From assembly GCA_947367055.1 (NCBI GenBank), contig CANBCI010000002.1, positions 204,005 through 268,004 on the forward strand: a stretch of DNA of 64,000 bases. The letters are read 5' to 3'. The DNA comes from an uncultured Alphaproteobacteria bacterium. GTDB lineage: Bacteria; Pseudomonadota; Alphaproteobacteria; Rs-D84. Both the position numbers and the translations under genes were made by a program. Shown here in pieces: positions 1-64,000 of the stretch (its first letter is position 1; each line of letters begins with the position of its first letter). The notes under the pieces are model-generated. The model did not search any database and was not told where the DNA came from. It saw nothing but the letters and a program-made list of their open reading frames with translations.

Positions 1-636
1 CCGGTATTGGATGTAAACGTAAATCCAGACTGTCCGGTTATTGGAAAGCGCGGGCGTTCGTTTTCCGACAATCCAAAGCTGGTTGTGCGGTTTGCGGGTG
101 CATTTGGTCGTGGTCTGAATGATGCGGGACTCGCCTATTCCTTCAAGCATTTTCCCGGTCACGGCAGTTCGACCATGGATTCGCATAAAGGCATTACGGA
201 CATAACAAATACATGGCGTGAATATGAGCTGGAACCGTATCGCGTGCTGGCGGCTAAAAATCCGCGCGGTGCAATGGTTATGGTCGGGCATATAATAAAT
301 CGTAATATTGACGATGTTCCGGCGTCACTATCGCCGCGTACAATCGGCATGTTGCGCGACATGGGGTTTGACGGCGTTGTGGTTTCCGATTGCATGAACA
401 TGGGTGCAATATCCAATCAATACGGTCGCCGCGATGCGATTTTTCGGGCGATAAACGCCGGGAATGATTTGCTGGTGTTCAGTAATAACCTGATATACGA
501 TGCATACACCGGCGATGATGTTTATGCAATTATTGTTGATTTGGTAAATAGCGGAGAAATCAAAAAATCCCGTATTCGCGAATCTTATCGTAGAATTATG
601 AAATTAAAGAAATCAATTGGACTAAAACAGCGATAA
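1..636 (+). CDS. nagZ: Beta-N-acetylhexosaminidase, GH3 family (NagZ-like), 5' truncated by window start
   Basis: Open frame from window start; LDVNVNPDCPVIGKRGRSFSDNP, FKHFPGHGSS and VVVSDCMNMGAIS are GH3/NagZ motifs. Confidence 0.85.
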   Translation, partial: PVLDVNVNPDCPVIGKRGRSFSDNPKLVVRFAGAFGRGLNDAGLAYSFKHFPGHGSSTMDSHKGITDITNTWREYELEPYRVLAAKNPRGAMVMVGHIINRNIDDVPASLSPRTIGMLRDMGFDGVVVSDCMNMGAISNQYGRRDAIFRAINAGNDLLVFSNNLIYDAYTGDDVYAIIVDLVNSGEIKKSRIRESYRRIMKLKKSIGLKQR

Positions 637-666
637 AATTGATAGTATTCACATGGGCATAAAAAA

Positions 667-755
667 TGGCGGAGCGTATAGGACTCGAACCTATGGACCG
701 ACATAAACCGGTCACAGATTAGCAATCTGCTGCATTACCACTCTGCCAACGCTCC
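667..755 (-). tRNA. tRNA-Ser(GCT)
   Basis: Reverse complement GGAGCGT...TTGCTAA anticodon loop...long variable arm...GGTTCGAGTCC...ACGCTCCGCCA; CCA encoded. Confidence 0.93.
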
Positions 756-876
756 GCGTGGTTGCGTGGGTTATTATAAATGAAGCCGCGGGCAAATGCA
801 AGCGGGAAAATTCACAGCGGCATTTCATAATTATTGTTGACAATTTGTGGACCCAAGGATAATAATCTTAACCGTT

Positions 877-2532
877 ATGAAAACATTATTTATCGCGTTA
901 AAGATTGTTTGGGCGGGCGCCGAAACATATAAACTGAAATTTAAGCTGATTCTGTCCCTGCTGGTGGGAATCGCAAATGGTGTCATGCTGTTTTTTCTGC
1001 CGCTGTCATTGGCGTGGCTGGTAAAAGCGCTGACTGACGGGGGCGATGCGTTGTTGTATTTCTGGATTCTGGTGGCGGCGTCATTGATAATGGTGTTGCT
1101 TAAATTTATTCGCAGATTCTTTTTGGAAAGCACAATCAACACCATTCCCACAATAATTCGGGTGCAATATTATAAGAAGTTGTTCGCCCAGTCGTATTCG
1201 TGGCACCTGAATAATAACGCAGGATTTTTCCTGGCTGCATTGAACCAGGTCTGCGGCAGTATCAAACAGTGGCTGCAAACTTTTCCCGATAAATATATTC
1301 CGAATACCGTTATGGGAATTTTGTTTTTTGCGTACACTTGGACAATATCACCCGTAATGTTTTTATTCTTTTTATGTTCACTGGTGGGGGTGATTGTCTT
1401 TGGCAAGGTGCTGCATAATTTGCGTATGAAAATCGCCACCGCAAACACCGTAAAGCAAATTGCATTTGACCGAACATTTATAGACTTTTTGAATAACATC
1501 AGGTCCGTTAAGAAAATGGATTTATTGGACTTTACGTATGGGCGCCTGACGCAGAGAAAAAATGATTTGAATGCACAAAGCGAGAAATTTAGCAGATACA
1601 ACGGTAATCAATGGGGTTTTATAGAACTGTGCATAGAATTATTGTTTCTGATACCGATTGGTTATTTGGTATACCGTGCGGTTATGGGATACGGCGGCAT
1701 AGACACGATTGTTTTATTTGCATCGATGCAGCCGCGCATAGGTGGCCTGACCCAATATATAATGCTGTTTATGGAAGACGTGTCGTTCAGTTATGTGCAA
1801 TATGACATATTGGCGCATCATTTGGAAAAAGTTACGGATTGCAAATCCCGCCACCAAGGTAAATACAGGTGGAAGAAAATAATTTTTGAAAACACCAAGT
1901 TTTGCTTTAAAAAAGACAATGCTTTATTTACCCACTGTGTGCCGAAATTTGTTATAAACAAAGGTGATCATATTGCGGTTGTCGGAAAATCCGGCGAAGG
2001 CAAATCGACATTTTTAAATATGCTGGCGGGGTTGTTTCGGGTTCAGTCCGGCAATACGATGGTTGATGAAAAAACATTTCATGAAATTGGGCCTGATTTT
2101 TTTACGCGAACCGTTGCATATATATCCCAGGATGTAGAGTTGTTTGATATGACGCTGTTTGACAACGTAACCCTGGGGCGGAATGTTTCAAAACGAGAGT
2201 TAGACAAGGTGATTCACGGATGCTGTTTGGATGAATTGGTTCGGCGGTCCGGTACGATGCATATAAATATCGGGGAAAAGGGAATGAAGGTTTCCGCCGG
2301 TGAAAAGCAGCGCATCAATCTGGCGCGCGGGTTGTTGCTAAACAAGGATATTTTGATTTTAGATGAGATTACCGCCAATATTGATGCGGATACGACAAAG
2401 AAAATATGGAATTTTATATTCAGTGAATATAAAGATAAGACAATTGTTGCCGTATCGCATGAAAAGGAATTGTTAAACCATGTTGATCGCAGATTGCGCT
2501 TTGTAAAGGGTGTTGGCCGCGAAGAATTGTAA
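877..2532 (+). CDS. ABC transporter, fused permease/ATP-binding protein
   Basis: N-terminal TM helices; Walker A GKSGEGKST, signature VSAGEKQR, Walker B ILILDEITA; start moved from 847 to 877 because a TTGACA-N17-TAATAA promoter overlaps the upstream start. Confidence 0.85.
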   Translation: MKTLFIALKIVWAGAETYKLKFKLILSLLVGIANGVMLFFLPLSLAWLVKALTDGGDALLYFWILVAASLIMVLLKFIRRFFLESTINTIPTIIRVQYYKKLFAQSYSWHLNNNAGFFLAALNQVCGSIKQWLQTFPDKYIPNTVMGILFFAYTWTISPVMFLFFLCSLVGVIVFGKVLHNLRMKIATANTVKQIAFDRTFIDFLNNIRSVKKMDLLDFTYGRLTQRKNDLNAQSEKFSRYNGNQWGFIELCIELLFLIPIGYLVYRAVMGYGGIDTIVLFASMQPRIGGLTQYIMLFMEDVSFSYVQYDILAHHLEKVTDCKSRHQGKYRWKKIIFENTKFCFKKDNALFTHCVPKFVINKGDHIAVVGKSGEGKSTFLNMLAGLFRVQSGNTMVDEKTFHEIGPDFFTRTVAYISQDVELFDMTLFDNVTLGRNVSKRELDKVIHGCCLDELVRRSGTMHINIGEKGMKVSAGEKQRINLARGLLLNKDILILDEITANIDADTTKKIWNFIFSEYKDKTIVAVSHEKELLNHVDRRLRFVKGVGREEL

Positions 2533-2604
2533 GCGTTTGTAATTTATTGCGTTTCGAACAAAAATCCCCCGAATGGGGGGATTTATTTTTGATAATAACA
2601 ATAT

Positions 2605-3201
2605 TTATCGTCCTCTGCATCCCGCAAGCAAGTTCGCCTGGAAATCCGAATGACAGACCGCTTTGCTCGTGAACTCTAACATACCGTTACGGGCCTCGAA
2701 GCGCGGGTACCCGCGGTCGTGGACACCGAACCAAGCGGTGCCTTTTAACAATCTTAATGCACCCGTCTGTTTATCTCTTATAATAAGGGTACCAACCGTG
2801 CATTCCCCTTCCTTATCAAACTTTACCTGCTTGCCCGCATATGTCCATTTACCATAACCAGGGAAATCTATGTCTGATACCTGCTTTGTTGCCTGCCCTA
2901 CCTGTTCAAATTCTGGACAACCTTTATCAAAGATTTCTTTCAGTTTTTCCGAATTTTTTGTGTCATTATTATCCCAATATACTTCAATACCATTGTATTT
3001 CTTGGTTAACAATTTTCTCTTTTCGTTATCATATACACATACGTATTTATATTCTTTGCCGAATAATTTTTTTAATGACGCAGTTGTCAACTGCTGTTTT
3101 TTTATTATTGGCGCATCAGCAACCAGAAATTCAATAATCTTATACTGGTTTTCTGATAATTTATAAGTTGTACCATTAATTGTAACCGGTTTCATGTTCA
3201 T
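2605..3201 (-). CDS. Hypothetical protein, tandem paralogue of the 3272-3850 gene
   Basis: 198 aa ORF; FPGYGKWTYAGKQVKFDKEGECTVGTLIIRDKQTGALRLLKGTAWFGV aligns with its neighbour. Confidence 0.75.
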   Translation of the reverse strand: MNMKPVTINGTTYKLSENQYKIIEFLVADAPIIKKQQLTTASLKKLFGKEYKYVCVYDNEKRKLLTKKYNGIEVYWDNNDTKNSEKLKEIFDKGCPEFEQVGQATKQVSDIDFPGYGKWTYAGKQVKFDKEGECTVGTLIIRDKQTGALRLLKGTAWFGVHDRGYPRFEARNGMLEFTSKAVCHSDFQANLLAGCRGR

Positions 3202-3271
3202 TTTAATCTCTATCTTGACTTAATTATTATTTAACATGACTTTATAGTTGTCAAGTCTTTGGAGACATTTA

Positions 3272-3850
3272 TCATCTGATGTACCCGTTTAACAGGAAAA
3301 CCCTAAAAACCATATACTGTGGATTAAGTATATTGACATAAGAATCGTTCTTGGTCAGCATTGTCATATACGGGGCAAACAGACTGTCGGGATAGTTTAT
3401 ACCAATCCAAGAAGTACGTTTGAATAGTTTCAATTTGCCAGTTGCCTTACTTCTTATTATCAGATTACCAACTACATGATTGCCATTCTTATCAAACTTT
3501 ATGCGTTTATAAGGTTTTGTCCACCTTGCCAATCCTGGATAATCGAATTTTGCAACCGGCATCACCACAGGCATAACCAGTTCAAATTTTGGAAATTTTG
3601 CATTAAATAGCTCATTTAATTCTTCTTTGGAGCTAGTCTGATTAAACTCTAGCCACCATGTTGTCATGTCGTTGTATTGTGGCGGTATCGGTGGCGGTAA
3701 TTCGCTATTGTACTTAATAACAAACTCGCCATAATCTACGCCCAGTAAGTGGTTCAACGCATCTTTGGTCAGTTGTTCTTTCTTGATCGTTGTCGCCTTG
3801 CCGAACATATTTGCAAATGGAATTGTCAGTTTTTGTATAATGCGATACAT
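3272..3850 (-). CDS. Hypothetical protein, tandem paralogue of the 2605-3201 gene
   Basis: YPGLARWTKPYKRIKFDKNGNHVVGNLIIRSKATGKLKLFKRTSWIGI; AAAGGAC SD before ATG at 3850. Confidence 0.72.
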   Translation of the reverse strand: MYRIIQKLTIPFANMFGKATTIKKEQLTKDALNHLLGVDYGEFVIKYNSELPPPIPPQYNDMTTWWLEFNQTSSKEELNELFNAKFPKFELVMPVVMPVAKFDYPGLARWTKPYKRIKFDKNGNHVVGNLIIRSKATGKLKLFKRTSWIGINYPDSLFAPYMTMLTKNDSYVNILNPQYMVFRVFLLNGYIR

Positions 3851-3928
3851 ATCATGTCCTTTAGTATATGCAAGCAATAGCTAAAATTATTCAAATTGTC
3901 AAATGTTTGGTATGTTTAATAACAAAAA

Positions 3929-3953
3929 TCCCGCCATTTGGCGGGATTTTTCG
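3929..3953. terminator. Bidirectional intrinsic terminator
   Basis: aaaaatcccgccatttggcgggattttt. Confidence 0.7.
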
Positions 3954-3976
3954 CGTTCGCATGCAAACGGTATTGA

Positions 3977-4456
3977 TTAACGTTTGCTGAACTGGGTTGA
4001 ACGACGCGCCTTGCGGAAACCGTAGTGTTTGCGTTCCACAACACGACTGTCGCGTGTCAGGAATCCCGCCGCCTTTAATGCCGCGCGCAATTCCGGTTCG
4101 GCCTTTTCCAAGGCTTTTGAAATACCGTGTTTAACGGCGCCCGCCTGGCCCGACAGACCGCCGCCCATAACCATGGCGTGAACGTCATACGCACCTTCGC
4201 GTTTTGTAACGCCAAACGGTTGTGCAATAATCATTTGCAGCACCGGACGACGGAAATATTCGGTCATCGGTGTATCGTTGACAATGATGTTGCCCTTACC
4301 CGGCATCAGATAAACGCGTGCAACGGAATCCTTGCGCTTGCCGGTGGCATATGTCGCGCCGGTCAGTTTTACGGATGCAACCGGGGCCTTTTTAACGGCG
4401 GCCTTCTTTGCCGGTGCCGCTTTTTTGGCGGTCGTTGTTTTTTTGGCTTCTGTCAT
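3977..4456 (-). CDS. rpsI: 30S ribosomal protein S9
   Basis: [15 protein letters not shown]...[19 protein letters not shown]...[11 protein letters not shown]. Confidence 0.97.
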
Positions 4457-4929
4457 TATTCGCCCCTTTTATTTTTACGGTTCAAGCCTGCGAAATCGAT
4501 AACGACCGGTTTCTGGGCTTCGTGTTTGTGTTCTGCGCCCGCATATACGTGCAGCTTGGTCAATCTCTGGTTCGCCAGGGCAACCGCCGTGCGGCGTCCC
4601 ATCATGCGCTTTACCGCGTTGAAAACCAACTTTTCCGGTTTTTCATTGCGCATCTGGCCCAGGGTGCGTTCTTTCAAAGAACCAGTCCACAGCGAGTGCC
4701 AAAAGAATTTTGTCTTTTCTGCCTTGCGTCCGGACAATGCAATCTTGTCCGCGTTGATGATGATAACGTGGTCACCGCAATCCATGTTCGGCGTCCATGT
4801 CGGCTTGTGCTTGCCACGCAGGATGTTCGCAGTGTATGCCGCCAAACGACCCAGTGTGCAATCGGTTGCGTCAATCAGATACCATTTGGCGTCCAATTCG
4901 CATTTTTTTAACGATTTTGTCGCTGCCAT
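4456..4929 (-). CDS. rplM: 50S ribosomal protein L13
   Basis: [25 protein letters not shown]; standard rplM-rpsI pair. Confidence 0.97.
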
Positions 4930-5029
4930 TTTGTTTTTTCCTTGGTTTGTTTTTTATTAAAGCGTGCATATTATTACGGAACCCGGCGGAAAAGTCAAGC
5001 AAAATCCATATGGTATAATAATACCGTAT

Positions 5030-6676
5030 TTATTTTTGGTTTTCGCCTTCGTCTTTGTCGCGGTTTATAATCAGGTTTCCAACCGCGCCGCCAATAACGC
5101 CCACGCCGCCGACAATCGCACCGGTTGTCGCCTTCTTTTTTGCGGTGCTTTTTTGTTCTGCGAATTCGGCGGCATCGGTGCTGTCCGTATCCATCAGAGC
5201 CCGTGATACGGATGTGTACGCCCCACCCGTCCGCCCCAGGCTTTCATTGTCGTATAACCCAGAATTTGCCGCATCCAATACTAATTCGGATTCTATGCCC
5301 GGTGTCATTTCCAATGCGGCCTTGGTTTCCTGAAGGCGCTTGGCTAAATTAATATATTCCGCTTTTTGTTGCATTAATGTATTGGCCGCCGGCAGCTCTA
5401 TTTTTTCCGTGCCGCCGCGAATATTGCGCCCCGCACCAAAATCACATCGAAATGTTTCAATATATGCACGCATGTCGGATTCGGCGGCCGCATCGGCATT
5501 TTGTTCGGCCCGCCCCTGCATCAGCATTTGCCCGCCGACGCCCGCGGCACCAATCGCCAGCGCCCCCAGCAGTCTGTTTCCAACGGATTGTTCCCGCGCC
5601 TTGGCGCGTTCGTATTGTTTTTGCAATACTGCGTATTCGGTCGCATCGGATAGAAAATAGAAAAATTCCTTGTCGGACTGTTCATCGATATTTTTTGCGC
5701 GCTCGGTTAAATCTTGTTCACGGCGTTGTAATTCTTGTTCGCTTATATCGGGCGTTTCAGTCACCTGAATTGTTTGAACAGTATTTGTGTTTGCTGACAG
5801 CATATTTTGCATGTTTTTCCAAATTAAACTTGGGGCTACCGCCAGTACGTTGCCGCGTCGGGTGTCCTTGAAACTATCGCGACCGCGGCTGACGATACCA
5901 TATATGGTGTTATTTGCAAAATACGGGCCGCCGGAATTTCCCTGCATTGCATCACAGGTATTGCTGATGATTTTATCATCCGCATATATTCCTGTAAGTT
6001 TGCAGTCCGTGTGCGCCTTTAATTTATACTCCATGTCACAGTCATCGGGATTATCTCCCTTGAAGCATTGTATTGTTTCATCTGTCCAATCCATAAGCAG
6101 TGGTATACCATTTGCCTTGGTGTCTTGCGCGCTTGGCACTATCAGGTTCATAAAGTTTGTTTTGGATAGGCCGTGTTGCTTTGCGTTTTTCTTAAAAATT
6201 TGTTTTAGCTTTTTTATTTCATCATCCTTGAGTATTCGCATATAGCCAAAGCCGGCATTGGTGACGGTCAATATCTTGGATTGGCTGGATACCGTAAACG
6301 TGTTATTGCTGTAAAAATTCGAATCTGTGACGCGTAGCAATGCCCAGTCGTCTGATGCAAAGTCATGGCCATATTGTTCCAGTTTAATTTGCGTTTGTCG
6401 GCCGTCGGATAGTTTGATTGTGAATAATTCGCCAATATGTTTGTTGTTGTCAAAGTCTGTGTCTTCTGTAATGCAGTGACGCGCAGTTAGAATTATATCC
6501 TTTGCGACGTACTGGGCGGTACAGGTGCCATGTTCCCGAGTAAAAAAATACACGATTTGGTTATATGGATAAGAATTCCAATCAACATATTTTCGTTCGT
6601 CAATTGAACCGACGCCACCATGTGCGGTTATGCAATGGGTGGCAAACAGTATGGCCAATAAGTATTTATAAAACAT
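5030..6676 (-). CDS. Secreted S1 (trypsin-like) serine protease with long C-terminal extension
   Basis: Signal peptide; TARHC (His), DDWALLRV (Asp), GNSGGPYF (Ser); Gly-rich hydrophobic stretches near the C-terminus. Confidence 0.85.
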   Translation of the reverse strand: MFYKYLLAILFATHCITAHGGVGSIDERKYVDWNSYPYNQIVYFFTREHGTCTAQYVAKDIILTARHCITEDTDFDNNKHIGELFTIKLSDGRQTQIKLEQYGHDFASDDWALLRVTDSNFYSNNTFTVSSQSKILTVTNAGFGYMRILKDDEIKKLKQIFKKNAKQHGLSKTNFMNLIVPSAQDTKANGIPLLMDWTDETIQCFKGDNPDDCDMEYKLKAHTDCKLTGIYADDKIISNTCDAMQGNSGGPYFANNTIYGIVSRGRDSFKDTRRGNVLAVAPSLIWKNMQNMLSANTNTVQTIQVTETPDISEQELQRREQDLTERAKNIDEQSDKEFFYFLSDATEYAVLQKQYERAKAREQSVGNRLLGALAIGAAGVGGQMLMQGRAEQNADAAAESDMRAYIETFRCDFGAGRNIRGGTEKIELPAANTLMQQKAEYINLAKRLQETKAALEMTPGIESELVLDAANSGLYDNESLGRTGGAYTSVSRALMDTDSTDAAEFAEQKSTAKKKATTGAIVGGVGVIGGAVGNLIINRDKDEGENQK

Positions 6677-6689
6677 TTTTTCTCCTATT

Positions 6690-6714
6690 AAAAACCACCT
6701 AAAAATTCAGGTGG
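6690..6714 (-). terminator. Intrinsic terminator of leader RNA A, just upstream of the protease start
   Basis: Minus strand CCACCTgaatttttAGGTGGTTTTT. Confidence 0.75.
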
Positions 6715-6865
6715 CAGGAGGTTCGAAACTATCCATTGTGAAATAGCGTCGGTTATTTTATATTCACCGACCCTCCTGCATACTACAGGAGATTTTTTGC
6801 CAGTTTTCTGGCGACACAATGGTGGGTTTCGACGCCCCAATGCGACAACTCATCGCATCAGTTTT
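6690..6865 (-). ncRNA. Structured leader RNA A (candidate new family, member 1)
   Basis: P1 TCGAAAC/GTTTCGA, P2 CCATTGTG/CACAATGG, P3 GCCAG/CTGGC, segments CTCCTG:CAGGAG, P5 GTCGGT/ACCGAC, repeated CCTCCTG, terminator; same order as the 46043 and 60757 elements. Confidence 0.65.
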
Positions 6866-6945
6866 ATTTTATATTAAAACAGATTTGCGGGCAAGGATAA
6901 AAATACCGCCCAATTGGGTGGCATGTTAATTTATTTGTGGCGAGT

Positions 6946-8598
6946 TTACATTTCATCCGGCACGACAAGGCCCATAAGGTCAATTGCGCGTGTCAATGTA
7001 TCGCGCGCAATTCGTGCGATATGCAAACGCTGGGTGCGGGTCGCGCTATCCACGTCATCACGTAAAATCGGGCAATTATGATAAAATGTATTCACCAATT
7101 GGCACAAATCATACGCATAGTTCGCAATCATATCCGTTGCCCGGTTGTCAAACGCACTTTGCACCGTGCGCTCGAAATCCAGTATCTCAATCAATAGATT
7201 ACGTTCATCCGTCGTCATTTCGCCCATTTTGGCGGCGGCGGTATCATCTGCTTTTCTTAAAATGCTGTTCAAACGCACGGCGGTGTACAGAATGTATGGG
7301 CCGGTGCGTCCTTCGAAACTGGTTATTTGGTTCGGGTCGAAGATATAATCCGCGCGAACATCGTGCAGTAAATCGTTGAATTTTACCGCCGCCAATGCGA
7401 TTGCCGCAATCGTGTCGTCCGGCAATGTTTTTCCGGCCGCCGCAACGCGTTCGCGCACTGCGTCCGTTGCGGTATCCAAAATATCCAACAATTCCGCCAC
7501 ACCGCCGTCGCGCGTTTTAAACGGTTTGCCGTCGGCGCCGGTCAATGCACCAAAACCTGTATGGAACAGTTCGGCCTGTGTAATATCAGCCAATTTTGCG
7601 GCGCGGAATACTTGGTTAAAGTGCAGATTCTGACGTGAATCTGTAAAGTAGCCGATGATGTCCGGGTTGTCGGTTTTGTTGCGGTAATATATCGCCGATA
7701 AATCCGCCGCGGCGTATGTTTGGGTGTCGCTGCTGGTCCGGAACATCAGTGGCGGCATCGGTGCAGTATCGTCGTCGCGTTTTACATTTACAATCATTGC
7801 CCCGTCGGATTCAACCAGCAGTTTTTTTGATTCCAGTATTTTTTGCGTATCCGCCACATATTCGGCAACGCCGCGTTCACCCATTGTCGCATCAAACGGC
7901 AATACATTCAGGCGGCGCAGCACTTCGTCCATTTGTGCCAGTGATATTTTCATAAACGCGTCGTATATTTCGCGGTATTTTGCATCACCCGCCTGCAGGC
8001 CGGCCGTTACTTCTTTTGCATGCTGCAACCAGGCCTCGTCTTCCTTGGCACGTGCGGTGGACGCCGGATAAATTTTATTTAATTCAGCCGCGCTTTCCGG
8101 CATGCCGTTTTCCAGAATCCATGCGATTATAAGCCCCATCGGCCGCCCCCAGTCGCCGATATGATTATAACTTTTTGTTTTGTGCCCCAATGATTTTGCA
8201 ATGCGGTTGAAAGTATCGCCCACAATCGTCGTACGCAGGTGCCCGATATGTAACGCTTTGCCGACATTATAGCCGCCATAGTCTAAATCAATTTTTTTTA
8301 TTTCGGATGCGGTTGTATCACTTTTCGCACCGGCCGCGTCCCAGATAAAGTCATCGCGCAACTTTATGTTAATAAATCCGGGTCCGGCAACGGATGTTTC
8401 CGCAATAAATGGCAATTCTGCAATTTTTTCGGCAATGTCGCCCGCCAATTCGCGCGGATTTTTCCCGGTGGATTTTGCCATAACCATGGCGGCATTTGTC
8501 GCAAAGTCGCCAAAATCACGGTTGCGGGGAACCTCTAAATTTACAGTTGCGCCCAGTTTTTTATTTATTGATTCAGATACGTGCTTATACAGATTCAT
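6946..8598 (-). CDS. argS: Arginyl-tRNA synthetase
   Basis: 550 aa; GYNVGKALHIGHLRTTIVGD; ADLSAIYYR; full length. Confidence 0.95.
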   Translation of the reverse strand: MNLYKHVSESINKKLGATVNLEVPRNRDFGDFATNAAMVMAKSTGKNPRELAGDIAEKIAELPFIAETSVAGPGFINIKLRDDFIWDAAGAKSDTTASEIKKIDLDYGGYNVGKALHIGHLRTTIVGDTFNRIAKSLGHKTKSYNHIGDWGRPMGLIIAWILENGMPESAAELNKIYPASTARAKEDEAWLQHAKEVTAGLQAGDAKYREIYDAFMKISLAQMDEVLRRLNVLPFDATMGERGVAEYVADTQKILESKKLLVESDGAMIVNVKRDDDTAPMPPLMFRTSSDTQTYAAADLSAIYYRNKTDNPDIIGYFTDSRQNLHFNQVFRAAKLADITQAELFHTGFGALTGADGKPFKTRDGGVAELLDILDTATDAVRERVAAAGKTLPDDTIAAIALAAVKFNDLLHDVRADYIFDPNQITSFEGRTGPYILYTAVRLNSILRKADDTAAAKMGEMTTDERNLLIEILDFERTVQSAFDNRATDMIANYAYDLCQLVNTFYHNCPILRDDVDSATRTQRLHIARIARDTLTRAIDLMGLVVPDEM

Positions 8599-8625
8599 TT
8601 TTGATACCCATCCGATTTAGATTTA

Positions 8626-9906
8626 TTATATTGGCAATACAATTCTGACGCGCAGACCGCCCATGTCGCTGTTTTCCAGGAACATTTGCCCGCCGTGGTT
8701 TTCAATTGCCGTCTGTGCAATGGACAGCCCCAACCCCGTTCCGCCGGTTTTTGAACCGCGTGCCGAATCCAGGCGCACAAACGGGCGCATTGCGTCGCGC
8801 TTTTTATCATCCGGAATTCCCGGGCCGTCATCTTCGATTATGACTTCTACCTGCTCTGCGCTGTCAATTTCCGTGATGCGTATTTTCTTTTTAGCAAAAC
8901 GCGACGCATTTTCAATTATGTTTCCAAACGCCCGCGCCAGCGCCATTGGCCGTGCATAAAACTGGGCCGGCGCATCGGGGAAACTGGTCTCGATTTTCTT
9001 GTCCGGTGCCGCGTCGCGCGCAATGCGTATCAGCATAGCGGGCAGTTCAACGCTTTGTTCAATTTCCGGCATTTCGCCACGCGCGAACGATAAATATCCA
9101 TTCACCATTTCCGACATCCGGTCAATGTCACGCAGCAATTCTTTCTGTGTTGCGGCGCCCGTTTCCACCGCCAGGCGCATGCGCGTCAGCGGCGCCTTTA
9201 AGTCATGGCTGACCGCGTTCAGCATGTCTGTGCGTGTGCGGTTGTATCGGTTCAGGCGTTCCTTCATTGTAATCATGGCCGCGGCGGCTTCGCGTATTTC
9301 CTTGGAACCGGTCGGTTCAAAGCCCGGTGCGTCCAGACCGCGCCCAAACTGGTTCGCAGCCTTGGCAATGCGGCGAATACTGCGCGAGTGCAGGATTATA
9401 AACGGTGCGATTAAAATCGACACGATTAAAATCGAACCAACCAACCATATCAAGAACAGTTCCGTGCTGGTTGAATAAATGCGTGACAGTGATGTCGCAA
9501 ATGTTGCAATGCGACCGTCTTTGGTCGGGACATCAACAAACACCAGGTGCTTGCCACGGTCAATATATATTTGTGCCGACCGCTGCAGGCGGCTGGACAA
9601 CTCCCGTGCCAACATTCCGGCCTCGTGCGCCTTGTTGTCATTATGTTTCGGCCGGTTCAGGCGGTCGTTTATCGTCACATTTATTCCGGTTGCGCGTCCC
9701 ATGTCCAGCATTGCATCCGCATCCCCGTTGTCCATGAAATTTGTCATTGTGACAATTTCGCCGGCCATTGTTCGCGCCAAAGTTGCATGAACGCGTTTCC
9801 AGTGATTTCCAAAGAACACATTTGCAATGATAACCTGTGCAATAATCAGCGGAACCAGAACCATTAATATTGTCCGCCATAAGAATTTGCGTGGAATCAA
9901 TCTCAT
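8626..9906 (-). CDS. Sensor histidine kinase (EnvZ-like)
   Basis: HAMP-like region, H-box AVSHDLKAPLTRMRL, N-box NIIENASRFA, G-boxes DDGPGIP and GTGLGLSI. Confidence 0.9.
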   Translation of the reverse strand: MRLIPRKFLWRTILMVLVPLIIAQVIIANVFFGNHWKRVHATLARTMAGEIVTMTNFMDNGDADAMLDMGRATGINVTINDRLNRPKHNDNKAHEAGMLARELSSRLQRSAQIYIDRGKHLVFVDVPTKDGRIATFATSLSRIYSTSTELFLIWLVGSILIVSILIAPFIILHSRSIRRIAKAANQFGRGLDAPGFEPTGSKEIREAAAAMITMKERLNRYNRTRTDMLNAVSHDLKAPLTRMRLAVETGAATQKELLRDIDRMSEMVNGYLSFARGEMPEIEQSVELPAMLIRIARDAAPDKKIETSFPDAPAQFYARPMALARAFGNIIENASRFAKKKIRITEIDSAEQVEVIIEDDGPGIPDDKKRDAMRPFVRLDSARGSKTGGTGLGLSIAQTAIENHGGQMFLENSDMGGLRVRIVLPI

Positions 9907-10559
9907 TTTATTACATCCTTTTGTTGTGTGCGCGGACCTAAATCAACCAATTTATAGCCCTGTCCCCGGATTGTTATAATATCCATATTGGATAATACAA
10001 CATTTAATTTGTTGCGCAAGCGTTTTGCGACCATTGGTGTGCTGGGCGCAATGTTGCCGACCGGCATCGTCAGTTTTTGCAGCAGTTTTTTTTCTTCGCC
10101 CGACAGCCCCAGCGCCCGCGGCGCGTCGCCGTTCGCCACGAAAAATTCATCGTCGGTAAAAATCAGACCCGCCGGCATCGGCGAATGGTTAATAACACGT
10201 TTTTGCATGATTTTTTCCAGGCGCAAAACCAATTCGCGCAACTGAAACGGTTTTGATAAATAATCGTCCGCGCCGCCGGACAGTCCGTCTATGGCGTTTT
10301 CCGCCCCCGTCATCGCGGTCAGCATTATTACCGGCGTTGCATTTCCTTGCGCGCGCAATTGCTTTAGAAATGTTAAACCGTCCGTTCCGACCATCATGCG
10401 GTCCAGAACAATCGCGTCAACCGATATTCGTGATAAAATCTGCTGCGCGGTGTCGGCACCGTCGGCGGTTATGGTGTCGAATCCTGCGATGTTCAGGCCC
10501 GTTGCCAATGTCGTTCGCAGCATGTCGTCATCATCAACAATCAATATAATTTTATTCAT
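9903..10559 (-). CDS. OmpR-family response regulator
   Basis: ILIVDDDDMLR, IVLDRMMVGTDG, winged-helix C-terminus IRGQGYKLVD; overlaps the kinase start. Confidence 0.9.
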   Translation of the reverse strand: MNKIILIVDDDDMLRTTLATGLNIAGFDTITADGADTAQQILSRISVDAIVLDRMMVGTDGLTFLKQLRAQGNATPVIMLTAMTGAENAIDGLSGGADDYLSKPFQLRELVLRLEKIMQKRVINHSPMPAGLIFTDDEFFVANGDAPRALGLSGEEKKLLQKLTMPVGNIAPSTPMVAKRLRNKLNVVLSNMDIITIRGQGYKLVDLGPRTQQKDVIK

Positions 10560-10604
10560 CCCGTTCCATTAAAAATTCCAAGGCCGAACCTTGGAATTTT
10601 ACTT

Positions 10605-11537
10605 TTATTTCTTCAGTGGTTCAACCGCATATTCGCCGGGCTGGATTGTTCGCGTTGCGCCGCCCATGCGCGTGCCGGTGTCTATAATTGTTTCATCAAC
10701 AGATGCGCGGAACTTCATACCGTTGGTTGTGAATTCTGTTTTGAACAACGCGTACCCCGTACCGCCGCCGGTTGTCGGCCCCTGCATCCCCAGGGAATAG
10801 TACCCGCCCAATATGCCGTAATCCAAATCAATGTAATCAATGCTGACCAGCAGTGATACATTGCTTAAACCGTCGCTGGTCATGTTGCAGGTAAATTCGC
10901 GGTTCGATAGTGTCGCCTGGGAATTTATCGGAACCATGATGTCCATAACGGTCGGTTCGCACTTTCTGTCAATGCCGTTCACCAAAAATTCATATGTCAT
11001 TCCAACCGTCGCCTTGGATAGCCCCGTTGAAACATTTACCTGTGAAATAGTTGCCTTGGGTATTTTTATCAGCGCATTGGCGACCCCTGCTCGTACCGGG
11101 AACGAAATGCCGGATTGCAGACAATCGCGTGAAAACGGATCCGCCTCGCATATATAAAGGCGCGAATGTGCATTCATCATGAACATGTTTGCCAAACTGT
11201 TAAACAAGAATGTACGCGTAATGCGGTCGTTCAGGCGCGTGCATCCGAAATTACGGCAAATAATCATCGGACGGTCGGCGAATATTACGCCGGGGTGGCG
11301 GGCCTGCTCTGCATCACGGGCGGCGATTATGTTTTGGTCATAATCCAGACTGTCGGCGCGCTCCATAAATTCTGTTTCCGGAATGAAATTTGGGTCGTCC
11401 GGATACGCATAATATGATTGCACGGGCGTTTCGGTGTATATGGTTTGAAAATCTTCAACCACTATGTCTTCATTCGCCGCATAGGCGGGAATTGCGCATA
11501 AAACCGCGAAAACAGCCGTAAAAATAAATTTAGCCAT
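10605..11537 (-). CDS. Secreted protein of unknown function
   Basis: 310 aa with signal peptide MAKFIFTAVFAVLCAIPAYAA. Confidence 0.7.
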   Translation of the reverse strand: MAKFIFTAVFAVLCAIPAYAANEDIVVEDFQTIYTETPVQSYYAYPDDPNFIPETEFMERADSLDYDQNIIAARDAEQARHPGVIFADRPMIICRNFGCTRLNDRITRTFLFNSLANMFMMNAHSRLYICEADPFSRDCLQSGISFPVRAGVANALIKIPKATISQVNVSTGLSKATVGMTYEFLVNGIDRKCEPTVMDIMVPINSQATLSNREFTCNMTSDGLSNVSLLVSIDYIDLDYGILGGYYSLGMQGPTTGGGTGYALFKTEFTTNGMKFRASVDETIIDTGTRMGGATRTIQPGEYAVEPLKK

Positions 11538-11687
11538 GTCTTGCCTTTCTGTATACTTTCTTAAATCTTAATCCATTTTCGCATATCGTGTCAAAACAAA
11601 AATATTTTTATTGAAAATTGTGTTTCGTTTGTTCTATAAGTATTACAGACAAAGATATGAATGATTCAAAAGGAAAGGCTTATTGAC

Positions 11688-12347
11688 ATGGTTGATATTA
11701 TAATTACGGGTGAATCTGGAAAATTACATGCGGTATATCACAAATCGGCCACGCCGTCGGCACCACTGGCGGTGGTGTTGTCCGGCAATCCGCGGCAAAA
11801 GTATCATATGAATGACCGGGTGTCGTATGCCATGTTTCGTGCGTTTATGGACATTGGCTTTTCCGTTGTTCGCTTTAATTACCGCGGCGTGAATGATTCC
11901 GAGGGCGCGGTCGGCACAACGGCGGACAATATGCTGGATATTGCGACCGTAATCGACTGGATTCAAAACCATAACGAAGATAGTGATAAAATTTGGCTCG
12001 CCGGGCATCAGTTGGGTGCATGGTATGTTCTGCAGGCGATGATGCGCCGCCCGGAGGTTTCAGGGTTTGCCCTGGTTTCGCCGGATCCTTCAATATCTGA
12101 TTTTGCATTTTTGTCGCCCCGGCCGAACCGCGGATTGTTGCTGCAGGGTGCGGCGGAACCGGACGATGCAAAGACATTTGCGACGCACCTGACCCAGATT
12201 TTGAAAAAGCAGGCGCAGATAGACCTGGAAACAATTCGGGTTAAAAATGCTGACGCCGCATACAGCACCCCGCCCGACCTGCGCCAGATGTATAATGACC
12301 TAAAGGCCTATGTCGGCCGCGAAAACGCCGAGAGGAAGTTGCTGTAA
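11688..12347 (+). CDS. Alpha/beta hydrolase
   Basis: [38 protein letters not shown] before ATG at 11688. Confidence 0.8.
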
Positions 12348-13336
12348 TGAACACAAATGACAGGTTTTTTGATCCGAATATCCCGGATGACATGGCGGCA
12401 TCTATTCGTCCGCGGACGCTAATGGACTTTATCGGGCACGATAGTTTGAAACAAAATCTTTCCGTGTTTATTTCCGGCGCGCGTTCGCGTGGCGAGGCGA
12501 TGGATCATGTTCTGTTATACGGGCCGCCGGGGTTGGGGAAAACGACACTGGCACACATCGTTGCAAATGAACTGGGGACGAATTTCCGTGCGACGGCGGC
12601 GCCCATGTTGACCAAGCAAGGCGACCTGGCGGCGATTTTAACGGCGCTGGAACCGATGGATGTGCTGTTTATTGATGAAATTCATCGTTTGCCAACCGCG
12701 ATAGAGGAAGTGCTCTATTCCGCAATGGAAGATTTCAAGCTGGACATCATGCTGGGCGAAGGGCCAAGTGCGAAAAGCGTTCGCATAGATTTGCCGCCAT
12801 TTACCTTGGTTGGCGCCACGACGCGAACAGGATTGCTGTCAAATCCGTTGCGCGACCGATTTGGTATTGATTTACGCCTGTCGTTCTATTCACCCGAAGA
12901 TTTGGCGCGCATTATTCAACGCAGTGCCCAGATTCTGGGGACACCGATTGATGCGGCGGGTGCGCTGATGTTGGCCAAAAGTGCGCGCGGCACGCCGCGT
13001 ATTGCAAACCGGTTGTTAAAACGGGCGCGTGACTTTGCCGCGGCGCTGAATAAAAATGAAATATCGGCTGATACGATAAAAACCACACTTTGTCAGTTGC
13101 ATATTGATGAATGCGGATTGGATGAAATTGACCGCGAATATATGTCTACAATTGTGCGCCATTATGCGGGCGGCCCGGTCGGAATTGAAAACCTGGGGGC
13201 GGCATTGTCCGAACCGGTTGACACAATCGAAGATGTAATTGAACCGTATCTGATGCAGCTGGGCTTTGTTCAGCGCACACCGCGCGGGCGCATTATAACG
13301 GATGCGGGATACAGACATTTAGGCCTGGAAAAATGA
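12347..13336 (+). CDS. ruvB: Holliday junction branch migration helicase RuvB
   Basis: [49 protein letters not shown]-terminal winged helix. Confidence 0.97.
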
Positions 13337-13782
13337 ACGCGGACAAAATAATCGCCTTTTACAAGCGTCAGCGCGCCGAGCATGTTGCCGCCGTCAACCG
13401 GTATGCGGCGAAAATCGGGCGGTCTTTTCCGGCGCACGATGCGGACATGTTTGTGGAACCAATGTTATCCAGAATCGCGCGTTTAAAGTGGTGCCAGTGG
13501 CATCATTTGAATACACACCCGCGTATGATTCAGGCTGGGGCCGCCGCAACCGGTACGCATCGACGTTCAAATCCGCATCATCCGGAATATTGGGAACGTG
13601 TGTCCGACATGACGGTGGATGCAATCGCGGAAATGTGTTGCGACTGGTGCGCGGTAAATACCGGCCGCGGCAAGTACCCGACGCCGATGGATTTTTATAA
13701 AAACAGCGCCCTGCCCAAATACAAGTTCACCAAGGAACAGCAGGCGTTGATAGAGGAACTGATTACAAAAATCATGGAATAA
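13333..13782 (+). CDS. Conserved protein, DUF5662-like
   Basis: 149 aa with HHLNTHP...[12 protein letters not shown]...EMCCDW; family assignment from memory. Confidence 0.55.
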
Positions 13783-13788
13783 TGAATC

Positions 13789-14163
13789 ATGGCAACACAT
13801 AACTTTCCATTTTCAATCGCGTATGCGGACACTGATGCCGGCGGCATTGTGTACCACGGCCGGTACATTGAAATCGCGGAACGGGCGCGCATGAATTGGC
13901 TGCGCGGGTTTGCGCATGTCGGCGACGATGTGGGGTTTGTCGTACGGGAACTTGCCGTGCGCTATATCGCGCCGTTAAAGCTGGGGGATGATTTTATTGT
14001 GGAATCCGATATTACCAAGGTTGGCGCGGCATCGATTGATATTGCGCAAAAGTTTGTAAAAGACGGCGTGGTTTGTGCTATAATAACACTTACCGCCGCA
14101 TATATCGGTGCGGATATGCGTCCAAAACGCATACCGGATGAGATTGCCGCACGATTAGCATAA
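13789..14163 (+). CDS. ybgC: Acyl-CoA thioesterase YbgC
   Basis: YADTDAGGIVYHGRYIEIAERARMNWLR hotdog-fold motif; next to tolQ. Confidence 0.92.
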   Translation: MATHNFPFSIAYADTDAGGIVYHGRYIEIAERARMNWLRGFAHVGDDVGFVVRELAVRYIAPLKLGDDFIVESDITKVGAASIDIAQKFVKDGVVCAIITLTAAYIGADMRPKRIPDEIAARLA

Positions 14164-14190
14164 AAATTAAAAAGAAAAAGGAAAGAAAAA

Positions 14191-14706
14191 ATGGGAAATA
14201 GTTTTTCACTGTTGAATTTATTTACAGGCGATATAATGACCTTGTTTATATCGCTGGTTCTGGTGGCGTTCAGTGTAATGACCTGGGCAATAATAATTGA
14301 AAAAATTCGTCTGTGGCGTTTTCAGAAGCGAAATCCAGTTTCAATAAAATCGGGCGATAATCTGGCGACGGCGGTGGAAAAACTGGTCCGGCCGTTTGAC
14401 CGTAATTTGTGGTTTTTATCAATGGTTTCGTATGTGGCGCCGTTTATCGGGCTGTTTGGGACGATATGGGGCGTTATGGATTCGTTTGCGGCAATCGGCG
14501 TGAACCAGTCTGTTTCAATCGGCGTTATTGCACCGGGGCTCGCAACGGCACTGGGGACGACGGCGTTGGGGTTGATTGCGGCAATTCCGGCGGCCATTGC
14601 ATACCAGTATTTTGCCCGCCGCGCGGATGACCTGTTTGACAGACTGGACGAGGCACGTCGGGAAATGGCGGCAAACAACAAAAACAAAAAAACGGCGGGG
14701 AAATAA
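14191..14706 (+). CDS. tolQ: TolQ, ExbB/MotA family
   Basis: APFIGLFGTIWGVMDSFAAIG; APGLATALGTTALGLIAAIPA. Confidence 0.93.
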   Translation: MGNSFSLLNLFTGDIMTLFISLVLVAFSVMTWAIIIEKIRLWRFQKRNPVSIKSGDNLATAVEKLVRPFDRNLWFLSMVSYVAPFIGLFGTIWGVMDSFAAIGVNQSVSIGVIAPGLATALGTTALGLIAAIPAAIAYQYFARRADDLFDRLDEARREMAANNKNKKTAGK

Positions 14707-14708
14707 AA

Positions 14709-15110
14709 ATGTCACGCATCAGACGCAGATCTACGGACGCCAGCATTTCTTTGACACCAATGATTGATATTATGACGGTGTTGTTGGCGGTGTTTATGGT
14801 GACGACCCCAATGATGACAAACGGCATAGATTTGGATTTGCCGCGTGCGGGTAATTCCGTTTTAACTGGAAACGACCACGCAATCCAGGTCAGTGTTGAC
14901 GCGGCCGGCCGTTATTATGTCGCGGATACGCAGTTAAAGATTGACGATGTTGTTCGTCGTGCGGTTGCAATGCGCGGGGAAAATCCGCAATTGACGATTG
15001 TGATAAACGGCGACGCGTCGGCGGATTACGGTGCGGTAATGGCGGTTATGGGTAAATTAAAGGACGCCGGATTTCAGCGCGTCGGATTGCGTACACGCAC
15101 CGGGAATTAA
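14709..15110 (+). CDS. tolR: TolR, ExbD family
   Basis: ISLTPMIDIMTVLLAVFMVTTPM. Confidence 0.93.
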   Translation: MSRIRRRSTDASISLTPMIDIMTVLLAVFMVTTPMMTNGIDLDLPRAGNSVLTGNDHAIQVSVDAAGRYYVADTQLKIDDVVRRAVAMRGENPQLTIVINGDASADYGAVMAVMGKLKDAGFQRVGLRTRTGN

Positions 15111-15113
15111 AGC

Positions 15114-15869
15114 ATGGGAAAGTGGAATCAATTTTCATCGGAAAATTTGCTGATGTCGGTGGGCGGGCACCTGGTGTTGGCGGCGATTTTGGTGACATCG
15201 TTTTCACTGGTGATTAATCGTGCGCAATTGGTCGCGCCGGACCGCATTGAAATAATGGAACTGGATTTGAATTCGGTGCGCGTTCGTGGTGATGAAACCG
15301 TGTTGTATAATACAGATGTGCCCAGGGACCAAGAGGCGCCAAAGCATCAAAAGCCCGAACCCGCCCCCGATGCGGCAAAGCCGGATGCCGAGTCCCCGCA
15401 GCAGATAGAGGCCCCGTCACTCGTCACCGACGCACCGGATGCAGAGTCAAAGAAACCGACCCCGGCCCCGGAACATGAAAAAAAGCCGGATACGCCCGCG
15501 CCAAAGAAAAAGACGGTTGTTCGTGTAAAGCGCGATGTTGTGTCGCTGGACCGGACATTGACGGTATCCGTGGTGGATGCACTGCGCGTTGCGATGACGC
15601 GTTGCTGGGTTATTGATACGACGCGCCCGGATATTTCTGATATTCGCGCAGTTGCGCATTTAACGATGCGCCCGAACGGCACTGTGCGTGATGTATGGTT
15701 TGAATCCGCGGCGCGTGAACAGACCGACCCGGCGTTTGCGTATGTGCTGGGGACGATACGCGCCGCTATAAATACATGCCAGCCGTTTAAAATGCTGCCG
15801 CGTGGCGAATTTGACAAGTGGGAAAAAATACAACTTACCTTTTATCCCACCCAGGGCAAGGTTATGTAG
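15114..15869 (+). CDS. tolA: TolA/TonB-like envelope protein
   Basis: N-terminal TM, Pro/Glu/Lys-rich middle, C-terminal TolA-like domain; position after tolR. Confidence 0.75.
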   Translation: MGKWNQFSSENLLMSVGGHLVLAAILVTSFSLVINRAQLVAPDRIEIMELDLNSVRVRGDETVLYNTDVPRDQEAPKHQKPEPAPDAAKPDAESPQQIEAPSLVTDAPDAESKKPTPAPEHEKKPDTPAPKKKTVVRVKRDVVSLDRTLTVSVVDALRVAMTRCWVIDTTRPDISDIRAVAHLTMRPNGTVRDVWFESAAREQTDPAFAYVLGTIRAAINTCQPFKMLPRGEFDKWEKIQLTFYPTQGKVM

Positions 15870-15939
15870 TCAAATTGCGGGTGGCGAATATTTTTGCCAC
15901 TTTGAACATTGTAAGAATGTGTTTCATATTTATTTTTTC

Positions 15940-15974
15940 TTGACATAAAAATTATTTAGTGTATCTTTATACAC
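15940..15974 (+). promoter_or_regulatory. Sigma70-like promoter overlapped by palindrome GTGTATCTTTATACAC
   Basis: TTGACA 15940-15945, N16, TATCTT 15962-15967; palindrome 15959-15974. Confidence 0.6.
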
Positions 15975-16006
15975 AAAGATAATAACTTGGGCAAAGGAGG
16001 TGTAAA

Positions 16007-16189
16007 ATGGACAGCAAAAGAAATTTAGATAGCAAGAAGTGGCGTGAAATAATGCGCTTGGTGGCACTTGGTGCATGTAATTTATCCTGTGTAAATTATG
16101 GTTTCGTGGCACTTGTAGACGGCAAAGCTGACAGTTTTGCACTTAACTCTGCGGCGTTTCTTAGTTACTATGTTTGCTATTTGTATTGA
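16007..16189 (+). CDS. Small hydrophobic protein of unknown function
   Basis: SD AAAGGAGGTG directly before ATG; 60 aa. Confidence 0.6.
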   Translation: MDSKRNLDSKKWREIMRLVALGACNLSCVNYGFVALVDGKADSFALNSAAFLSYYVCYLY

Positions 16190-16217
16190 GATTAATCGTA
16201 TTAAGGAAATTTCTAAA

Positions 16218-16331
16218 ATGCAGAAGAAATTTTGCGAACATCGTGAGAAACATGCGCAAGCCTTGCAAAATAAACTAAAAGAAGCGCAATTGCAAATACA
16301 GCAAATGAAACAATTGCAAAATCAGCGCTAG
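16218..16331 (+). CDS. Possible small coiled-coil ORF or frameshifted continuation of the 16007 ORF
   Basis: MQKKFCEHREKHAQALQNKLKEAQLQIQQMKQ; open frame extends back over the end of the 16007 ORF. Confidence 0.35.
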   Translation: MQKKFCEHREKHAQALQNKLKEAQLQIQQMKQLQNQR

Positions 16332-16378
16332 GTATTGCGCTTTCCATGATAAAAAATCCGGCGATGCCGGATTTTAAT

Positions 16379-16630
16379 TTATCTGTTGTATTGCTTTATA
16401 TTTTTAACAACACTTTTTAATTGTTTTTGTTGTTGCAGATAAGATTTGCGAACTTCGTCAATTTGATTTATTTTTTCGCGGTTCATCGCATCTTCGCGCA
16501 TCATTTCCGTCCGCATCCACATGCCGGCACAAATTGCCATGGCGCCCGCCAACGTCGCTACCAGCAGATAGTTCGTCAATGCCCGGTTCCGCAAGTTACG
16601 TTCGTTCATTTGATTATTGTTTTGTTGCAT
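16379..16630 (-). CDS. Small single-TM protein
   Basis: 83 aa with one hydrophobic helix LLVATLAGAMAICAGMW; terminator downstream. Confidence 0.6.
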   Translation of the reverse strand: MQQNNNQMNERNLRNRALTNYLLVATLAGAMAICAGMWMRTEMMREDAMNREKINQIDEVRKSYLQQQKQLKSVVKNIKQYNR

Positions 16631-16712
16631 GTGTCACCTCTTGGTATAACCGTTTTAATTATTGCCCGAAATAAAGAAATAGTCAAATAAAAACCGTCCC
16701 CGCAGGGACGGT

Positions 16713-17052
16713 GTGCAGATGCGCGATAAGCCGGATTCTGTTCTGCCCATGGCCCGTGTTTCACCACCACCCATGGGTAGCGAGCATAATTAATCTGCAT
16801 ACCATGTTGCCATGATACGTCAAGCCTTCTACCCGTTCCTAAACTGGGACCCGTTAACGGAACCTATTTGAAGTTGCTGCGCGTAGAGATTGCCCGTTTC
16901 ACTCGAATTAAATCGTTTCGTCACTGTTGCTCTAATCGTCGGGTTGCCCCGCCCGGCCGTTAGCCGGTACGCCGTCCCATGCAGTCCGGACTTTCCTCCG
17001 CATCCCTGTTACCGGGCGCGGCTATGCTCTGCCCATCTTGCGGACTATATCC
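16713..17052 (-). ncRNA. rnpB: RNase P RNA, bacterial class A
   Basis: Minus strand GAGGAAAGTCCGGACT...; 3' part ACAGAATCCGGCTTATCG; followed by GC hairpin and T-run at 16694-16711. Confidence 0.93.
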
Positions 17053-17145
17053 TAGCATTTATTTGTGCAAATTCAATAGATTTTTTGCTTGTCCCAATCG
17101 ACACTTTCAGGTAAAATCTATATCAGAGAAAAGAAAGTGGGGAAA

Positions 17146-18471
17146 ATGTCCAATTTTTTACGCAATTGTATGCGGTGTTTGGTGTTGCCTGTCATATTCT
17201 GTGGAACATCGGGTGCATTCGCGGCGGGCTATACGTGCCCGACATATAAAAAATACACATCGTGCAGTTCGGGATATTATCTAAATGGTACTGCGGCGGG
17301 AAATTCATGTGACGCGTGTCCGTCTGGGTGCACATGTGCGGGCGGAACCGCCGCCCCGGTATGTGGGGTGACATGCGCGGAGGCGACATATTGGAACGGC
17401 AGTTCATGCGTCACATGTATTGCCGGATATGCATGCCCCGGTTTTTCCAATATTTCAAACCCTGTCAATGGCCAGGGTGCCAACCCGTGTAGTGCGGCAG
17501 ACCAATATCAGGATGCAACTGGGCAAACGACATGCAAAACCGTTTCGGCCGGATATTACAAGGTTGATAACACTTCACAGGCCCAATGCACCGGAAACAC
17601 ATACTGCGTGGGTGGCCGAAAAATAGCTTGCCCGGATACAACCGCATCTGCAAGAACAGATTTCCCCGCATCATATTATAATCCGGTGATATCATCTTTC
17701 GGCCTGGTTGGGGGCAACGGCAGAACGGATATTTCGCAATGTCGCGGGTTGACTTGGTATACAAATGACCGCGGAAAATTTTATGAAACCACTACATATA
17801 ACCCTGAATCTCAAAAGTACGATATTGTCCTTAATTGGGGGTATTCACAAGTAAAGCCGGGCTACTACCTGACCAGCAAGGCTGGATGTGGTGCCTTTGC
17901 GTATTATACAGAGGCAAAAGATTGCCCAACCGGGGCGTATTATTGCCCGGGTAAAAGCGATGTTGTATGCAATGCATCAAATCAGGCGACGGTTCACACA
18001 ACAAACTTTGGTTTGGAAACATGTCCGAACGGATATGATTATAATACGGATGCCGGAAAATCCGATATTTCACAGTGCAGGATTAAATGCCCTGCCGGAG
18101 AATACATTGCGGCGGCAAATGACGGCACGTGTTCTGATGTGGGGCCCGGATACTGGGCGGCGGAATCCACAACCGGATATGGCGACATCGGAATGCGTAA
18201 TGCCTGCCCGGTTGGGTTGACCACATATGGTCGGGGCGCCGGCGCGGACGAGGCCGCCGATTGCGGGCATATATTCTATGTCGGGTCAAACAGACGTCTG
18301 TTTCTGCGCAGTGAAAAGAAAACAACCCCGTCATTAAACGTAAAGGTTGGTGATCAGGTATTCTATGGCAACATGCGTACAAAACCGTTTGCCAAGGGAA
18401 ACATGCTGCATGTGATGTTGAACGGCACGGATTATTCGGTCTATGATGACGCCGATGCCGCGTCGGAATAA
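17146..18471 (+). CDS. Secreted Cys-rich repeat protein
   Basis: Signal peptide; GYTCPTYKKYTSCSSGYYLNGTAAGNSCDACPSGCTCAGGTAAPVCG; repeated CP-G-Y motifs. Confidence 0.8.
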   Translation: MSNFLRNCMRCLVLPVIFCGTSGAFAAGYTCPTYKKYTSCSSGYYLNGTAAGNSCDACPSGCTCAGGTAAPVCGVTCAEATYWNGSSCVTCIAGYACPGFSNISNPVNGQGANPCSAADQYQDATGQTTCKTVSAGYYKVDNTSQAQCTGNTYCVGGRKIACPDTTASARTDFPASYYNPVISSFGLVGGNGRTDISQCRGLTWYTNDRGKFYETTTYNPESQKYDIVLNWGYSQVKPGYYLTSKAGCGAFAYYTEAKDCPTGAYYCPGKSDVVCNASNQATVHTTNFGLETCPNGYDYNTDAGKSDISQCRIKCPAGEYIAAANDGTCSDVGPGYWAAESTTGYGDIGMRNACPVGLTTYGRGAGADEAADCGHIFYVGSNRRLFLRSEKKTTPSLNVKVGDQVFYGNMRTKPFAKGNMLHVMLNGTDYSVYDDADAASE

Positions 18472-18521
18472 ACAAAAGCCCCGCGTTTGCGGGGCCTTTT
18501 AATCGGAAATGCTGATGATAA

Positions 18522-18734
18522 TCATTTTTCGCCCTGGTGGCGTGCCGCCTGCAGAGCATTGCAAAGCGACTGCTTGGCCAGTTGACGAATCTTTGGGGCG
18601 AATGCGCGCATGTTCATTGCGTCGGCGACGGTATTGCCGAATAATTGCGCGATATAATCTATTTGTGACGGTGCGATTACAAAGATTTCACTGGTGATGT
18701 TTGATGTTTTTAGCTGCTGTATTGGTTCGCGCAT
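18522..18734 (-). CDS. Small hypothetical protein
   Basis: ORF with SD-like GAGGGAG before ATG at 18734. Confidence 0.5.
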   Translation of the reverse strand: MREPIQQLKTSNITSEIFVIAPSQIDYIAQLFGNTVADAMNMRAFAPKIRQLAKQSLCNALQAARHQGEK

Positions 18735-18922
18735 GTAATTCTCCCTCTGTTTTATTTGAATAAATTCCAATCTTTTACTGATTTTACGGAATTTTTCGCA
18801 TATTTTATAAATTTATTCAATTGTGACACTTGTTTGTCTTCTCTGTTTCATTATATCATAAAGTGGCTTGACCGCAAGGCGCAAAATTGCTATAAAAATG
18901 CCTGATAAGATAAGGAAAGATA

Positions 18923-21550
18923 ATGTTAAAAAATGTAATTGGAAAAATATTGGGATCTGCAAACGACCGTTTGGTAAAATCGTATGATAAAACGGTGTCG
19001 TTAATAAATGATTTGGAACCGAAATACCATGCAATGACCGATGATGAACTGCGGGCGACGACAACGCGCCTGCGGGAACGCCTGGCAAACGGGGAAAAGG
19101 AAAAAAACATTCTGCCGGATGCGTTTGCCCTGGTGCGCGAGGCATCGGTTCGAACAATCGGTCTGCGTCACTTTGACGTCCAGATGATTGGCGGTATGGT
19201 TTTAACAAACGGCCAGATTGCCGAAATGAAAACAGGTGAAGGTAAAACACTGGTCGCGACATTGGCATTGTTCTTAAAGGCGTTGCACGGTCGCGGGGCG
19301 CATTTGATAACTGTTAATGATTACCTGGCCTCGCGTGATGCGGAATGGATGGGCCAGGTTTATAAATTCCTGGGGATGTCCATTGGAATTATCCAGCATG
19401 ACATGACCGACGACGAACGCCGTGCGGCATATGCCTGTGACATAACATATGTGACCAATTCCGAACTGGGGTTTGACTATCTGCGCGATAATATGAAATT
19501 TTCCAAGGCACAGCAGGTTTTGCGTCCGCTGTTCTATGCGATTGTCGACGAAGTGGACAGCATCTTGATTGACGAGGCGCGCACCCCGCTTATCATTTCC
19601 GGCCCCGCCGAAGACAGCAGTGAACTTTACGCGCGTGTTGATGATGTTGTCACAAAACTGACGCCGGATGATTTCAAAAAAGACGAAAAAGACAGACATG
19701 TGACACTAACCGATGCGGGCGTTGATAACGCAACGCGTTTGTTAAAGGATGCGGGATTGCTGACCGGTGATAACTTATATGCGTCTGAAAATGCCGCATT
19801 GGTCATGCATATTCAGCAGTCCCTGCTGGCGCATCATTTGTATCAAAAGAATGTAAATTATGTTGTGCGTGGCGGCGAAATCTTGATTGTGGATGAATTT
19901 ACGGGCCGCGTCATGACGGGGCGCCGTTTTGGCAAAGGGCTGCACCAGGCGATAGAGGCCAAAGAGCATGTCCAGGTTCAGCCGGAAAATCAAACCGTGT
20001 CCAGTATTTCGTACCAGAACCTATTCCGCTTGTATTCGACGCTGTCCGGTATGACGGGTACCGCCATGACCGAGGCCGCCGAATTTGAAGAAATTTACAA
20101 ACTGCGCGTTGTATCTATTCCGACAAATCGTCCGGTTGCACGCATTGACCATCACGACGAAATTTATCGCAACAAAGATGAAAAATACAATGCGATTGTA
20201 AAACAAATCAGCGAATGTATGGCACGCAAGCAACCCGTGTTGGTTGGCACTGTTTCAATTGAGAAATCCGAAGAACTGGCCGCGATTGTGCGTAAAAAAC
20301 TGGGCATAGAACCGGCGGTCTTGAATGCCAAGCATCATGAATCAGAGGCAAAAATCGTTGCCCAGGCAGGCGCGCCGGGTGCGGTGACGATTGCAACAAA
20401 TATGGCCGGCCGCGGAACCGATATTAAACTTGGCGGTAATGCAGAGGATTTAATTGCCGAACTGGATGCGGACGCACCGGATTTCAATGAAAAGAAGAAA
20501 GAAATCTATGACCGGATAGAGGCGAACAAGAAATTAGTTCTGGATGTGGGGGGCCTCTATGTAATCGGTACCGAGCGTCATGAATCGCGCCGCATTGACA
20601 ACCAGTTGCGCGGTCGTGCCGGCCGCCAGGGTGACCCAGGTGATTCCAAGTTCTTTTTGGCGTTGGATGATGATTTGATGCGTATATTTGGTGCGGCGCG
20701 CCTGGACGGCATGCTGACGACATTGGGGCTGAAAACCGGCGAAGCGATTACACATCCGTGGATAACCAAGGCATTGGAAAAGGCACAAAAGCGTGTTGAG
20801 GCCCGCTATTTTGAATCGCGCAAGGAATTGCTGAAATACGACGATGTTATGAACGAACAGCGCGGCGTAATTTACAAGCAGCGCGACGATTTGATGACAT
20901 CCGAAGATTTGACATCCCTGGCGCATGAAATAATCGGCGATGTTGTTGAACTGATTTGTGAAAACAACATTCCGGAAAAGGCGCATCCCGCGGATTGGAA
21001 TCTGAACGGGATTCATGACGCGATGTTGCGTACATTTGCACTGGATATAACGGACATTGAAAAATGGAAAACCGATGAACAGATTACCGAACGCAAGGCG
21101 TATGAAATGCTGCTGAATCTGGCGATGCGTCGTTATTCCGCCCAGGCGGAAAAATACGGCCCGGAAATGATGCGTACTGCGTCGCGTCAAATGATGCTGG
21201 GGGCCTTGGACGCGGTTTGGAAGCGGCATTTGCAACAGATGGATTATCTGCAGACGGGAATCGGCCTGCGCGGGTACGCACAGAAAAACCCGCTGTATGA
21301 ATACAAACGCGAAGCATTGGAATTATTCAAGAACACGATTAACAATTTCAAAATCATGTCGGCGGCATATATTTCGCGCATGGAACTGACGCGCGAAGAT
21401 GTTGATGCGACTGAACGCGAACGGGCACAACACGATGCGTCACTTAATACCGGGGCCGGTATGGATACTGCGGCGGCGGCACGACGCAATGCACCCTGCC
21501 CGTGCGGTTCGGGATTGAAATACAAACATTGTTGCGGGAAATTGAAATAA
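18923..21550 (+). CDS. secA: Preprotein translocase ATPase SecA
   Basis: MKTGEGKTLVATL; DEVDSILIDEARTPLIISG; C-terminal zinc motif CPCGSGLKYKHCCG. Confidence 0.98.
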   Translation: MLKNVIGKILGSANDRLVKSYDKTVSLINDLEPKYHAMTDDELRATTTRLRERLANGEKEKNILPDAFALVREASVRTIGLRHFDVQMIGGMVLTNGQIAEMKTGEGKTLVATLALFLKALHGRGAHLITVNDYLASRDAEWMGQVYKFLGMSIGIIQHDMTDDERRAAYACDITYVTNSELGFDYLRDNMKFSKAQQVLRPLFYAIVDEVDSILIDEARTPLIISGPAEDSSELYARVDDVVTKLTPDDFKKDEKDRHVTLTDAGVDNATRLLKDAGLLTGDNLYASENAALVMHIQQSLLAHHLYQKNVNYVVRGGEILIVDEFTGRVMTGRRFGKGLHQAIEAKEHVQVQPENQTVSSISYQNLFRLYSTLSGMTGTAMTEAAEFEEIYKLRVVSIPTNRPVARIDHHDEIYRNKDEKYNAIVKQISECMARKQPVLVGTVSIEKSEELAAIVRKKLGIEPAVLNAKHHESEAKIVAQAGAPGAVTIATNMAGRGTDIKLGGNAEDLIAELDADAPDFNEKKKEIYDRIEANKKLVLDVGGLYVIGTERHESRRIDNQLRGRAGRQGDPGDSKFFLALDDDLMRIFGAARLDGMLTTLGLKTGEAITHPWITKALEKAQKRVEARYFESRKELLKYDDVMNEQRGVIYKQRDDLMTSEDLTSLAHEIIGDVVELICENNIPEKAHPADWNLNGIHDAMLRTFALDITDIEKWKTDEQITERKAYEMLLNLAMRRYSAQAEKYGPEMMRTASRQMMLGALDAVWKRHLQQMDYLQTGIGLRGYAQKNPLYEYKREALELFKNTINNFKIMSAAYISRMELTREDVDATERERAQHDASLNTGAGMDTAAAARRNAPCPCGSGLKYKHCCGKLK

Positions 21551-21552
21551 AC

Positions 21553-22266
21553 ATGCATAAGTTACCGTTTTATGTCGGAAATTTGGCGGCGAATCTGGTC
21601 CCGGGCAGCCAGCGGCGCACACGTGTTCGTGCGGCGGTAAACCTGTTCTTTTTCAGACCACAGATTCGGCGCGCAATTCGTGAAATATTTGGCGAACGGG
21701 TCAAAACGATAAAGTTTATTCGCCAGCATACGCTGGGGCGTGTCGTTTATTTGGTAAATGACAAATATTTTGTAAAGATTTTTCGCGATGTTTCACATTC
21801 GGAATTAAAGAATTTTGAATTTCTGAACGGATATGTTGCAGACCGATTGAATGTGGCAATGCCGCGTGTGATTGTGCCGCGACGCGGGTCGGTTTATGTA
21901 TGTGAACGTATTTCGGGCCGGCATATTGAATCGTTTTCACCCGCCGAAATATTAAAAAATGCGGAAAAAATACAACGTCAGGTATTCGCCATAATTGACG
22001 AACTGCAACGCATAGATGTTAATAAAATCCCGAACAAGTCGCGTTTCATGACCAGCATGCAGGCGCGCACCCCGGAAAAACCGGGCCCGCATCGCGAGGT
22101 TTTGGGGCATTTTGATTTGAATGAAACCAATCTGTTTTTTGATGATGATATGAATGTGTGCGCGGTTATTGACTGGGATACATTATCAATTGCGCAAAAT
22201 CCGGAAACAGACAAACAGATTTTTATGAAATATTGGAACAGATATTTGGCACGAATAAAGCAATAA
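21553..22266 (+). CDS. APH-like phosphotransferase fold protein
   Basis: LGHFDLNETNLFFDDDMNVCAVIDWDT resembles the HxDxxxxN...IDW motif. Confidence 0.6.
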   Translation: MHKLPFYVGNLAANLVPGSQRRTRVRAAVNLFFFRPQIRRAIREIFGERVKTIKFIRQHTLGRVVYLVNDKYFVKIFRDVSHSELKNFEFLNGYVADRLNVAMPRVIVPRRGSVYVCERISGRHIESFSPAEILKNAEKIQRQVFAIIDELQRIDVNKIPNKSRFMTSMQARTPEKPGPHREVLGHFDLNETNLFFDDDMNVCAVIDWDTLSIAQNPETDKQIFMKYWNRYLARIKQ

Positions 22267-22333
22267 ACAAATTCATCGGGCTTATGCCGTGGATTCGGCG
22301 GAACAATAAAAAATCCGCCGGATGGCGGGATTT

Positions 22334-22690
22334 TTATCTGGTACGATTTATAAAAGATTTTCCAAACGCGTTTGTAATACGATTTTGATACGATATAGGC
22401 GTCTGGGCATTCTTTTTGGTGATGGTTGTTTCTGCTTTTTGTTGTTTGTCGGATTTATTGGCGAATGAAGCGTACACAAGTGAGAATACAGTTACTACCA
22501 ATATACTGCCAATAATTACATACCACATCTGGTATATAGATGTGTTCAATTTAATAGACTTGTCCAGCTGTTTTTGAATCACGTTTCGGAGTTTTTCTTT
22601 TTCAACGCTGTCCATGTCATTGATTCGAGTCAGCATTGCGCCAACTAGCGTGTTAATCGACTCTTGATCCCATTTTTGCCCAGATTGCAT
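22334..22690 (-). CDS. Small membrane protein of unknown function
   Basis: 118 aa; hydrophobic helix MWYVIIGSILVVTVFSLVYASF. Confidence 0.6.
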   Translation of the reverse strand: MQSGQKWDQESINTLVGAMLTRINDMDSVEKEKLRNVIQKQLDKSIKLNTSIYQMWYVIIGSILVVTVFSLVYASFANKSDKQQKAETTITKKNAQTPISYQNRITNAFGKSFINRTR

Positions 22691-22800
22691 AACTTATCCT
22701 TTTTAATTTATTGTAACACAATCAGTTGTTTTGTCAATAAATATAAAAAACATAAAATATATGGTTGCGGGGGTATGGAAAATTTTGCTATGGTGGCGGC

Positions 22801-25800
22801 ATGGAAAATCAATTTGTTCATCTTCGTACACATTCATGTTATTCCGTTGGGGCCAGTACCCTTAAAATTAAGCAAATTCCCAAGTTATGCGCGGCCGCGG
22901 GCATGTCGGCATGTGCGTTGACCGATACGAATTTGATGTCCGGATGCGCCGAATATTCCGATGTTATGCCGTCCAATAAACTGCAACCGATAATTGGCCT
23001 AGAACTGTCCTTGAATCATCATACGGCCGACCCGAAAATACTGCGTATGACCAGTATGTCAAAAATAGTATTGTTGGCGCAAAATCACGAAGGATATTTG
23101 AATTTGTGCGAATTGAACCGCATTATGTACATGCGACCCGATAATCACCATTTGGGGCCGTATGTGACATGGGATGAACTGGCCGCGCATTCGGCGGGGT
23201 TAATATGTCTGTCGGGGGCGCATATGGGGCCGATTGGAATGGCGCTGCTTAATGCCCAGGACATACAGGCCATGACCACGGCCAAAAAGTTTGTGGATCT
23301 GTTTGGTGATCGATTTTATATTGAAATTCAACGCCACGGATTGGAGAATGAAATAAAAACCGAACCCGGATTTTTGAAAATTGCCCGCGAATTAAATATC
23401 CCGATTGTTGCGACAAACGATGTGTGCTTTGCCGCCGACGCAGATTACGAGGCCGCCGACGCATTAACATGTATTTTGGGACAAACCAAGGTTATCGACC
23501 CGGAACGTGTCCGCAAATCATCGGAACAGTATTTTAAATCAGGCGAACAAATGGCGGAAATATTTTCCGACCTGCCGGAGGCGATTGAAAATACCGTTGC
23601 CATATCGCGGCGTTGCGGGTTTATGGTGAACGTTCATGAAAAGCCATTGTTGCCACAGTTCGGTGCGGATTTGGAAACCGAGTGTCAAATGCTGCGCGAC
23701 AACACGATGGCGGGATTGGCCGAACGGTTGCGGCAACATAATATAACGGACACCGCCCCCTATTATGAACAGGCCGAATACGAACTGGGCGTTATTATCG
23801 GTATGGGCTTCCCGGGGTATTTCCTGATTGTTGCGGACTATATCGATTGGTGCAGAAAAAATGATGTTTTGACCGGTCCCGGGCGCGGTTCTGGTGCGGG
23901 TTCAATCGTGGCTTGGGCACTGGGTATTACGCATGTTAATCCGCTGCAGTATGGATTGCTGTTTGAACGATTCTTGAACCCAGACCGTATATCAATGCCC
24001 GATTTTGACGTTGATTTTGAACCGACGGGAATTGAACGGGTGTTGGCATATATTTGCGACAAGTATGGCGCGGATTCCGTGTGCCGTATTATTACATTTG
24101 GCGGCCTGCAGGCGCGCGGTGCAATTCGTGATGTTGCACGCGTGTACGGCATACCCTATTCCAAGTCCGACCGTTTTTCAAAACTAATTCCCCAGGATGC
24201 AAAGACATTAAAGGATGCGGTCGGTGCATCCACCGAAATTCAGGATATATTAAACAACGACCAAGACATGAACAAGGTCGTCACAATATCCGAAGAATTA
24301 GAGGGCGCGGTTCGCAACCTGGGCCAGCACGCATGCGGCGTGGTTATCGGCGACCGGCCGACGACGCAAATTGCGCCCGTATATCGCGACCCGTCAAACC
24401 CGTTGCCGTCCAGTCAGTATGACGGTCATTATCTGGAATCGGCGGGATTGATTAAGTTTGACTTTTTGGGTTTGGAAACATTGGTCGTGTTAAAATATGC
24501 GACGCGCCTGATTCAACAAACACGCGGCATTAACATAGACCTGGATAAAATACCGGTTGATGATCCAAAAACTATGGATTTATGGCAGCGCGGATTAACC
24601 GAAGGCATATTCCAATTCGATGCCCAGTTTGTTCAGCAAACATTGCGCAAGATGCACCCGACAAGTTTCTTGGAAATATCAGCATTGAACGCATTAAACC
24701 GCCCGGGGCCAATTGCCTTTATTCCGCAATTTATCGCCCGCATGCACGGGGACGAACCGGTTGAATTTGTTCACCCAAAAGCGGAACCGATTCTAAAGGA
24801 AACATACGGCATTATCGTGTACCAGGAACAGGTTATGCAGTTGACGCGCGCCCTGGCCGGATTTACGCGCGGTGAATCCGACACCGTGCGCAAGGCTATG
24901 GGTAAAAAGAAACTGGACCTGCTGGCGAAGTTAGAGGTTAAATTCCTTGACGGCTGCGAAGAGCAGCATACCCTTGACCGCGCGACGGCCAAAGACCTGT
25001 GGGAAAAGTTCAAGGAATTTGCAAAATACGCATTTAACAAGTCGCATGCGATTGCATATTCGATTGTCGCGAACCAGTGCGCGTATCTAAAGGCGAACTA
25101 TCCGGCGGAATTTTTGGCGGCGTCAATGTCCAGCAATCTAAACGACACAGACCAATTGTCGATATTTGTAGATGACGCAAAATCCAATTTCAACATTCAA
25201 ATTGTCCCGCCTGATATTAACCAGAGCGAGTCGCTGTTTACAGTCAAGGATGGAAAGATTGTTTATGGTCTGGCCGCACTAAAAGGTGTGGGCACCAGTG
25301 CAACCGACGCAATTATCGCCGAACGTAATGCAAACGGCAAATTCAAAAACCTGACCGATTTTGCAAAGCGGTGCGCCCCGATTATGAACAAGCGCATTTT
25401 AGAGGCGTTTGCCAAGGTCGGCGTGCTGGATTCATTGGAACCAAACCGGGCCGCAATTTATTTGAATGCCGATGCGATATTATCCTATGCGTCGAAATCG
25501 CGCGATGGGGCGAATTCTTTGTCGCTGTTTGCGAACACAATTGAAGACGATGTCGCCGAAGACAGATTGCATAAAAACCTGCCCAAGACAAAACCATGGA
25601 CTTTTTCGCAGCGGCTTGAAAATGAACTGGCGGCGCTGGGATTCTATATATCGGCGCATCCGCTGGATCAGTACAAGCATTTGATTGCGCGTGCAAAACT
25701 GGCAACCAGTGCGACACTGGCGTCGCTGGGGGACAGAAAGCCCGTGCAAATTGCCGTCAACGCGGGTGCGTTTTCACGCCGTCGCACAAAAACCGGCAAA

Positions 25801-26211
25801 GATATGATTACAATCAGCGCAACCGACAGTTTCGGAAACATAGACGCGGTTGCATTCGGTGATATGGCTGCAACATTTGCCCAGATTTTATCGACTGAAA
25901 ATATAGTTTTAATTTCTGGAAAAACATCCAATCGTGACGACCGTGTGTCCGTGTTTGTGGATTCAATTGTGCCCCTGACTCAATGGGTTGCAAAAATCGC
26001 CCGGAAAATAACCCTGGAAATTTATGACCAATCTGTTTTGCCCGATGTAAAAAAGGCTTTAAGTTCATTGCGGGCCGGCACGACCAAGGTTGTCCTGAAT
26101 TTGCACGGACGTGACAAGGTTGCAACGCTCGCCCTGCCCGGCGGGGTCGAATTGGGGCCAACAACCGCGACCGATTTCGTGGGACTTGGGATAAAGGTTG
26201 ACATTGAATGA
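22801..26211 (+). CDS. dnaE: DNA polymerase III subunit alpha
   Basis: PHP start FVHLRTHSCYSVG; GPGRGSGAGSIVAWALGIT; PDFDVDFEP. Confidence 0.97.
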   Translation: MENQFVHLRTHSCYSVGASTLKIKQIPKLCAAAGMSACALTDTNLMSGCAEYSDVMPSNKLQPIIGLELSLNHHTADPKILRMTSMSKIVLLAQNHEGYLNLCELNRIMYMRPDNHHLGPYVTWDELAAHSAGLICLSGAHMGPIGMALLNAQDIQAMTTAKKFVDLFGDRFYIEIQRHGLENEIKTEPGFLKIARELNIPIVATNDVCFAADADYEAADALTCILGQTKVIDPERVRKSSEQYFKSGEQMAEIFSDLPEAIENTVAISRRCGFMVNVHEKPLLPQFGADLETECQMLRDNTMAGLAERLRQHNITDTAPYYEQAEYELGVIIGMGFPGYFLIVADYIDWCRKNDVLTGPGRGSGAGSIVAWALGITHVNPLQYGLLFERFLNPDRISMPDFDVDFEPTGIERVLAYICDKYGADSVCRIITFGGLQARGAIRDVARVYGIPYSKSDRFSKLIPQDAKTLKDAVGASTEIQDILNNDQDMNKVVTISEELEGAVRNLGQHACGVVIGDRPTTQIAPVYRDPSNPLPSSQYDGHYLESAGLIKFDFLGLETLVVLKYATRLIQQTRGINIDLDKIPVDDPKTMDLWQRGLTEGIFQFDAQFVQQTLRKMHPTSFLEISALNALNRPGPIAFIPQFIARMHGDEPVEFVHPKAEPILKETYGIIVYQEQVMQLTRALAGFTRGESDTVRKAMGKKKLDLLAKLEVKFLDGCEEQHTLDRATAKDLWEKFKEFAKYAFNKSHAIAYSIVANQCAYLKANYPAEFLAASMSSNLNDTDQLSIFVDDAKSNFNIQIVPPDINQSESLFTVKDGKIVYGLAALKGVGTSATDAIIAERNANGKFKNLTDFAKRCAPIMNKRILEAFAKVGVLDSLEPNRAAIYLNADAILSYASKSRDGANSLSLFANTIEDDVAEDRLHKNLPKTKPWTFSQRLENELAALGFYISAHPLDQYKHLIARAKLATSATLASLGDRKPVQIAVNAGAFSRRRTKTGKDMITISATDSFGNIDAVAFGDMAATFAQILSTENIVLISGKTSNRDDRVSVFVDSIVPLTQWVAKIARKITLEIYDQSVLPDVKKALSSLRAGTTKVVLNLHGRDKVATLALPGGVELGPTTATDFVGLGIKVDIE

Positions 26212-27056
26212 CAAAGCATGTGCCGGTATTGTTGGATGCGGTGTTGGATGCGCTTGGCGATTTGCGCGGGCGGCGCGTTATTGACGCCACATTTGGTGCC
26301 GGCGGATATACACGCGCGTTTTTAAATGCCGGTGCAATTGTAACGGCGTTTGACCGTGACCCGCATGTCGCGGCGGACGCCGACGCGATAAAGGCTGAAT
26401 TCGGCAATCGTTTTACTTTTATTCCGGAACCGTTTTCCGCAATGGGAAATCTGAATGACAAATATGACGCGGTGGTGTTTGATTTGGGTATATCTTCGAT
26501 GCAGATTGATGACGGCGCGCGCGGGTTTTCATTTCGCTTTGACGGACCGCTGGATATGCGCATGTCCGCCGCCGGCATCAGTGCGGCCGAATTGATTGCG
26601 TCATCGGACGCGTCGCAATTGGCAAAAATACTGCGTGATTTCGGCGATGTGAAAAAGGCGATGCCAATCGCCCGCGCGTTAAAGGACGCCGCCCCGACCA
26701 CCACCGGCGCATTGCGAAATCTTATACATGACCCGCGTGACATCGCCCCCGTGTTTCAGGCGTTGCGAATTGCGGTCAATGATGAAATGGGCGAATTGAC
26801 GCGCGCGTTGGACGCGGTGCCGGGCCTGCTGAATGACGGCGGAATATGCGCATGCGTAACATTTCATTCATTGGAAGACAGGATTGTAAAAAACACATTT
26901 CGCGAATGGACAACGGCACCCGGTGATCCGCGCATGCCGTCGGTTGTGGCGGCGCCATTTAAATTATTGCGCGCGTCAACCCCGTCACCCGCAGAGGTGG
27001 CGCGAAACCCGCGCGCCCGCAGCGCGCATTGCCGGGCCGTTATAAAATCATATTGA
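26208..27056 (+). CDS. rsmH: 16S rRNA (cytosine-1402-N4)-methyltransferase
   Basis: HVPVLLDAVLDAL; DATFGAGGYTRAFL; FHSLEDRIVK; overlaps the dnaE stop. Confidence 0.95.
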   Translation: MTKHVPVLLDAVLDALGDLRGRRVIDATFGAGGYTRAFLNAGAIVTAFDRDPHVAADADAIKAEFGNRFTFIPEPFSAMGNLNDKYDAVVFDLGISSMQIDDGARGFSFRFDGPLDMRMSAAGISAAELIASSDASQLAKILRDFGDVKKAMPIARALKDAAPTTTGALRNLIHDPRDIAPVFQALRIAVNDEMGELTRALDAVPGLLNDGGICACVTFHSLEDRIVKNTFREWTTAPGDPRMPSVVAAPFKLLRASTPSPAEVARNPRARSAHCRAVIKSY

Positions 27057-27101
27057 CCCGATAATATGATTTTTTGTAAAATCGACCAAAAGGAAGGAAA
27101 A

Positions 27102-27599
27102 ATGAAGAAATTACTTGGATTTTTATTATTGTTGTCGCCGTCTGCGGCATTGGCCAATCCGGCATGTCCGGTATGCACGGTCGCAATCGGGGCGGCGTTG
27201 CCGATTACCAGACGCATGGGGGTGCCTGATGCGGTAATGGGCCTGTGGGTCGGCGCGCTTCTGGCGATATTCGGATATTGGATTATAAAGTTTATGGATG
27301 CGCGCGGGTGGCGTTTTTGGGGCCGGAACGCGTTGGTTCTGGCGTTATCTGTCGCGACAATCGGGTTTGCCTATATCGGCCAGGTGAAATACAGCCCCTG
27401 CACCTATATGGGTATTTTGAACATAGACCCGCTGCTGTTCGGGACAATACTTGGGGCGATATTGTTTATTGTGACCGAAAAATTGTATGACTGGATGAAG
27501 GCGAAAAATGGCGGTCATGCACATTTCCCGTTTGAAAAGGTCGTGTTGCCTATTGTCGTGCTTGCCATCGCGAGTTGGATTTTCGTAATATGTCGGTAA
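27102..27599 (+). CDS. Multi-pass membrane protein
   Basis: Signal or first TM then NPACPVCTVAIGAALP; several TM helices. Confidence 0.7.
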   Translation: MKKLLGFLLLLSPSAALANPACPVCTVAIGAALPITRRMGVPDAVMGLWVGALLAIFGYWIIKFMDARGWRFWGRNALVLALSVATIGFAYIGQVKYSPCTYMGILNIDPLLFGTILGAILFIVTEKLYDWMKAKNGGHAHFPFEKVVLPIVVLAIASWIFVICR

Positions 27600-27617
27600 C
27601 AGTTTAAGGAGGTAAAG

Positions 27618-28226
27618 ATGAAAAAAGAAAAAAAGTTGACCATGGATGAAATGATTCAGAAAATGGATGCCGCAAAAAAGGTGAATCCGCTGGATTTGTC
27701 ATCAGACCAGGATTTGTCCATCGCGCTGATGAACCTGATTTCACTGGAAGAACATTTTTTCTTTAGCGGCGCCAAAACGCAAAAGACCGGTTTTTATGAC
27801 ATGATTAACACTGTCCGCGACATGCGCAAGGAACTAATGGAACGCATCGTAAAGAAATCCACAGCGCAAACCGGCGAAGTGTGGTGCATATCAAAACATC
27901 TGCTGGCGGCATCTATGCGCCTTATGGAGGTCGGCACCAAAGCCCTTGGCGCCGGCAACACCCAGGACGCCTATAACCTGTTTAACAAGGCGTATGATTT
28001 GTATTCTTTGTTCTGGGGAATAAATATGGATTTGATAAATCTGGACGGCGTGCGTCAGATTGCGCCGGACGTTTATGAACATGCCACCCAGGAATGTGCC
28101 TTGAAATCAGTTCCTGCGACGAAAAAAAGCACATCTGCCAAATCTGAAAATGCGGCGGAATCAAAGTCAACGGTAAAAAAATTGGGCACGTGGGTAAAGA
28201 ATGCGGTTAATTGCTGCATTGAATAA
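27618..28226 (+). CDS. Conserved soluble protein, partner of the 27102 gene
   Basis: SD AAGGAGG; GEVWCISKHLLAASMRLMEVGTKALG...AYDLYSLFWGINMDLI. Confidence 0.7.
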   Translation: MKKEKKLTMDEMIQKMDAAKKVNPLDLSSDQDLSIALMNLISLEEHFFFSGAKTQKTGFYDMINTVRDMRKELMERIVKKSTAQTGEVWCISKHLLAASMRLMEVGTKALGAGNTQDAYNLFNKAYDLYSLFWGINMDLINLDGVRQIAPDVYEHATQECALKSVPATKKSTSAKSENAAESKSTVKKLGTWVKNAVNCCIE

Positions 28227-28285
28227 TTCGGTATTGATTCACAAACCCGAAAAGTGATAAAATATATTCAGAGAGATGTAAATCT

Positions 28286-30637
28286 GTGAATTTGCATGGA
28301 ATAAAAATTTTTTGCACTTTAATAATGGCTGCGTATTGTGGGGCGGGCTTTGCCGCCCAGGCCCCAAATCCGCGCAGCAGTGCCAGTGTGTCCGCAGTAA
28401 CCCGTTCTGACGGGCGCGGTGCGACATCATCGGGGGCCAATGCCGTTACATCACGCACCGCAACGCGTCGTCCGACAACAACGGTTGCGCGTACGGCGTC
28501 CGCCACAAATACGGCGGCCCGGGTTGCCGTTCCGGCAACATCCGCACGCGGTGCGGGCGGCCCGGTGCGTTCCGCAACAACCGCGACATCCGCGGCACGC
28601 AGTGCCACAACCGGCGCGACTGCGCGCACGGCGGCTGGGACATCATCTGCACGCAGTGCGACAAACGTATCGCGTGCGGCCTTATCGCGTGCGGGAAGCA
28701 GTGCGCGCGCCACGGCCGTTTTCAATGACATTTCAAAAACTGGCGGCGGATATGCCCAATGTCGCGAGGCTTATGCAACCTGCATGGACCAGTTTTGCGC
28801 AAATGCAAATGACACGTACCGCAGATGTTTTTGCAGCGACAAGTTTATAGAATTTCGCAATACGGAGGCCGCCCTGGACGAGGCCAAGAATATTTTGGCC
28901 AGATTTGAAAACAATAACCTGGCGGCGGTAAACCTGACCGCGGCCGAGGTTAATGCCATGTATTCCGCGACCGAGGGCGAAAACGCTATAAAGAGCGATA
29001 CCAGCGCCGCATCACAAATGTTGTCGCAAATCGGCGATTTGTTGTCCGGAAACACAAAACCACAAACAACCACGCAATCGGGACTTAATCCGTCGGGGCT
29101 AATAGATGTCAATTTCTCTGACGACCTTGACGACATATGGAGCGGTGGCGGCAGTTCATTTTTTGCATCAAACACGACAACAAATGACTTGACCGCATTG
29201 GAGGGCACTGCCCTTTATAACGCCGCCAATGACCAATGCCTGCAAATTGTATCGGCGTCATGCGAAAACAGCGCGGTTTTAACAATGGCGCGCAGTTCGT
29301 ACAGCATTCTGGTTACCCAGGATTGCAATACATATGAAAAGGAAATAAATTTACAGCGCGAATCTGTGGAAAAAATTGTTCGTACCGCGGAAAAATACCT
29401 GCGCGAGGCACGATTAGAGGAATATCAATCACATAATTCGGCTGATGTTAATGAATGCGTGACCACGGTAAAGACGGCCATGTCAAATGAAAGTGCATGC
29501 GGTGCGAATTATTCGCGGTGCTTGGACCCAACCGGTGTGTATGTCAATCCGTCAACCGGCGAACCTATTTATTCGCCCGAATTATATAAATTAACATCAC
29601 TTATTTCATTAAGTGGTAATATGGATTCGGATATATTGATAGAAAACCGTCAGTTTAATTCATTTTTGGATGAAAAGAAAATATACGCAAACAGTGCACT
29701 TGACACATGTCGTGACATATCCGCCACCGTATGGGAGGAATTCAAACGCAGCGCAATTATTGAAATCGCCCAGGCCCAGGCGTCAAAAATAGAAGAAGTA
29801 AAAATGTCCTGCGTATCAACAATGGCGCAATGTTATGACACCCAGTCAAATGCGTTAAAGGATTTTGACACTAATACGGCAAAGGTGTCGGGTGCCCTGT
29901 CGGCATACGCGGCCAAGGAAATGTGCCGTGACCAAGTACAGGCATGTGCGGCATTGTATGGTGATCCTGATGGTTGTAATATTGATTCAAATACTGGCAA
30001 AGTCACCGCCAAAAGCGGCAAAGTATGCGGTATGGCGGCATTAATTGCTTTTGTTGACGGTGTTGACAATGTCCGTGTGGCCGAAGGGTGCGCAACCGCA
30101 ATCGACACCTATTTAAAGAGCACATGTACACCAACAACCGGCGATAAAGCATTCCCATATAATTGCCGTAGTTATGATGAGGCTGGCATTAGAAAATTGA
30201 TAACTGATTTTGCAGAAAATAACTGTAAGAATGTCGCAACCGGCCAAGCGGGGTTGGACGCATCGGTCCTAGCGCAGGTCGAAAAGTCTATAAAAGATCT
30301 TCAGGAAGAACTTGAATATCAATTAGAGAAAATCTGTGAAGATTTGGACGGATACTGGGTTGATGCGGACGATACGGGAAATGCGGTCGGTTCAAACCCA
30401 TTAACGGCGTTTTATAGCGCGGTATATCCGGGTGCCAACCAAAATTATGATTATGGAAGATGTGTTGAAAATACAACCAGAATACGTTGCCTGTCATATA
30501 ACGATGCCGACAAAGAACCGGTCGCGACGTATGATCGCGCCAAGGATGAATGCATATTCACCAGCAAGTGGTATGAAGAACGGTGCGGTATTTTGGGCGG
30601 ATATTATGAAAGCGGAAACTGCTATGTTCCAAAATGA
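28286..30637 (+). CDS. Large secreted protein with low-complexity N-terminus
   Basis: 783 aa, GTG start, signal peptide, Ala/Thr/Ser/Arg-rich tract, then Cys-containing repeats. Confidence 0.75.
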   Translation: MNLHGIKIFCTLIMAAYCGAGFAAQAPNPRSSASVSAVTRSDGRGATSSGANAVTSRTATRRPTTTVARTASATNTAARVAVPATSARGAGGPVRSATTATSAARSATTGATARTAAGTSSARSATNVSRAALSRAGSSARATAVFNDISKTGGGYAQCREAYATCMDQFCANANDTYRRCFCSDKFIEFRNTEAALDEAKNILARFENNNLAAVNLTAAEVNAMYSATEGENAIKSDTSAASQMLSQIGDLLSGNTKPQTTTQSGLNPSGLIDVNFSDDLDDIWSGGGSSFFASNTTTNDLTALEGTALYNAANDQCLQIVSASCENSAVLTMARSSYSILVTQDCNTYEKEINLQRESVEKIVRTAEKYLREARLEEYQSHNSADVNECVTTVKTAMSNESACGANYSRCLDPTGVYVNPSTGEPIYSPELYKLTSLISLSGNMDSDILIENRQFNSFLDEKKIYANSALDTCRDISATVWEEFKRSAIIEIAQAQASKIEEVKMSCVSTMAQCYDTQSNALKDFDTNTAKVSGALSAYAAKEMCRDQVQACAALYGDPDGCNIDSNTGKVTAKSGKVCGMAALIAFVDGVDNVRVAEGCATAIDTYLKSTCTPTTGDKAFPYNCRSYDEAGIRKLITDFAENNCKNVATGQAGLDASVLAQVEKSIKDLQEELEYQLEKICEDLDGYWVDADDTGNAVGSNPLTAFYSAVYPGANQNYDYGRCVENTTRIRCLSYNDADKEPVATYDRAKDECIFTSKWYEERCGILGGYYESGNCYVPK

Positions 30638-30649
30638 TGGGTGAATAGT

Positions 30650-31879
30650 ATGAAGAATATAAAGAAAATATTTTTACCGTTATTATTTGCGCAGTGTATT
30701 CCGTTCACGTCATTTGCAGGCGGGGAAAATAATATAAATTCATTATTGTCCAGTTGGAAAAACCCAACAATGAGTCATTGCAACAGATCTGATACCGGCG
30801 AAGCAACAATCGGGGCAAACAAGGATATATGCATAGGCAATTATAATATTGACAGTAATTCGCCCTACCAGTGCGTCCTGGGGGACGATATGGGTGTTTT
30901 GATGTTGGTTGCACGCGAAGTAAATGAAAACGGCGCAAAATTCTGTGTGACGACAATTTATGCCGAACATGAAAAGAAGGGCGACGCATGGACGCTTTAT
31001 GCCGAACCGGCCGAAGGCGCCCAACAGTGCCATTGGCTTTGCAAACCCGGTTATACCGGTGAAAAGTGCCAGGGAACAACTTTGAATGGATGTGATTCCG
31101 TGCCATTCTTGCGTTCTGATTTTGATAAATATAAAATGGCGCGCGCAATCGGCGTAGAATCATCCATTGCGATGTTTCATTGGAATCAATATAAGAGCTG
31201 CGGCGTTCATGCGGACCAGGAACACGATATGATTTTAGTGGTGTCCAAATGGCTGCAGGACGGTCATGGCGCATGGGCGACCCCATTTGTTATTCGTGCG
31301 CGTCGTGAAGATTATAAAAGCCGTAAAGGCGGCATTGATGCATGGCCGGCCGGCGAATCAACCTTGCTGTGTAAGAACGGATATACCGCAAATGCGGCCG
31401 GTAACGACTGTGTTGCAATTGACGAGGCAACATGTGCAATGACGCAACTGTGTTCCGGTTGGTCATCCAATGGCTATGATCCAAGCACAATGACATTGTC
31501 GTATAATACAGCCGGCAAATGTTATCAATATCGTTGCAACAACACGGGGTACGCGTTTCCGTCAACCGCCAATAAAACGTGCCAGGCATGCTTTACAAAT
31601 GTTCGCGGCGGCGTGTCGCCGGTTGACGGAACATGTGTTCAATGCGCCCTGGGCCAGATATTTGATGAAACCGCGACCGATACTGGATATTGCCGCGCGA
31701 CAACATCATACAGCCCGACCGACCTGCAATATGGCAAGGGAAAGACCCGCAACAATACAACCACATCAACCGTATCCACCAAGTCTGCATCAACTGTGTC
31801 AACCGCATGCTGGACATTTGCATCGGCGGATGAATATAAAAGTTGTGTTATTTCCGGTGGTGCGGGCGGTGGCAAATAA
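30650..31879 (+). CDS. Secreted Cys-rich protein
   Basis: Signal peptide; CPG/CxxG motifs such as CKPGYTGEKCQGT and CVQCALGQIFD. Confidence 0.75.
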   Translation: MKNIKKIFLPLLFAQCIPFTSFAGGENNINSLLSSWKNPTMSHCNRSDTGEATIGANKDICIGNYNIDSNSPYQCVLGDDMGVLMLVAREVNENGAKFCVTTIYAEHEKKGDAWTLYAEPAEGAQQCHWLCKPGYTGEKCQGTTLNGCDSVPFLRSDFDKYKMARAIGVESSIAMFHWNQYKSCGVHADQEHDMILVVSKWLQDGHGAWATPFVIRARREDYKSRKGGIDAWPAGESTLLCKNGYTANAAGNDCVAIDEATCAMTQLCSGWSSNGYDPSTMTLSYNTAGKCYQYRCNNTGYAFPSTANKTCQACFTNVRGGVSPVDGTCVQCALGQIFDETATDTGYCRATTSYSPTDLQYGKGKTRNNTTTSTVSTKSASTVSTACWTFASADEYKSCVISGGAGGGK

Positions 31880-32008
31880 TGGCAATCCCGGTTGCGCCGG
31901 CAAATCGGTGTCCGGAAACCAAATGCAGTTTGGGAATCAAATTCAATCGTTATAAAAAATAAAACAGCCGCAAAATTCGCGACTGTTTTTTAATGGGCTA
32001 AAATCGAC

Positions 32009-32422
32009 CTATTCCGCGCCGTTTAATGTGCGCAACATTTTCATAACCATTTTGCGCTGATCATCATTCGGCAGTTTCCAATACAGGTTTATCAACTGCA
32101 GTGATTCATTTTTACCCAACGGGTCATCGGGATGCTGGTCTGAAACGCGCAGTGGGCGACCGCTGCGGTTTTCCGGTGGCAGATAGCCCGGCAGTCCGGC
32201 AAAGAAAAATGTCACGGGTGTTTCCAGCGCGGTGCTTAATTCAAACAGGCGCGATGCGGAAATGCGGTTGCCAGCCGTTTCATACTTTTGTATCTGTTGA
32301 AATGTGACCCCGCAAATTTTTGCCAAATCTTTCTGGGACAGTCCCATCATACTTCTGCGCAATTGTACGCGCTGTCCGATATGTGCGTCAATTGACGACG
32401 GTTTAAACGGCCTTCCACTCAT
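32009..32422 (-). CDS. XRE-family HTH transcriptional regulator
   Basis: IGQRVQLRRSMMGLSQKDLAKICGVTFQQIQKYETAGNRIS. Confidence 0.88.
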   Translation of the reverse strand: MSGRPFKPSSIDAHIGQRVQLRRSMMGLSQKDLAKICGVTFQQIQKYETAGNRISASRLFELSTALETPVTFFFAGLPGYLPPENRSGRPLRVSDQHPDDPLGKNESLQLINLYWKLPNDDQRKMVMKMLRTLNGAE

Positions 32423-32549
32423 GTTTTCATCTCCACTTGATTTTAAGACAAAGTTCCTAATGTATTATTACAATTTTTCTTTTTATTTTGCAATCAAAAA
32501 ACAGTTGTGTTATTCTTTCCGAAAATAAAAAGATTAAGGGGAAAATATT

Positions 32550-34022
32550 ATGAAACCGATAGTTTTATGTATAATGGACGGTGTCGGAATCAATCTGAAT
32601 GCCGAACATAACGCGGTAGCAATGGCCCGTATGCCGTACTTTGACCAATTATTACACAAATATCCGCATTCACAATTGGATGCCAGCGGCCCTGCGGTCG
32701 GCCTGCCGGGTGGAACCATGGGAAATTCAGAGGTCGGCCACATCACAATCGGCGCCGGTCGCGTTGTGAACCAGTTCCTGCGTCGGTTTCAAATTGAAGA
32801 CTGGGATAAGAACCCGGCATTACGCGAATTTATTAACTCTGTAAAGGACGACGGCGGCATTGTTCATTTGGCCGGCTTGATGTCGGACGGGCGCGTTCAT
32901 TCCGATATAAACGACATGATGACAATCGCACGCCGCGTTTTGGCGGCGGGCCTGCGCGTGTGCATTCACTTCATCGCCGACGGTCGCGACACACCGCCGA
33001 AATCCGCCGGAAAGTACATAGAACTGATACGCGAAAAGTTGTCAGAATACATGGCGGACGGGCGCGCATTTTTCGGAACGATTTCCGGGCGCTATTACGC
33101 CATGGACCGCAATCAGAACCTGGACCGGACGGAATTGGCGTTTGACGCGATTGCGCGCGGCCAGGCGGAATTTCATGCCGCGACAGTTGAAGACGCGCTG
33201 GTGGCGGCATATGCACGCGGCGAAACCGACGAATTTATAAAGCCGACAGTTATAGACGGCGACATGCCGATAACACCGCGCGACGGATTTTTGTTCGGAA
33301 ATTACCGTAGCGACCGCGCCCGTCAGATAATGCGTGCAATTTTGACAACTGATGCACACATTCTGTGCTTTTCACAATATGGCGAGGGACTAAACGAACT
33401 CTGCCCGGCACTGTTGCCGGATGTGGCGGTTGAAAACACCTTGGGCGATGTTTTGGCGGCGAACGGCAAATCACAACTGCGCATTGCGGAAACGGAAAAA
33501 TATAATCATGTAACCTATTTCTTTGATGCGGAACGTAATGTTGATTTCCCCGGCGGTGAAAAAGTCTTGATTGCATCACCCGCGGTTGCCACATTTGATT
33601 TGGCACCCGAAATGTCTGCAATTCAAATCACGGATGCACTGTTGCCCAAATTGGCGCAGTTTGACGTTGTAATATTAAATTATGCGAACGGCGACATGGT
33701 GGGACATACCGGCAAAGAAGACGCCGCCGTTCGCGCTATGGAGGTTTTGGACGCACAATTGTCACGTCTGGTTCCGGGTGTGCTGGAATTGGGCGGCGCG
33801 GTTCTAATTACCGCCGACCATGGCAATGCCGAAAAGATGTGGGACGAAAAAAATAATGCCCCATGGACGGCACACACGACAAATCCGGTGAACTTTATAT
33901 TGGTTTCCAATGACGAATATTCGGTGCATAACGGCGGATTGGCCGATATCGCGCCGACAATATTAAAGTTATTAAACCTGCCCCAGCCGGCGGATATGAC
34001 GGGAAAAAGCCTGATTGATTAA
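32550..34022 (+). CDS. gpmI: 2,3-bisphosphoglycerate-independent phosphoglycerate mutase
   Basis: LCIMDGVGIN; GNSEVGHITIGAGRVV; TADHGNAEKM. Confidence 0.96.
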   Translation: MKPIVLCIMDGVGINLNAEHNAVAMARMPYFDQLLHKYPHSQLDASGPAVGLPGGTMGNSEVGHITIGAGRVVNQFLRRFQIEDWDKNPALREFINSVKDDGGIVHLAGLMSDGRVHSDINDMMTIARRVLAAGLRVCIHFIADGRDTPPKSAGKYIELIREKLSEYMADGRAFFGTISGRYYAMDRNQNLDRTELAFDAIARGQAEFHAATVEDALVAAYARGETDEFIKPTVIDGDMPITPRDGFLFGNYRSDRARQIMRAILTTDAHILCFSQYGEGLNELCPALLPDVAVENTLGDVLAANGKSQLRIAETEKYNHVTYFFDAERNVDFPGGEKVLIASPAVATFDLAPEMSAIQITDALLPKLAQFDVVILNYANGDMVGHTGKEDAAVRAMEVLDAQLSRLVPGVLELGGAVLITADHGNAEKMWDEKNNAPWTAHTTNPVNFILVSNDEYSVHNGGLADIAPTILKLLNLPQPADMTGKSLID

Positions 34023-34086
34023 AAAATCGCCCCGAATGAAAAACCCACGCAAAAAATTTGCGTGGGTTTTAATGATGCCTTTTTTA

Positions 34087-35832
34087 TTAGTGGTCTTCGG
34101 ATTTATGCTCGGGCGCATAAATTTCAACATCACGCGTCATTGCAATAAATTTTTCCGCGCGTTTGGTGGGCAACTCTTCGGCCGGTATGTTTTCCAATTC
34201 GTGAATTGCATCCACAACCGCCGCCGCCAGCAGTTCCATTGTCGTCTGCCAATCGGTATGCGCACCGCCCGCCGGTTCATTGACAATGCGGTCAATTACA
34301 TTCAAATCCGCCATATCACGTGCCGTCAGTTTCATTGCCGTGGACGCGGTCGCCTTGAAATTATTGTCACGCCACAGAATAGACGCACATGATTCCGGCG
34401 CAATTACCGAATAAATCGCGTTTTCCAGCATTAAAACCTTGTCCCCGGTACCGATTGCAATTGCACCACCGGAACCGCCCTGGCCCACATTGACGGCGAC
34501 ATACGGTGTTTTTATGGACAACCCCGTCGCAATTGATGACGCAACCGCCTGGGACTGGCCACGTTCTTCGCCTTCGCGGCCGGCAAATGCGCCCGCCGTG
34601 TCAAACAGTGATATTAACGGCAACTTGAACTTTTCCGCCAGGCGCATCATACGTTGTGCCTTGCGATATCCGTCCGGGTTCGCCATGCCGAAACGGTGGT
34701 GCTGGCGGCTTTCGATTGTGCGGCCCTGTTCCTGGCCGATTATGACCGCCGGGATTCCACGCCAAAAACCGATACCACTGCACATGGCCGGATCTTCGGC
34801 GTACAGACGGTCACCCGCCAGATATGTCCAATCATCCACAATTCCGTTTATGTAATCCAAGAAATGCGGACGGTTTTCATTACGCGCCAACAGAACTTTG
34901 TCATACGCGTCGCTTTCGCCCATGCCACGGATTTTCTTGGTCGCGTCAAATGCCGGTGTCTGGACGTTAATCGGTTTTACATCATGCGGTTGCTTGGTCA
35001 GCACCGACAGGATTTTTACCAATTTGTCATGCAGTTCCGGACGCGCCACAACCATGTCGACCATTCCGTGTTCATACAGGTAATCGGCCGTTTGGAAATT
35101 AGACGGCAGTTTTTCGCGAATATTTTGTTCAATTACGCGGCGGCCGGCAAAACCGATGCGCGCGTCTTTTTCCGCGATATGAATATCGCCCAGCATTGCG
35201 AACGATGCCGTGACGCCGCCGTATGTCGGATCGGTTAAAATAACGATGTACGGAATACCTTTTTCATGCAGGCGGTTCACCGCAACCGTTGTGCGCGCCA
35301 TCTGCATCAGTGACAGGATGTTTTCCTGCATTCTGGCGCCGCCGCTGCTGACCACCATGACAAATGGTTGTTTGGTTTCAATTGCATGTTCCATACTGGC
35401 CACGATGCCGTCACCGGCCGCGCGTCCCATGGACCCCAGCATAAAGTCCCCGTTTAAAACACAAATTGTTGTCGCAATGCCACCGATTGTGCCGTCGGCC
35501 GTTGCGACCGCATCATTGTACCCGGTGTCTGTGCGGGCGGTTGCCAATCTTTCCTTGTACGGCATGCGGTCAACGAAATTCAACGGGTCGTCCGTAACGG
35601 TCGGCAGCGGCACGCGCTGCCATTCCGTGTTGTCGAACAACAAATCAAACCGCTGCTTTGGCGTCATGATAAACGCGCGACCACAGCGTGGGCAAATATA
35701 GTGGTTATCCTTGTAATCCTTGTAATACACCAGGCGCCCGCAGGATTCACATTTTATCCACATCAGGCGGCGTACGCGGTCATATCTTTCGCGGTTACGG
35801 TTTTTAATTCCAGATTTTTTACCAAATAACAT
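34087..35832 (-). CDS. Fused acetyl-CoA carboxylase carboxyltransferase beta-alpha (AccD-AccA)
   Basis: AccD-type Zn finger CESCG...CPRCG and SSGGARMQE, followed in frame by AccA-type FGMANPDGYRKAQRMM and GQGGSGGAIAIG. Confidence 0.9.
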   Translation of the reverse strand: MLFGKKSGIKNRNRERYDRVRRLMWIKCESCGRLVYYKDYKDNHYICPRCGRAFIMTPKQRFDLLFDNTEWQRVPLPTVTDDPLNFVDRMPYKERLATARTDTGYNDAVATADGTIGGIATTICVLNGDFMLGSMGRAAGDGIVASMEHAIETKQPFVMVVSSGGARMQENILSLMQMARTTVAVNRLHEKGIPYIVILTDPTYGGVTASFAMLGDIHIAEKDARIGFAGRRVIEQNIREKLPSNFQTADYLYEHGMVDMVVARPELHDKLVKILSVLTKQPHDVKPINVQTPAFDATKKIRGMGESDAYDKVLLARNENRPHFLDYINGIVDDWTYLAGDRLYAEDPAMCSGIGFWRGIPAVIIGQEQGRTIESRQHHRFGMANPDGYRKAQRMMRLAEKFKLPLISLFDTAGAFAGREGEERGQSQAVASSIATGLSIKTPYVAVNVGQGGSGGAIAIGTGDKVLMLENAIYSVIAPESCASILWRDNNFKATASTAMKLTARDMADLNVIDRIVNEPAGGAHTDWQTTMELLAAAVVDAIHELENIPAEELPTKRAEKFIAMTRDVEIYAPEHKSEDH

Positions 35833-35835
35833 TTT

Positions 35836-36114
35836 TTATCCGTTCATTTTTTTTGTTAATTCACGACTTGGTTTGAAAAGGATTGTCGTACTAGCCGGCA
35901 AAGGCATCGGCATGCCGGTGCACGGGTTGTATCCGACCTTGGTTGCGCGGGCGCGCGGTTGAAACGTGCCGAACCCGCGAATTTCAATCCGGTCGCCGTT
36001 TGCAACCGATTCCATCATATGCGCGGCCACCGTGTCCAAAATAGCGGCGGCATCGCTTGTACGCATATGCTTAAACTGAACCTGAATAGAACGTATAATA
36101 TCAGATCTTTTCAT
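35836..36114 (-). CDS. IHF/HU family DNA-binding protein (IHF-beta-like)
   Basis: RIEIRGFGTFQPRARATKVGYNPCTG. Confidence 0.88.
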   Translation of the reverse strand: MKRSDIIRSIQVQFKHMRTSDAAAILDTVAAHMMESVANGDRIEIRGFGTFQPRARATKVGYNPCTGMPMPLPASTTILFKPSRELTKKMNG

Positions 36115-36261
36115 AATTCCATTCCTTTGTATTTATTTCGCACATTATTATTACATCTTGGCACATTTTATCAAGAATAAAGTTTATTCCATATTGAATA
36201 GGTTCCTATACCGCACGCACCAGTCGCGTGATAGCATGTAATTATAAAGAAGGAGAACTTT

Positions 36262-37032
36262 ATGCACGATTTGTTTGATGTATGCGACTGTGGCATGGGC
36301 GATGATGCGCCTGCGCATATGCCGCTAATTGGCGACACTGCGCCCGCGTTTGTCGCCCAGACCACCAACGGCACCGTAAACTTTCCCGCCGATTATGTGG
36401 GCAAGTGGGTCATATTATTTTCGCACCCTGCGGACTTTACGCCCGTATGCACGTCCGAATTTATGGCGTTTCAGGGTATGCTGCCGGAATTTCAGCAGCT
36501 AAACACTGATATTATCGGCCTGTCTGTTGGGACATTAAGCGGTCACTTGGCGTGGCTTAACGCAATAAAGGACATTGAATGGCGCGGGTGGAAAAACATG
36601 GAAATCACATTTCCGTTAATTGATGACATGAACATGGAAATCGCCAACAAATACGGCATGATTCATCCGAACGCGTCCGACACCAAGGCCGTTCGCGCCG
36701 TGTTCATCATTGATCCAAAGGCCACAATCCGCACGATTTTGTACTATCCGTTGACAACGGGCCGCAATTTCGAAGAAATAAAGCGCATGTTAATTGCACT
36801 GCAGACGACAGACGCGTTCGGTGTTTCAACACCGGCGGATTGGAATCCGGGCGACGATATTTTGGTACCCGCGCCTGCAACGACTGCAGCCATGCAAAAG
36901 CGCATCAACAACACGGATAAAAGCCTGGATGTAAAGGCCTGGTTTTTAACCTTTAAAAAACTGGCGGCGGATACGATTTTTGAAAAAATCAGACATAACA
37001 AACCAACCGCCCCTGCGCGAAAAAAGAAATGA
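36262..37032 (+). CDS. Peroxiredoxin (Prx6/AhpC-TSA family)
   Basis: FSHPADFTPVCTSEF; FIIDPKATIRTILYYP. Confidence 0.9.
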   Translation: MHDLFDVCDCGMGDDAPAHMPLIGDTAPAFVAQTTNGTVNFPADYVGKWVILFSHPADFTPVCTSEFMAFQGMLPEFQQLNTDIIGLSVGTLSGHLAWLNAIKDIEWRGWKNMEITFPLIDDMNMEIANKYGMIHPNASDTKAVRAVFIIDPKATIRTILYYPLTTGRNFEEIKRMLIALQTTDAFGVSTPADWNPGDDILVPAPATTAAMQKRINNTDKSLDVKAWFLTFKKLAADTIFEKIRHNKPTAPARKKK

Positions 37033-37066
37033 TAAATAACCGGTGCCGAATGGCGCCGGTTTCTTT

Positions 37067-37411
37067 TTAAAATACCAATGGAAAATCACGAATATCCAAC
37101 GGCACGCCATCGCGTTCCGGATCCCATTGAAATTCGTCCATTTGAACCTTTTTATCCTTGGTGAACTTGACACCTTCGGATTTTAATGCCCGATATTGTT
37201 GTTCAAAAAATCCGGCACCGCACAGGGATCCGTCCTTGAACACAACACGATGCCACGGCAAATGCCATGACGATTTTACATTTGACGCATATCCGACAAA
37301 GCGCGCCATGCGCGGCCGCCCAATCATGCGGGCAATCTGGCCGAATGTGGCGACACGTCCGGCGGGGATTTTTGCAACAATATCGTAAACCTGTTCGTTA
37401 AATGTTTTCAT
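37067..37411 (-). CDS. Alkyltransferase-like (ATL) protein, MGMT fold without catalytic Cys
   Basis: VAKIPAGRVATFGQIARMIG; LPWHRVVFKDG where MGMT has PCHRV. Confidence 0.85.
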   Translation of the reverse strand: MKTFNEQVYDIVAKIPAGRVATFGQIARMIGRPRMARFVGYASNVKSSWHLPWHRVVFKDGSLCGAGFFEQQYRALKSEGVKFTKDKKVQMDEFQWDPERDGVPLDIRDFPLVF

Positions 37412-37531
37412 GCCGCTTTTTATAGCATATTTTTACCGCAAATCAAGCCCATTTAAATAAAAGAAATTGACAAGTTTTGCCTCTGGCTGTATTCTTTTGC
37501 AGAAAATACTTTTAAACCAAACGAGGATACT

Positions 37532-39292
37532 TTGAAAATAGACAGTTTATTAGGCAAGCGGTACAAGGAAAAACCCAATGACGCAAAATTAAAAAGTCAT
37601 GAATTGTTGGTTCGCGGCGGATATATCCGCCCTGTGTCCAGCGGTATTTTTTCCATATTGATGCCGGGGCTGAAAACACTAAAGAAGATTGAAAACATCG
37701 TTCGCAGTGAGATGAATGCCCTTGGCGCACAGGAGGTTGAAATGCCCCTGGTCCAGCCCAAGGAACTGTGGGAGGAATCCGGCCGTTATGCGGCGATAAA
37801 TCAGGAATTGGCAAAATTCCGTGACAGAAACGATCGCGGCATGGTTCTGGCCATGACTCATGAAGAGGCGGCGGTTGCCCTGGCGCGGACAGAGGCCACC
37901 AGTTACAAGGATTACCCGTTTTCCATATATCAGTTCGCTAAAAAATTCCGTGACGAGGCGCGTCCGCGCGGCGGTCTTATCCGGGTCAAGGAATTTACGA
38001 TGAAAGATGCCTACTCTTTCCATCGTGATTTGGAAAGCCTGAACAAAACATATGCCGAATATGCGCGTGCATACGACCGCATATTTGCACGCGTCGGTGT
38101 GCCAGAGGTTATATCAATTCAATCCGACAGTGGTATGATGGGTGGCAAGGTTTCGCATGAATACATGCTGCTGACGCCGTGCGGCGAAGACACGATTATT
38201 ACATGCGACGGATGCGATTACCGCGCAAACAAGGAAATTGCCACCGCACGCGTCATCGCAAAAAACGCGGATGCGGAAATGCTGCCTTTGGAAAAAGTAC
38301 ACACACCGCACGTAAAGACGATTGAAGATGTCGCAAAATTTTTAAATGTTGCGGCGCATCAACTGGCCAAGGCAGTTGTCTATAAATCTGAAAAGACGGG
38401 CCAAACAATTATCGTAATGGTACGCGGCGACCGCGAGGTTAATGAAAACAAACTGTCCAAGATATTACAGGAAGTGCCGATGTTCGCCGATGACGAGGCG
38501 TTTGAACGCAGCGGTATTGTCCCGGGCTTTGCATCCGGGTATGGTGCACGGAATGCGCGTGTGTTGGTTGATGAATCACTGCGAAATGAACGTAATCTGG
38601 TCGCCGGTGCGAACGAGGCTGATTATCATTTCAAAAACTTTAACATTGAACGCGACCTGCCCGATGCCGAATTTGTTGACGTGTCGTCGGTCCAGGATGG
38701 TGATGTGTGCGCACAATGCGGCGCACCGGTAAAAATCAACCGCGGGATAGAGGTTGGCAACATTTTCCAATTGGGCGATAAATATACTACGCCGATGAAA
38801 ATGACATACATTGATGAAAACGGCGCATCACAAACGCCTATTATGGGTTGCTATGGCATCGGAATCGGCCGCCTGATGGCCAGCGTGATAGAGGCATGCC
38901 ATGATGATCGCGGCCCGATTTGGCCGGTATCAATCGCGCCGTGGACAGTGTCGGTCACATCCATTCACGCCAAGGATGAAACCGTTTCCACCGAAGATGC
39001 GGCGCGCACTGCATACCGTGATTTGCAATCGGCCGGAATTGATGTAATTCTTGACGATCGGGCGACAACCGCGGGTGAAAAATTCGCGGATATCGATTTG
39101 TTGGGTGTGCCGTTGCAGTTCGTGGTCAGTCAAAAGACCCTGGCCGAAGGCAAGGTGGAATGGAAAGTCCGTGCAACCGGCGAAAAGGGCCTGGTTGATT
39201 TGGACAAGATAACCGAAATGGCGACCGAATGGATTGCATCCGAAAACCAGAAATTGATAGAAAGCGCAGATAAAGCAAAGGGGATTTGTTAA
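37532..39292 (+). CDS. proS: Prolyl-tRNA synthetase (TTG start)
   Basis: SHELLVRGGYIRPVSSGIFSILMPG; EFTMKDAYSFH; GIGIGRLMAS. Confidence 0.95.
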   Translation: MKIDSLLGKRYKEKPNDAKLKSHELLVRGGYIRPVSSGIFSILMPGLKTLKKIENIVRSEMNALGAQEVEMPLVQPKELWEESGRYAAINQELAKFRDRNDRGMVLAMTHEEAAVALARTEATSYKDYPFSIYQFAKKFRDEARPRGGLIRVKEFTMKDAYSFHRDLESLNKTYAEYARAYDRIFARVGVPEVISIQSDSGMMGGKVSHEYMLLTPCGEDTIITCDGCDYRANKEIATARVIAKNADAEMLPLEKVHTPHVKTIEDVAKFLNVAAHQLAKAVVYKSEKTGQTIIVMVRGDREVNENKLSKILQEVPMFADDEAFERSGIVPGFASGYGARNARVLVDESLRNERNLVAGANEADYHFKNFNIERDLPDAEFVDVSSVQDGDVCAQCGAPVKINRGIEVGNIFQLGDKYTTPMKMTYIDENGASQTPIMGCYGIGIGRLMASVIEACHDDRGPIWPVSIAPWTVSVTSIHAKDETVSTEDAARTAYRDLQSAGIDVILDDRATTAGEKFADIDLLGVPLQFVVSQKTLAEGKVEWKVRATGEKGLVDLDKITEMATEWIASENQKLIESADKAKGIC

Positions 39293-39336
39293 AACCCCTT
39301 GCAAAAGGAAACTAAATCTGTATAATGCCAATCACC

Positions 39337-39426
39337 GGAGAAGTGGCAGAGTGGTCGAATGCGCGCGACTCGAAATCGTGTATACGGGCAACCGTATCAA
39401 GGGTTCGAATCCCTTCTTCTCCGCCA
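39337..39426 (+). tRNA. tRNA-Ser(CGA)
   Basis: GGAGAAG...GACTCGAAATC...long variable arm...GGTTCGAATCCC...CTTCTCCGCCA. Confidence 0.94.
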
Positions 39427-39581
39427 GAATAAAATGCCCCCTTGTGGGGTATTTTTTTATTCTGGCCGAGGAGTGTGGACAAAGCGTTCGCAACAAAGTT
39501 GCCGGGGTCGACAAGGAGTAGATTTTGCAAGCATGCGCAGCGAAATCGTCACGACTGCCGCGCAGGCGTGTAACGCCGAGA

Positions 39582-39602
39582 GAATCCCTTCTTCTCCGCC
39601 AG
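39582..39602 (+). repeat. Perfect second copy of the tRNA-Ser(CGA) 3' end
   Basis: GAATCCCTTCTTCTCCGCCAG at 39407-39427 and 39582-39602. Confidence 0.85.
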
Positions 39603-39919
39603 GAATCAGTTATGCTTTGAATATAAAAACATATATCGTTCAAAGCCCCGGGGAACGGGGCTTTTTTCATATAACTCATATTGTCTATAAAAACAAAAGA
39701 CAAACAGCCAATCATATTTGCCTTCAGTTAGATATGCGTCATAGGCGTATATCCCATACGGTCTGCACATGCACCGCGTTTATTACATCTATAAACATGT
39801 CTGGGCTTTTACCACTAAAACCAATTGTGAATATCTTGGACATGTTGTCATAATTATGTCTGGAATCAACTGTCAATCGCGGTTGAATCCATGTGATTGC
39901 AAGCAGTGCGTGTTTTATG

Positions 39920-39958
39920 TTGACAACGTTTTTTTTTGTTTTATTGTATCGTTATACA
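39920..39958 (+). promoter_or_regulatory. TTGACA promoter element with palindrome TGTATCGTTATACA
   Basis: TTGACA 39920-39925; palindrome 39945-39958; 26 bp upstream of ATG. Confidence 0.55.
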
Positions 39959-39984
39959 TTAATTATTGGCAACAGGTGATCAAT

Positions 39985-40971
39985 ATGACACAGCAAGAAT
40001 ATTTTGATTTGCGGGCAAAAAGATATAATCAATGTTTGTCGGTTTTTCCAAATGCACGGGCGATGGATGTCCTGCCGTATTTGCATATTCTGGCCAATCG
40101 GAACAAGTTGCCGGAAAGCGTTTGTGATACATTTGGCGGCAGTGGATTTATCACAAATTCTTTGTCAGAAAAATTAAATGCCAAATTCACAATTGCAGAT
40201 GCCAGTGTCGGTATGATGGATGAATTTAAAGGAAAAGACATTTCATTAATGCAGGTAAAACCAGACTTTTCGAACTTTGTTGGAAAATATGACATGATTA
40301 TTTCGCATGGTGGTTTGCATCACGCGATTGAGTTGGTTGGCAATAAAGCCGATCGGATAAAAAGTGACGCATTGCAGGCAAAAATTGTTCGTCAATTGGC
40401 AAACAGTGTTAATCCGGGTGGCTTGTTAATTGTTTCCGATATTCCAAAAGTTCAACCAGGGGGCTTTAATGCCTTGTCGACAGAGTGTGATGGCATAGAT
40501 GCTCTGATGCGTGATTCATATAAAGACAATATCTATTTTGTATTGGATGCGTTTGAAACAAAGAATATCAAAAATTTGAATATCAAATTGCATGCCACAA
40601 TGAATACGCATCATGGGCCGGCCCCTAAATATTTCTTTGATGAATACGTGGCCAAGAATATGGCGTTGGGGCATGTGGCATCATATCCTGATTTTAATAT
40701 GCTGGACCAGGTTGTGCGTGATGCAGGATTAAAATTGGTGTTCAGAATGAATTTCTGCACGCCGTGGGTGTTTAATAACATAGAGGATGCAGGATGGTTT
40801 ATGCGGGAAAAATTCTCGATTGGGACACCCACCCAGCGACCAGGTCAAAAAGCGGATGAAGATATATCAATGCTGATTCAGGTGGCGCATTATCTAGGGA
40901 TTAACCAAATGCGAGGTAAAATTCTAACAAATTGGGGCGTCACGTATTCCGCATGGCAACGTTCATTATAA
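39985..40971 (+). CDS. SAM-dependent methyltransferase-like protein
   Basis: VCDTFGGSGFITNSLSEKLNAKFTIADASVGMM; YDMIISHGGLHHAI; SD AACAGGTG before ATG. Confidence 0.75.
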   Translation: MTQQEYFDLRAKRYNQCLSVFPNARAMDVLPYLHILANRNKLPESVCDTFGGSGFITNSLSEKLNAKFTIADASVGMMDEFKGKDISLMQVKPDFSNFVGKYDMIISHGGLHHAIELVGNKADRIKSDALQAKIVRQLANSVNPGGLLIVSDIPKVQPGGFNALSTECDGIDALMRDSYKDNIYFVLDAFETKNIKNLNIKLHATMNTHHGPAPKYFFDEYVAKNMALGHVASYPDFNMLDQVVRDAGLKLVFRMNFCTPWVFNNIEDAGWFMREKFSIGTPTQRPGQKADEDISMLIQVAHYLGINQMRGKILTNWGVTYSAWQRSL

Positions 40972-41081
40972 ATTCTGGTATGGGGAAACAAAGTGCTGTC
41001 AGCCACTAGGAGTGCCGCGCATACCGTTTCTGTAAAACTGGTCAAATCGCAAAATTTACAAAAATAAATAAAAATACACTG

Positions 41082-41507
41082 CTATTTCGTGCGATTACGA
41101 TAAATGTATTTCATTGCATTGAACACCAATACCGCCGGCCCGGCAGAAAAAGTAACATCTTTGCCCGTACGTGACATATCGTTGCCATTTTCCGCGGTAT
41201 AGTATGTTTTAAGCCCCTTTTCCGACCGATTGGCATATAGGTGAAATTCCCGATGCTGATTTTTGTGGCTATAATTGCCGCGTACTTCAAATGTCGCAGA
41301 ATCAAAACCATACGCACTGTGGTGTGTAAATGTTATACCTTCGCATAATTCTTCGCTTTGAATCAGGCGACTAATCGCGATAATCGCCCGCCAATATTGT
41401 TGCAATTGCCCATTTTGCTTTATGGGATTATCATGCGTTTCCGGATAATATGGCAAAGTATAATTGGCGTTGGGCATACTTATGGAATCCTTGTTATGTT
41501 TTTCCAA
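41082..41507 (-). CDS. Hypothetical protein
   Basis: 141 aa ORF, no recognised motif. Confidence 0.5.
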   Translation of the reverse strand: MEKHNKDSISMPNANYTLPYYPETHDNPIKQNGQLQQYWRAIIAISRLIQSEELCEGITFTHHSAYGFDSATFEVRGNYSHKNQHREFHLYANRSEKGLKTYYTAENGNDMSRTGKDVTFSAGPAVLVFNAMKYIYRNRTK

Positions 41508-41538
41508 TCATAGAAAATCATAAACAATTGTCAATAAA

Positions 41539-42720
41539 TTACACTTCAAAATTGTAATTTTTTACCGAACGAACAATTGCATCGACCAATTTATCCTGGT
41601 GCGCGCCGGTGCGCAGTAATTTTTCCTCGGTTGCATTTGATAAATGCCCCAGTTCCAGCAACGCCCCCGGCACAGTCGAACGCAAAACCGCAAACGGCGC
41701 ATGACGCACGCCGGGGCCCGGCTGCTGTTCTATCTTGGCGCCACGGAATGTTCGCGCACAACCGTTGGCATATTCCTCACTCATTTCCGCAACCGCATGC
41801 TGCTGCAATGATGAAAGCGCGAAACGAATATCCTTTTCAAATCCGGTCCAATCATCCAATCCGATTTTATCAGATGCGTTTTCAGATTCGGCCAGTTTGC
41901 GCGCCTCTTCATCCGACGCCTTTTCCGACAGGGTATAAATTGAAAATCCCTTCATTGCACGGCTGGGGTTCGCGTTTGCATGTAGCGAGAGGAACAAATC
42001 CGCCTTGCGCCGTTCGGCAATCGCCGCACGATCAGACAATTTTAAATATGTATCATCACTGCGTGTCAAATATGTTTTAAACCCGTTTGCATCAAGTTTG
42101 GCGCGCAATTTTTTCGCAACGGACAAAACAACATCCTTTTCACGTGTTCCGCCCTTGCCTATGCAACCGGGATCCTTGCCGCCGTGACCGGCGTCAATTA
42201 CAACAATATATTTCTTGGCCGGCGCGGCTGACTTTGCGGGCGCCGCACTTTTTGCCGCGGTTGCCGTACCCGCGGTTGTTGCGGCGGCGTTACCGGCGGT
42301 AAAATCCAGAACAAGGCGGTAATCATTATCGCCATTCGGTTCCAGCATCATAATTTGAGATTTTGGAATTTGCGCAATCGGTTTGTTCAGATTTGCCGTG
42401 ATTTGCAAACGGTCGCCGACCTGGGCCTGGGAAATGGATTTGACCAATGTTCCCGACGCCAGTTTTGGCGTCAAAGATGTATTTGCCGCCGTGTTTGCAA
42501 TATTTATAACCAATTGATTTGCAGGATAAGACAATGTGTACGACGGCCGCGCCGCCATTTCAATAACAAGGCGTGTTTTGTTCCCCGGTTGCACACCCGT
42601 GCGCAATGATTTCAACGAATTGCGCGCCGCAAAGGCCATACGCGGCAACATAATCGTCGCCGCAAAACCAAATCCGGTCAGTTTCAAAAGCGTTCGTCTT
42701 GATACCTTCATTTCATGCAA
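41539..42720 (-). CDS. N-acetylmuramoyl-L-alanine amidase with AMIN domain and Tat-like signal
   Basis: SRRTLLKLTGFGFAATIM; VVIDAGHGGKDPGCIGKGGTREKDVVL; LLELGHLSNATEE. Confidence 0.92.
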   Translation of the reverse strand: MHEMKVSRRTLLKLTGFGFAATIMLPRMAFAARNSLKSLRTGVQPGNKTRLVIEMAARPSYTLSYPANQLVINIANTAANTSLTPKLASGTLVKSISQAQVGDRLQITANLNKPIAQIPKSQIMMLEPNGDNDYRLVLDFTAGNAAATTAGTATAAKSAAPAKSAAPAKKYIVVIDAGHGGKDPGCIGKGGTREKDVVLSVAKKLRAKLDANGFKTYLTRSDDTYLKLSDRAAIAERRKADLFLSLHANANPSRAMKGFSIYTLSEKASDEEARKLAESENASDKIGLDDWTGFEKDIRFALSSLQQHAVAEMSEEYANGCARTFRGAKIEQQPGPGVRHAPFAVLRSTVPGALLELGHLSNATEEKLLRTGAHQDKLVDAIVRSVKNYNFEV

Positions 42721-42786
42721 ATTATATCAAATTTTCCCTAGCCATTCAAGCGATAACAAAAATCCCCCAAACGGGGGGATTGGTTT

Positions 42787-44037
42787 TTATTTGCTGATGC
42801 AATTGGCGAAACTTTGCGCCACCTGGGATGTTTCCTGTTGCGTCATGGTGGCCACCGGAATGATATAACACCGCGCACTGTCGCGCACAATGAACACTTT
42901 GGTTCCGCGCTTGTATGCCGTCTGCATGTTATCCATCTGGGCGCTGGTTAAAAACGCATTCTGCGTAGTTGAAGGATTACTTAACGCCGCCTGAACCATT
43001 TGGTAGGCACTGTTGTAATCCCATAATTCAGAACGTGATGTAACCTCCATCCAAATGGACCAGTTTTCATACGGATTTTCAATCTGCGGGGCATCGGTAC
43101 CCGGGAACGCAACACCAACCGCCAAGGCCGCCGCGGTCTGCAGTGCCGTCGGCTGTGACGCGGATGCGTCGGATGTGTGCGAAACCGTATTTAACTGCAG
43201 ATTGTCACCGCAGGCCAAATTCATGCGATTTGTATAGCTGGCCAAAACGGCGTCAACCGCATTTTGCCAATCTTCGCCCTTTTTGTTTAAATCCAGGCTG
43301 ACTATCTTTTCGGCCCAGCCCCAGATGTTTGCACCGACATTTCCGGCGTTGGCAAATCGTGTCACCATTTCCGCACTGCCCCCCGGAACACCCGCGCCAC
43401 AATAATCAGTTAATTGCGAGGTCAGCATGCTGGATGTTTCATTGCCATACGCCAATGCAACCGAATGGCATGACATGGCTGCCTCTAATTCCTGGCGGCG
43501 TTGCAGGCATAAATCAGAATGGGATTTTGACAATTGTGTCGCCATGTTGGACATTGACAGATATGACATCAATTCCTGCTGAACATAAGACGGACACAGG
43601 CGCGCCGCCGTATTCATGCCGCCGGCGGAATTTCGCGTATTTGTTGCATACTGTGGCAACAAAACACTGGTATCCTTTTGCAGGCACAGCAATGCATAAT
43701 TGTATAATTCGCTTTCTGTTGCGTATTGGCACCGGCCGGAACGCTGGCCCGGGACGACGGTAACATCACCGCAATAATCCGACAGGCACTTGTATATTTT
43801 TTCACGACATGCGGTATCAACATCAGGCTGGGTCACCATGTAATATGTGTTCCGCTGATTTTGTATGTACGCATTGGCCAATCCCTGGCTGCCGCGTTGC
43901 CCATTTGTGCTGGGCGTGTACACGGAAACACCACGCGACGCGTCCGCCGCACCGACGGTCCCGGCAGACACCGCAATCGCGTCCGCCCCCAGCAAACACA
44001 GGCCAAACGCCCCAAATATCATGAGTTTATTTTTCAT
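42787..44037 (-). CDS. Secreted protein of unknown function
   Basis: 416 aa; signal peptide; CREKIYKCLSDYCGDV motif. Confidence 0.72.
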   Translation of the reverse strand: MKNKLMIFGAFGLCLLGADAIAVSAGTVGAADASRGVSVYTPSTNGQRGSQGLANAYIQNQRNTYYMVTQPDVDTACREKIYKCLSDYCGDVTVVPGQRSGRCQYATESELYNYALLCLQKDTSVLLPQYATNTRNSAGGMNTAARLCPSYVQQELMSYLSMSNMATQLSKSHSDLCLQRRQELEAAMSCHSVALAYGNETSSMLTSQLTDYCGAGVPGGSAEMVTRFANAGNVGANIWGWAEKIVSLDLNKKGEDWQNAVDAVLASYTNRMNLACGDNLQLNTVSHTSDASASQPTALQTAAALAVGVAFPGTDAPQIENPYENWSIWMEVTSRSELWDYNSAYQMVQAALSNPSTTQNAFLTSAQMDNMQTAYKRGTKVFIVRDSARCYIIPVATMTQQETSQVAQSFANCISK

Positions 44038-44146
44038 TCAAATCCCTCTCGTTATAAAAATTTTATCATATTGCGCAGAAAAAGGCAAACATTCATTTAA
44101 GGTATAATCGCACAAAACGGTTGATTTGAATTAATAAATTGATAAT

Positions 44147-45227
44147 ATGCCGATTATGATTATTGCAAACGAAATTTTTAACCAGATTTCAGACGACATT
44201 TCCGCCGTCAGGGGGTTTCTTTGACCCGGAAAAACTGGAATCGGAAATCGCAAAATTAAATGAACAGGCCGCCGACCCGAATTTATGGTCAAATCCCGAT
44301 GCGGCACGGTCATTATTACAGAAAAAATCCGCACACGAAAAGTCACTGGCCGAATTGCGCGCATTGGAATCTGACTTTGACACGTTGCGCGAATTGTATG
44401 CAATTGCGCCGGATGACCCGGATGTAGTTGCAGGGATTGAAAAATTGCTTGACGCCGCCCATCGCGCAAAATTCATAACCCTGTTTTCCGACCCGGCCGA
44501 CAATAACGGCGCATTTTTGTTTATCCAGGCGGGCGCCGGCGGGACCGAGGCCCAGGACTGGGCCCAGATGATGTCGCGCATGTATGCGCGTTGGGCCGAA
44601 CGGCATGGCTTCTCGTGCGAGGTTATCGAAGAACACGAGGGCGACACCGCCGGAATCAAAAATATAACTTACCGCATATCGGGCGACCGTGCGTACGGCT
44701 GGCTAAAGAATGAAATCGGGGTACATCGGCTGGTTCGCATATCGCCGTTTAATGCAAATGGCAAGCGTCAGACCAGTTTCGCATCGGTTGACGTATGGCC
44801 CGACATTGACGATTCGATAGAAATTGAAATAAACGACAAAGACCTGCGCATAGACACATACCGCGCATCGGGGGCCGGCGGCCAGCATGTTAATAAAACT
44901 GACAGTGCGGTGCGCATAACCCACCTGCCGACAAATACGGTTGTCACATGTCAAAATGAACGCAGCCAGATTCAGAACAAGGAAATGGCGATGAAAATGC
45001 TGCGCAGCAAATTGTATGAACTGGAAATGCAAAAGCGGGCCGAGGCGGAAGACGCCGCCAAAGCCGCCCAAAAGAAAATCGAATGGGGCAGCCAGATTAG
45101 AAACTATGTTCTGTATCCGTATCAGTTGGTAAAAGATGTCCGCACCGGGGTTGAAAAAACCGACTCAAACGCGGTCCTGGACGGTGACTTGGATGATTAT
45201 ATGCTGGCTGCGCTACAACGCGGATAA
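44147..45227 (+). CDS. prfB: Peptide chain release factor 2, programmed +1 frameshift
   Basis: Frame 0 MPIMIIANEIFNQISDDISAVRGFL then TGA at 44222-44224 in AGGGGGTTTCTTTGAC; +1 frame DPEKLESEIAKL...GAGGQHVNKTDSAVRI. Confidence 0.95.
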
Positions 45228-45278
45228 AAATAAAAGCATCTTGCATTTTATTCACAAATATTTATAATGGCTTTCATC

Positions 45279-45355
45279 GCACCCGTGGCTCAACTGGATA
45301 GAGCATCGCCCTCCGAAGGCGGGGATTGCGCGTTCGAATCGCGCCGGGTGCACCA
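45279..45355 (+). tRNA. tRNA-Arg(CCG)
   Basis: GCACCCG...TCGCC CTCCGAA GGCGG...CGGGTGCACCA. Confidence 0.95.
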
Positions 45356-45515
45356 GAAATTATGCCGCCGCATCGCCGGCGGTTTAATTTATGCATGTGC
45401 GCCCCGCGATTTGAACGCGCAGCCTAACCGCATTTTGATAAATACACCTTGTAATATATTCCTATTTTTTATATAACTATCTTGGCTCATGTCTTTTTAG
45501 GGAGGGGAATCACTC

Positions 45516-45977
45516 ATGAAAAAATCGGTAATTTTAATATGTGGTGCATTGTGCGCCTGCAACAGTGCATATGTAAAAGACAACACAATGGTGCCGGGCA
45601 GCATCGTGTTCGCAGACCGTGGCGGATACGGCATGAAACGTAGCATAAAAGAGCAATTGGAAAACCACGGATACAAGGTTATTGTTGGCACGGCGAAATC
45701 CGTACGCGATTTGGAAAGCAGTGAAACACTGGAATCAATGAATTTGGATTCGATACAAATCCCAGATAATGCGCGCTATGTTGTGAAAGTGTCCGAACGA
45801 CAGGAAAAATTCCAATCCTTCTTTTGTCCGTTCAGCGGATTTTGGTGGTGGAATTTTAATGTATCAATTGCAGATCAAAAAACCGGCGAAGAACTGCTGG
45901 CTTGGCGCGGGCGCGGATGTGCCAACGGCGAATTACGCAAGTTAAACGATGTGCTGGGCAAGTTGAAAGCATATTAA
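45516..45977 (+). CDS. Putative lipoprotein
   Basis: MKKSVILICGALCAC lipobox; SD GGGAGGGGA. Confidence 0.7.
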   Translation: MKKSVILICGALCACNSAYVKDNTMVPGSIVFADRGGYGMKRSIKEQLENHGYKVIVGTAKSVRDLESSETLESMNLDSIQIPDNARYVVKVSERQEKFQSFFCPFSGFWWWNFNVSIADQKTGEELLAWRGRGCANGELRKLNDVLGKLKAY

Positions 45978-46012
45978 AACATCGGCCGCGGTTACCGCGG
46001 CATTTTAAATGC

Positions 46013-46041
46013 TTGAAAAAATATGGCGATTGATGTATAAT
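46013..46041 (+). promoter_or_regulatory. Sigma70-like promoter of leader RNA B
   Basis: TTGAAA 46013-46018, N17, TATAAT 46036-46041. Confidence 0.8.
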
Positions 46042-46042
46042 G

Positions 46043-46251
46043 TAACAGTTGACGAGCATTTCGTCGATGAGGTGTGAGAACCTCTTCAGAAGCGTCATAA
46101 TGTTTTGGTAAGGGCGCACACACGGCGCTGTTTTTATTATGACGAAAAATTCTCCTGACTTTGGTCAGGAGGGTTTGCGAAATAACAAATACGCAACACA
46201 ATTCTTCTGATTGTTCTCAACCTCCTGACCACCGAATATTTGGTGGTTTTT
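46043..46251 (+). ncRNA. Structured leader RNA B (candidate new family, member 2)
   Basis: P1 TGAGAAC/GTTCTCA, P2 TCAGAAG/CTTCTGA, P3 CGTCATAATG/TATTATGACG, CTCCTG:CAGGAG, P5 TTGCG/CGCAA, repeated CCTCCTG, terminator CCACC...GGTGGTTTTT. Confidence 0.7.
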
Positions 46252-46277
46252 GTAAAAAAAACAAGGGGGATATATTC

Positions 46278-46868
46278 ATGAGGGGAAAAATCGCCGCAAT
46301 AATAAGTTTCTTCCTATTATTGCCATCCGGTTCATATGCCGTTTCGATCAGTAAATTGTGCGCAGAATCTGCCACATGTGGTGATGGGACGGGCTCATTT
46401 TGCATGAGTGTAAATCTGGCCAGATGCAAAACTTCCACATTTAAATATTATGACGGCCAATACGGCGTTGAATCTTGCACCAGTTGTGCGTCAGGCGAAA
46501 GCTTAACAGAACTCACAATTGACATTCCTGGATGCACCAATACGGTTAAATATAATGATTGTTGCAGTGGATGCGACACAAGTTGCACAAGCGACACAAC
46601 ATGGTCGGCGTACAAAGAGGGATATGAATTCAAGGAAAACCGCAAATGTGAATGCAACACGTGTGTGTTAAGCAACGTATATAGATGTGCCGCGGGATAT
46701 TATGGTATTGCATCGCTTTCGGCCACAGGTTGTGAAAGATGTCCCGCCAATGGATCCAGTGCGGCAGGGTCCCTTGTGATAACACATTGTTATCAGCCGG
46801 CCGGCGCTACATTATCCGAGACGAACGGAACCTATACGTTTACGTCCTCTTGCTCATATACAAAATAA
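46278..46868 (+). CDS. Secreted Cys-rich protein, paralogue of the 61082 gene
   Basis: Signal peptide; VYRCAAGYYG...GCERCPANGSSAAGSLVITHCYQPAGATLSETNGTYTFTSSCSYTK. Confidence 0.8.
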   Translation: MRGKIAAIISFFLLLPSGSYAVSISKLCAESATCGDGTGSFCMSVNLARCKTSTFKYYDGQYGVESCTSCASGESLTELTIDIPGCTNTVKYNDCCSGCDTSCTSDTTWSAYKEGYEFKENRKCECNTCVLSNVYRCAAGYYGIASLSATGCERCPANGSSAAGSLVITHCYQPAGATLSETNGTYTFTSSCSYTK

Positions 46869-46908
46869 AAATCCCCCGTTTTGGGGGATTTTTTTACGGC
46901 ATCAAACA

Positions 46909-47529
46909 TTAGTCAATGTTTGTATATTCACAAAAGCCTTCGTTAGTGTCGCAACGTGCCGCGATACCTTCACTGATAAAGTAGCCCTGGGGATGCAGAC
47001 ATGCTGGGCAAACTTTCGGTGCCTCGGTTCCGATGTGCCAATTACCGCAATTTGTGCAACGCCACATGACTACCTTGTCCTGTTTGAACAAAGTTCCGTT
47101 TTCAATCGCCTCTGCCAGGGCTTTGAAACGCGATTCATGATAACGTTCGGCATAGCCGATGTTTTTCAAAACTTCTGCAATTTCCAGAAAACCTTCCTGG
47201 GCGGCGATTTGGGCAAATTTCGGATACATATCGGTGTTTTCTTCATTTTCACCAAATGCGGACGCCTTTAGATTTTCCAGTGTCGTGCCAATTTTTCCCG
47301 CTGGAAAAGATGCGGTTATTTCCAACATGCCACCTTCCATGAATTTAAATAGACGCGACGCGTGTTCCTTTTCATGATCGGCCGTTTCCAAAAAGATTTT
47401 TGAAATCGCCTGATAGCCTTCATCTTTTGCCTTGGATGCAAAGAAGGTATAACGATTGCGCGCCTGTGATTCGCCGGCGAACGCTATTAACAAATTTTTT
47501 TCAGTCTGTGTGCCTTTTAATGAAGCCAT
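46909..47529 (-). CDS. Rubrerythrin
   Basis: AFAGESQARNRYTFFASKA; C-terminal rubredoxin-like WRCTNCGN...CPACLHPQGYF. Confidence 0.93.
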   Translation of the reverse strand: MASLKGTQTEKNLLIAFAGESQARNRYTFFASKAKDEGYQAISKIFLETADHEKEHASRLFKFMEGGMLEITASFPAGKIGTTLENLKASAFGENEENTDMYPKFAQIAAQEGFLEIAEVLKNIGYAERYHESRFKALAEAIENGTLFKQDKVVMWRCTNCGNWHIGTEAPKVCPACLHPQGYFISEGIAARCDTNEGFCEYTNID

Positions 47530-47601
47530 GAGCCTTCTCCTTTTCTTGTTTGTTTTTGCGGTATGAATTTTATCAAATAAAACTCAAAATGCAACCATGA
47601 T

Positions 47602-48654
<1,053 letters not shown>

Positions 48655-48724
48655 TTATAACTTAAAAACTTGCAATTTCCAGCAGGAATATTTATAATTG
48701 ACATGCCGTGCAAACGGTGATGAT

Positions 48725-49005
48725 TCTGAATCCGTTGTGAAATAATCATTTTGGACCCGGGGGCGGTACCCGGCACCTCCACCAATAAGACATACGGGGG
48801 TGTAACAGATTCGACAGATGACGAAAGACAAACTGGGTGAATCCGACATGGCGTCGTTAAAAGCCGATAAAAAATGAATGCGAACGATAACGTTCCGCTT
48901 GCAATGGCTGCCTAATATGGCGTTGGGTATGGCTGACGATTGCCCGCCTGCCCGTTTTAGCAATTGCGGGGCCGCCGGGTGCCTGGCACCAGAAACCCGG
49001 CATGT
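48725..49005 (+). ncRNA. ssrA: tmRNA, circularly permuted two-piece type
   Basis: Acceptor piece ...CCGGGGGCGGTACCCGG CACCTCC ACCA (ends 48784) precedes GGGGGTG (48796) TAACAGATTCGACAG; tag GCGAACGATAACGTTCCGCTTGCAATGGCTGCCTAA = ANDNVPLAMAA* (48880-48915). Confidence 0.9.
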
Positions 49006-49031
49006 AAAATTATTAAAGAAAGGAACAAAAA

Positions 49032-49259
49032 ATGTTTGGAAAAGTAAAACGAGTATTTTTTACGGGTGTTTTCGGAATCCTGTACATATCTTTTATAGCA
49101 CAATTGGTTTATGTTTTGGGTTGGGCGCACGGGATTGAAAACAAATTGCTGTATTTGGCGCTGATGTCGTTTGAATGGCTGGTGCTGATTGCGGCGCGCT
49201 ATCTGTCAAAGCGTTCCAGCAACACCGCGCAGTTCAACGGCTATAACCGCCGCCGTTAA
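49032..49259 (+). CDS. Small membrane protein
   Basis: 75 aa, hydrophobic helices; SD GAAAGGAAC; terminator at about 49280. Confidence 0.6.
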   Translation: MFGKVKRVFFTGVFGILYISFIAQLVYVLGWAHGIENKLLYLALMSFEWLVLIAARYLSKRSSNTAQFNGYNRRR

Positions 49260-49346
49260 TTTAATCACGGATAAGTAAAATCCCCCGATTGGGGGATTTT
49301 TATTATGGCTTGAAAATCTATAAAAATGTTTTATATTAAAATAACC

Positions 49347-51101
49347 ATGAAAGAATATATCCTACCCGTTCGCGATTTGGTTGTACATCCCGGCTTAACG
49401 GTGCCGGTCTATATTGACAACCCAATGTCAATCGCATGTATAGAGGCCGCCGCGGAATCAACACATCGTGTGGTTTTGGCCGCACAGCACAGTTGGAATT
49501 ACCCAACCAGCCCCGATGATTTATACAATGTGGGCACAGTCGGTGATGTCGCCCAGGTTTTACGCATGCCGGACGGGGCGATTCACGCAATCATTCGCAC
49601 GACCGCGGCGGTAAAATTGTCCGGCGTTGTCGTGGAAAACGGGGTGTTTTCCGGCGACATAAGCGAAATACCGGTTTTGGATGACATGGCGTTTGAACAA
49701 ACCGTCGCCCTGCGTGACCGCGTTGCGGAAAATATGCAATTACTGTCTGCGACACGGCGATTCAAAATGGATAAACTGCGCAATATCGTGCAAAACTATC
49801 CCCTGCCGGCGTTTGTTGACGCGGTGATTCAAATGGCGGATATTGATACGGATACGGCAATAACAATATTATGCACCGGCACATGGCGGGAAAAATTGAT
49901 ACTGCTGCTGGAACACATAAACTTGATGTGCGAAACCGCCAAGATAGAAGAAACAATCAACCGCCGCGTTCAACAGCAAATGGAATCCGGCCGTCGCGAG
50001 GCAATATTACAGGAAAAAATGCGCGCCATTCAAAAAGAAATGGGCGAAGACGACGATATTGACGGCGAAAACCTGCGCCGGGCGATTGAAAAATCGGCGA
50101 TGCCCGCCGCGGCGCGCGAAAAAGCGATGTCCGAATGGCGGCGCATGCGTCAAATGGCGCCGATGTCAAACGACGGCGCGATATTAAAGGCGTATTTGGA
50201 CGAACTGCTGGCTATGCCGTGGGGAAAATCAGACAAATCCAAAATAGATCTAGATGCCGCACGCAAAATCTTGGATTCACGCCATTCCGGGATGCAGGCC
50301 GTCAAAGACAGAATCTTGGAACACATTGCGGTAATGAAGAAAACCGCCCGCAACCAGGGCAGCATTTTGTGTTTTGTCGGCGCGCCGGGCGTTGGAAAAA
50401 CATCACTCGGCAAATCTATTGCAGAGGCACTGGGCCGCAAATATCAGCGAATTTCGCTGGGCGGGATTTCAGACGAGGCGCATTTTCGCGGCCACCGGAA
50501 AACCTACCTGGGGTCGCAGCCGGGGCGCATTATGGATGCGTTAAAGCGTTGCAAGGCGGACAATCCGGTAATTGTGTTGGACGAAATCGACAAAATGGGG
50601 CGCGATTATCGCGGCGACCCGGAATCTGCATTATTAGAAGTTTTGGATCCGGAACAAAACAAAACCTTTCGCGACCATTATCTTGAGGTGGACTTTGACC
50701 TGTCCAATATTGTTTTCATCGCGACCGCAAACAGTCTGAATTTGTCCAGCGCGTTAAAAGACCGTATGGAAATAATAGAAATCCCCGGATACACCGAAGA
50801 TGAAAAGGTAAACATTGCGCGTGAACACCTTGTTCGGCGCGCTGCGGATGACACCGGGTGGAATACAGAAAACATTGTGATTGATGACGATGCAATACGG
50901 CACATAATTCGTAAATATACATCCGAAGAAGGTGTCCGCGAACTGCAACGCACATTAACGGCCATGTTGCGCCGCGCACTTTTGGAAAACAACGGCGACG
51001 ACATAAAAACGGAATTTACCACGGACAAAATCGACAAATTATTGTCGGTGCGCAAAACCGCCGGCATGTCTAAAAAAATCGGATTTGGCATAAACGCCTA
51101 A
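49347..51101 (+). CDS. Lon-like AAA+ ATPase lacking the S16 protease domain
   Basis: LON N-domain start YILPVRDLVVHPGLTVPVYI; Walker A CFVGAPGVGKTSLGKSIA; ALLEVLDPEQNKTFRDHYLEV; ends KKIGFGINA*. Confidence 0.9.
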   Translation: MKEYILPVRDLVVHPGLTVPVYIDNPMSIACIEAAAESTHRVVLAAQHSWNYPTSPDDLYNVGTVGDVAQVLRMPDGAIHAIIRTTAAVKLSGVVVENGVFSGDISEIPVLDDMAFEQTVALRDRVAENMQLLSATRRFKMDKLRNIVQNYPLPAFVDAVIQMADIDTDTAITILCTGTWREKLILLLEHINLMCETAKIEETINRRVQQQMESGRREAILQEKMRAIQKEMGEDDDIDGENLRRAIEKSAMPAAAREKAMSEWRRMRQMAPMSNDGAILKAYLDELLAMPWGKSDKSKIDLDAARKILDSRHSGMQAVKDRILEHIAVMKKTARNQGSILCFVGAPGVGKTSLGKSIAEALGRKYQRISLGGISDEAHFRGHRKTYLGSQPGRIMDALKRCKADNPVIVLDEIDKMGRDYRGDPESALLEVLDPEQNKTFRDHYLEVDFDLSNIVFIATANSLNLSSALKDRMEIIEIPGYTEDEKVNIAREHLVRRAADDTGWNTENIVIDDDAIRHIIRKYTSEEGVRELQRTLTAMLRRALLENNGDDIKTEFTTDKIDKLLSVRKTAGMSKKIGFGINA

Positions 51102-51111
51102 AGGAAACTAA

Positions 51112-51456
51112 ATGCTACCGCTACAACAAATTAACTTATATCGCCAAATCGTAAAATTGGAATCCCCTATCCACGATGGAATGGGCAAACGGCATTTTTC
51201 CACTGAACACGACTATGCTGAACAACATACATTTACGATAAAATCCGACAATTTTTCAATCATATCTACCCAGATTATTGTTAAAACATCCCTTGGTAAA
51301 AAATATTTATATTCACTGGGGGTTATAAACAAAGGCGGATTGAAAAACATTCCCAAGGAATACACTAACAAGGCATTGTTGGCGCGCAGTGTATATAATC
51401 ATCTACAAAAAATGAAATGCAGAAACTTATGCATAAATATGCCGCGAATTTATTAA
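51112..51456 (+). CDS. Hypothetical protein
   Basis: 114 aa ORF 10 bp after the Lon-like gene. Confidence 0.45.
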   Translation: MLPLQQINLYRQIVKLESPIHDGMGKRHFSTEHDYAEQHTFTIKSDNFSIISTQIIVKTSLGKKYLYSLGVINKGGLKNIPKEYTNKALLARSVYNHLQKMKCRNLCINMPRIY

Positions 51457-51511
51457 GCGGTCTGGTCATCCAAATGGTTCAACGCAAACTAATGCAACAT
51501 AGCAAATAAAA

Positions 51512-52069
51512 ATGATTCTGATAATAAACACATCCGGGGCAGATTTGGAATTCGTATTGAATGATGTGCACAAGCGTATTTCGGTTGAAAAACAATCGCT
51601 TTCATTGGCGCCGGAATGTGAAAAATTCATAACGGAATGCGGCGCCACATGGCGCGATTTAACGGCAATCGGCGTTGTCGTCGGTCCCGGCAGTTTTACT
51701 GGAATTCGGTTGGGAATCGCCTATGCCAAAGGGCTGGGGTTGGGATTGCAAATCCCGGTTGTGCCAATTAACGCATTTGAATTATATCTGGCGGACACAC
51801 CAGACGCATTCGTCGCAATTGATTCCGGTCGCGGTGATTTCTTTGTGGCATCGACAAAAACTGCGCCATGCACCATGGGCATAGACGAACTGGAAACCCG
51901 CCAAATGGAATGTCCGCGCACCGTCGGGCACAAACCGTTTGATTTGACGCGCGGCGTTCAAATTGTACGCGACAAATTGGCGAAGGGCGAAAAAGTGCCG
52001 GCGGTGCCGATGTACCTGCGCCCCAGTTATGCGGAACAACCAAAACAGAAAAACACAAATGCTGAATGA
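51512..52069 (+). CDS. tsaB: tRNA threonylcarbamoyladenosine biosynthesis protein TsaB
   Basis: ILIINTSGAD; VVGPGSFTGIRLGIAYAKGLG; overlaps rimI. Confidence 0.88.
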   Translation: MILIINTSGADLEFVLNDVHKRISVEKQSLSLAPECEKFITECGATWRDLTAIGVVVGPGSFTGIRLGIAYAKGLGLGLQIPVVPINAFELYLADTPDAFVAIDSGRGDFFVASTKTAPCTMGIDELETRQMECPRTVGHKPFDLTRGVQIVRDKLAKGEKVPAVPMYLRPSYAEQPKQKNTNAE

Positions 52070-52445
52070 ATTAGAAAATCTGCATGCGCAGTGCTTTCCG
52101 AACAAACCATGGACGGCCCAGGACTTTTCAGACCTGAAAAAATCGGGCTGTGACATTATCGCCAGCCGGAATGGATTTATCGTGTACCGCGCGGCCGCGG
52201 ACGAAGCCGAAATAATAACAATCGGTGTCGCCCCCGGCGCACGCCGCACCGGAATTGCGTCCGCGATGCTGGGGATTGTGGAAAAAGAATTGAAATCACG
52301 CGGCGTAAAAAAAATATTTTTGGAGGTTGCCGAAAACAACACTCCCGCCCGCGGCCTTTACGAAACGGCCGGCTTTACACAATGCGGCATGCGTCCAAAG
52401 TATTATGACGGGATTGATGCAATTTTAATGACCAAGAATTTATAA
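52059..52445 (+). CDS. rimI: Ribosomal-protein-alanine acetyltransferase (GNAT)
   Basis: IITIGVAPGARRTGIASAML; EVAENNTPARGLYETAGF. Confidence 0.88.
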   Translation: MLNELENLHAQCFPNKPWTAQDFSDLKKSGCDIIASRNGFIVYRAAADEAEIITIGVAPGARRTGIASAMLGIVEKELKSRGVKKIFLEVAENNTPARGLYETAGFTQCGMRPKYYDGIDAILMTKNL

Positions 52446-52468
52446 ACTATTTACCCCGGAGAGAGCTC

Positions 52469-53197
52469 ATGAAAAAATCCGATCCATTATTTCGCGCCGG
52501 CCACAGAAAGCGTCTGGGCGACAAATTATTGGCGGACAAAATAACCGATTATGAATTGCTGGAATTCATTCTGACACTGGCCGTTCCACGCCGCAACATG
52601 CGTTTAGAGGCGCGCCGTCTATTGGATAAATTTGGAACATTTCACAGTGTTATGTGCGCACCGGTGGAACGCCTGATGATGGTCGAAGGGGTCGGCCCCG
52701 CCATTGTAAAGGCCATAAAGGCAATGCATCGTGCGGCCACTTTGCAATGTTATGAACAAATAAAAACAAAAAATGTTTTCAAGCAATATGAACAACTGAC
52801 CAATTACTGCAAATTTATAATCGGCGGCAACGATGTCGAAGAATTTCATGTATTGTATTTGCGCGGCGACATGTCGGTTATTGAAGATAAAATGCACACC
52901 GTTGGTTCGGACCGGCACGCATTGGTTTATCCGCTTGAAATTCTGCGCATGGCGCTTTATCTGCGCGCGGAAAGTGTTTTATTGGTACATAACCACCCGT
53001 CGGGGAACCCGGCGTTTTCCGAAGACGACATAAAAACAACCGCCGAATTATATGAAATACTGGCCAAGAACGATATCAGCCTGTTTGATCATTTTGTCGT
53101 CACTGCAAACCGTATGATTTCCATTGTTAATACGCATCTGCTGGACAAGGCCATGACCGGTCAATCCGCCGCCGATACGAAATCCAAAACCCTTTGA
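52469..53197 (+). CDS. radC: RadC/JAB-domain protein
   Basis: JAMM motif VLLVHNHPSGNPAFSEDD; SD GGAGAGAG. Confidence 0.92.
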   Translation: MKKSDPLFRAGHRKRLGDKLLADKITDYELLEFILTLAVPRRNMRLEARRLLDKFGTFHSVMCAPVERLMMVEGVGPAIVKAIKAMHRAATLQCYEQIKTKNVFKQYEQLTNYCKFIIGGNDVEEFHVLYLRGDMSVIEDKMHTVGSDRHALVYPLEILRMALYLRAESVLLVHNHPSGNPAFSEDDIKTTAELYEILAKNDISLFDHFVVTANRMISIVNTHLLDKAMTGQSAADTKSKTL

Positions 53198-54435
53198 TCA
53201 AAGATAACATCACGCGTGCACAATTGCGTCGCAACATGCATGTCCGACGCCGCACGGGTGCGCGACAATGCGACATATGTCTGGCCATGCGCAAACGCGC
53301 CGCGCGAAATGTCCACGACGACGGCATCCAGTGTTTTTCCCTGTGCCTTGTGTATCGTCATTGCATATCCCAAATTTAATGGGAACTGTTTGTATGCGCC
53401 AACCTCATTTTCCACCAGACGGTCGTTTTCATCGCGTGAATATTCTATCTTTTGCCATTTTTCCGGTTTAACGACGACAACATCACGCGACACGTTTAAC
53501 AACCTGACAATTATTTCGCGGGCGCCGCATGCCTCAACAATTCCCATGGAACCATTATGCCATTTGTCGCCGTTTTTAACAAACACCACCAACGCCCCGA
53601 CTTTTAGTGTCAGATTCATTGGCGCCGGTACGTCGCGTTCTGAAAAATTACCGGTCAATTCACCGTTATATGTAATTTCCGGTGCGCATATCTGATTCAG
53701 CCGTTCCGCATTTATTCGTTCGGCAACCGCACGAAACGGCGTTATTATAACGGCGTTCCGACGACGTTCTTCGTCATCAATGCGGCATGCATTGAAAAAT
53801 TGCAGCGCCCCGGTGTCCCCGCCACGCAACCGCATCAGATTCTGTAACAATGCGTTGTCATTCTGGCGATAAACCAAATCAAATGATATTTTCTGAAAAT
53901 GCGCGCGCTTGTAAGCGGCACTGTCAAAGAAATACGCATTGGGATGTTCGTATTCGCGTTCAAAGTATTGCATCGCGTCACGGGTGATGACCGGTGGCAA
54001 CTGAAACAGGTCGCCGATTGCAACAACCTGCAACCCGCCAAAGGGGTCGTTATTATGGCGCGCCGCCCGCGCCAAATAATCCATCGCATCCAACAAATCG
54101 GGGGCGACCATGGAAATTTCGTCGATAATCAGAACGTCCGCCGCGTTCAAGATGTTCCGCGGTTTCGCCTTTAGTTTTACAAATTCCAGCATTATAAAAT
54201 CGCGCGGCTGTATCTGAAACAGCGAATGAATTGTCTGGCCGCCGACATTAAGCGCCGACACCGCGGTCGGACACGCGCAAATCACGCGCTTTTTCGATGC
54301 GGATTTCAAATAATTTACAAATGTTGATTTGCCGGTTCCCGCCTGGCCCAGAATCAGCAGATTTTTATTCCCCTTCTCTATTGCGTCAAAGGCCGCCAAT
54401 TGGGTTTCGTTTAAAATCGGTGCAATCAAGCTCAT
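53161..54435 (-). CDS. PIF1/RecD-like DNA helicase
   Basis: LLILGQAGTGKSTFVNYL; VLIIDEISMVAPDLLDAMD; YAMTIHKAQGKTLDAVVVD; VALSRTR. Confidence 0.88.
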   Translation of the reverse strand: MSLIAPILNETQLAAFDAIEKGNKNLLILGQAGTGKSTFVNYLKSASKKRVICACPTAVSALNVGGQTIHSLFQIQPRDFIMLEFVKLKAKPRNILNAADVLIIDEISMVAPDLLDAMDYLARAARHNNDPFGGLQVVAIGDLFQLPPVITRDAMQYFEREYEHPNAYFFDSAAYKRAHFQKISFDLVYRQNDNALLQNLMRLRGGDTGALQFFNACRIDDEERRRNAVIITPFRAVAERINAERLNQICAPEITYNGELTGNFSERDVPAPMNLTLKVGALVVFVKNGDKWHNGSMGIVEACGAREIIVRLLNVSRDVVVVKPEKWQKIEYSRDENDRLVENEVGAYKQFPLNLGYAMTIHKAQGKTLDAVVVDISRGAFAHGQTYVALSRTRAASDMHVATQLCTRDVIFDQRVLDFVSAAD

Positions 54436-54538
54436 TGCTTTAATAATTGCACACAGACGCGCAAAAATAAAGCATATATTAAAAATATATAAATTTTTAT
54501 CTTGCAACGCGCGGCAAAACATATATAATATGCGCCGT

Positions 54539-54615
54539 GGGTTAGTAGCTCAGTTGGTTAGAGCGGAGCGCTCATAACGCTTTGGTCGTGGGTTCAAGTC
54601 CTACCTAACCCACCA
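54539..54615 (+). tRNA. tRNA-Met(CAT), probably elongator (Ile2 not excluded)
   Basis: GGGTTAG...GCGCTCATAACGC...GGGTTCAAGTCC...CTAACCCACCA. Confidence 0.88.
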
Positions 54616-54737
54616 AAAAATTTATTTTCACGCCGCGGGCGTGTTTTTTATTTTTTAGGAAACTCACCAATATTTATTTTTTCTCTTGCACGACATATGC
54701 CATTTTTTCTAAAATACCTCTAAAAGAGAGGAAGATT

Positions 54738-57700
54738 ATGGAAAAAAAGCGCTATTTCCTGGGTTTCTTGGCATCTTTATTTATGATATTTATATCCGGC
54801 GGCGTACGGGCCGACGGGTATTTATGCCCCGATTATAAAAAGTATACCAGTTGTTCTGCGGGTTATTATATGACCCTTGACGGATCTTATAACGGTACGC
54901 CGACCGAAAGAAACGAGTGCACTGCATGTCCGGCGGGATGTTCCTGCGCGGGCGGAACGGCGGCGCCGGTCTGTGGTGTAACGGTCACATTGGATTATAA
55001 CGGCGGCACCGGTCAACTGGAAGATACGGAACATTGTTCCGGCTCGACCTGTACATGCCCGAACAATGGCGAATGCGACCTGCCGCGCTGGACGGTGGCA
55101 GCCAATCCGCTGGCACGACCGGGATACATATTCATGGGATGGGCAACCAGCCCGACCGCCACCACCGGCAGCAATTCCATGACATTTACGGCATCTACCA
55201 CAATATACGCCGCATGGTCGCCATGTAACAGTAACCAAGACCAGGGATGCAGTTGCGCATCCGGGACACATCCGGTGAACGGTGTTTGTACAGATTGCAC
55301 CGTACAGTGTACCGGCGATTACCCATTGGGACAATATAACTCTTGCGAAATAAATGGTGGCGATGCGGAAACACCCGAACAAATTTGTAAACGCGAATGC
55401 ACCGTCGCGGATGTTGCGCATTCCTTGACCGTGACCGGCACGGTCGGAATGACCGAAGACGCGGCGACGGTCTGTGCCGCATTAACCTGCGAAGACGGGT
55501 ACACATTGGTTGGCACGCAGTGCGTCCAGACCATAGAATGTACGGCAGGCCTAATGTATGACGGGGTCAACATGGTTGACTGTCCGGCGGGCAAATATTG
55601 CCCGGGGGTCGGAACAACTACTATCGGTGTGGCCGGGTGTGACGCGACATGCCCGAACGGATACACATCTGACACTGGCGCAAATGCGGAAACACAATGT
55701 TATCAGGAATGCACAACGACATGCGAAACCGGAACCTGCCCTGAAAACAGCACATCATGCACATGGGTTGAGGGCACCGTAGTAAACGGCATCCAATACT
55801 ATGGCGACACCACGTGCCAGGTTGCCGAATCCGACAGGTATTGCCAATTAAACACGTTGTTCTGTGATATGACGTACTATTCCAACAACAAAGCCAGTTG
55901 CGATTTATGCTCTGCAATACCGGGATACGAAGGGGTCTTTACACAATCACCCGCAAACAACAGCAGTGGCCCCAATGTATGCTTTACAACATGTTTTGAA
56001 CCATGCACACGTCCGCAATGTCCGGAAAATGCCACATGCGAATATGATGAATCGCAAAATTCAACCGGTGGCAAATATTATCCGGATACCGAAACATGCC
56101 GTATCGTAAACGAAGCCACATGCGACATGACGGTAACATGTAATGACGGATATACATATGATTCGGCAACAAACACGTGTAATCCGATTGTCTATGCGAT
56201 AACACTGGACGCAAACGGCGGAACGCCTGCAATACAGACAATATATCAACATCCAAAGGGTTGGTTCAGTGATGCGGACGCAACGCGCGCCATATCGGTC
56301 GCCCCGGTTCCGACACGCACTGATTGGGAATTCTTGGGATACTATACGGAACCTGTGGACGGAAATCTGGTTATTTCCGACAACCTGGTGTTGCCTGCAA
56401 ATACCACCTTTAATGCGGACACAACCCTGTATGCCCATTGGACCGAAGAAATCTTTGAATGTACGGAACGCAAAACGTATGACGGGTTGGATTGCCCGGT
56501 CGGAATGTATTGCCCGGGCGTCAATGTGATTGCGGGTACTGAAACCAGCAATACAAACGGTTGTCAACGCACATGTCCGGTTGACCCGCTTGGCGGATAT
56601 ATCCAGTCGGAATCCGGTTCCATGTTTATTGACGATTGCCGCACGACGCGCATGAATCAAAAATTGCCGGACGGCACCGGATTCGGTGATCAAACGTGCC
56701 ACTACTTTGCCGGTTCCGCATCTTATGACCGCAGTTGTACAACAAATGTCATATCGTGTAATGGCGGATATTATCTGCTGAACAATACCGACATCACATG
56801 TTCTGTTGTGGCCAAGGGGGCGTTCAGCCCGGACGGCGACACACATGTAACCTTGTGCAGTTCATTGGCCGGCGCCGATGCAACCGTAACAACGGCCGAT
56901 ACCGGTGCGGCGGACGCCACCGCATGCTATAACACATGCGCACAACTTACCATTGCACATGGTGTATTGACGCCGAAAGTAAATGAAGTTCATTTTGACG
57001 GTACATCAATTGCGGCATGTGAATACGATACGATATGCGATGCCGGATATATGGTTGACCCGGCCAACCCGTATTCATGCACGCTGTGCACCCAAGGCAG
57101 CTATTGCCCGGGCAACAGCCGCGTAGAATCTTGTCCGGCGACACACCCGTATTCGGATTATGGCACCGCAGATGAAGGTAAATGTTATGCCGATTGCGCG
57201 CTTGCCACAAATGCGGCATCCATGACGGGTCATGCGTATAAGGACGGCACATCTGACTGCCGCGTGGATTTGTGTGTACGCGGTGCATACCTGGATAATG
57301 CCAAGGGCCAGTGCCTAACATGCCAGGCGGGCCGTGTATGTCCGGGCGACAACACAATAGCAAGATGTCCGGTGAACACCTATTGCCCGGCGGGCGCATT
57401 TGAAACCACCGCATGTCCGACGGAATTCCCGAACTCTGCCGAGGCAACCAAGGCGGAAAGCGACTGCTATCGCATGTGCATCACATCGGACATTGAAAAC
57501 GCAACCGCTGTTTCCGGAACCATAACCCAGGGCGGTGTCAACACCTGTGCGGCGACGGCATGCGTGGCCGGGACATATGTGACGCCAGACGGCGAATGCG
57601 GTGTTTGCCCGGAAAATCACATCTGCACCGGTGGCAGTGCAGCCCCGGTCGCATGTCCGACAACACATCCGAATGCGCCGGAGGGCTCATTCCAAACAGA

Positions 57701-58550
57701 ACAATGCTATGTCACATGCGAAGACTACAGATTGGATTACGGCTGGGCGCATATTGTGAACGGAACGGAACAATATCCGACCGAATGCCAGTATACCGGC
57801 GAATCCGATACGGGTAATCCGTGTGAAATTGTCGACGGCACCAAGTGTGTTGAAAAGCACTGCAACCCAGATTATGAACTGATTGGCGGCAGATGCGAAC
57901 CATGCGATCGCGACAATGCGATACTGTACGCCGACGGCGCGAACTGCTCGATTACACTCTGCATGACCGGATTCCACCCGACACCGGATGGCCGCGCCTG
58001 CGTTGAAAATGTTCAGGAATGTCCGGCCGCAGACGCAATCTATGCGGAACAGGTATGGGATTTCAACCTGAAGGCATTCGGCAAATGCACAATCAAGGAA
58101 TGCATTGACGGATACCATTTGACATCAAATGCATGCGTTCTGGACGAACGTCCCTGCACCATTGAACGTGGTGGTGTAAAAATAGGCAGCGGTGTCCAGC
58201 AATGGAACGAAGCCGCCCAGAAGTGGGGTGAATGCGTCGCCGAAACATGCACGGCAGGATATACAAACGACCCGTCGTTAACCAATGAGCATGGTGTTGA
58301 ATGCGGCGAATGCAAAAACCGTTTCAGCGTATTGGGCGAAGTGGCGGTAAGTTCATATCTGCCGGGCGGGAACTGCGAAATTGCATCCTGCATGTATCAG
58401 GGCGAGTTGTACAACCTTGATACGGCATCTAATGAATGTGTGCCGATTTGCGACATAAACGGGTATTCCGACGAAACCGGCAGCATGATTTGGGATCCTT
58501 CACGCAAGAAATGCGTAAGAACCTGTAACGAAGGCTACGTAATGTGGTAA
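54738..58550 (+). CDS. Very large secreted Cys-rich protein with InlB-type B-repeats and CPAGxYCPG repeats
   Basis: 1270 aa, signal peptide; VTLDYNGGTG...YIFMGWAT...TTIYAAW and ITLDANGGTP...WEFLGYYT...TTLYAHW; repeated CPxGxYCPG. Confidence 0.85.
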   Translation: MEKKRYFLGFLASLFMIFISGGVRADGYLCPDYKKYTSCSAGYYMTLDGSYNGTPTERNECTACPAGCSCAGGTAAPVCGVTVTLDYNGGTGQLEDTEHCSGSTCTCPNNGECDLPRWTVAANPLARPGYIFMGWATSPTATTGSNSMTFTASTTIYAAWSPCNSNQDQGCSCASGTHPVNGVCTDCTVQCTGDYPLGQYNSCEINGGDAETPEQICKRECTVADVAHSLTVTGTVGMTEDAATVCAALTCEDGYTLVGTQCVQTIECTAGLMYDGVNMVDCPAGKYCPGVGTTTIGVAGCDATCPNGYTSDTGANAETQCYQECTTTCETGTCPENSTSCTWVEGTVVNGIQYYGDTTCQVAESDRYCQLNTLFCDMTYYSNNKASCDLCSAIPGYEGVFTQSPANNSSGPNVCFTTCFEPCTRPQCPENATCEYDESQNSTGGKYYPDTETCRIVNEATCDMTVTCNDGYTYDSATNTCNPIVYAITLDANGGTPAIQTIYQHPKGWFSDADATRAISVAPVPTRTDWEFLGYYTEPVDGNLVISDNLVLPANTTFNADTTLYAHWTEEIFECTERKTYDGLDCPVGMYCPGVNVIAGTETSNTNGCQRTCPVDPLGGYIQSESGSMFIDDCRTTRMNQKLPDGTGFGDQTCHYFAGSASYDRSCTTNVISCNGGYYLLNNTDITCSVVAKGAFSPDGDTHVTLCSSLAGADATVTTADTGAADATACYNTCAQLTIAHGVLTPKVNEVHFDGTSIAACEYDTICDAGYMVDPANPYSCTLCTQGSYCPGNSRVESCPATHPYSDYGTADEGKCYADCALATNAASMTGHAYKDGTSDCRVDLCVRGAYLDNAKGQCLTCQAGRVCPGDNTIARCPVNTYCPAGAFETTACPTEFPNSAEATKAESDCYRMCITSDIENATAVSGTITQGGVNTCAATACVAGTYVTPDGECGVCPENHICTGGSAAPVACPTTHPNAPEGSFQTEQCYVTCEDYRLDYGWAHIVNGTEQYPTECQYTGESDTGNPCEIVDGTKCVEKHCNPDYELIGGRCEPCDRDNAILYADGANCSITLCMTGFHPTPDGRACVENVQECPAADAIYAEQVWDFNLKAFGKCTIKECIDGYHLTSNACVLDERPCTIERGGVKIGSGVQQWNEAAQKWGECVAETCTAGYTNDPSLTNEHGVECGECKNRFSVLGEVAVSSYLPGGNCEIASCMYQGELYNLDTASNECVPICDINGYSDETGSMIWDPSRKKCVRTCNEGYVMW

Positions 58551-58598
58551 TTGAACGCATCCGCCAAATGGCGGATGTTTTTAACAAAGATTTCTGCG

Positions 58599-59756
58599 AT
58601 GAAAACATATGATGTGATTATCATTGGCGCGGGTGCGGCGGGATTAACCGCGGCACGAATTGCAACCGCCCGCGGACGACGCACGGCGGTGCTGGATATG
58701 GGCGATGCACCCGCCCGCAAAGTCGCCGCATCCGGCGGTGGACGGTGCAACTTTACAAACGCGGCCGCCGCGCGTGACAGATACTTTGGCGAAAACCCGG
58801 ATTTTGTGCGCGGTGCGATTTCACGCGTTTCACCAAATGATATTTTAGACTGGATGACCGAACACAATTTGCAATACACGCAAAAGGCACCCGGACAGTA
58901 TTTTTGCGCCACCGGCGCAAAAAGCGTGGTCGACGCATTGGTTTCGGATGCCGGCGCGGCCGATATATTGTTAAACACGACCGCATGCGGCGTTAAAAAA
59001 AGCGGCGACGAATTTACTGTTGAAACCGCCCACGGCAATTTGACTGCGCAATCCGTAATTATCGCATCCGGCGGGACATCATTTGGTGCAATCGGCGTGT
59101 CAGATATTGGATTTAAAATAGCAAAATCATTCGGGCACACAATTGTTCCGGTGCGCCCCGCCCTGTGCGGCATTGAATCAAAAATTTTCCCGACGGAATT
59201 TGCCGGCATATCAATTCCGGTCGAAATCCGTATTGGTAAAAATAGCATATTGGACGACATGTTGTTCACTCACTTTGGAATTGGCGGGCCGGCCGTATAC
59301 CGTGCGACGGTTCGCGACACAAACAATGACTGGGTGATAAACTTATTGCCGAGCACGGATGTCGCCGAATGGTTGCGCGGTGCGCGAAAAACGGACGGGA
59401 AACGAAAACTGACATCATTATTGTCGCAGAAACTGCCGGCACGCATTGCAAAATGGGCGGCAGACAACATTGATAAAAACATTGCCGACATCAGCGATTC
59501 AACAATCGGGGCAATATCGTCAAAATTAACCGGTATTGTCGTACCCGTAAAAGCCATAAAATATCACGGCCTGCAAAGTGCCGAAATAATTCGTGGCGGC
59601 GTATCAACACGCGACATATCGTCCAAGACAATGGAATCGAAATTGTGCCGCAATTTGTTCTTTGCCGGCGAAGTATTGGATATTGCCGGCGACCTGGGCG
59701 GATTTAATTTGCACTGGGCCTGGGCCAGTGGATTTGTCGCGGGCCAAAACGCATAA
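58599..59756 (+). CDS. HI0933-like NAD(P)/FAD-dependent oxidoreductase
   Basis: YDVIIIGAGAAGLTAARIA; ASGGGRCNFTNA. Confidence 0.9.
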   Translation: MKTYDVIIIGAGAAGLTAARIATARGRRTAVLDMGDAPARKVAASGGGRCNFTNAAAARDRYFGENPDFVRGAISRVSPNDILDWMTEHNLQYTQKAPGQYFCATGAKSVVDALVSDAGAADILLNTTACGVKKSGDEFTVETAHGNLTAQSVIIASGGTSFGAIGVSDIGFKIAKSFGHTIVPVRPALCGIESKIFPTEFAGISIPVEIRIGKNSILDDMLFTHFGIGGPAVYRATVRDTNNDWVINLLPSTDVAEWLRGARKTDGKRKLTSLLSQKLPARIAKWAADNIDKNIADISDSTIGAISSKLTGIVVPVKAIKYHGLQSAEIIRGGVSTRDISSKTMESKLCRNLFFAGEVLDIAGDLGGFNLHWAWASGFVAGQNA

Positions 59757-59830
59757 AAATAATTTCGGAAAAGGTACCTATAAACACGCGGACAGTGCCC
59801 ATATATAATTGCCGCGACAGGTACTTACAC

Positions 59831-60715
59831 ATGAAAGAAGAAATATTTCACACAACCGACGGCACAAAACTATTCTGCACATTATGGGATGATGTAAAGC
59901 ATCCGATTGGTGTTGTTCAGATAATTCACGGCATGGACGAGCATGTTCGCCGTTATGACCGGTTTGCAAAATTTCTGAACAAAAACGGGTACATCGTTTT
60001 CGGTGACGATCACCGCGCCCACGGCCGCACTGCGGGCACACCCGACAAAATCGGCCGGCCTGGCGACGACCCAGACCTGTTTCAATCAACATTACATGAT
60101 GAATTGGAAATAATGGGCTATCTAAAAGAAAAATATAACCTGCCCTTGTTTCTGTTCGGCCACAGTTACGGCAGTTTTATAACCCAGCGTTTGATATCCG
60201 ATACAAACATATGCACTGCGGGCGTCTGTTTATCCGGTTCGGCCAAATATCCCAAGGCGTTTTTAATAATCGCACTGGCCGTGGCATGGATTGGCGTAAA
60301 GATTCGCGGTCCGAACAGTCCGGCCAAGTTTCTGGAATTCTTTTCACCAATACGCGGAAAATCCGGCGGCGTTAGTCGTCTGACACGCGACGCAGACCAG
60401 GTCGCCGCACATGACGCGGATCCGATGCGCGCAAAATACTTTTCATATGGGTTTTACTATTCACTGTTCAAGAATTTAATGCATCTAAACGGCACGGCAT
60501 GCCGGACGACACCGATGCTGATTATCAGTGGCACGCGCGACATGGTAAGCCTGAACGCGACATTTGCAAAATCATTATATAACGCTTACAAGGCACACAA
60601 TCTGGATAACCTGACACTGATTCTATACCCGGATGCGCGTCACGAACTGCTTATGGAAATAAACTGGGACCAGGTACAAAACGACATATTGCAGTTTCTA
60701 AAAGCCAGTGTTTGA
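59831..60715 (+). CDS. Alpha/beta hydrolase, monoacylglycerol-lipase-like
   Basis: QIIHGMDEHVRRYDRFAKFLNKNGYIVFGDDHRAHGRT; FLFGHSYGSFITQ. Confidence 0.88.
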   Translation: MKEEIFHTTDGTKLFCTLWDDVKHPIGVVQIIHGMDEHVRRYDRFAKFLNKNGYIVFGDDHRAHGRTAGTPDKIGRPGDDPDLFQSTLHDELEIMGYLKEKYNLPLFLFGHSYGSFITQRLISDTNICTAGVCLSGSAKYPKAFLIIALAVAWIGVKIRGPNSPAKFLEFFSPIRGKSGGVSRLTRDADQVAAHDADPMRAKYFSYGFYYSLFKNLMHLNGTACRTTPMLIISGTRDMVSLNATFAKSLYNAYKAHNLDNLTLILYPDARHELLMEINWDQVQNDILQFLKASV

Positions 60716-60725
60716 TTTATTGGCC

Positions 60726-60754
60726 TTGCATTTTATTCGCCGGATTGATAACAT
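60726..60754 (+). promoter_or_regulatory. Sigma70-like promoter of leader RNA C
   Basis: TTGCAT 60726-60731, N17, TAACAT 60749-60754. Confidence 0.6.
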
Positions 60755-60756
60755 TA

Positions 60757-60933
60757 ACTTGTTCTGAAATGAACAACGAACATAGTTAGTAGATTGGCTT
60801 AGAATACCAAGATATTACACGACTGCAAATTATGTCCCGATTACTGGTCGGGATGCCGTTGCTCGTAAGACAATGGGGTCAATAATATCTGACATTCTAA
60901 CTCCCGACCGCTAACTTAAGCGGTTTGTTTTTT
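60757..60933 (+). ncRNA. Structured leader RNA C (candidate new family, member 3)
   Basis: P1 TTAGAAT/ATTCTAA, P2 AGATATTA/TAATATCT, TCCCGA:TCGGGA, P5 CCGTTG/CAATGG, repeated TCCCGA, terminator CCGCT...AGCGGTTTGTTTTTT. Confidence 0.65.
60785..60818 (+). repeat. 34-bp direct repeat, copy 1
   Basis: GTTAGTAGATTGGCTTAGAATACCAAGATATTAC. Confidence 0.95.
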
Positions 60934-60953
60934 GGAACACATTTTTATAAATG

Positions 60954-60987
60954 GTTAGTAGATTGGCTTAGAATACCAAGATATTAC
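60954..60987 (+). repeat. 34-bp direct repeat, copy 2
   Basis: Identical to 60785-60818, 169 bp downstream, in the 5' UTR of the 61082 gene. Confidence 0.95.
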
Positions 60988-61081
60988 GCTAACTCATCCT
61001 GCGCGACGCGTTCGCGTGGGTTATGTGTCGTTATATTTGCATATTCTTTCCCAATCACAAAGGTTACAAAGGGGGAAAGAA

Positions 61082-61729
61082 ATGTTAAAAAAATTATCCG
61101 TCATTATTTTATGCCAATTTGTTACATCAACATGGGCGCTGACGGCAGATGTGCTGCCAGTAGATCCATTAAAAAGCACATGCCAACTTCAATACGGCGT
61201 AAGTGACGGCAGTGCCTGTCAATTATCAATGACAACCGCAACGGATTGCCAAACAAAAACCTGCAAGGCATACAGTTGCACAAATTCATGTATATGCGCG
61301 CCAAATGCAACCTATTGTTCATCACTTGACGGCACCAGTTCCGATTGTCCAAACACTTTTTGCCCCGAAGGCACCAGCAACTGGGCTGCGCCGGAAATTG
61401 GCGCCGCATATCAGGAACGCACGACATACACCCTGAATAAAATAACCTGCAAATGTACAACAAGAACAGAGTACAGATGCGCGGTCGGATACTATGACGC
61501 GAACACAACAACATTCGGAACAAATGCGTCCGATTGCACAAAATGTCCGGCACCGACCGATAACATATCCAGCGCTAAATTCGGCGCCGGTGCCACATCC
61601 AGCGCGGGCGCCAAGGGAATAACTTCGTGTTATATCCCAATGGCAACGGGAAACTTACTGTCGGATATTACGCTGACGGACGAAAGTGGCACATATTCTT
61701 TTACCGCCGACTGTCATTATACGGAATAG
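61082..61729 (+). CDS. Secreted Cys-rich protein, paralogue of the 46278 gene
   Basis: Signal peptide; EYRCAVGYYD...CTKCPAPTD...GITSCYIPMATGNLLSDITLTDESGTYSFTADCHYTE. Confidence 0.8.
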   Translation: MLKKLSVIILCQFVTSTWALTADVLPVDPLKSTCQLQYGVSDGSACQLSMTTATDCQTKTCKAYSCTNSCICAPNATYCSSLDGTSSDCPNTFCPEGTSNWAAPEIGAAYQERTTYTLNKITCKCTTRTEYRCAVGYYDANTTTFGTNASDCTKCPAPTDNISSAKFGAGATSSAGAKGITSCYIPMATGNLLSDITLTDESGTYSFTADCHYTE

Positions 61730-61732
61730 CAA

Positions 61733-62212
61733 TCACGCACAAACATTGGCGCACTTTAACGGAATTATCCGCCCCAAATCACGGGGCGAGATTTCAACCT
61801 GATGCCCAACGCGGCCGGCACTGAATATAATGGTTTCAAATTCTAAAATTGATGCGTCCGCAATTGTTATAAATTGCTTTTTCATTCCAATCGGACTGCA
61901 ACCGCCGTGCACATAACCCGTCAAAGCCAGCAAATCACGCTGATGCAGCATGGCCAATGATTTTTCATTTGCGGCGGCCGCCGCCGCGCGTTTCAAATCC
62001 AATTCATGGCATACCGGCACCATAAAAACAAAAATTTTGTTTGACGGTGTCGTACAGACCAGTGTCTTAAAAACACGGCGCGCATCCTGGCCCAGGTGGG
62101 CGGCGATTGACGCCCCGTCCAGAAATTTGGATGCGTCGTATTCATAATGCTGATACGGGATGCGGTGTGCATCCAAAATTCGCATCACATTCGTTTTAAC
62201 AGCCGCACACAT
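61733..62212 (-). CDS. ybaK: YbaK-type Cys-tRNA(Pro) deacylase
   Basis: FKTLVCTTPSNKIFVFMVPVCHELDLKRAA; LTGYVHGGCSPIGMKK. Confidence 0.88.
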   Translation of the reverse strand: MCAAVKTNVMRILDAHRIPYQHYEYDASKFLDGASIAAHLGQDARRVFKTLVCTTPSNKIFVFMVPVCHELDLKRAAAAAANEKSLAMLHQRDLLALTGYVHGGCSPIGMKKQFITIADASILEFETIIFSAGRVGHQVEISPRDLGRIIPLKCANVCA

Positions 62213-62222
62213 TCCGTTTCCA

Positions 62223-62783
62223 TTATTTCGCCAATTCGGTCGCAATGTCGCGCGCCAGTGTTTCAATCATGACGCCAATTGCATCAACATATTCATCATA
62301 GTCGTCACCGACAGACACCGAATAGGTCATGTTTTTCGTCTTTAATGTTTCGCCGCCCGCACCCATTATTGAATAAATGCCGCGTAATTGCGCCGCATCC
62401 CCCAATGCGCCGTCAAGTTTATATATTTCCACAAACACAGAATATTCACCGGAATCGGCCATAAAATTGGAATTTTTGACCGATGCCCGTGGCATATATG
62501 TGCCGATGTCCGTTATCAATTTGCGTTGAATCATCGGTGATAAATTTTCCGCCCAACGCCCGTCCGGCATAATATTTACATTCACACCGTCAACAGTCAC
62601 AATTTGCGGTCGATTTATATATTCCGGTATTTTCACCCGTTCAATGTCAACGGTAACCCTGCGCTGTGAAACAGGTGTGACGGATTGGGCATCTTTGAAT
62701 GTATAAAACAATGTGTTGTCCGGCTTGGATGCGCATGCCCCCAACGCCGCAGCAATTAATGCAAACTGTATAATTTTTTTCAT
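62223..62783 (-). CDS. ABC-type transport auxiliary lipoprotein (PqiC/DUF330-like)
   Basis: Lipobox IAAALGAC; VTVDIERVKIPEYINRPQIV; next to MCE gene. Confidence 0.8.
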   Translation of the reverse strand: MKKIIQFALIAAALGACASKPDNTLFYTFKDAQSVTPVSQRRVTVDIERVKIPEYINRPQIVTVDGVNVNIMPDGRWAENLSPMIQRKLITDIGTYMPRASVKNSNFMADSGEYSVFVEIYKLDGALGDAAQLRGIYSIMGAGGETLKTKNMTYSVSVGDDYDEYVDAIGVMIETLARDIATELAK

Positions 62784-62784
62784 T

Positions 62785-63525
62785 TTATCTACCCCTTATT
62801 AAAGATTCCGGATGCTGTTCCAAAAATTCGGCCAAATTGCGCAGGGAATTTGCCGCCCGGCTGACATCTTGAACCGCCTGATTAAAATTGTTAAGTGTGA
62901 CCGCCGATTTTTTTGCCAAATCATTGCCGATTTTGGCCGCAGGGGTTAAAACCTCGCGCACTTCGGTCAATGTGCTGTTCAAATTATCCATAACGGCCCG
63001 GAACGGCATATCCTGGACATTTGTAGACAATTCAGTCATGGACGACAACGCGGTCGGAATTTCTATGTAATCGCTTTCAATATGGCTGATGCGCGTCTTG
63101 GCCGGTCGCATATCCAATTCTATCATCAGGGCCCCGGTCAACAAGTTTTGCTTTATCAGCCGCGCATACAGGCCGCGTTCTATCATTTCCGCCAGCAGCT
63201 TTTCCTCTGACAATTCATTACGACCGGGCAAAACAGATATTGTTTTTTCAATATCATTGAACTTTACATAAACAGGTATGTTAAACTTGTATGTGTCAAT
63301 GTTTGGAACAATTTCTATCTTGGCGACCTTGCCAACTTCAACCCCGCTAAATACGACGGGCGCACCCACCGCCAGGCCGTTTATTGATTCATGAAAATAC
63401 ATTACATACATGTTTTTTTCGCGTCGCAGCCCGACCCCCAGCAACACGCATGTTATTATAACAAACCCCACAATCCCGGCCAATATAAATGCACCGACCG
63501 TTTTTCTATTCGGCTGATTTTTCAT
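62785..63525 (-). CDS. mlaD: MCE/MlaD-family substrate-binding protein
   Basis: YFHESINGLAVGAPVVFSGVEVGKVAKIEI. Confidence 0.88.
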   Translation of the reverse strand: MKNQPNRKTVGAFILAGIVGFVIITCVLLGVGLRREKNMYVMYFHESINGLAVGAPVVFSGVEVGKVAKIEIVPNIDTYKFNIPVYVKFNDIEKTISVLPGRNELSEEKLLAEMIERGLYARLIKQNLLTGALMIELDMRPAKTRISHIESDYIEIPTALSSMTELSTNVQDMPFRAVMDNLNSTLTEVREVLTPAAKIGNDLAKKSAVTLNNFNQAVQDVSRAANSLRNLAEFLEQHPESLIRGR

Positions 63526-64000
63526 TTGTTTTTCCCCTGGTTAAAAATTGTTTTATGGTCGCGTTCGGCGGATTTCGCCGCAAATCGTTTGGATTGCCCC
63601 GCCCCGATATTTCATGCCGTGCGGTATCCAGAAAAATCGAATTGTTCGCAACGGTAAATATCGATTCCAATTCATGCGAAACCAAAATTATCGTCGTCCC
63701 CATCGCATGGTTGATTTCCAAAATCAAATCATCCAACTGGCGTGACGCAATCGGATCCAGACCGGCGGACGGTTCATCAAAATACACAATCTGCGGGTCC
63801 AGCGCCAGCGCCCGTGCCAAACCCGCGCGCTTTTTCATGCCGCCACTTAACTGCGACGGATATAAATCGCCAACACCGGGCAATCCAACCAGTGTCAATT
63901 TCATATCGACAATATCGCGTATCATGGAATCGGAATACCCCGTATACTGCCGCAGTGGCAATTCAATATTTTCCGCAACGGTCATTGAACCAAACAATGC
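63506..64000 (-). CDS. mlaF: MlaF-like ABC ATPase, 5' truncated by window end
   Basis: LSGGMKKRAGLARALALDPQIVYFDEPSAGLDPI. Confidence 0.88.
   Translation of the reverse strand, partial: ALFGSMTVAENIELPLRQYTGYSDSMIRDIVDMKLTLVGLPGVGDLYPSQLSGGMKKRAGLARALALDPQIVYFDEPSAGLDPIASRQLDDLILEINHAMGTTIILVSHELESIFTVANNSIFLDTARHEISGRGNPNDLRRNPPNATIKQFLTRGKTNEKSAE

Follow-up and report, generated by a model that had tools for sequence, protein, structure and literature searches.

A previously uncatalogued, pseudoknotted leader RNA family of Alphaproteobacteria and its probable role in transcription attenuation

Introduction

What kind of element occupies the intergenic region 5′ of a gene for a secreted Cys-rich protein in an uncultured alphaproteobacterium, and does it govern that gene? 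The stretch of DNA analysed here (the window) is 64,000 nucleotides long. The original prediction read in it a promoter, a 5′ hairpin, two long-range helices (P1 and P2), three short segments of which the second could pair with either the first or the third, and a terminator; the arrangement was held to recur at two more sites of the window, always 5′ of secreted-protein genes, and to be an attenuator, a riboswitch-like leader or a stand-alone sRNA. We examined the anatomy, covariation, distribution and gene context of this element, and find that it is a previously uncatalogued structured RNA family.

Results

Anatomy of the leader in the window

The best copy, member A, lies on the plus strand, and a check of the sequence placed its promoter, 5′ hairpin, P1, P2, segments 1 to 3 and terminator exactly where they had been claimed. 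The promoter, TTGAAA-N17-TATAAT by sequence (46013-46041), comprises a −35 box TTGAAA at 46013-46018 and a −10 box TATAAT at 46036-46041, and is followed by a 5′ hairpin, GTTGACGA-GCATT-TCGTCGAT (46048-46068), that is predicted by folding and found at the same place in nearly all copies. P1 joins TGAGAAC (46075-46081) to GTTCTCA (46213-46219), and P2 joins TCAGAAG (46086-46092) to CTTCTGA (46204-46210). Between their strands stand three hairpins: P3 (46093-46144), supported by folding and covariation, which pairs CGTCATAAT (46093-46101) with ATTATGACG (46136-46144) beneath a variable tip; P4 (46152-46172), which pairs segment 1, CTCCTG (46152-46157), with segment 2, CAGGAGG (46166-46172); and P5 (46173-46197), with the conserved A/U-rich loop AAATAACAAATA. 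The extended segment 2, GGTCAGGAGG (46163-46172), is complementary over 10 bp to segment 3, CCTCCTGACC (46221-46230; core as first noted, 46221-46227), the final 3 nt of which lie inside the 5′ arm of the intrinsic terminator, ACCACC/GGTGGT plus a U run (46228-46251, from sequence and fold). Gene A (46278-46868), with its Shine-Dalgarno sequence AAGGGGG at 46263-46269, encodes a secreted Cys-rich protein of 196 aa, for which no Pfam family was matched.

Additionally, two local hairpins and a crossing pair had been overlooked, as had the non-secreted targets and the spread of the family. Hairpin HA (46069-46084) pairs GAGG (46069-46072) with CCTC (46081-46084) and holds the P1 5′ strand in its loop, HB (46199-46213) pairs CAAT (46199-46202) with ATTG (46210-46213) around the P2 3′ strand as its loop, and the crossing pair Q joins U46073 to A46198 in a four-way junction.

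The fold energy of member A was −82.7 kcal/mol, compared with −50.2 kcal/mol in shuffled sequences (z −7.5). Its minimum-energy nested fold contains P4 and the terminator only, without the segment 2:3 helix, which is a pseudoknot and as such cannot be weighed fairly by nested-fold programs.

The claimed recurrence at two more sites of the window stood clearly for member B and with reservation for member C. Member B (whole leader 6686-6861, minus strand; model match 6716-6838) precedes the gene for a secreted trypsin-like protein (5030-6676, minus strand), folds at z −8.0 against shuffles and scores 81 bits (E 1e-17) with the covariance model R2 described below. Member C (60766-60940, plus strand; model match 60794-60906), upstream of a secreted-protein gene at 61082, keeps the helices but has diverged: its conserved P5 loop is lost, its R2 score is low (20.7 bits, E 0.004), and its fold (z −3.8) is weaker than that of A or B. 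Between the terminator of member C and the gene, at 60951-60983, stands a repeat of the 5′ half of this member (TTAGTAGATTGGCTTAGAATACCAAGATATTAC, 60785-60817), as if it were a decayed tandem copy, and the repeat could compete for the 3′ strands of P1 and P2 of member C.

Distribution and novelty of the family

A blastn search with member A retrieved six further copies from its own genome; a covariance model was built from the seven copies (R1), and a second one (R2) from 100 of the copies that R1 found. R1 gave 33 matches at E <0.01 in the 0.96 Mb genome of the window and matched 39 of 59 relatives, with 0 to 38 copies per genome; R2 gave 46 matches in the same genome at E <0.002, and matched 175 of 202 genomes of the window's order (18 of 24 genera; up to a set maximum of matches per genome) and 14 of 387 genomes in a class-wide sample. 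Two of the class-sample matches led to two other alphaproteobacterial orders, in which 120 of 158 and 32 of 43 genomes carried the leader, and a phylum sample of 299 genomes yielded one further match, L219, in a G+C-rich genome directly 5′ of a TraM-like gene. The models were briefly calibrated, so that their E-values are rough, and the counts cover the sampled genome sets; in genomes of 1-2 Mb, chance does not account for scores of 60-140 bits. The further members that the original prediction had proposed to seek with a covariance model thus exist in hundreds of alphaproteobacterial genomes.

In G663, G691, G775 and G776, genomes of other orders (L185, L220-L234), up to 20 or more copies occur per genome and precede genes for paralogous secreted and pilin-like proteins (GRSMIEMLGVLAIIGVLS...); in our reading, gene and leader expanded there together. 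Tandem leaders occur in the window's own genome (L024/L027, L036, L035/L038), each with its promoter and terminator and no intervening gene, and the genes behind them tend to be those of XRE-type regulators (MSGRPFKP...).

That no Rfam family is recognisable here was borne out at both gathering and loose thresholds. Searched with Rfam 15 at the gathering threshold, the window had no match at the leader positions, and searches of the same release with member A (E up to 10), with the Rhizobiales member L219 and with 13 diverse loci returned chance-level matches only. A search of a phage collection with the leader gave no match, and such an RNA was not described in the literature searched (subscription journals and preprints lay outside that search). 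Three known leader or regulatory RNAs were also considered and rejected as identities: Rfam RF00174, the cobalamin riboswitch, was not matched; no T-box family was matched in Rfam; and 6S RNA (RF00013) was likewise unmatched, its single rod with a central bubble differing from the branched and pseudoknotted fold found here.

Covariation defines a knotted core

Covariation was evaluated on an alignment of 100 relatives. Compensatory changes exceeded chance in every proposed helix, as expected of a conserved structured RNA. Over the whole pseudoknotted structure 96.1% of 3767 cells were paired, compared with just 36-53% for slid control structures, and 837 cells carried double changes, compared with 223 with shuffled partners, a test that kinship among the sequences inflates, although distant orders show these pairs again.

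P1 (columns 7-297 to 12-292) and P2 (columns 22-284 to 29-277) each formed standard pairs in 97-100 of the 100 sequences, most of their pairs occurring as 3-4 pair types; 99.8% of P1 cells were paired, with up to five pair types at one pair, and 99.7% of P2 cells, with both-sided changes at all six pairs. P4 was paired in 99.8% of cells, with double changes at four of its six pairs, and the P5 helix (213-219/260-265) in 90.7%. The best conserved loop is that of P5, an A/U-rich GAAUA...AAUA(A) in which the AAUA of columns 233-236 is 97-98% conserved and which a few copies cap with an extra stem. HA, HB, Q and the segment 2:3 helix were outside the model behind the alignment, yet they covary: HA columns 2-15 (GC 71, GU 16, AU 11, UA 2) were paired in 100 of 100 sequences and HB columns 268-290 (AU 85, UA 15) in 100%, Q (columns 5-266) was UA in 84, CG in 15 and UG in 1 of 100, and in the segment 2:3 helix columns 207-304 were AU in 67 and UA in 31, and columns 212-299 GC in 93 and UA in 3, besides others.

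Four nearly invariant residues, G4, C13, C267 and G291, converge on a single point of the HA/P1/HB/Q four-way junction. Because HA, P1, HB, P2 and Q hold in nearly every sequence at once, we infer that they form one knotted fold rather than alternatives to one another. For structural biology, a junction of four helices that loop-strand pseudoknots close in this way, and whose P1 and P2 sequences can be exchanged freely, would be an uncommon architecture. The helix P0 (GGGG with CCUCC) proposed by RNAalifold was rejected, as its U5/C5 column covaries with column 266 and not with column 298, which is A in 98%.

Segment 2 has two partners, one of which reaches into the terminator

The two-way pairing of segment 2 was upheld by complementarity and covariation, and is linked to the terminator. 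Segment 2 can pair with segment 1 in 99.8% and with segment 3 in 99.2% of cells; in 93 of 100 copies the latter helix extends past the six modelled columns to 9-11 contiguous bp, and in 82 of 95 it takes 2-6 nt of the terminator 5′ arm, the overlap expected between an antiterminator and a terminator. Across lineages the two strands change together, as GGAGG:CCTCC, GGAGT:ACTCC, GGAAG:CTTCC, CGGGGG:CCCCCG and GGGGAG:CTCCCC, so that segment 3 is CTTCC in other orders and CCCCCG or CTCCCC in Rhizobiales, with segment 2 matching each. The median duplex energy of segment 2:3 (−19.9 kcal/mol) and that of P4 (−13.3 kcal/mol) are not on the same footing, and would indicate a predicted stability of the former at least comparable with that of the P4 hairpin. 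The opening of P1 and P2 by this helix, as first proposed, is not required, inasmuch as P1, P2, HA, HB and Q hold together in nearly all sequences, and the switch is better read as P4 with a full terminator versus segment 2 with segment 3. Two other readings of segment 3 were set aside, namely an anti-Shine-Dalgarno role as its main function, since in other orders its sequence varies in step with segment 2, and a triple helix of segments 1, 2 and 3, since segment 3 is antiparallel-complementary like segment 1, as for a competing Watson-Crick strand.

A second complementarity concerns the two ends of the leader. In other orders (L187, L193, L197, L203) and in the Rhizobiales leaders the loop of the 5′ hairpin is complementary to that of the terminator or 3′ hairpin, with such pairs as TGATG:CATCA and TGATTA:TAATCA, both from other orders, or ACGC:GCGT; by reading, L190 has GGTGG:CCACC between its 5′ hairpin and terminator loops, and in Rhizobiales the pairing is invariant. 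A kissing contact is possible in these groups. In the window's own family the corresponding 5′ hairpin/terminator loop pairing was not significant against re-dealt partners (107 of 1000).

Gene context

The anatomy of 138 copies was surveyed, and a promoter was scored in 137 of them. The order promoter, leader, terminator, gene is fixed and on one strand, the placement expected of an attenuator. A promoter-like site lies upstream in 112 of 137 copies, compared with 19% of shuffles, and its −10 box precedes HA by a median of 33 nt (quartiles 33-34); 130 of the 138 have a terminator-like hairpin in the 35 nt that follow, and 124 of the 138 a start codon no more than 75 nt away (median 54, quartiles 50-59). 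Terminator and start codon are separated by a median of 32 nt, which leaves no room for a further promoter.

By a simple rule, a signal peptide was predicted in 87 of 118 downstream proteins, compared with 17 of 57 ORFs of the window taken as controls, among them three targets. The claim that the leaders stand 5′ of secreted-protein genes is thus right for about three quarters of those in the genus; the rest precede XRE-type helix-turn-helix proteins (PF01381), short cytosolic proteins and glycosyltransferase-like proteins. Targets in other orders include an outer-membrane beta-barrel protein (PF13505), lipoproteins and pilin-like proteins. Similar paralogous genes have the same leader, as expected if gene and leader duplicate together.

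The Rhizobiales form

A DNA search found relatives of the L219 leader on 377 PLSDB plasmid records, 214 from Agrobacterium and 76 from Rhizobium; on Rhizobiales plasmids and genomes the gene right behind the leader is typically traM. In annotated examples the leader lies between traH and traM, or 5′ of genes for helix-turn-helix regulators or small unnamed proteins, about 50-70 nt 5′ of the start codon; it precedes traM on an Agrobacterium pTi plasmid (L243) and a helix-turn-helix regulator gene on R. etli p42d (L244). R2 gave 17 matches on Rhizobiales plasmid loci (E 4.5e-9 to 0.007). Nearly all of the loci have a full HA and P1, HA being GCGG/CCGC in plasmids of the A. vitis type; HB is CTGT/ACAG, CCGT/ACGG or CCGA/TCGG, and Q is UA or CG, bar a few members with an additional base. 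RNAalifold recovered HA, HB, P3, P5 and segment 2:3 from a plain MAFFT alignment of these leaders. Because both forms have the helix order, the junction pairs and the segment logic in common, the likeness suggests, in our reading, common descent rather than convergence.

Most Rhizobiales leaders end in a conserved GCGG/CCGC 3′ hairpin without a U run, and a few have terminators. Control may be exerted at translation there, as this hairpin takes the place of the U-run terminator. Directly upstream of the traM leader, a gene of the ProQ/FinO family is present in two A. vitis plasmids (L251 and L252, 655-1089).

A third covariance model found the leader in 55 of 398 Rhizobiales genomes (33 genera), where the genes behind it encode TraM (PF09228), XRE proteins and PF10074 proteins, whose domain we take to be that called DUF2285. 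DUF2285 is the name used in work on the QseM antiactivator of ICEMlSym R7A (PMC10359603). The Rhizobiales leader, lying directly 5′ of traM and of genes for PF10074 (DUF2285-like) small proteins, is connected with the TraM/QseM antiactivators of conjugation of Ti plasmids and ICEMlSym R7A, and may bring RNA into the regulation of quorum-sensing-dependent plasmid transfer. RNA structure in traM or qseM leaders was not described in the literature searched (most subscription journals lay outside that search).

Discussion

The aligned sequences establish the helices, both pairings of segment 2 and the order of promoter, leader, terminator and gene. Based on these, we propose, with a probability of roughly 0.78, that each copy is a cis-acting transcription attenuator, a riboswitch-like leader of the gene behind it. 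RNA polymerase would start at the leader promoter and make the 5′ hairpin first, and HA, P1, HB, P2 and the crossing pair would next fold into a pseudoknotted four-way junction, with P3, P4 and P5 projecting from it and segment 2 initially caught by segment 1 in P4. If the emerging segment 3 stayed free, the terminator would be complete and transcription would stop; if instead segment 3 displaced segment 1 and paired with segment 2 over 9-11 bp, 2-6 nt would be removed from the terminator base and polymerase would read through into the gene. A cellular signal favouring one form of the core would tip this choice; here we infer the temporal exclusion of the two pairings, the direction of the switch and the existence of a signal. 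The leader would thereby probably decide the transcription of genes for surface proteins, DNA-binding regulators and inhibitors of plasmid transfer. Several findings speak against an attenuator: the nested minimum-energy fold of member A has P4 and the terminator only, tandem copies without a gene between them are unexplained by a simple leader, the mix of targets indicates no obvious ligand, and the Rhizobiales leaders mostly lack a U-run terminator.

What the core would sense is a more tentative matter. A class-wide riboswitch of old origin, in which one knotted aptamer senses just one ion or small molecule and governs both the surface-protein repertoire and the conjugation inhibitors, seems to us to fall a little short of even odds on the sequences considered here; if true, it would act in small-genome Alphaproteobacteria, with dozens of copies in less than 1 Mb, as well as on rhizobial and Agrobacterium plasmids. 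The mixed targets suggest a general cue, and one may speculate that it is an envelope or growth state rather than a biosynthetic end product. It is exceptional for a leader RNA to have tens of copies in a genome of less than 1 Mb, and such numbers imply a circuit of global control in bacteria usually credited with few regulators. As the family spans several alphaproteobacterial orders and has members in laboratory systems, its trigger is approachable by ordinary genetics.

Known leader RNAs offer partial parallels. The cobalamin riboswitch (RF00174) has a four-way junction at its core, and a loop of its aptamer pairs with a loop of the expression platform. The leader described here likewise has a four-way-junction core, and in the related orders its 5′ hairpin loop can pair with the terminator-hairpin loop, but the order of helices differs, the junction is closed by pseudoknots, and cobalamin-related genes are absent downstream. 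T-box leaders likewise combine a structured part with an antiterminator/terminator choice next to it and many copies per genome, whereas here no aminoacyl-tRNA synthetase or amino-acid genes were seen downstream, and the lineage differs.

A dedicated RNA-binding protein or a partner RNA, rather than a metabolite, might bind the leader. To this sub-case, a rival of the riboswitch form, we would give a real, if minority, chance. The very many functionally mixed targets per genome would suit a global regulator, the loop-loop complementarity in other orders could form a docking site, and the ProQ/FinO gene adjoining the traM leader in the two A. vitis plasmids is a conceivable partner. However, no candidate protein was found, and ProQ/FinO (PF04352) is absent from 16 genomes, the window's own and its relatives, by which it is rejected as a universal partner; sequence alone does not separate a protein or RNA partner from a small ligand.

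As between leader and stand-alone sRNA, both of which the original prediction had allowed, the cis-acting leader is favoured, less firmly so for the tandem copies. Cuckoo-type and alpha-r sRNAs of Alphaproteobacteria carry anti-Shine-Dalgarno loops. They resemble the present RNA in their several homologous copies, CCUCC motifs, and own promoter and terminator; here, in contrast, CCUCC is constrained by its pairing with segment 2, co-varies with it, and occupies a fixed cis site before genes. For the copies to be trans-acting sRNAs, the terminated RNA of about 200 nt would be the product, and segment 3 (CCUCC) would pair with the ribosome-binding sites of other mRNAs. This we consider unlikely. 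The promoter and terminator of nearly every copy, the similarity of CCUCC to an anti-Shine-Dalgarno motif and the tandem copies without intervening gene would suit it, as would the lower TraM level reported for an Agrobacterium hfq mutant (PMC4201532), an effect that would also fit control via the leader. Yet with the start codon fixed 50-59 nt past segment 3 and about 32 nt past the terminator, the gene needs readthrough from the leader promoter; furthermore, segment 3 follows the changes of segment 2 and in other lineages does not resemble an anti-Shine-Dalgarno sequence (CTTCC, CTCCCC), and the 16 genomes just mentioned lack a ProQ/FinO protein.

That the element is a mobile, insertion-like repeat with its own promoter and terminator and no regulatory role is very improbable: relatives do differ greatly in copy number (0 to 38 per genome), the 5′ half of member C recurs behind it and the Rhizobiales copies ride on plasmids, but pairing is kept near-perfectly while the sequence drifts, the distance and orientation to the start codon are constant, and similar paralogous genes share a leader, as joint duplication would produce. 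Chance palindromes, which A/T-rich intergenic regions rich in hairpins might supply, can be dismissed with near certainty in view of the fold z-scores, the dozens of homologous copies and the compensatory changes.

Two further genes of the window, 54738-58550 and 17146-18471, encode secreted Cys-rich proteins with a common mature start, GY-CP-YKKYTSCS, the first with Listeria-Bacteroides repeats (PF09479); they belong to the expanded surface-protein set, and a leader of this RNA family was not detected at either. The window also carries two landmark RNAs, a permuted alphaproteobacterial tmRNA gene (48666-49003) and a class A RNase P RNA (16711-17040).
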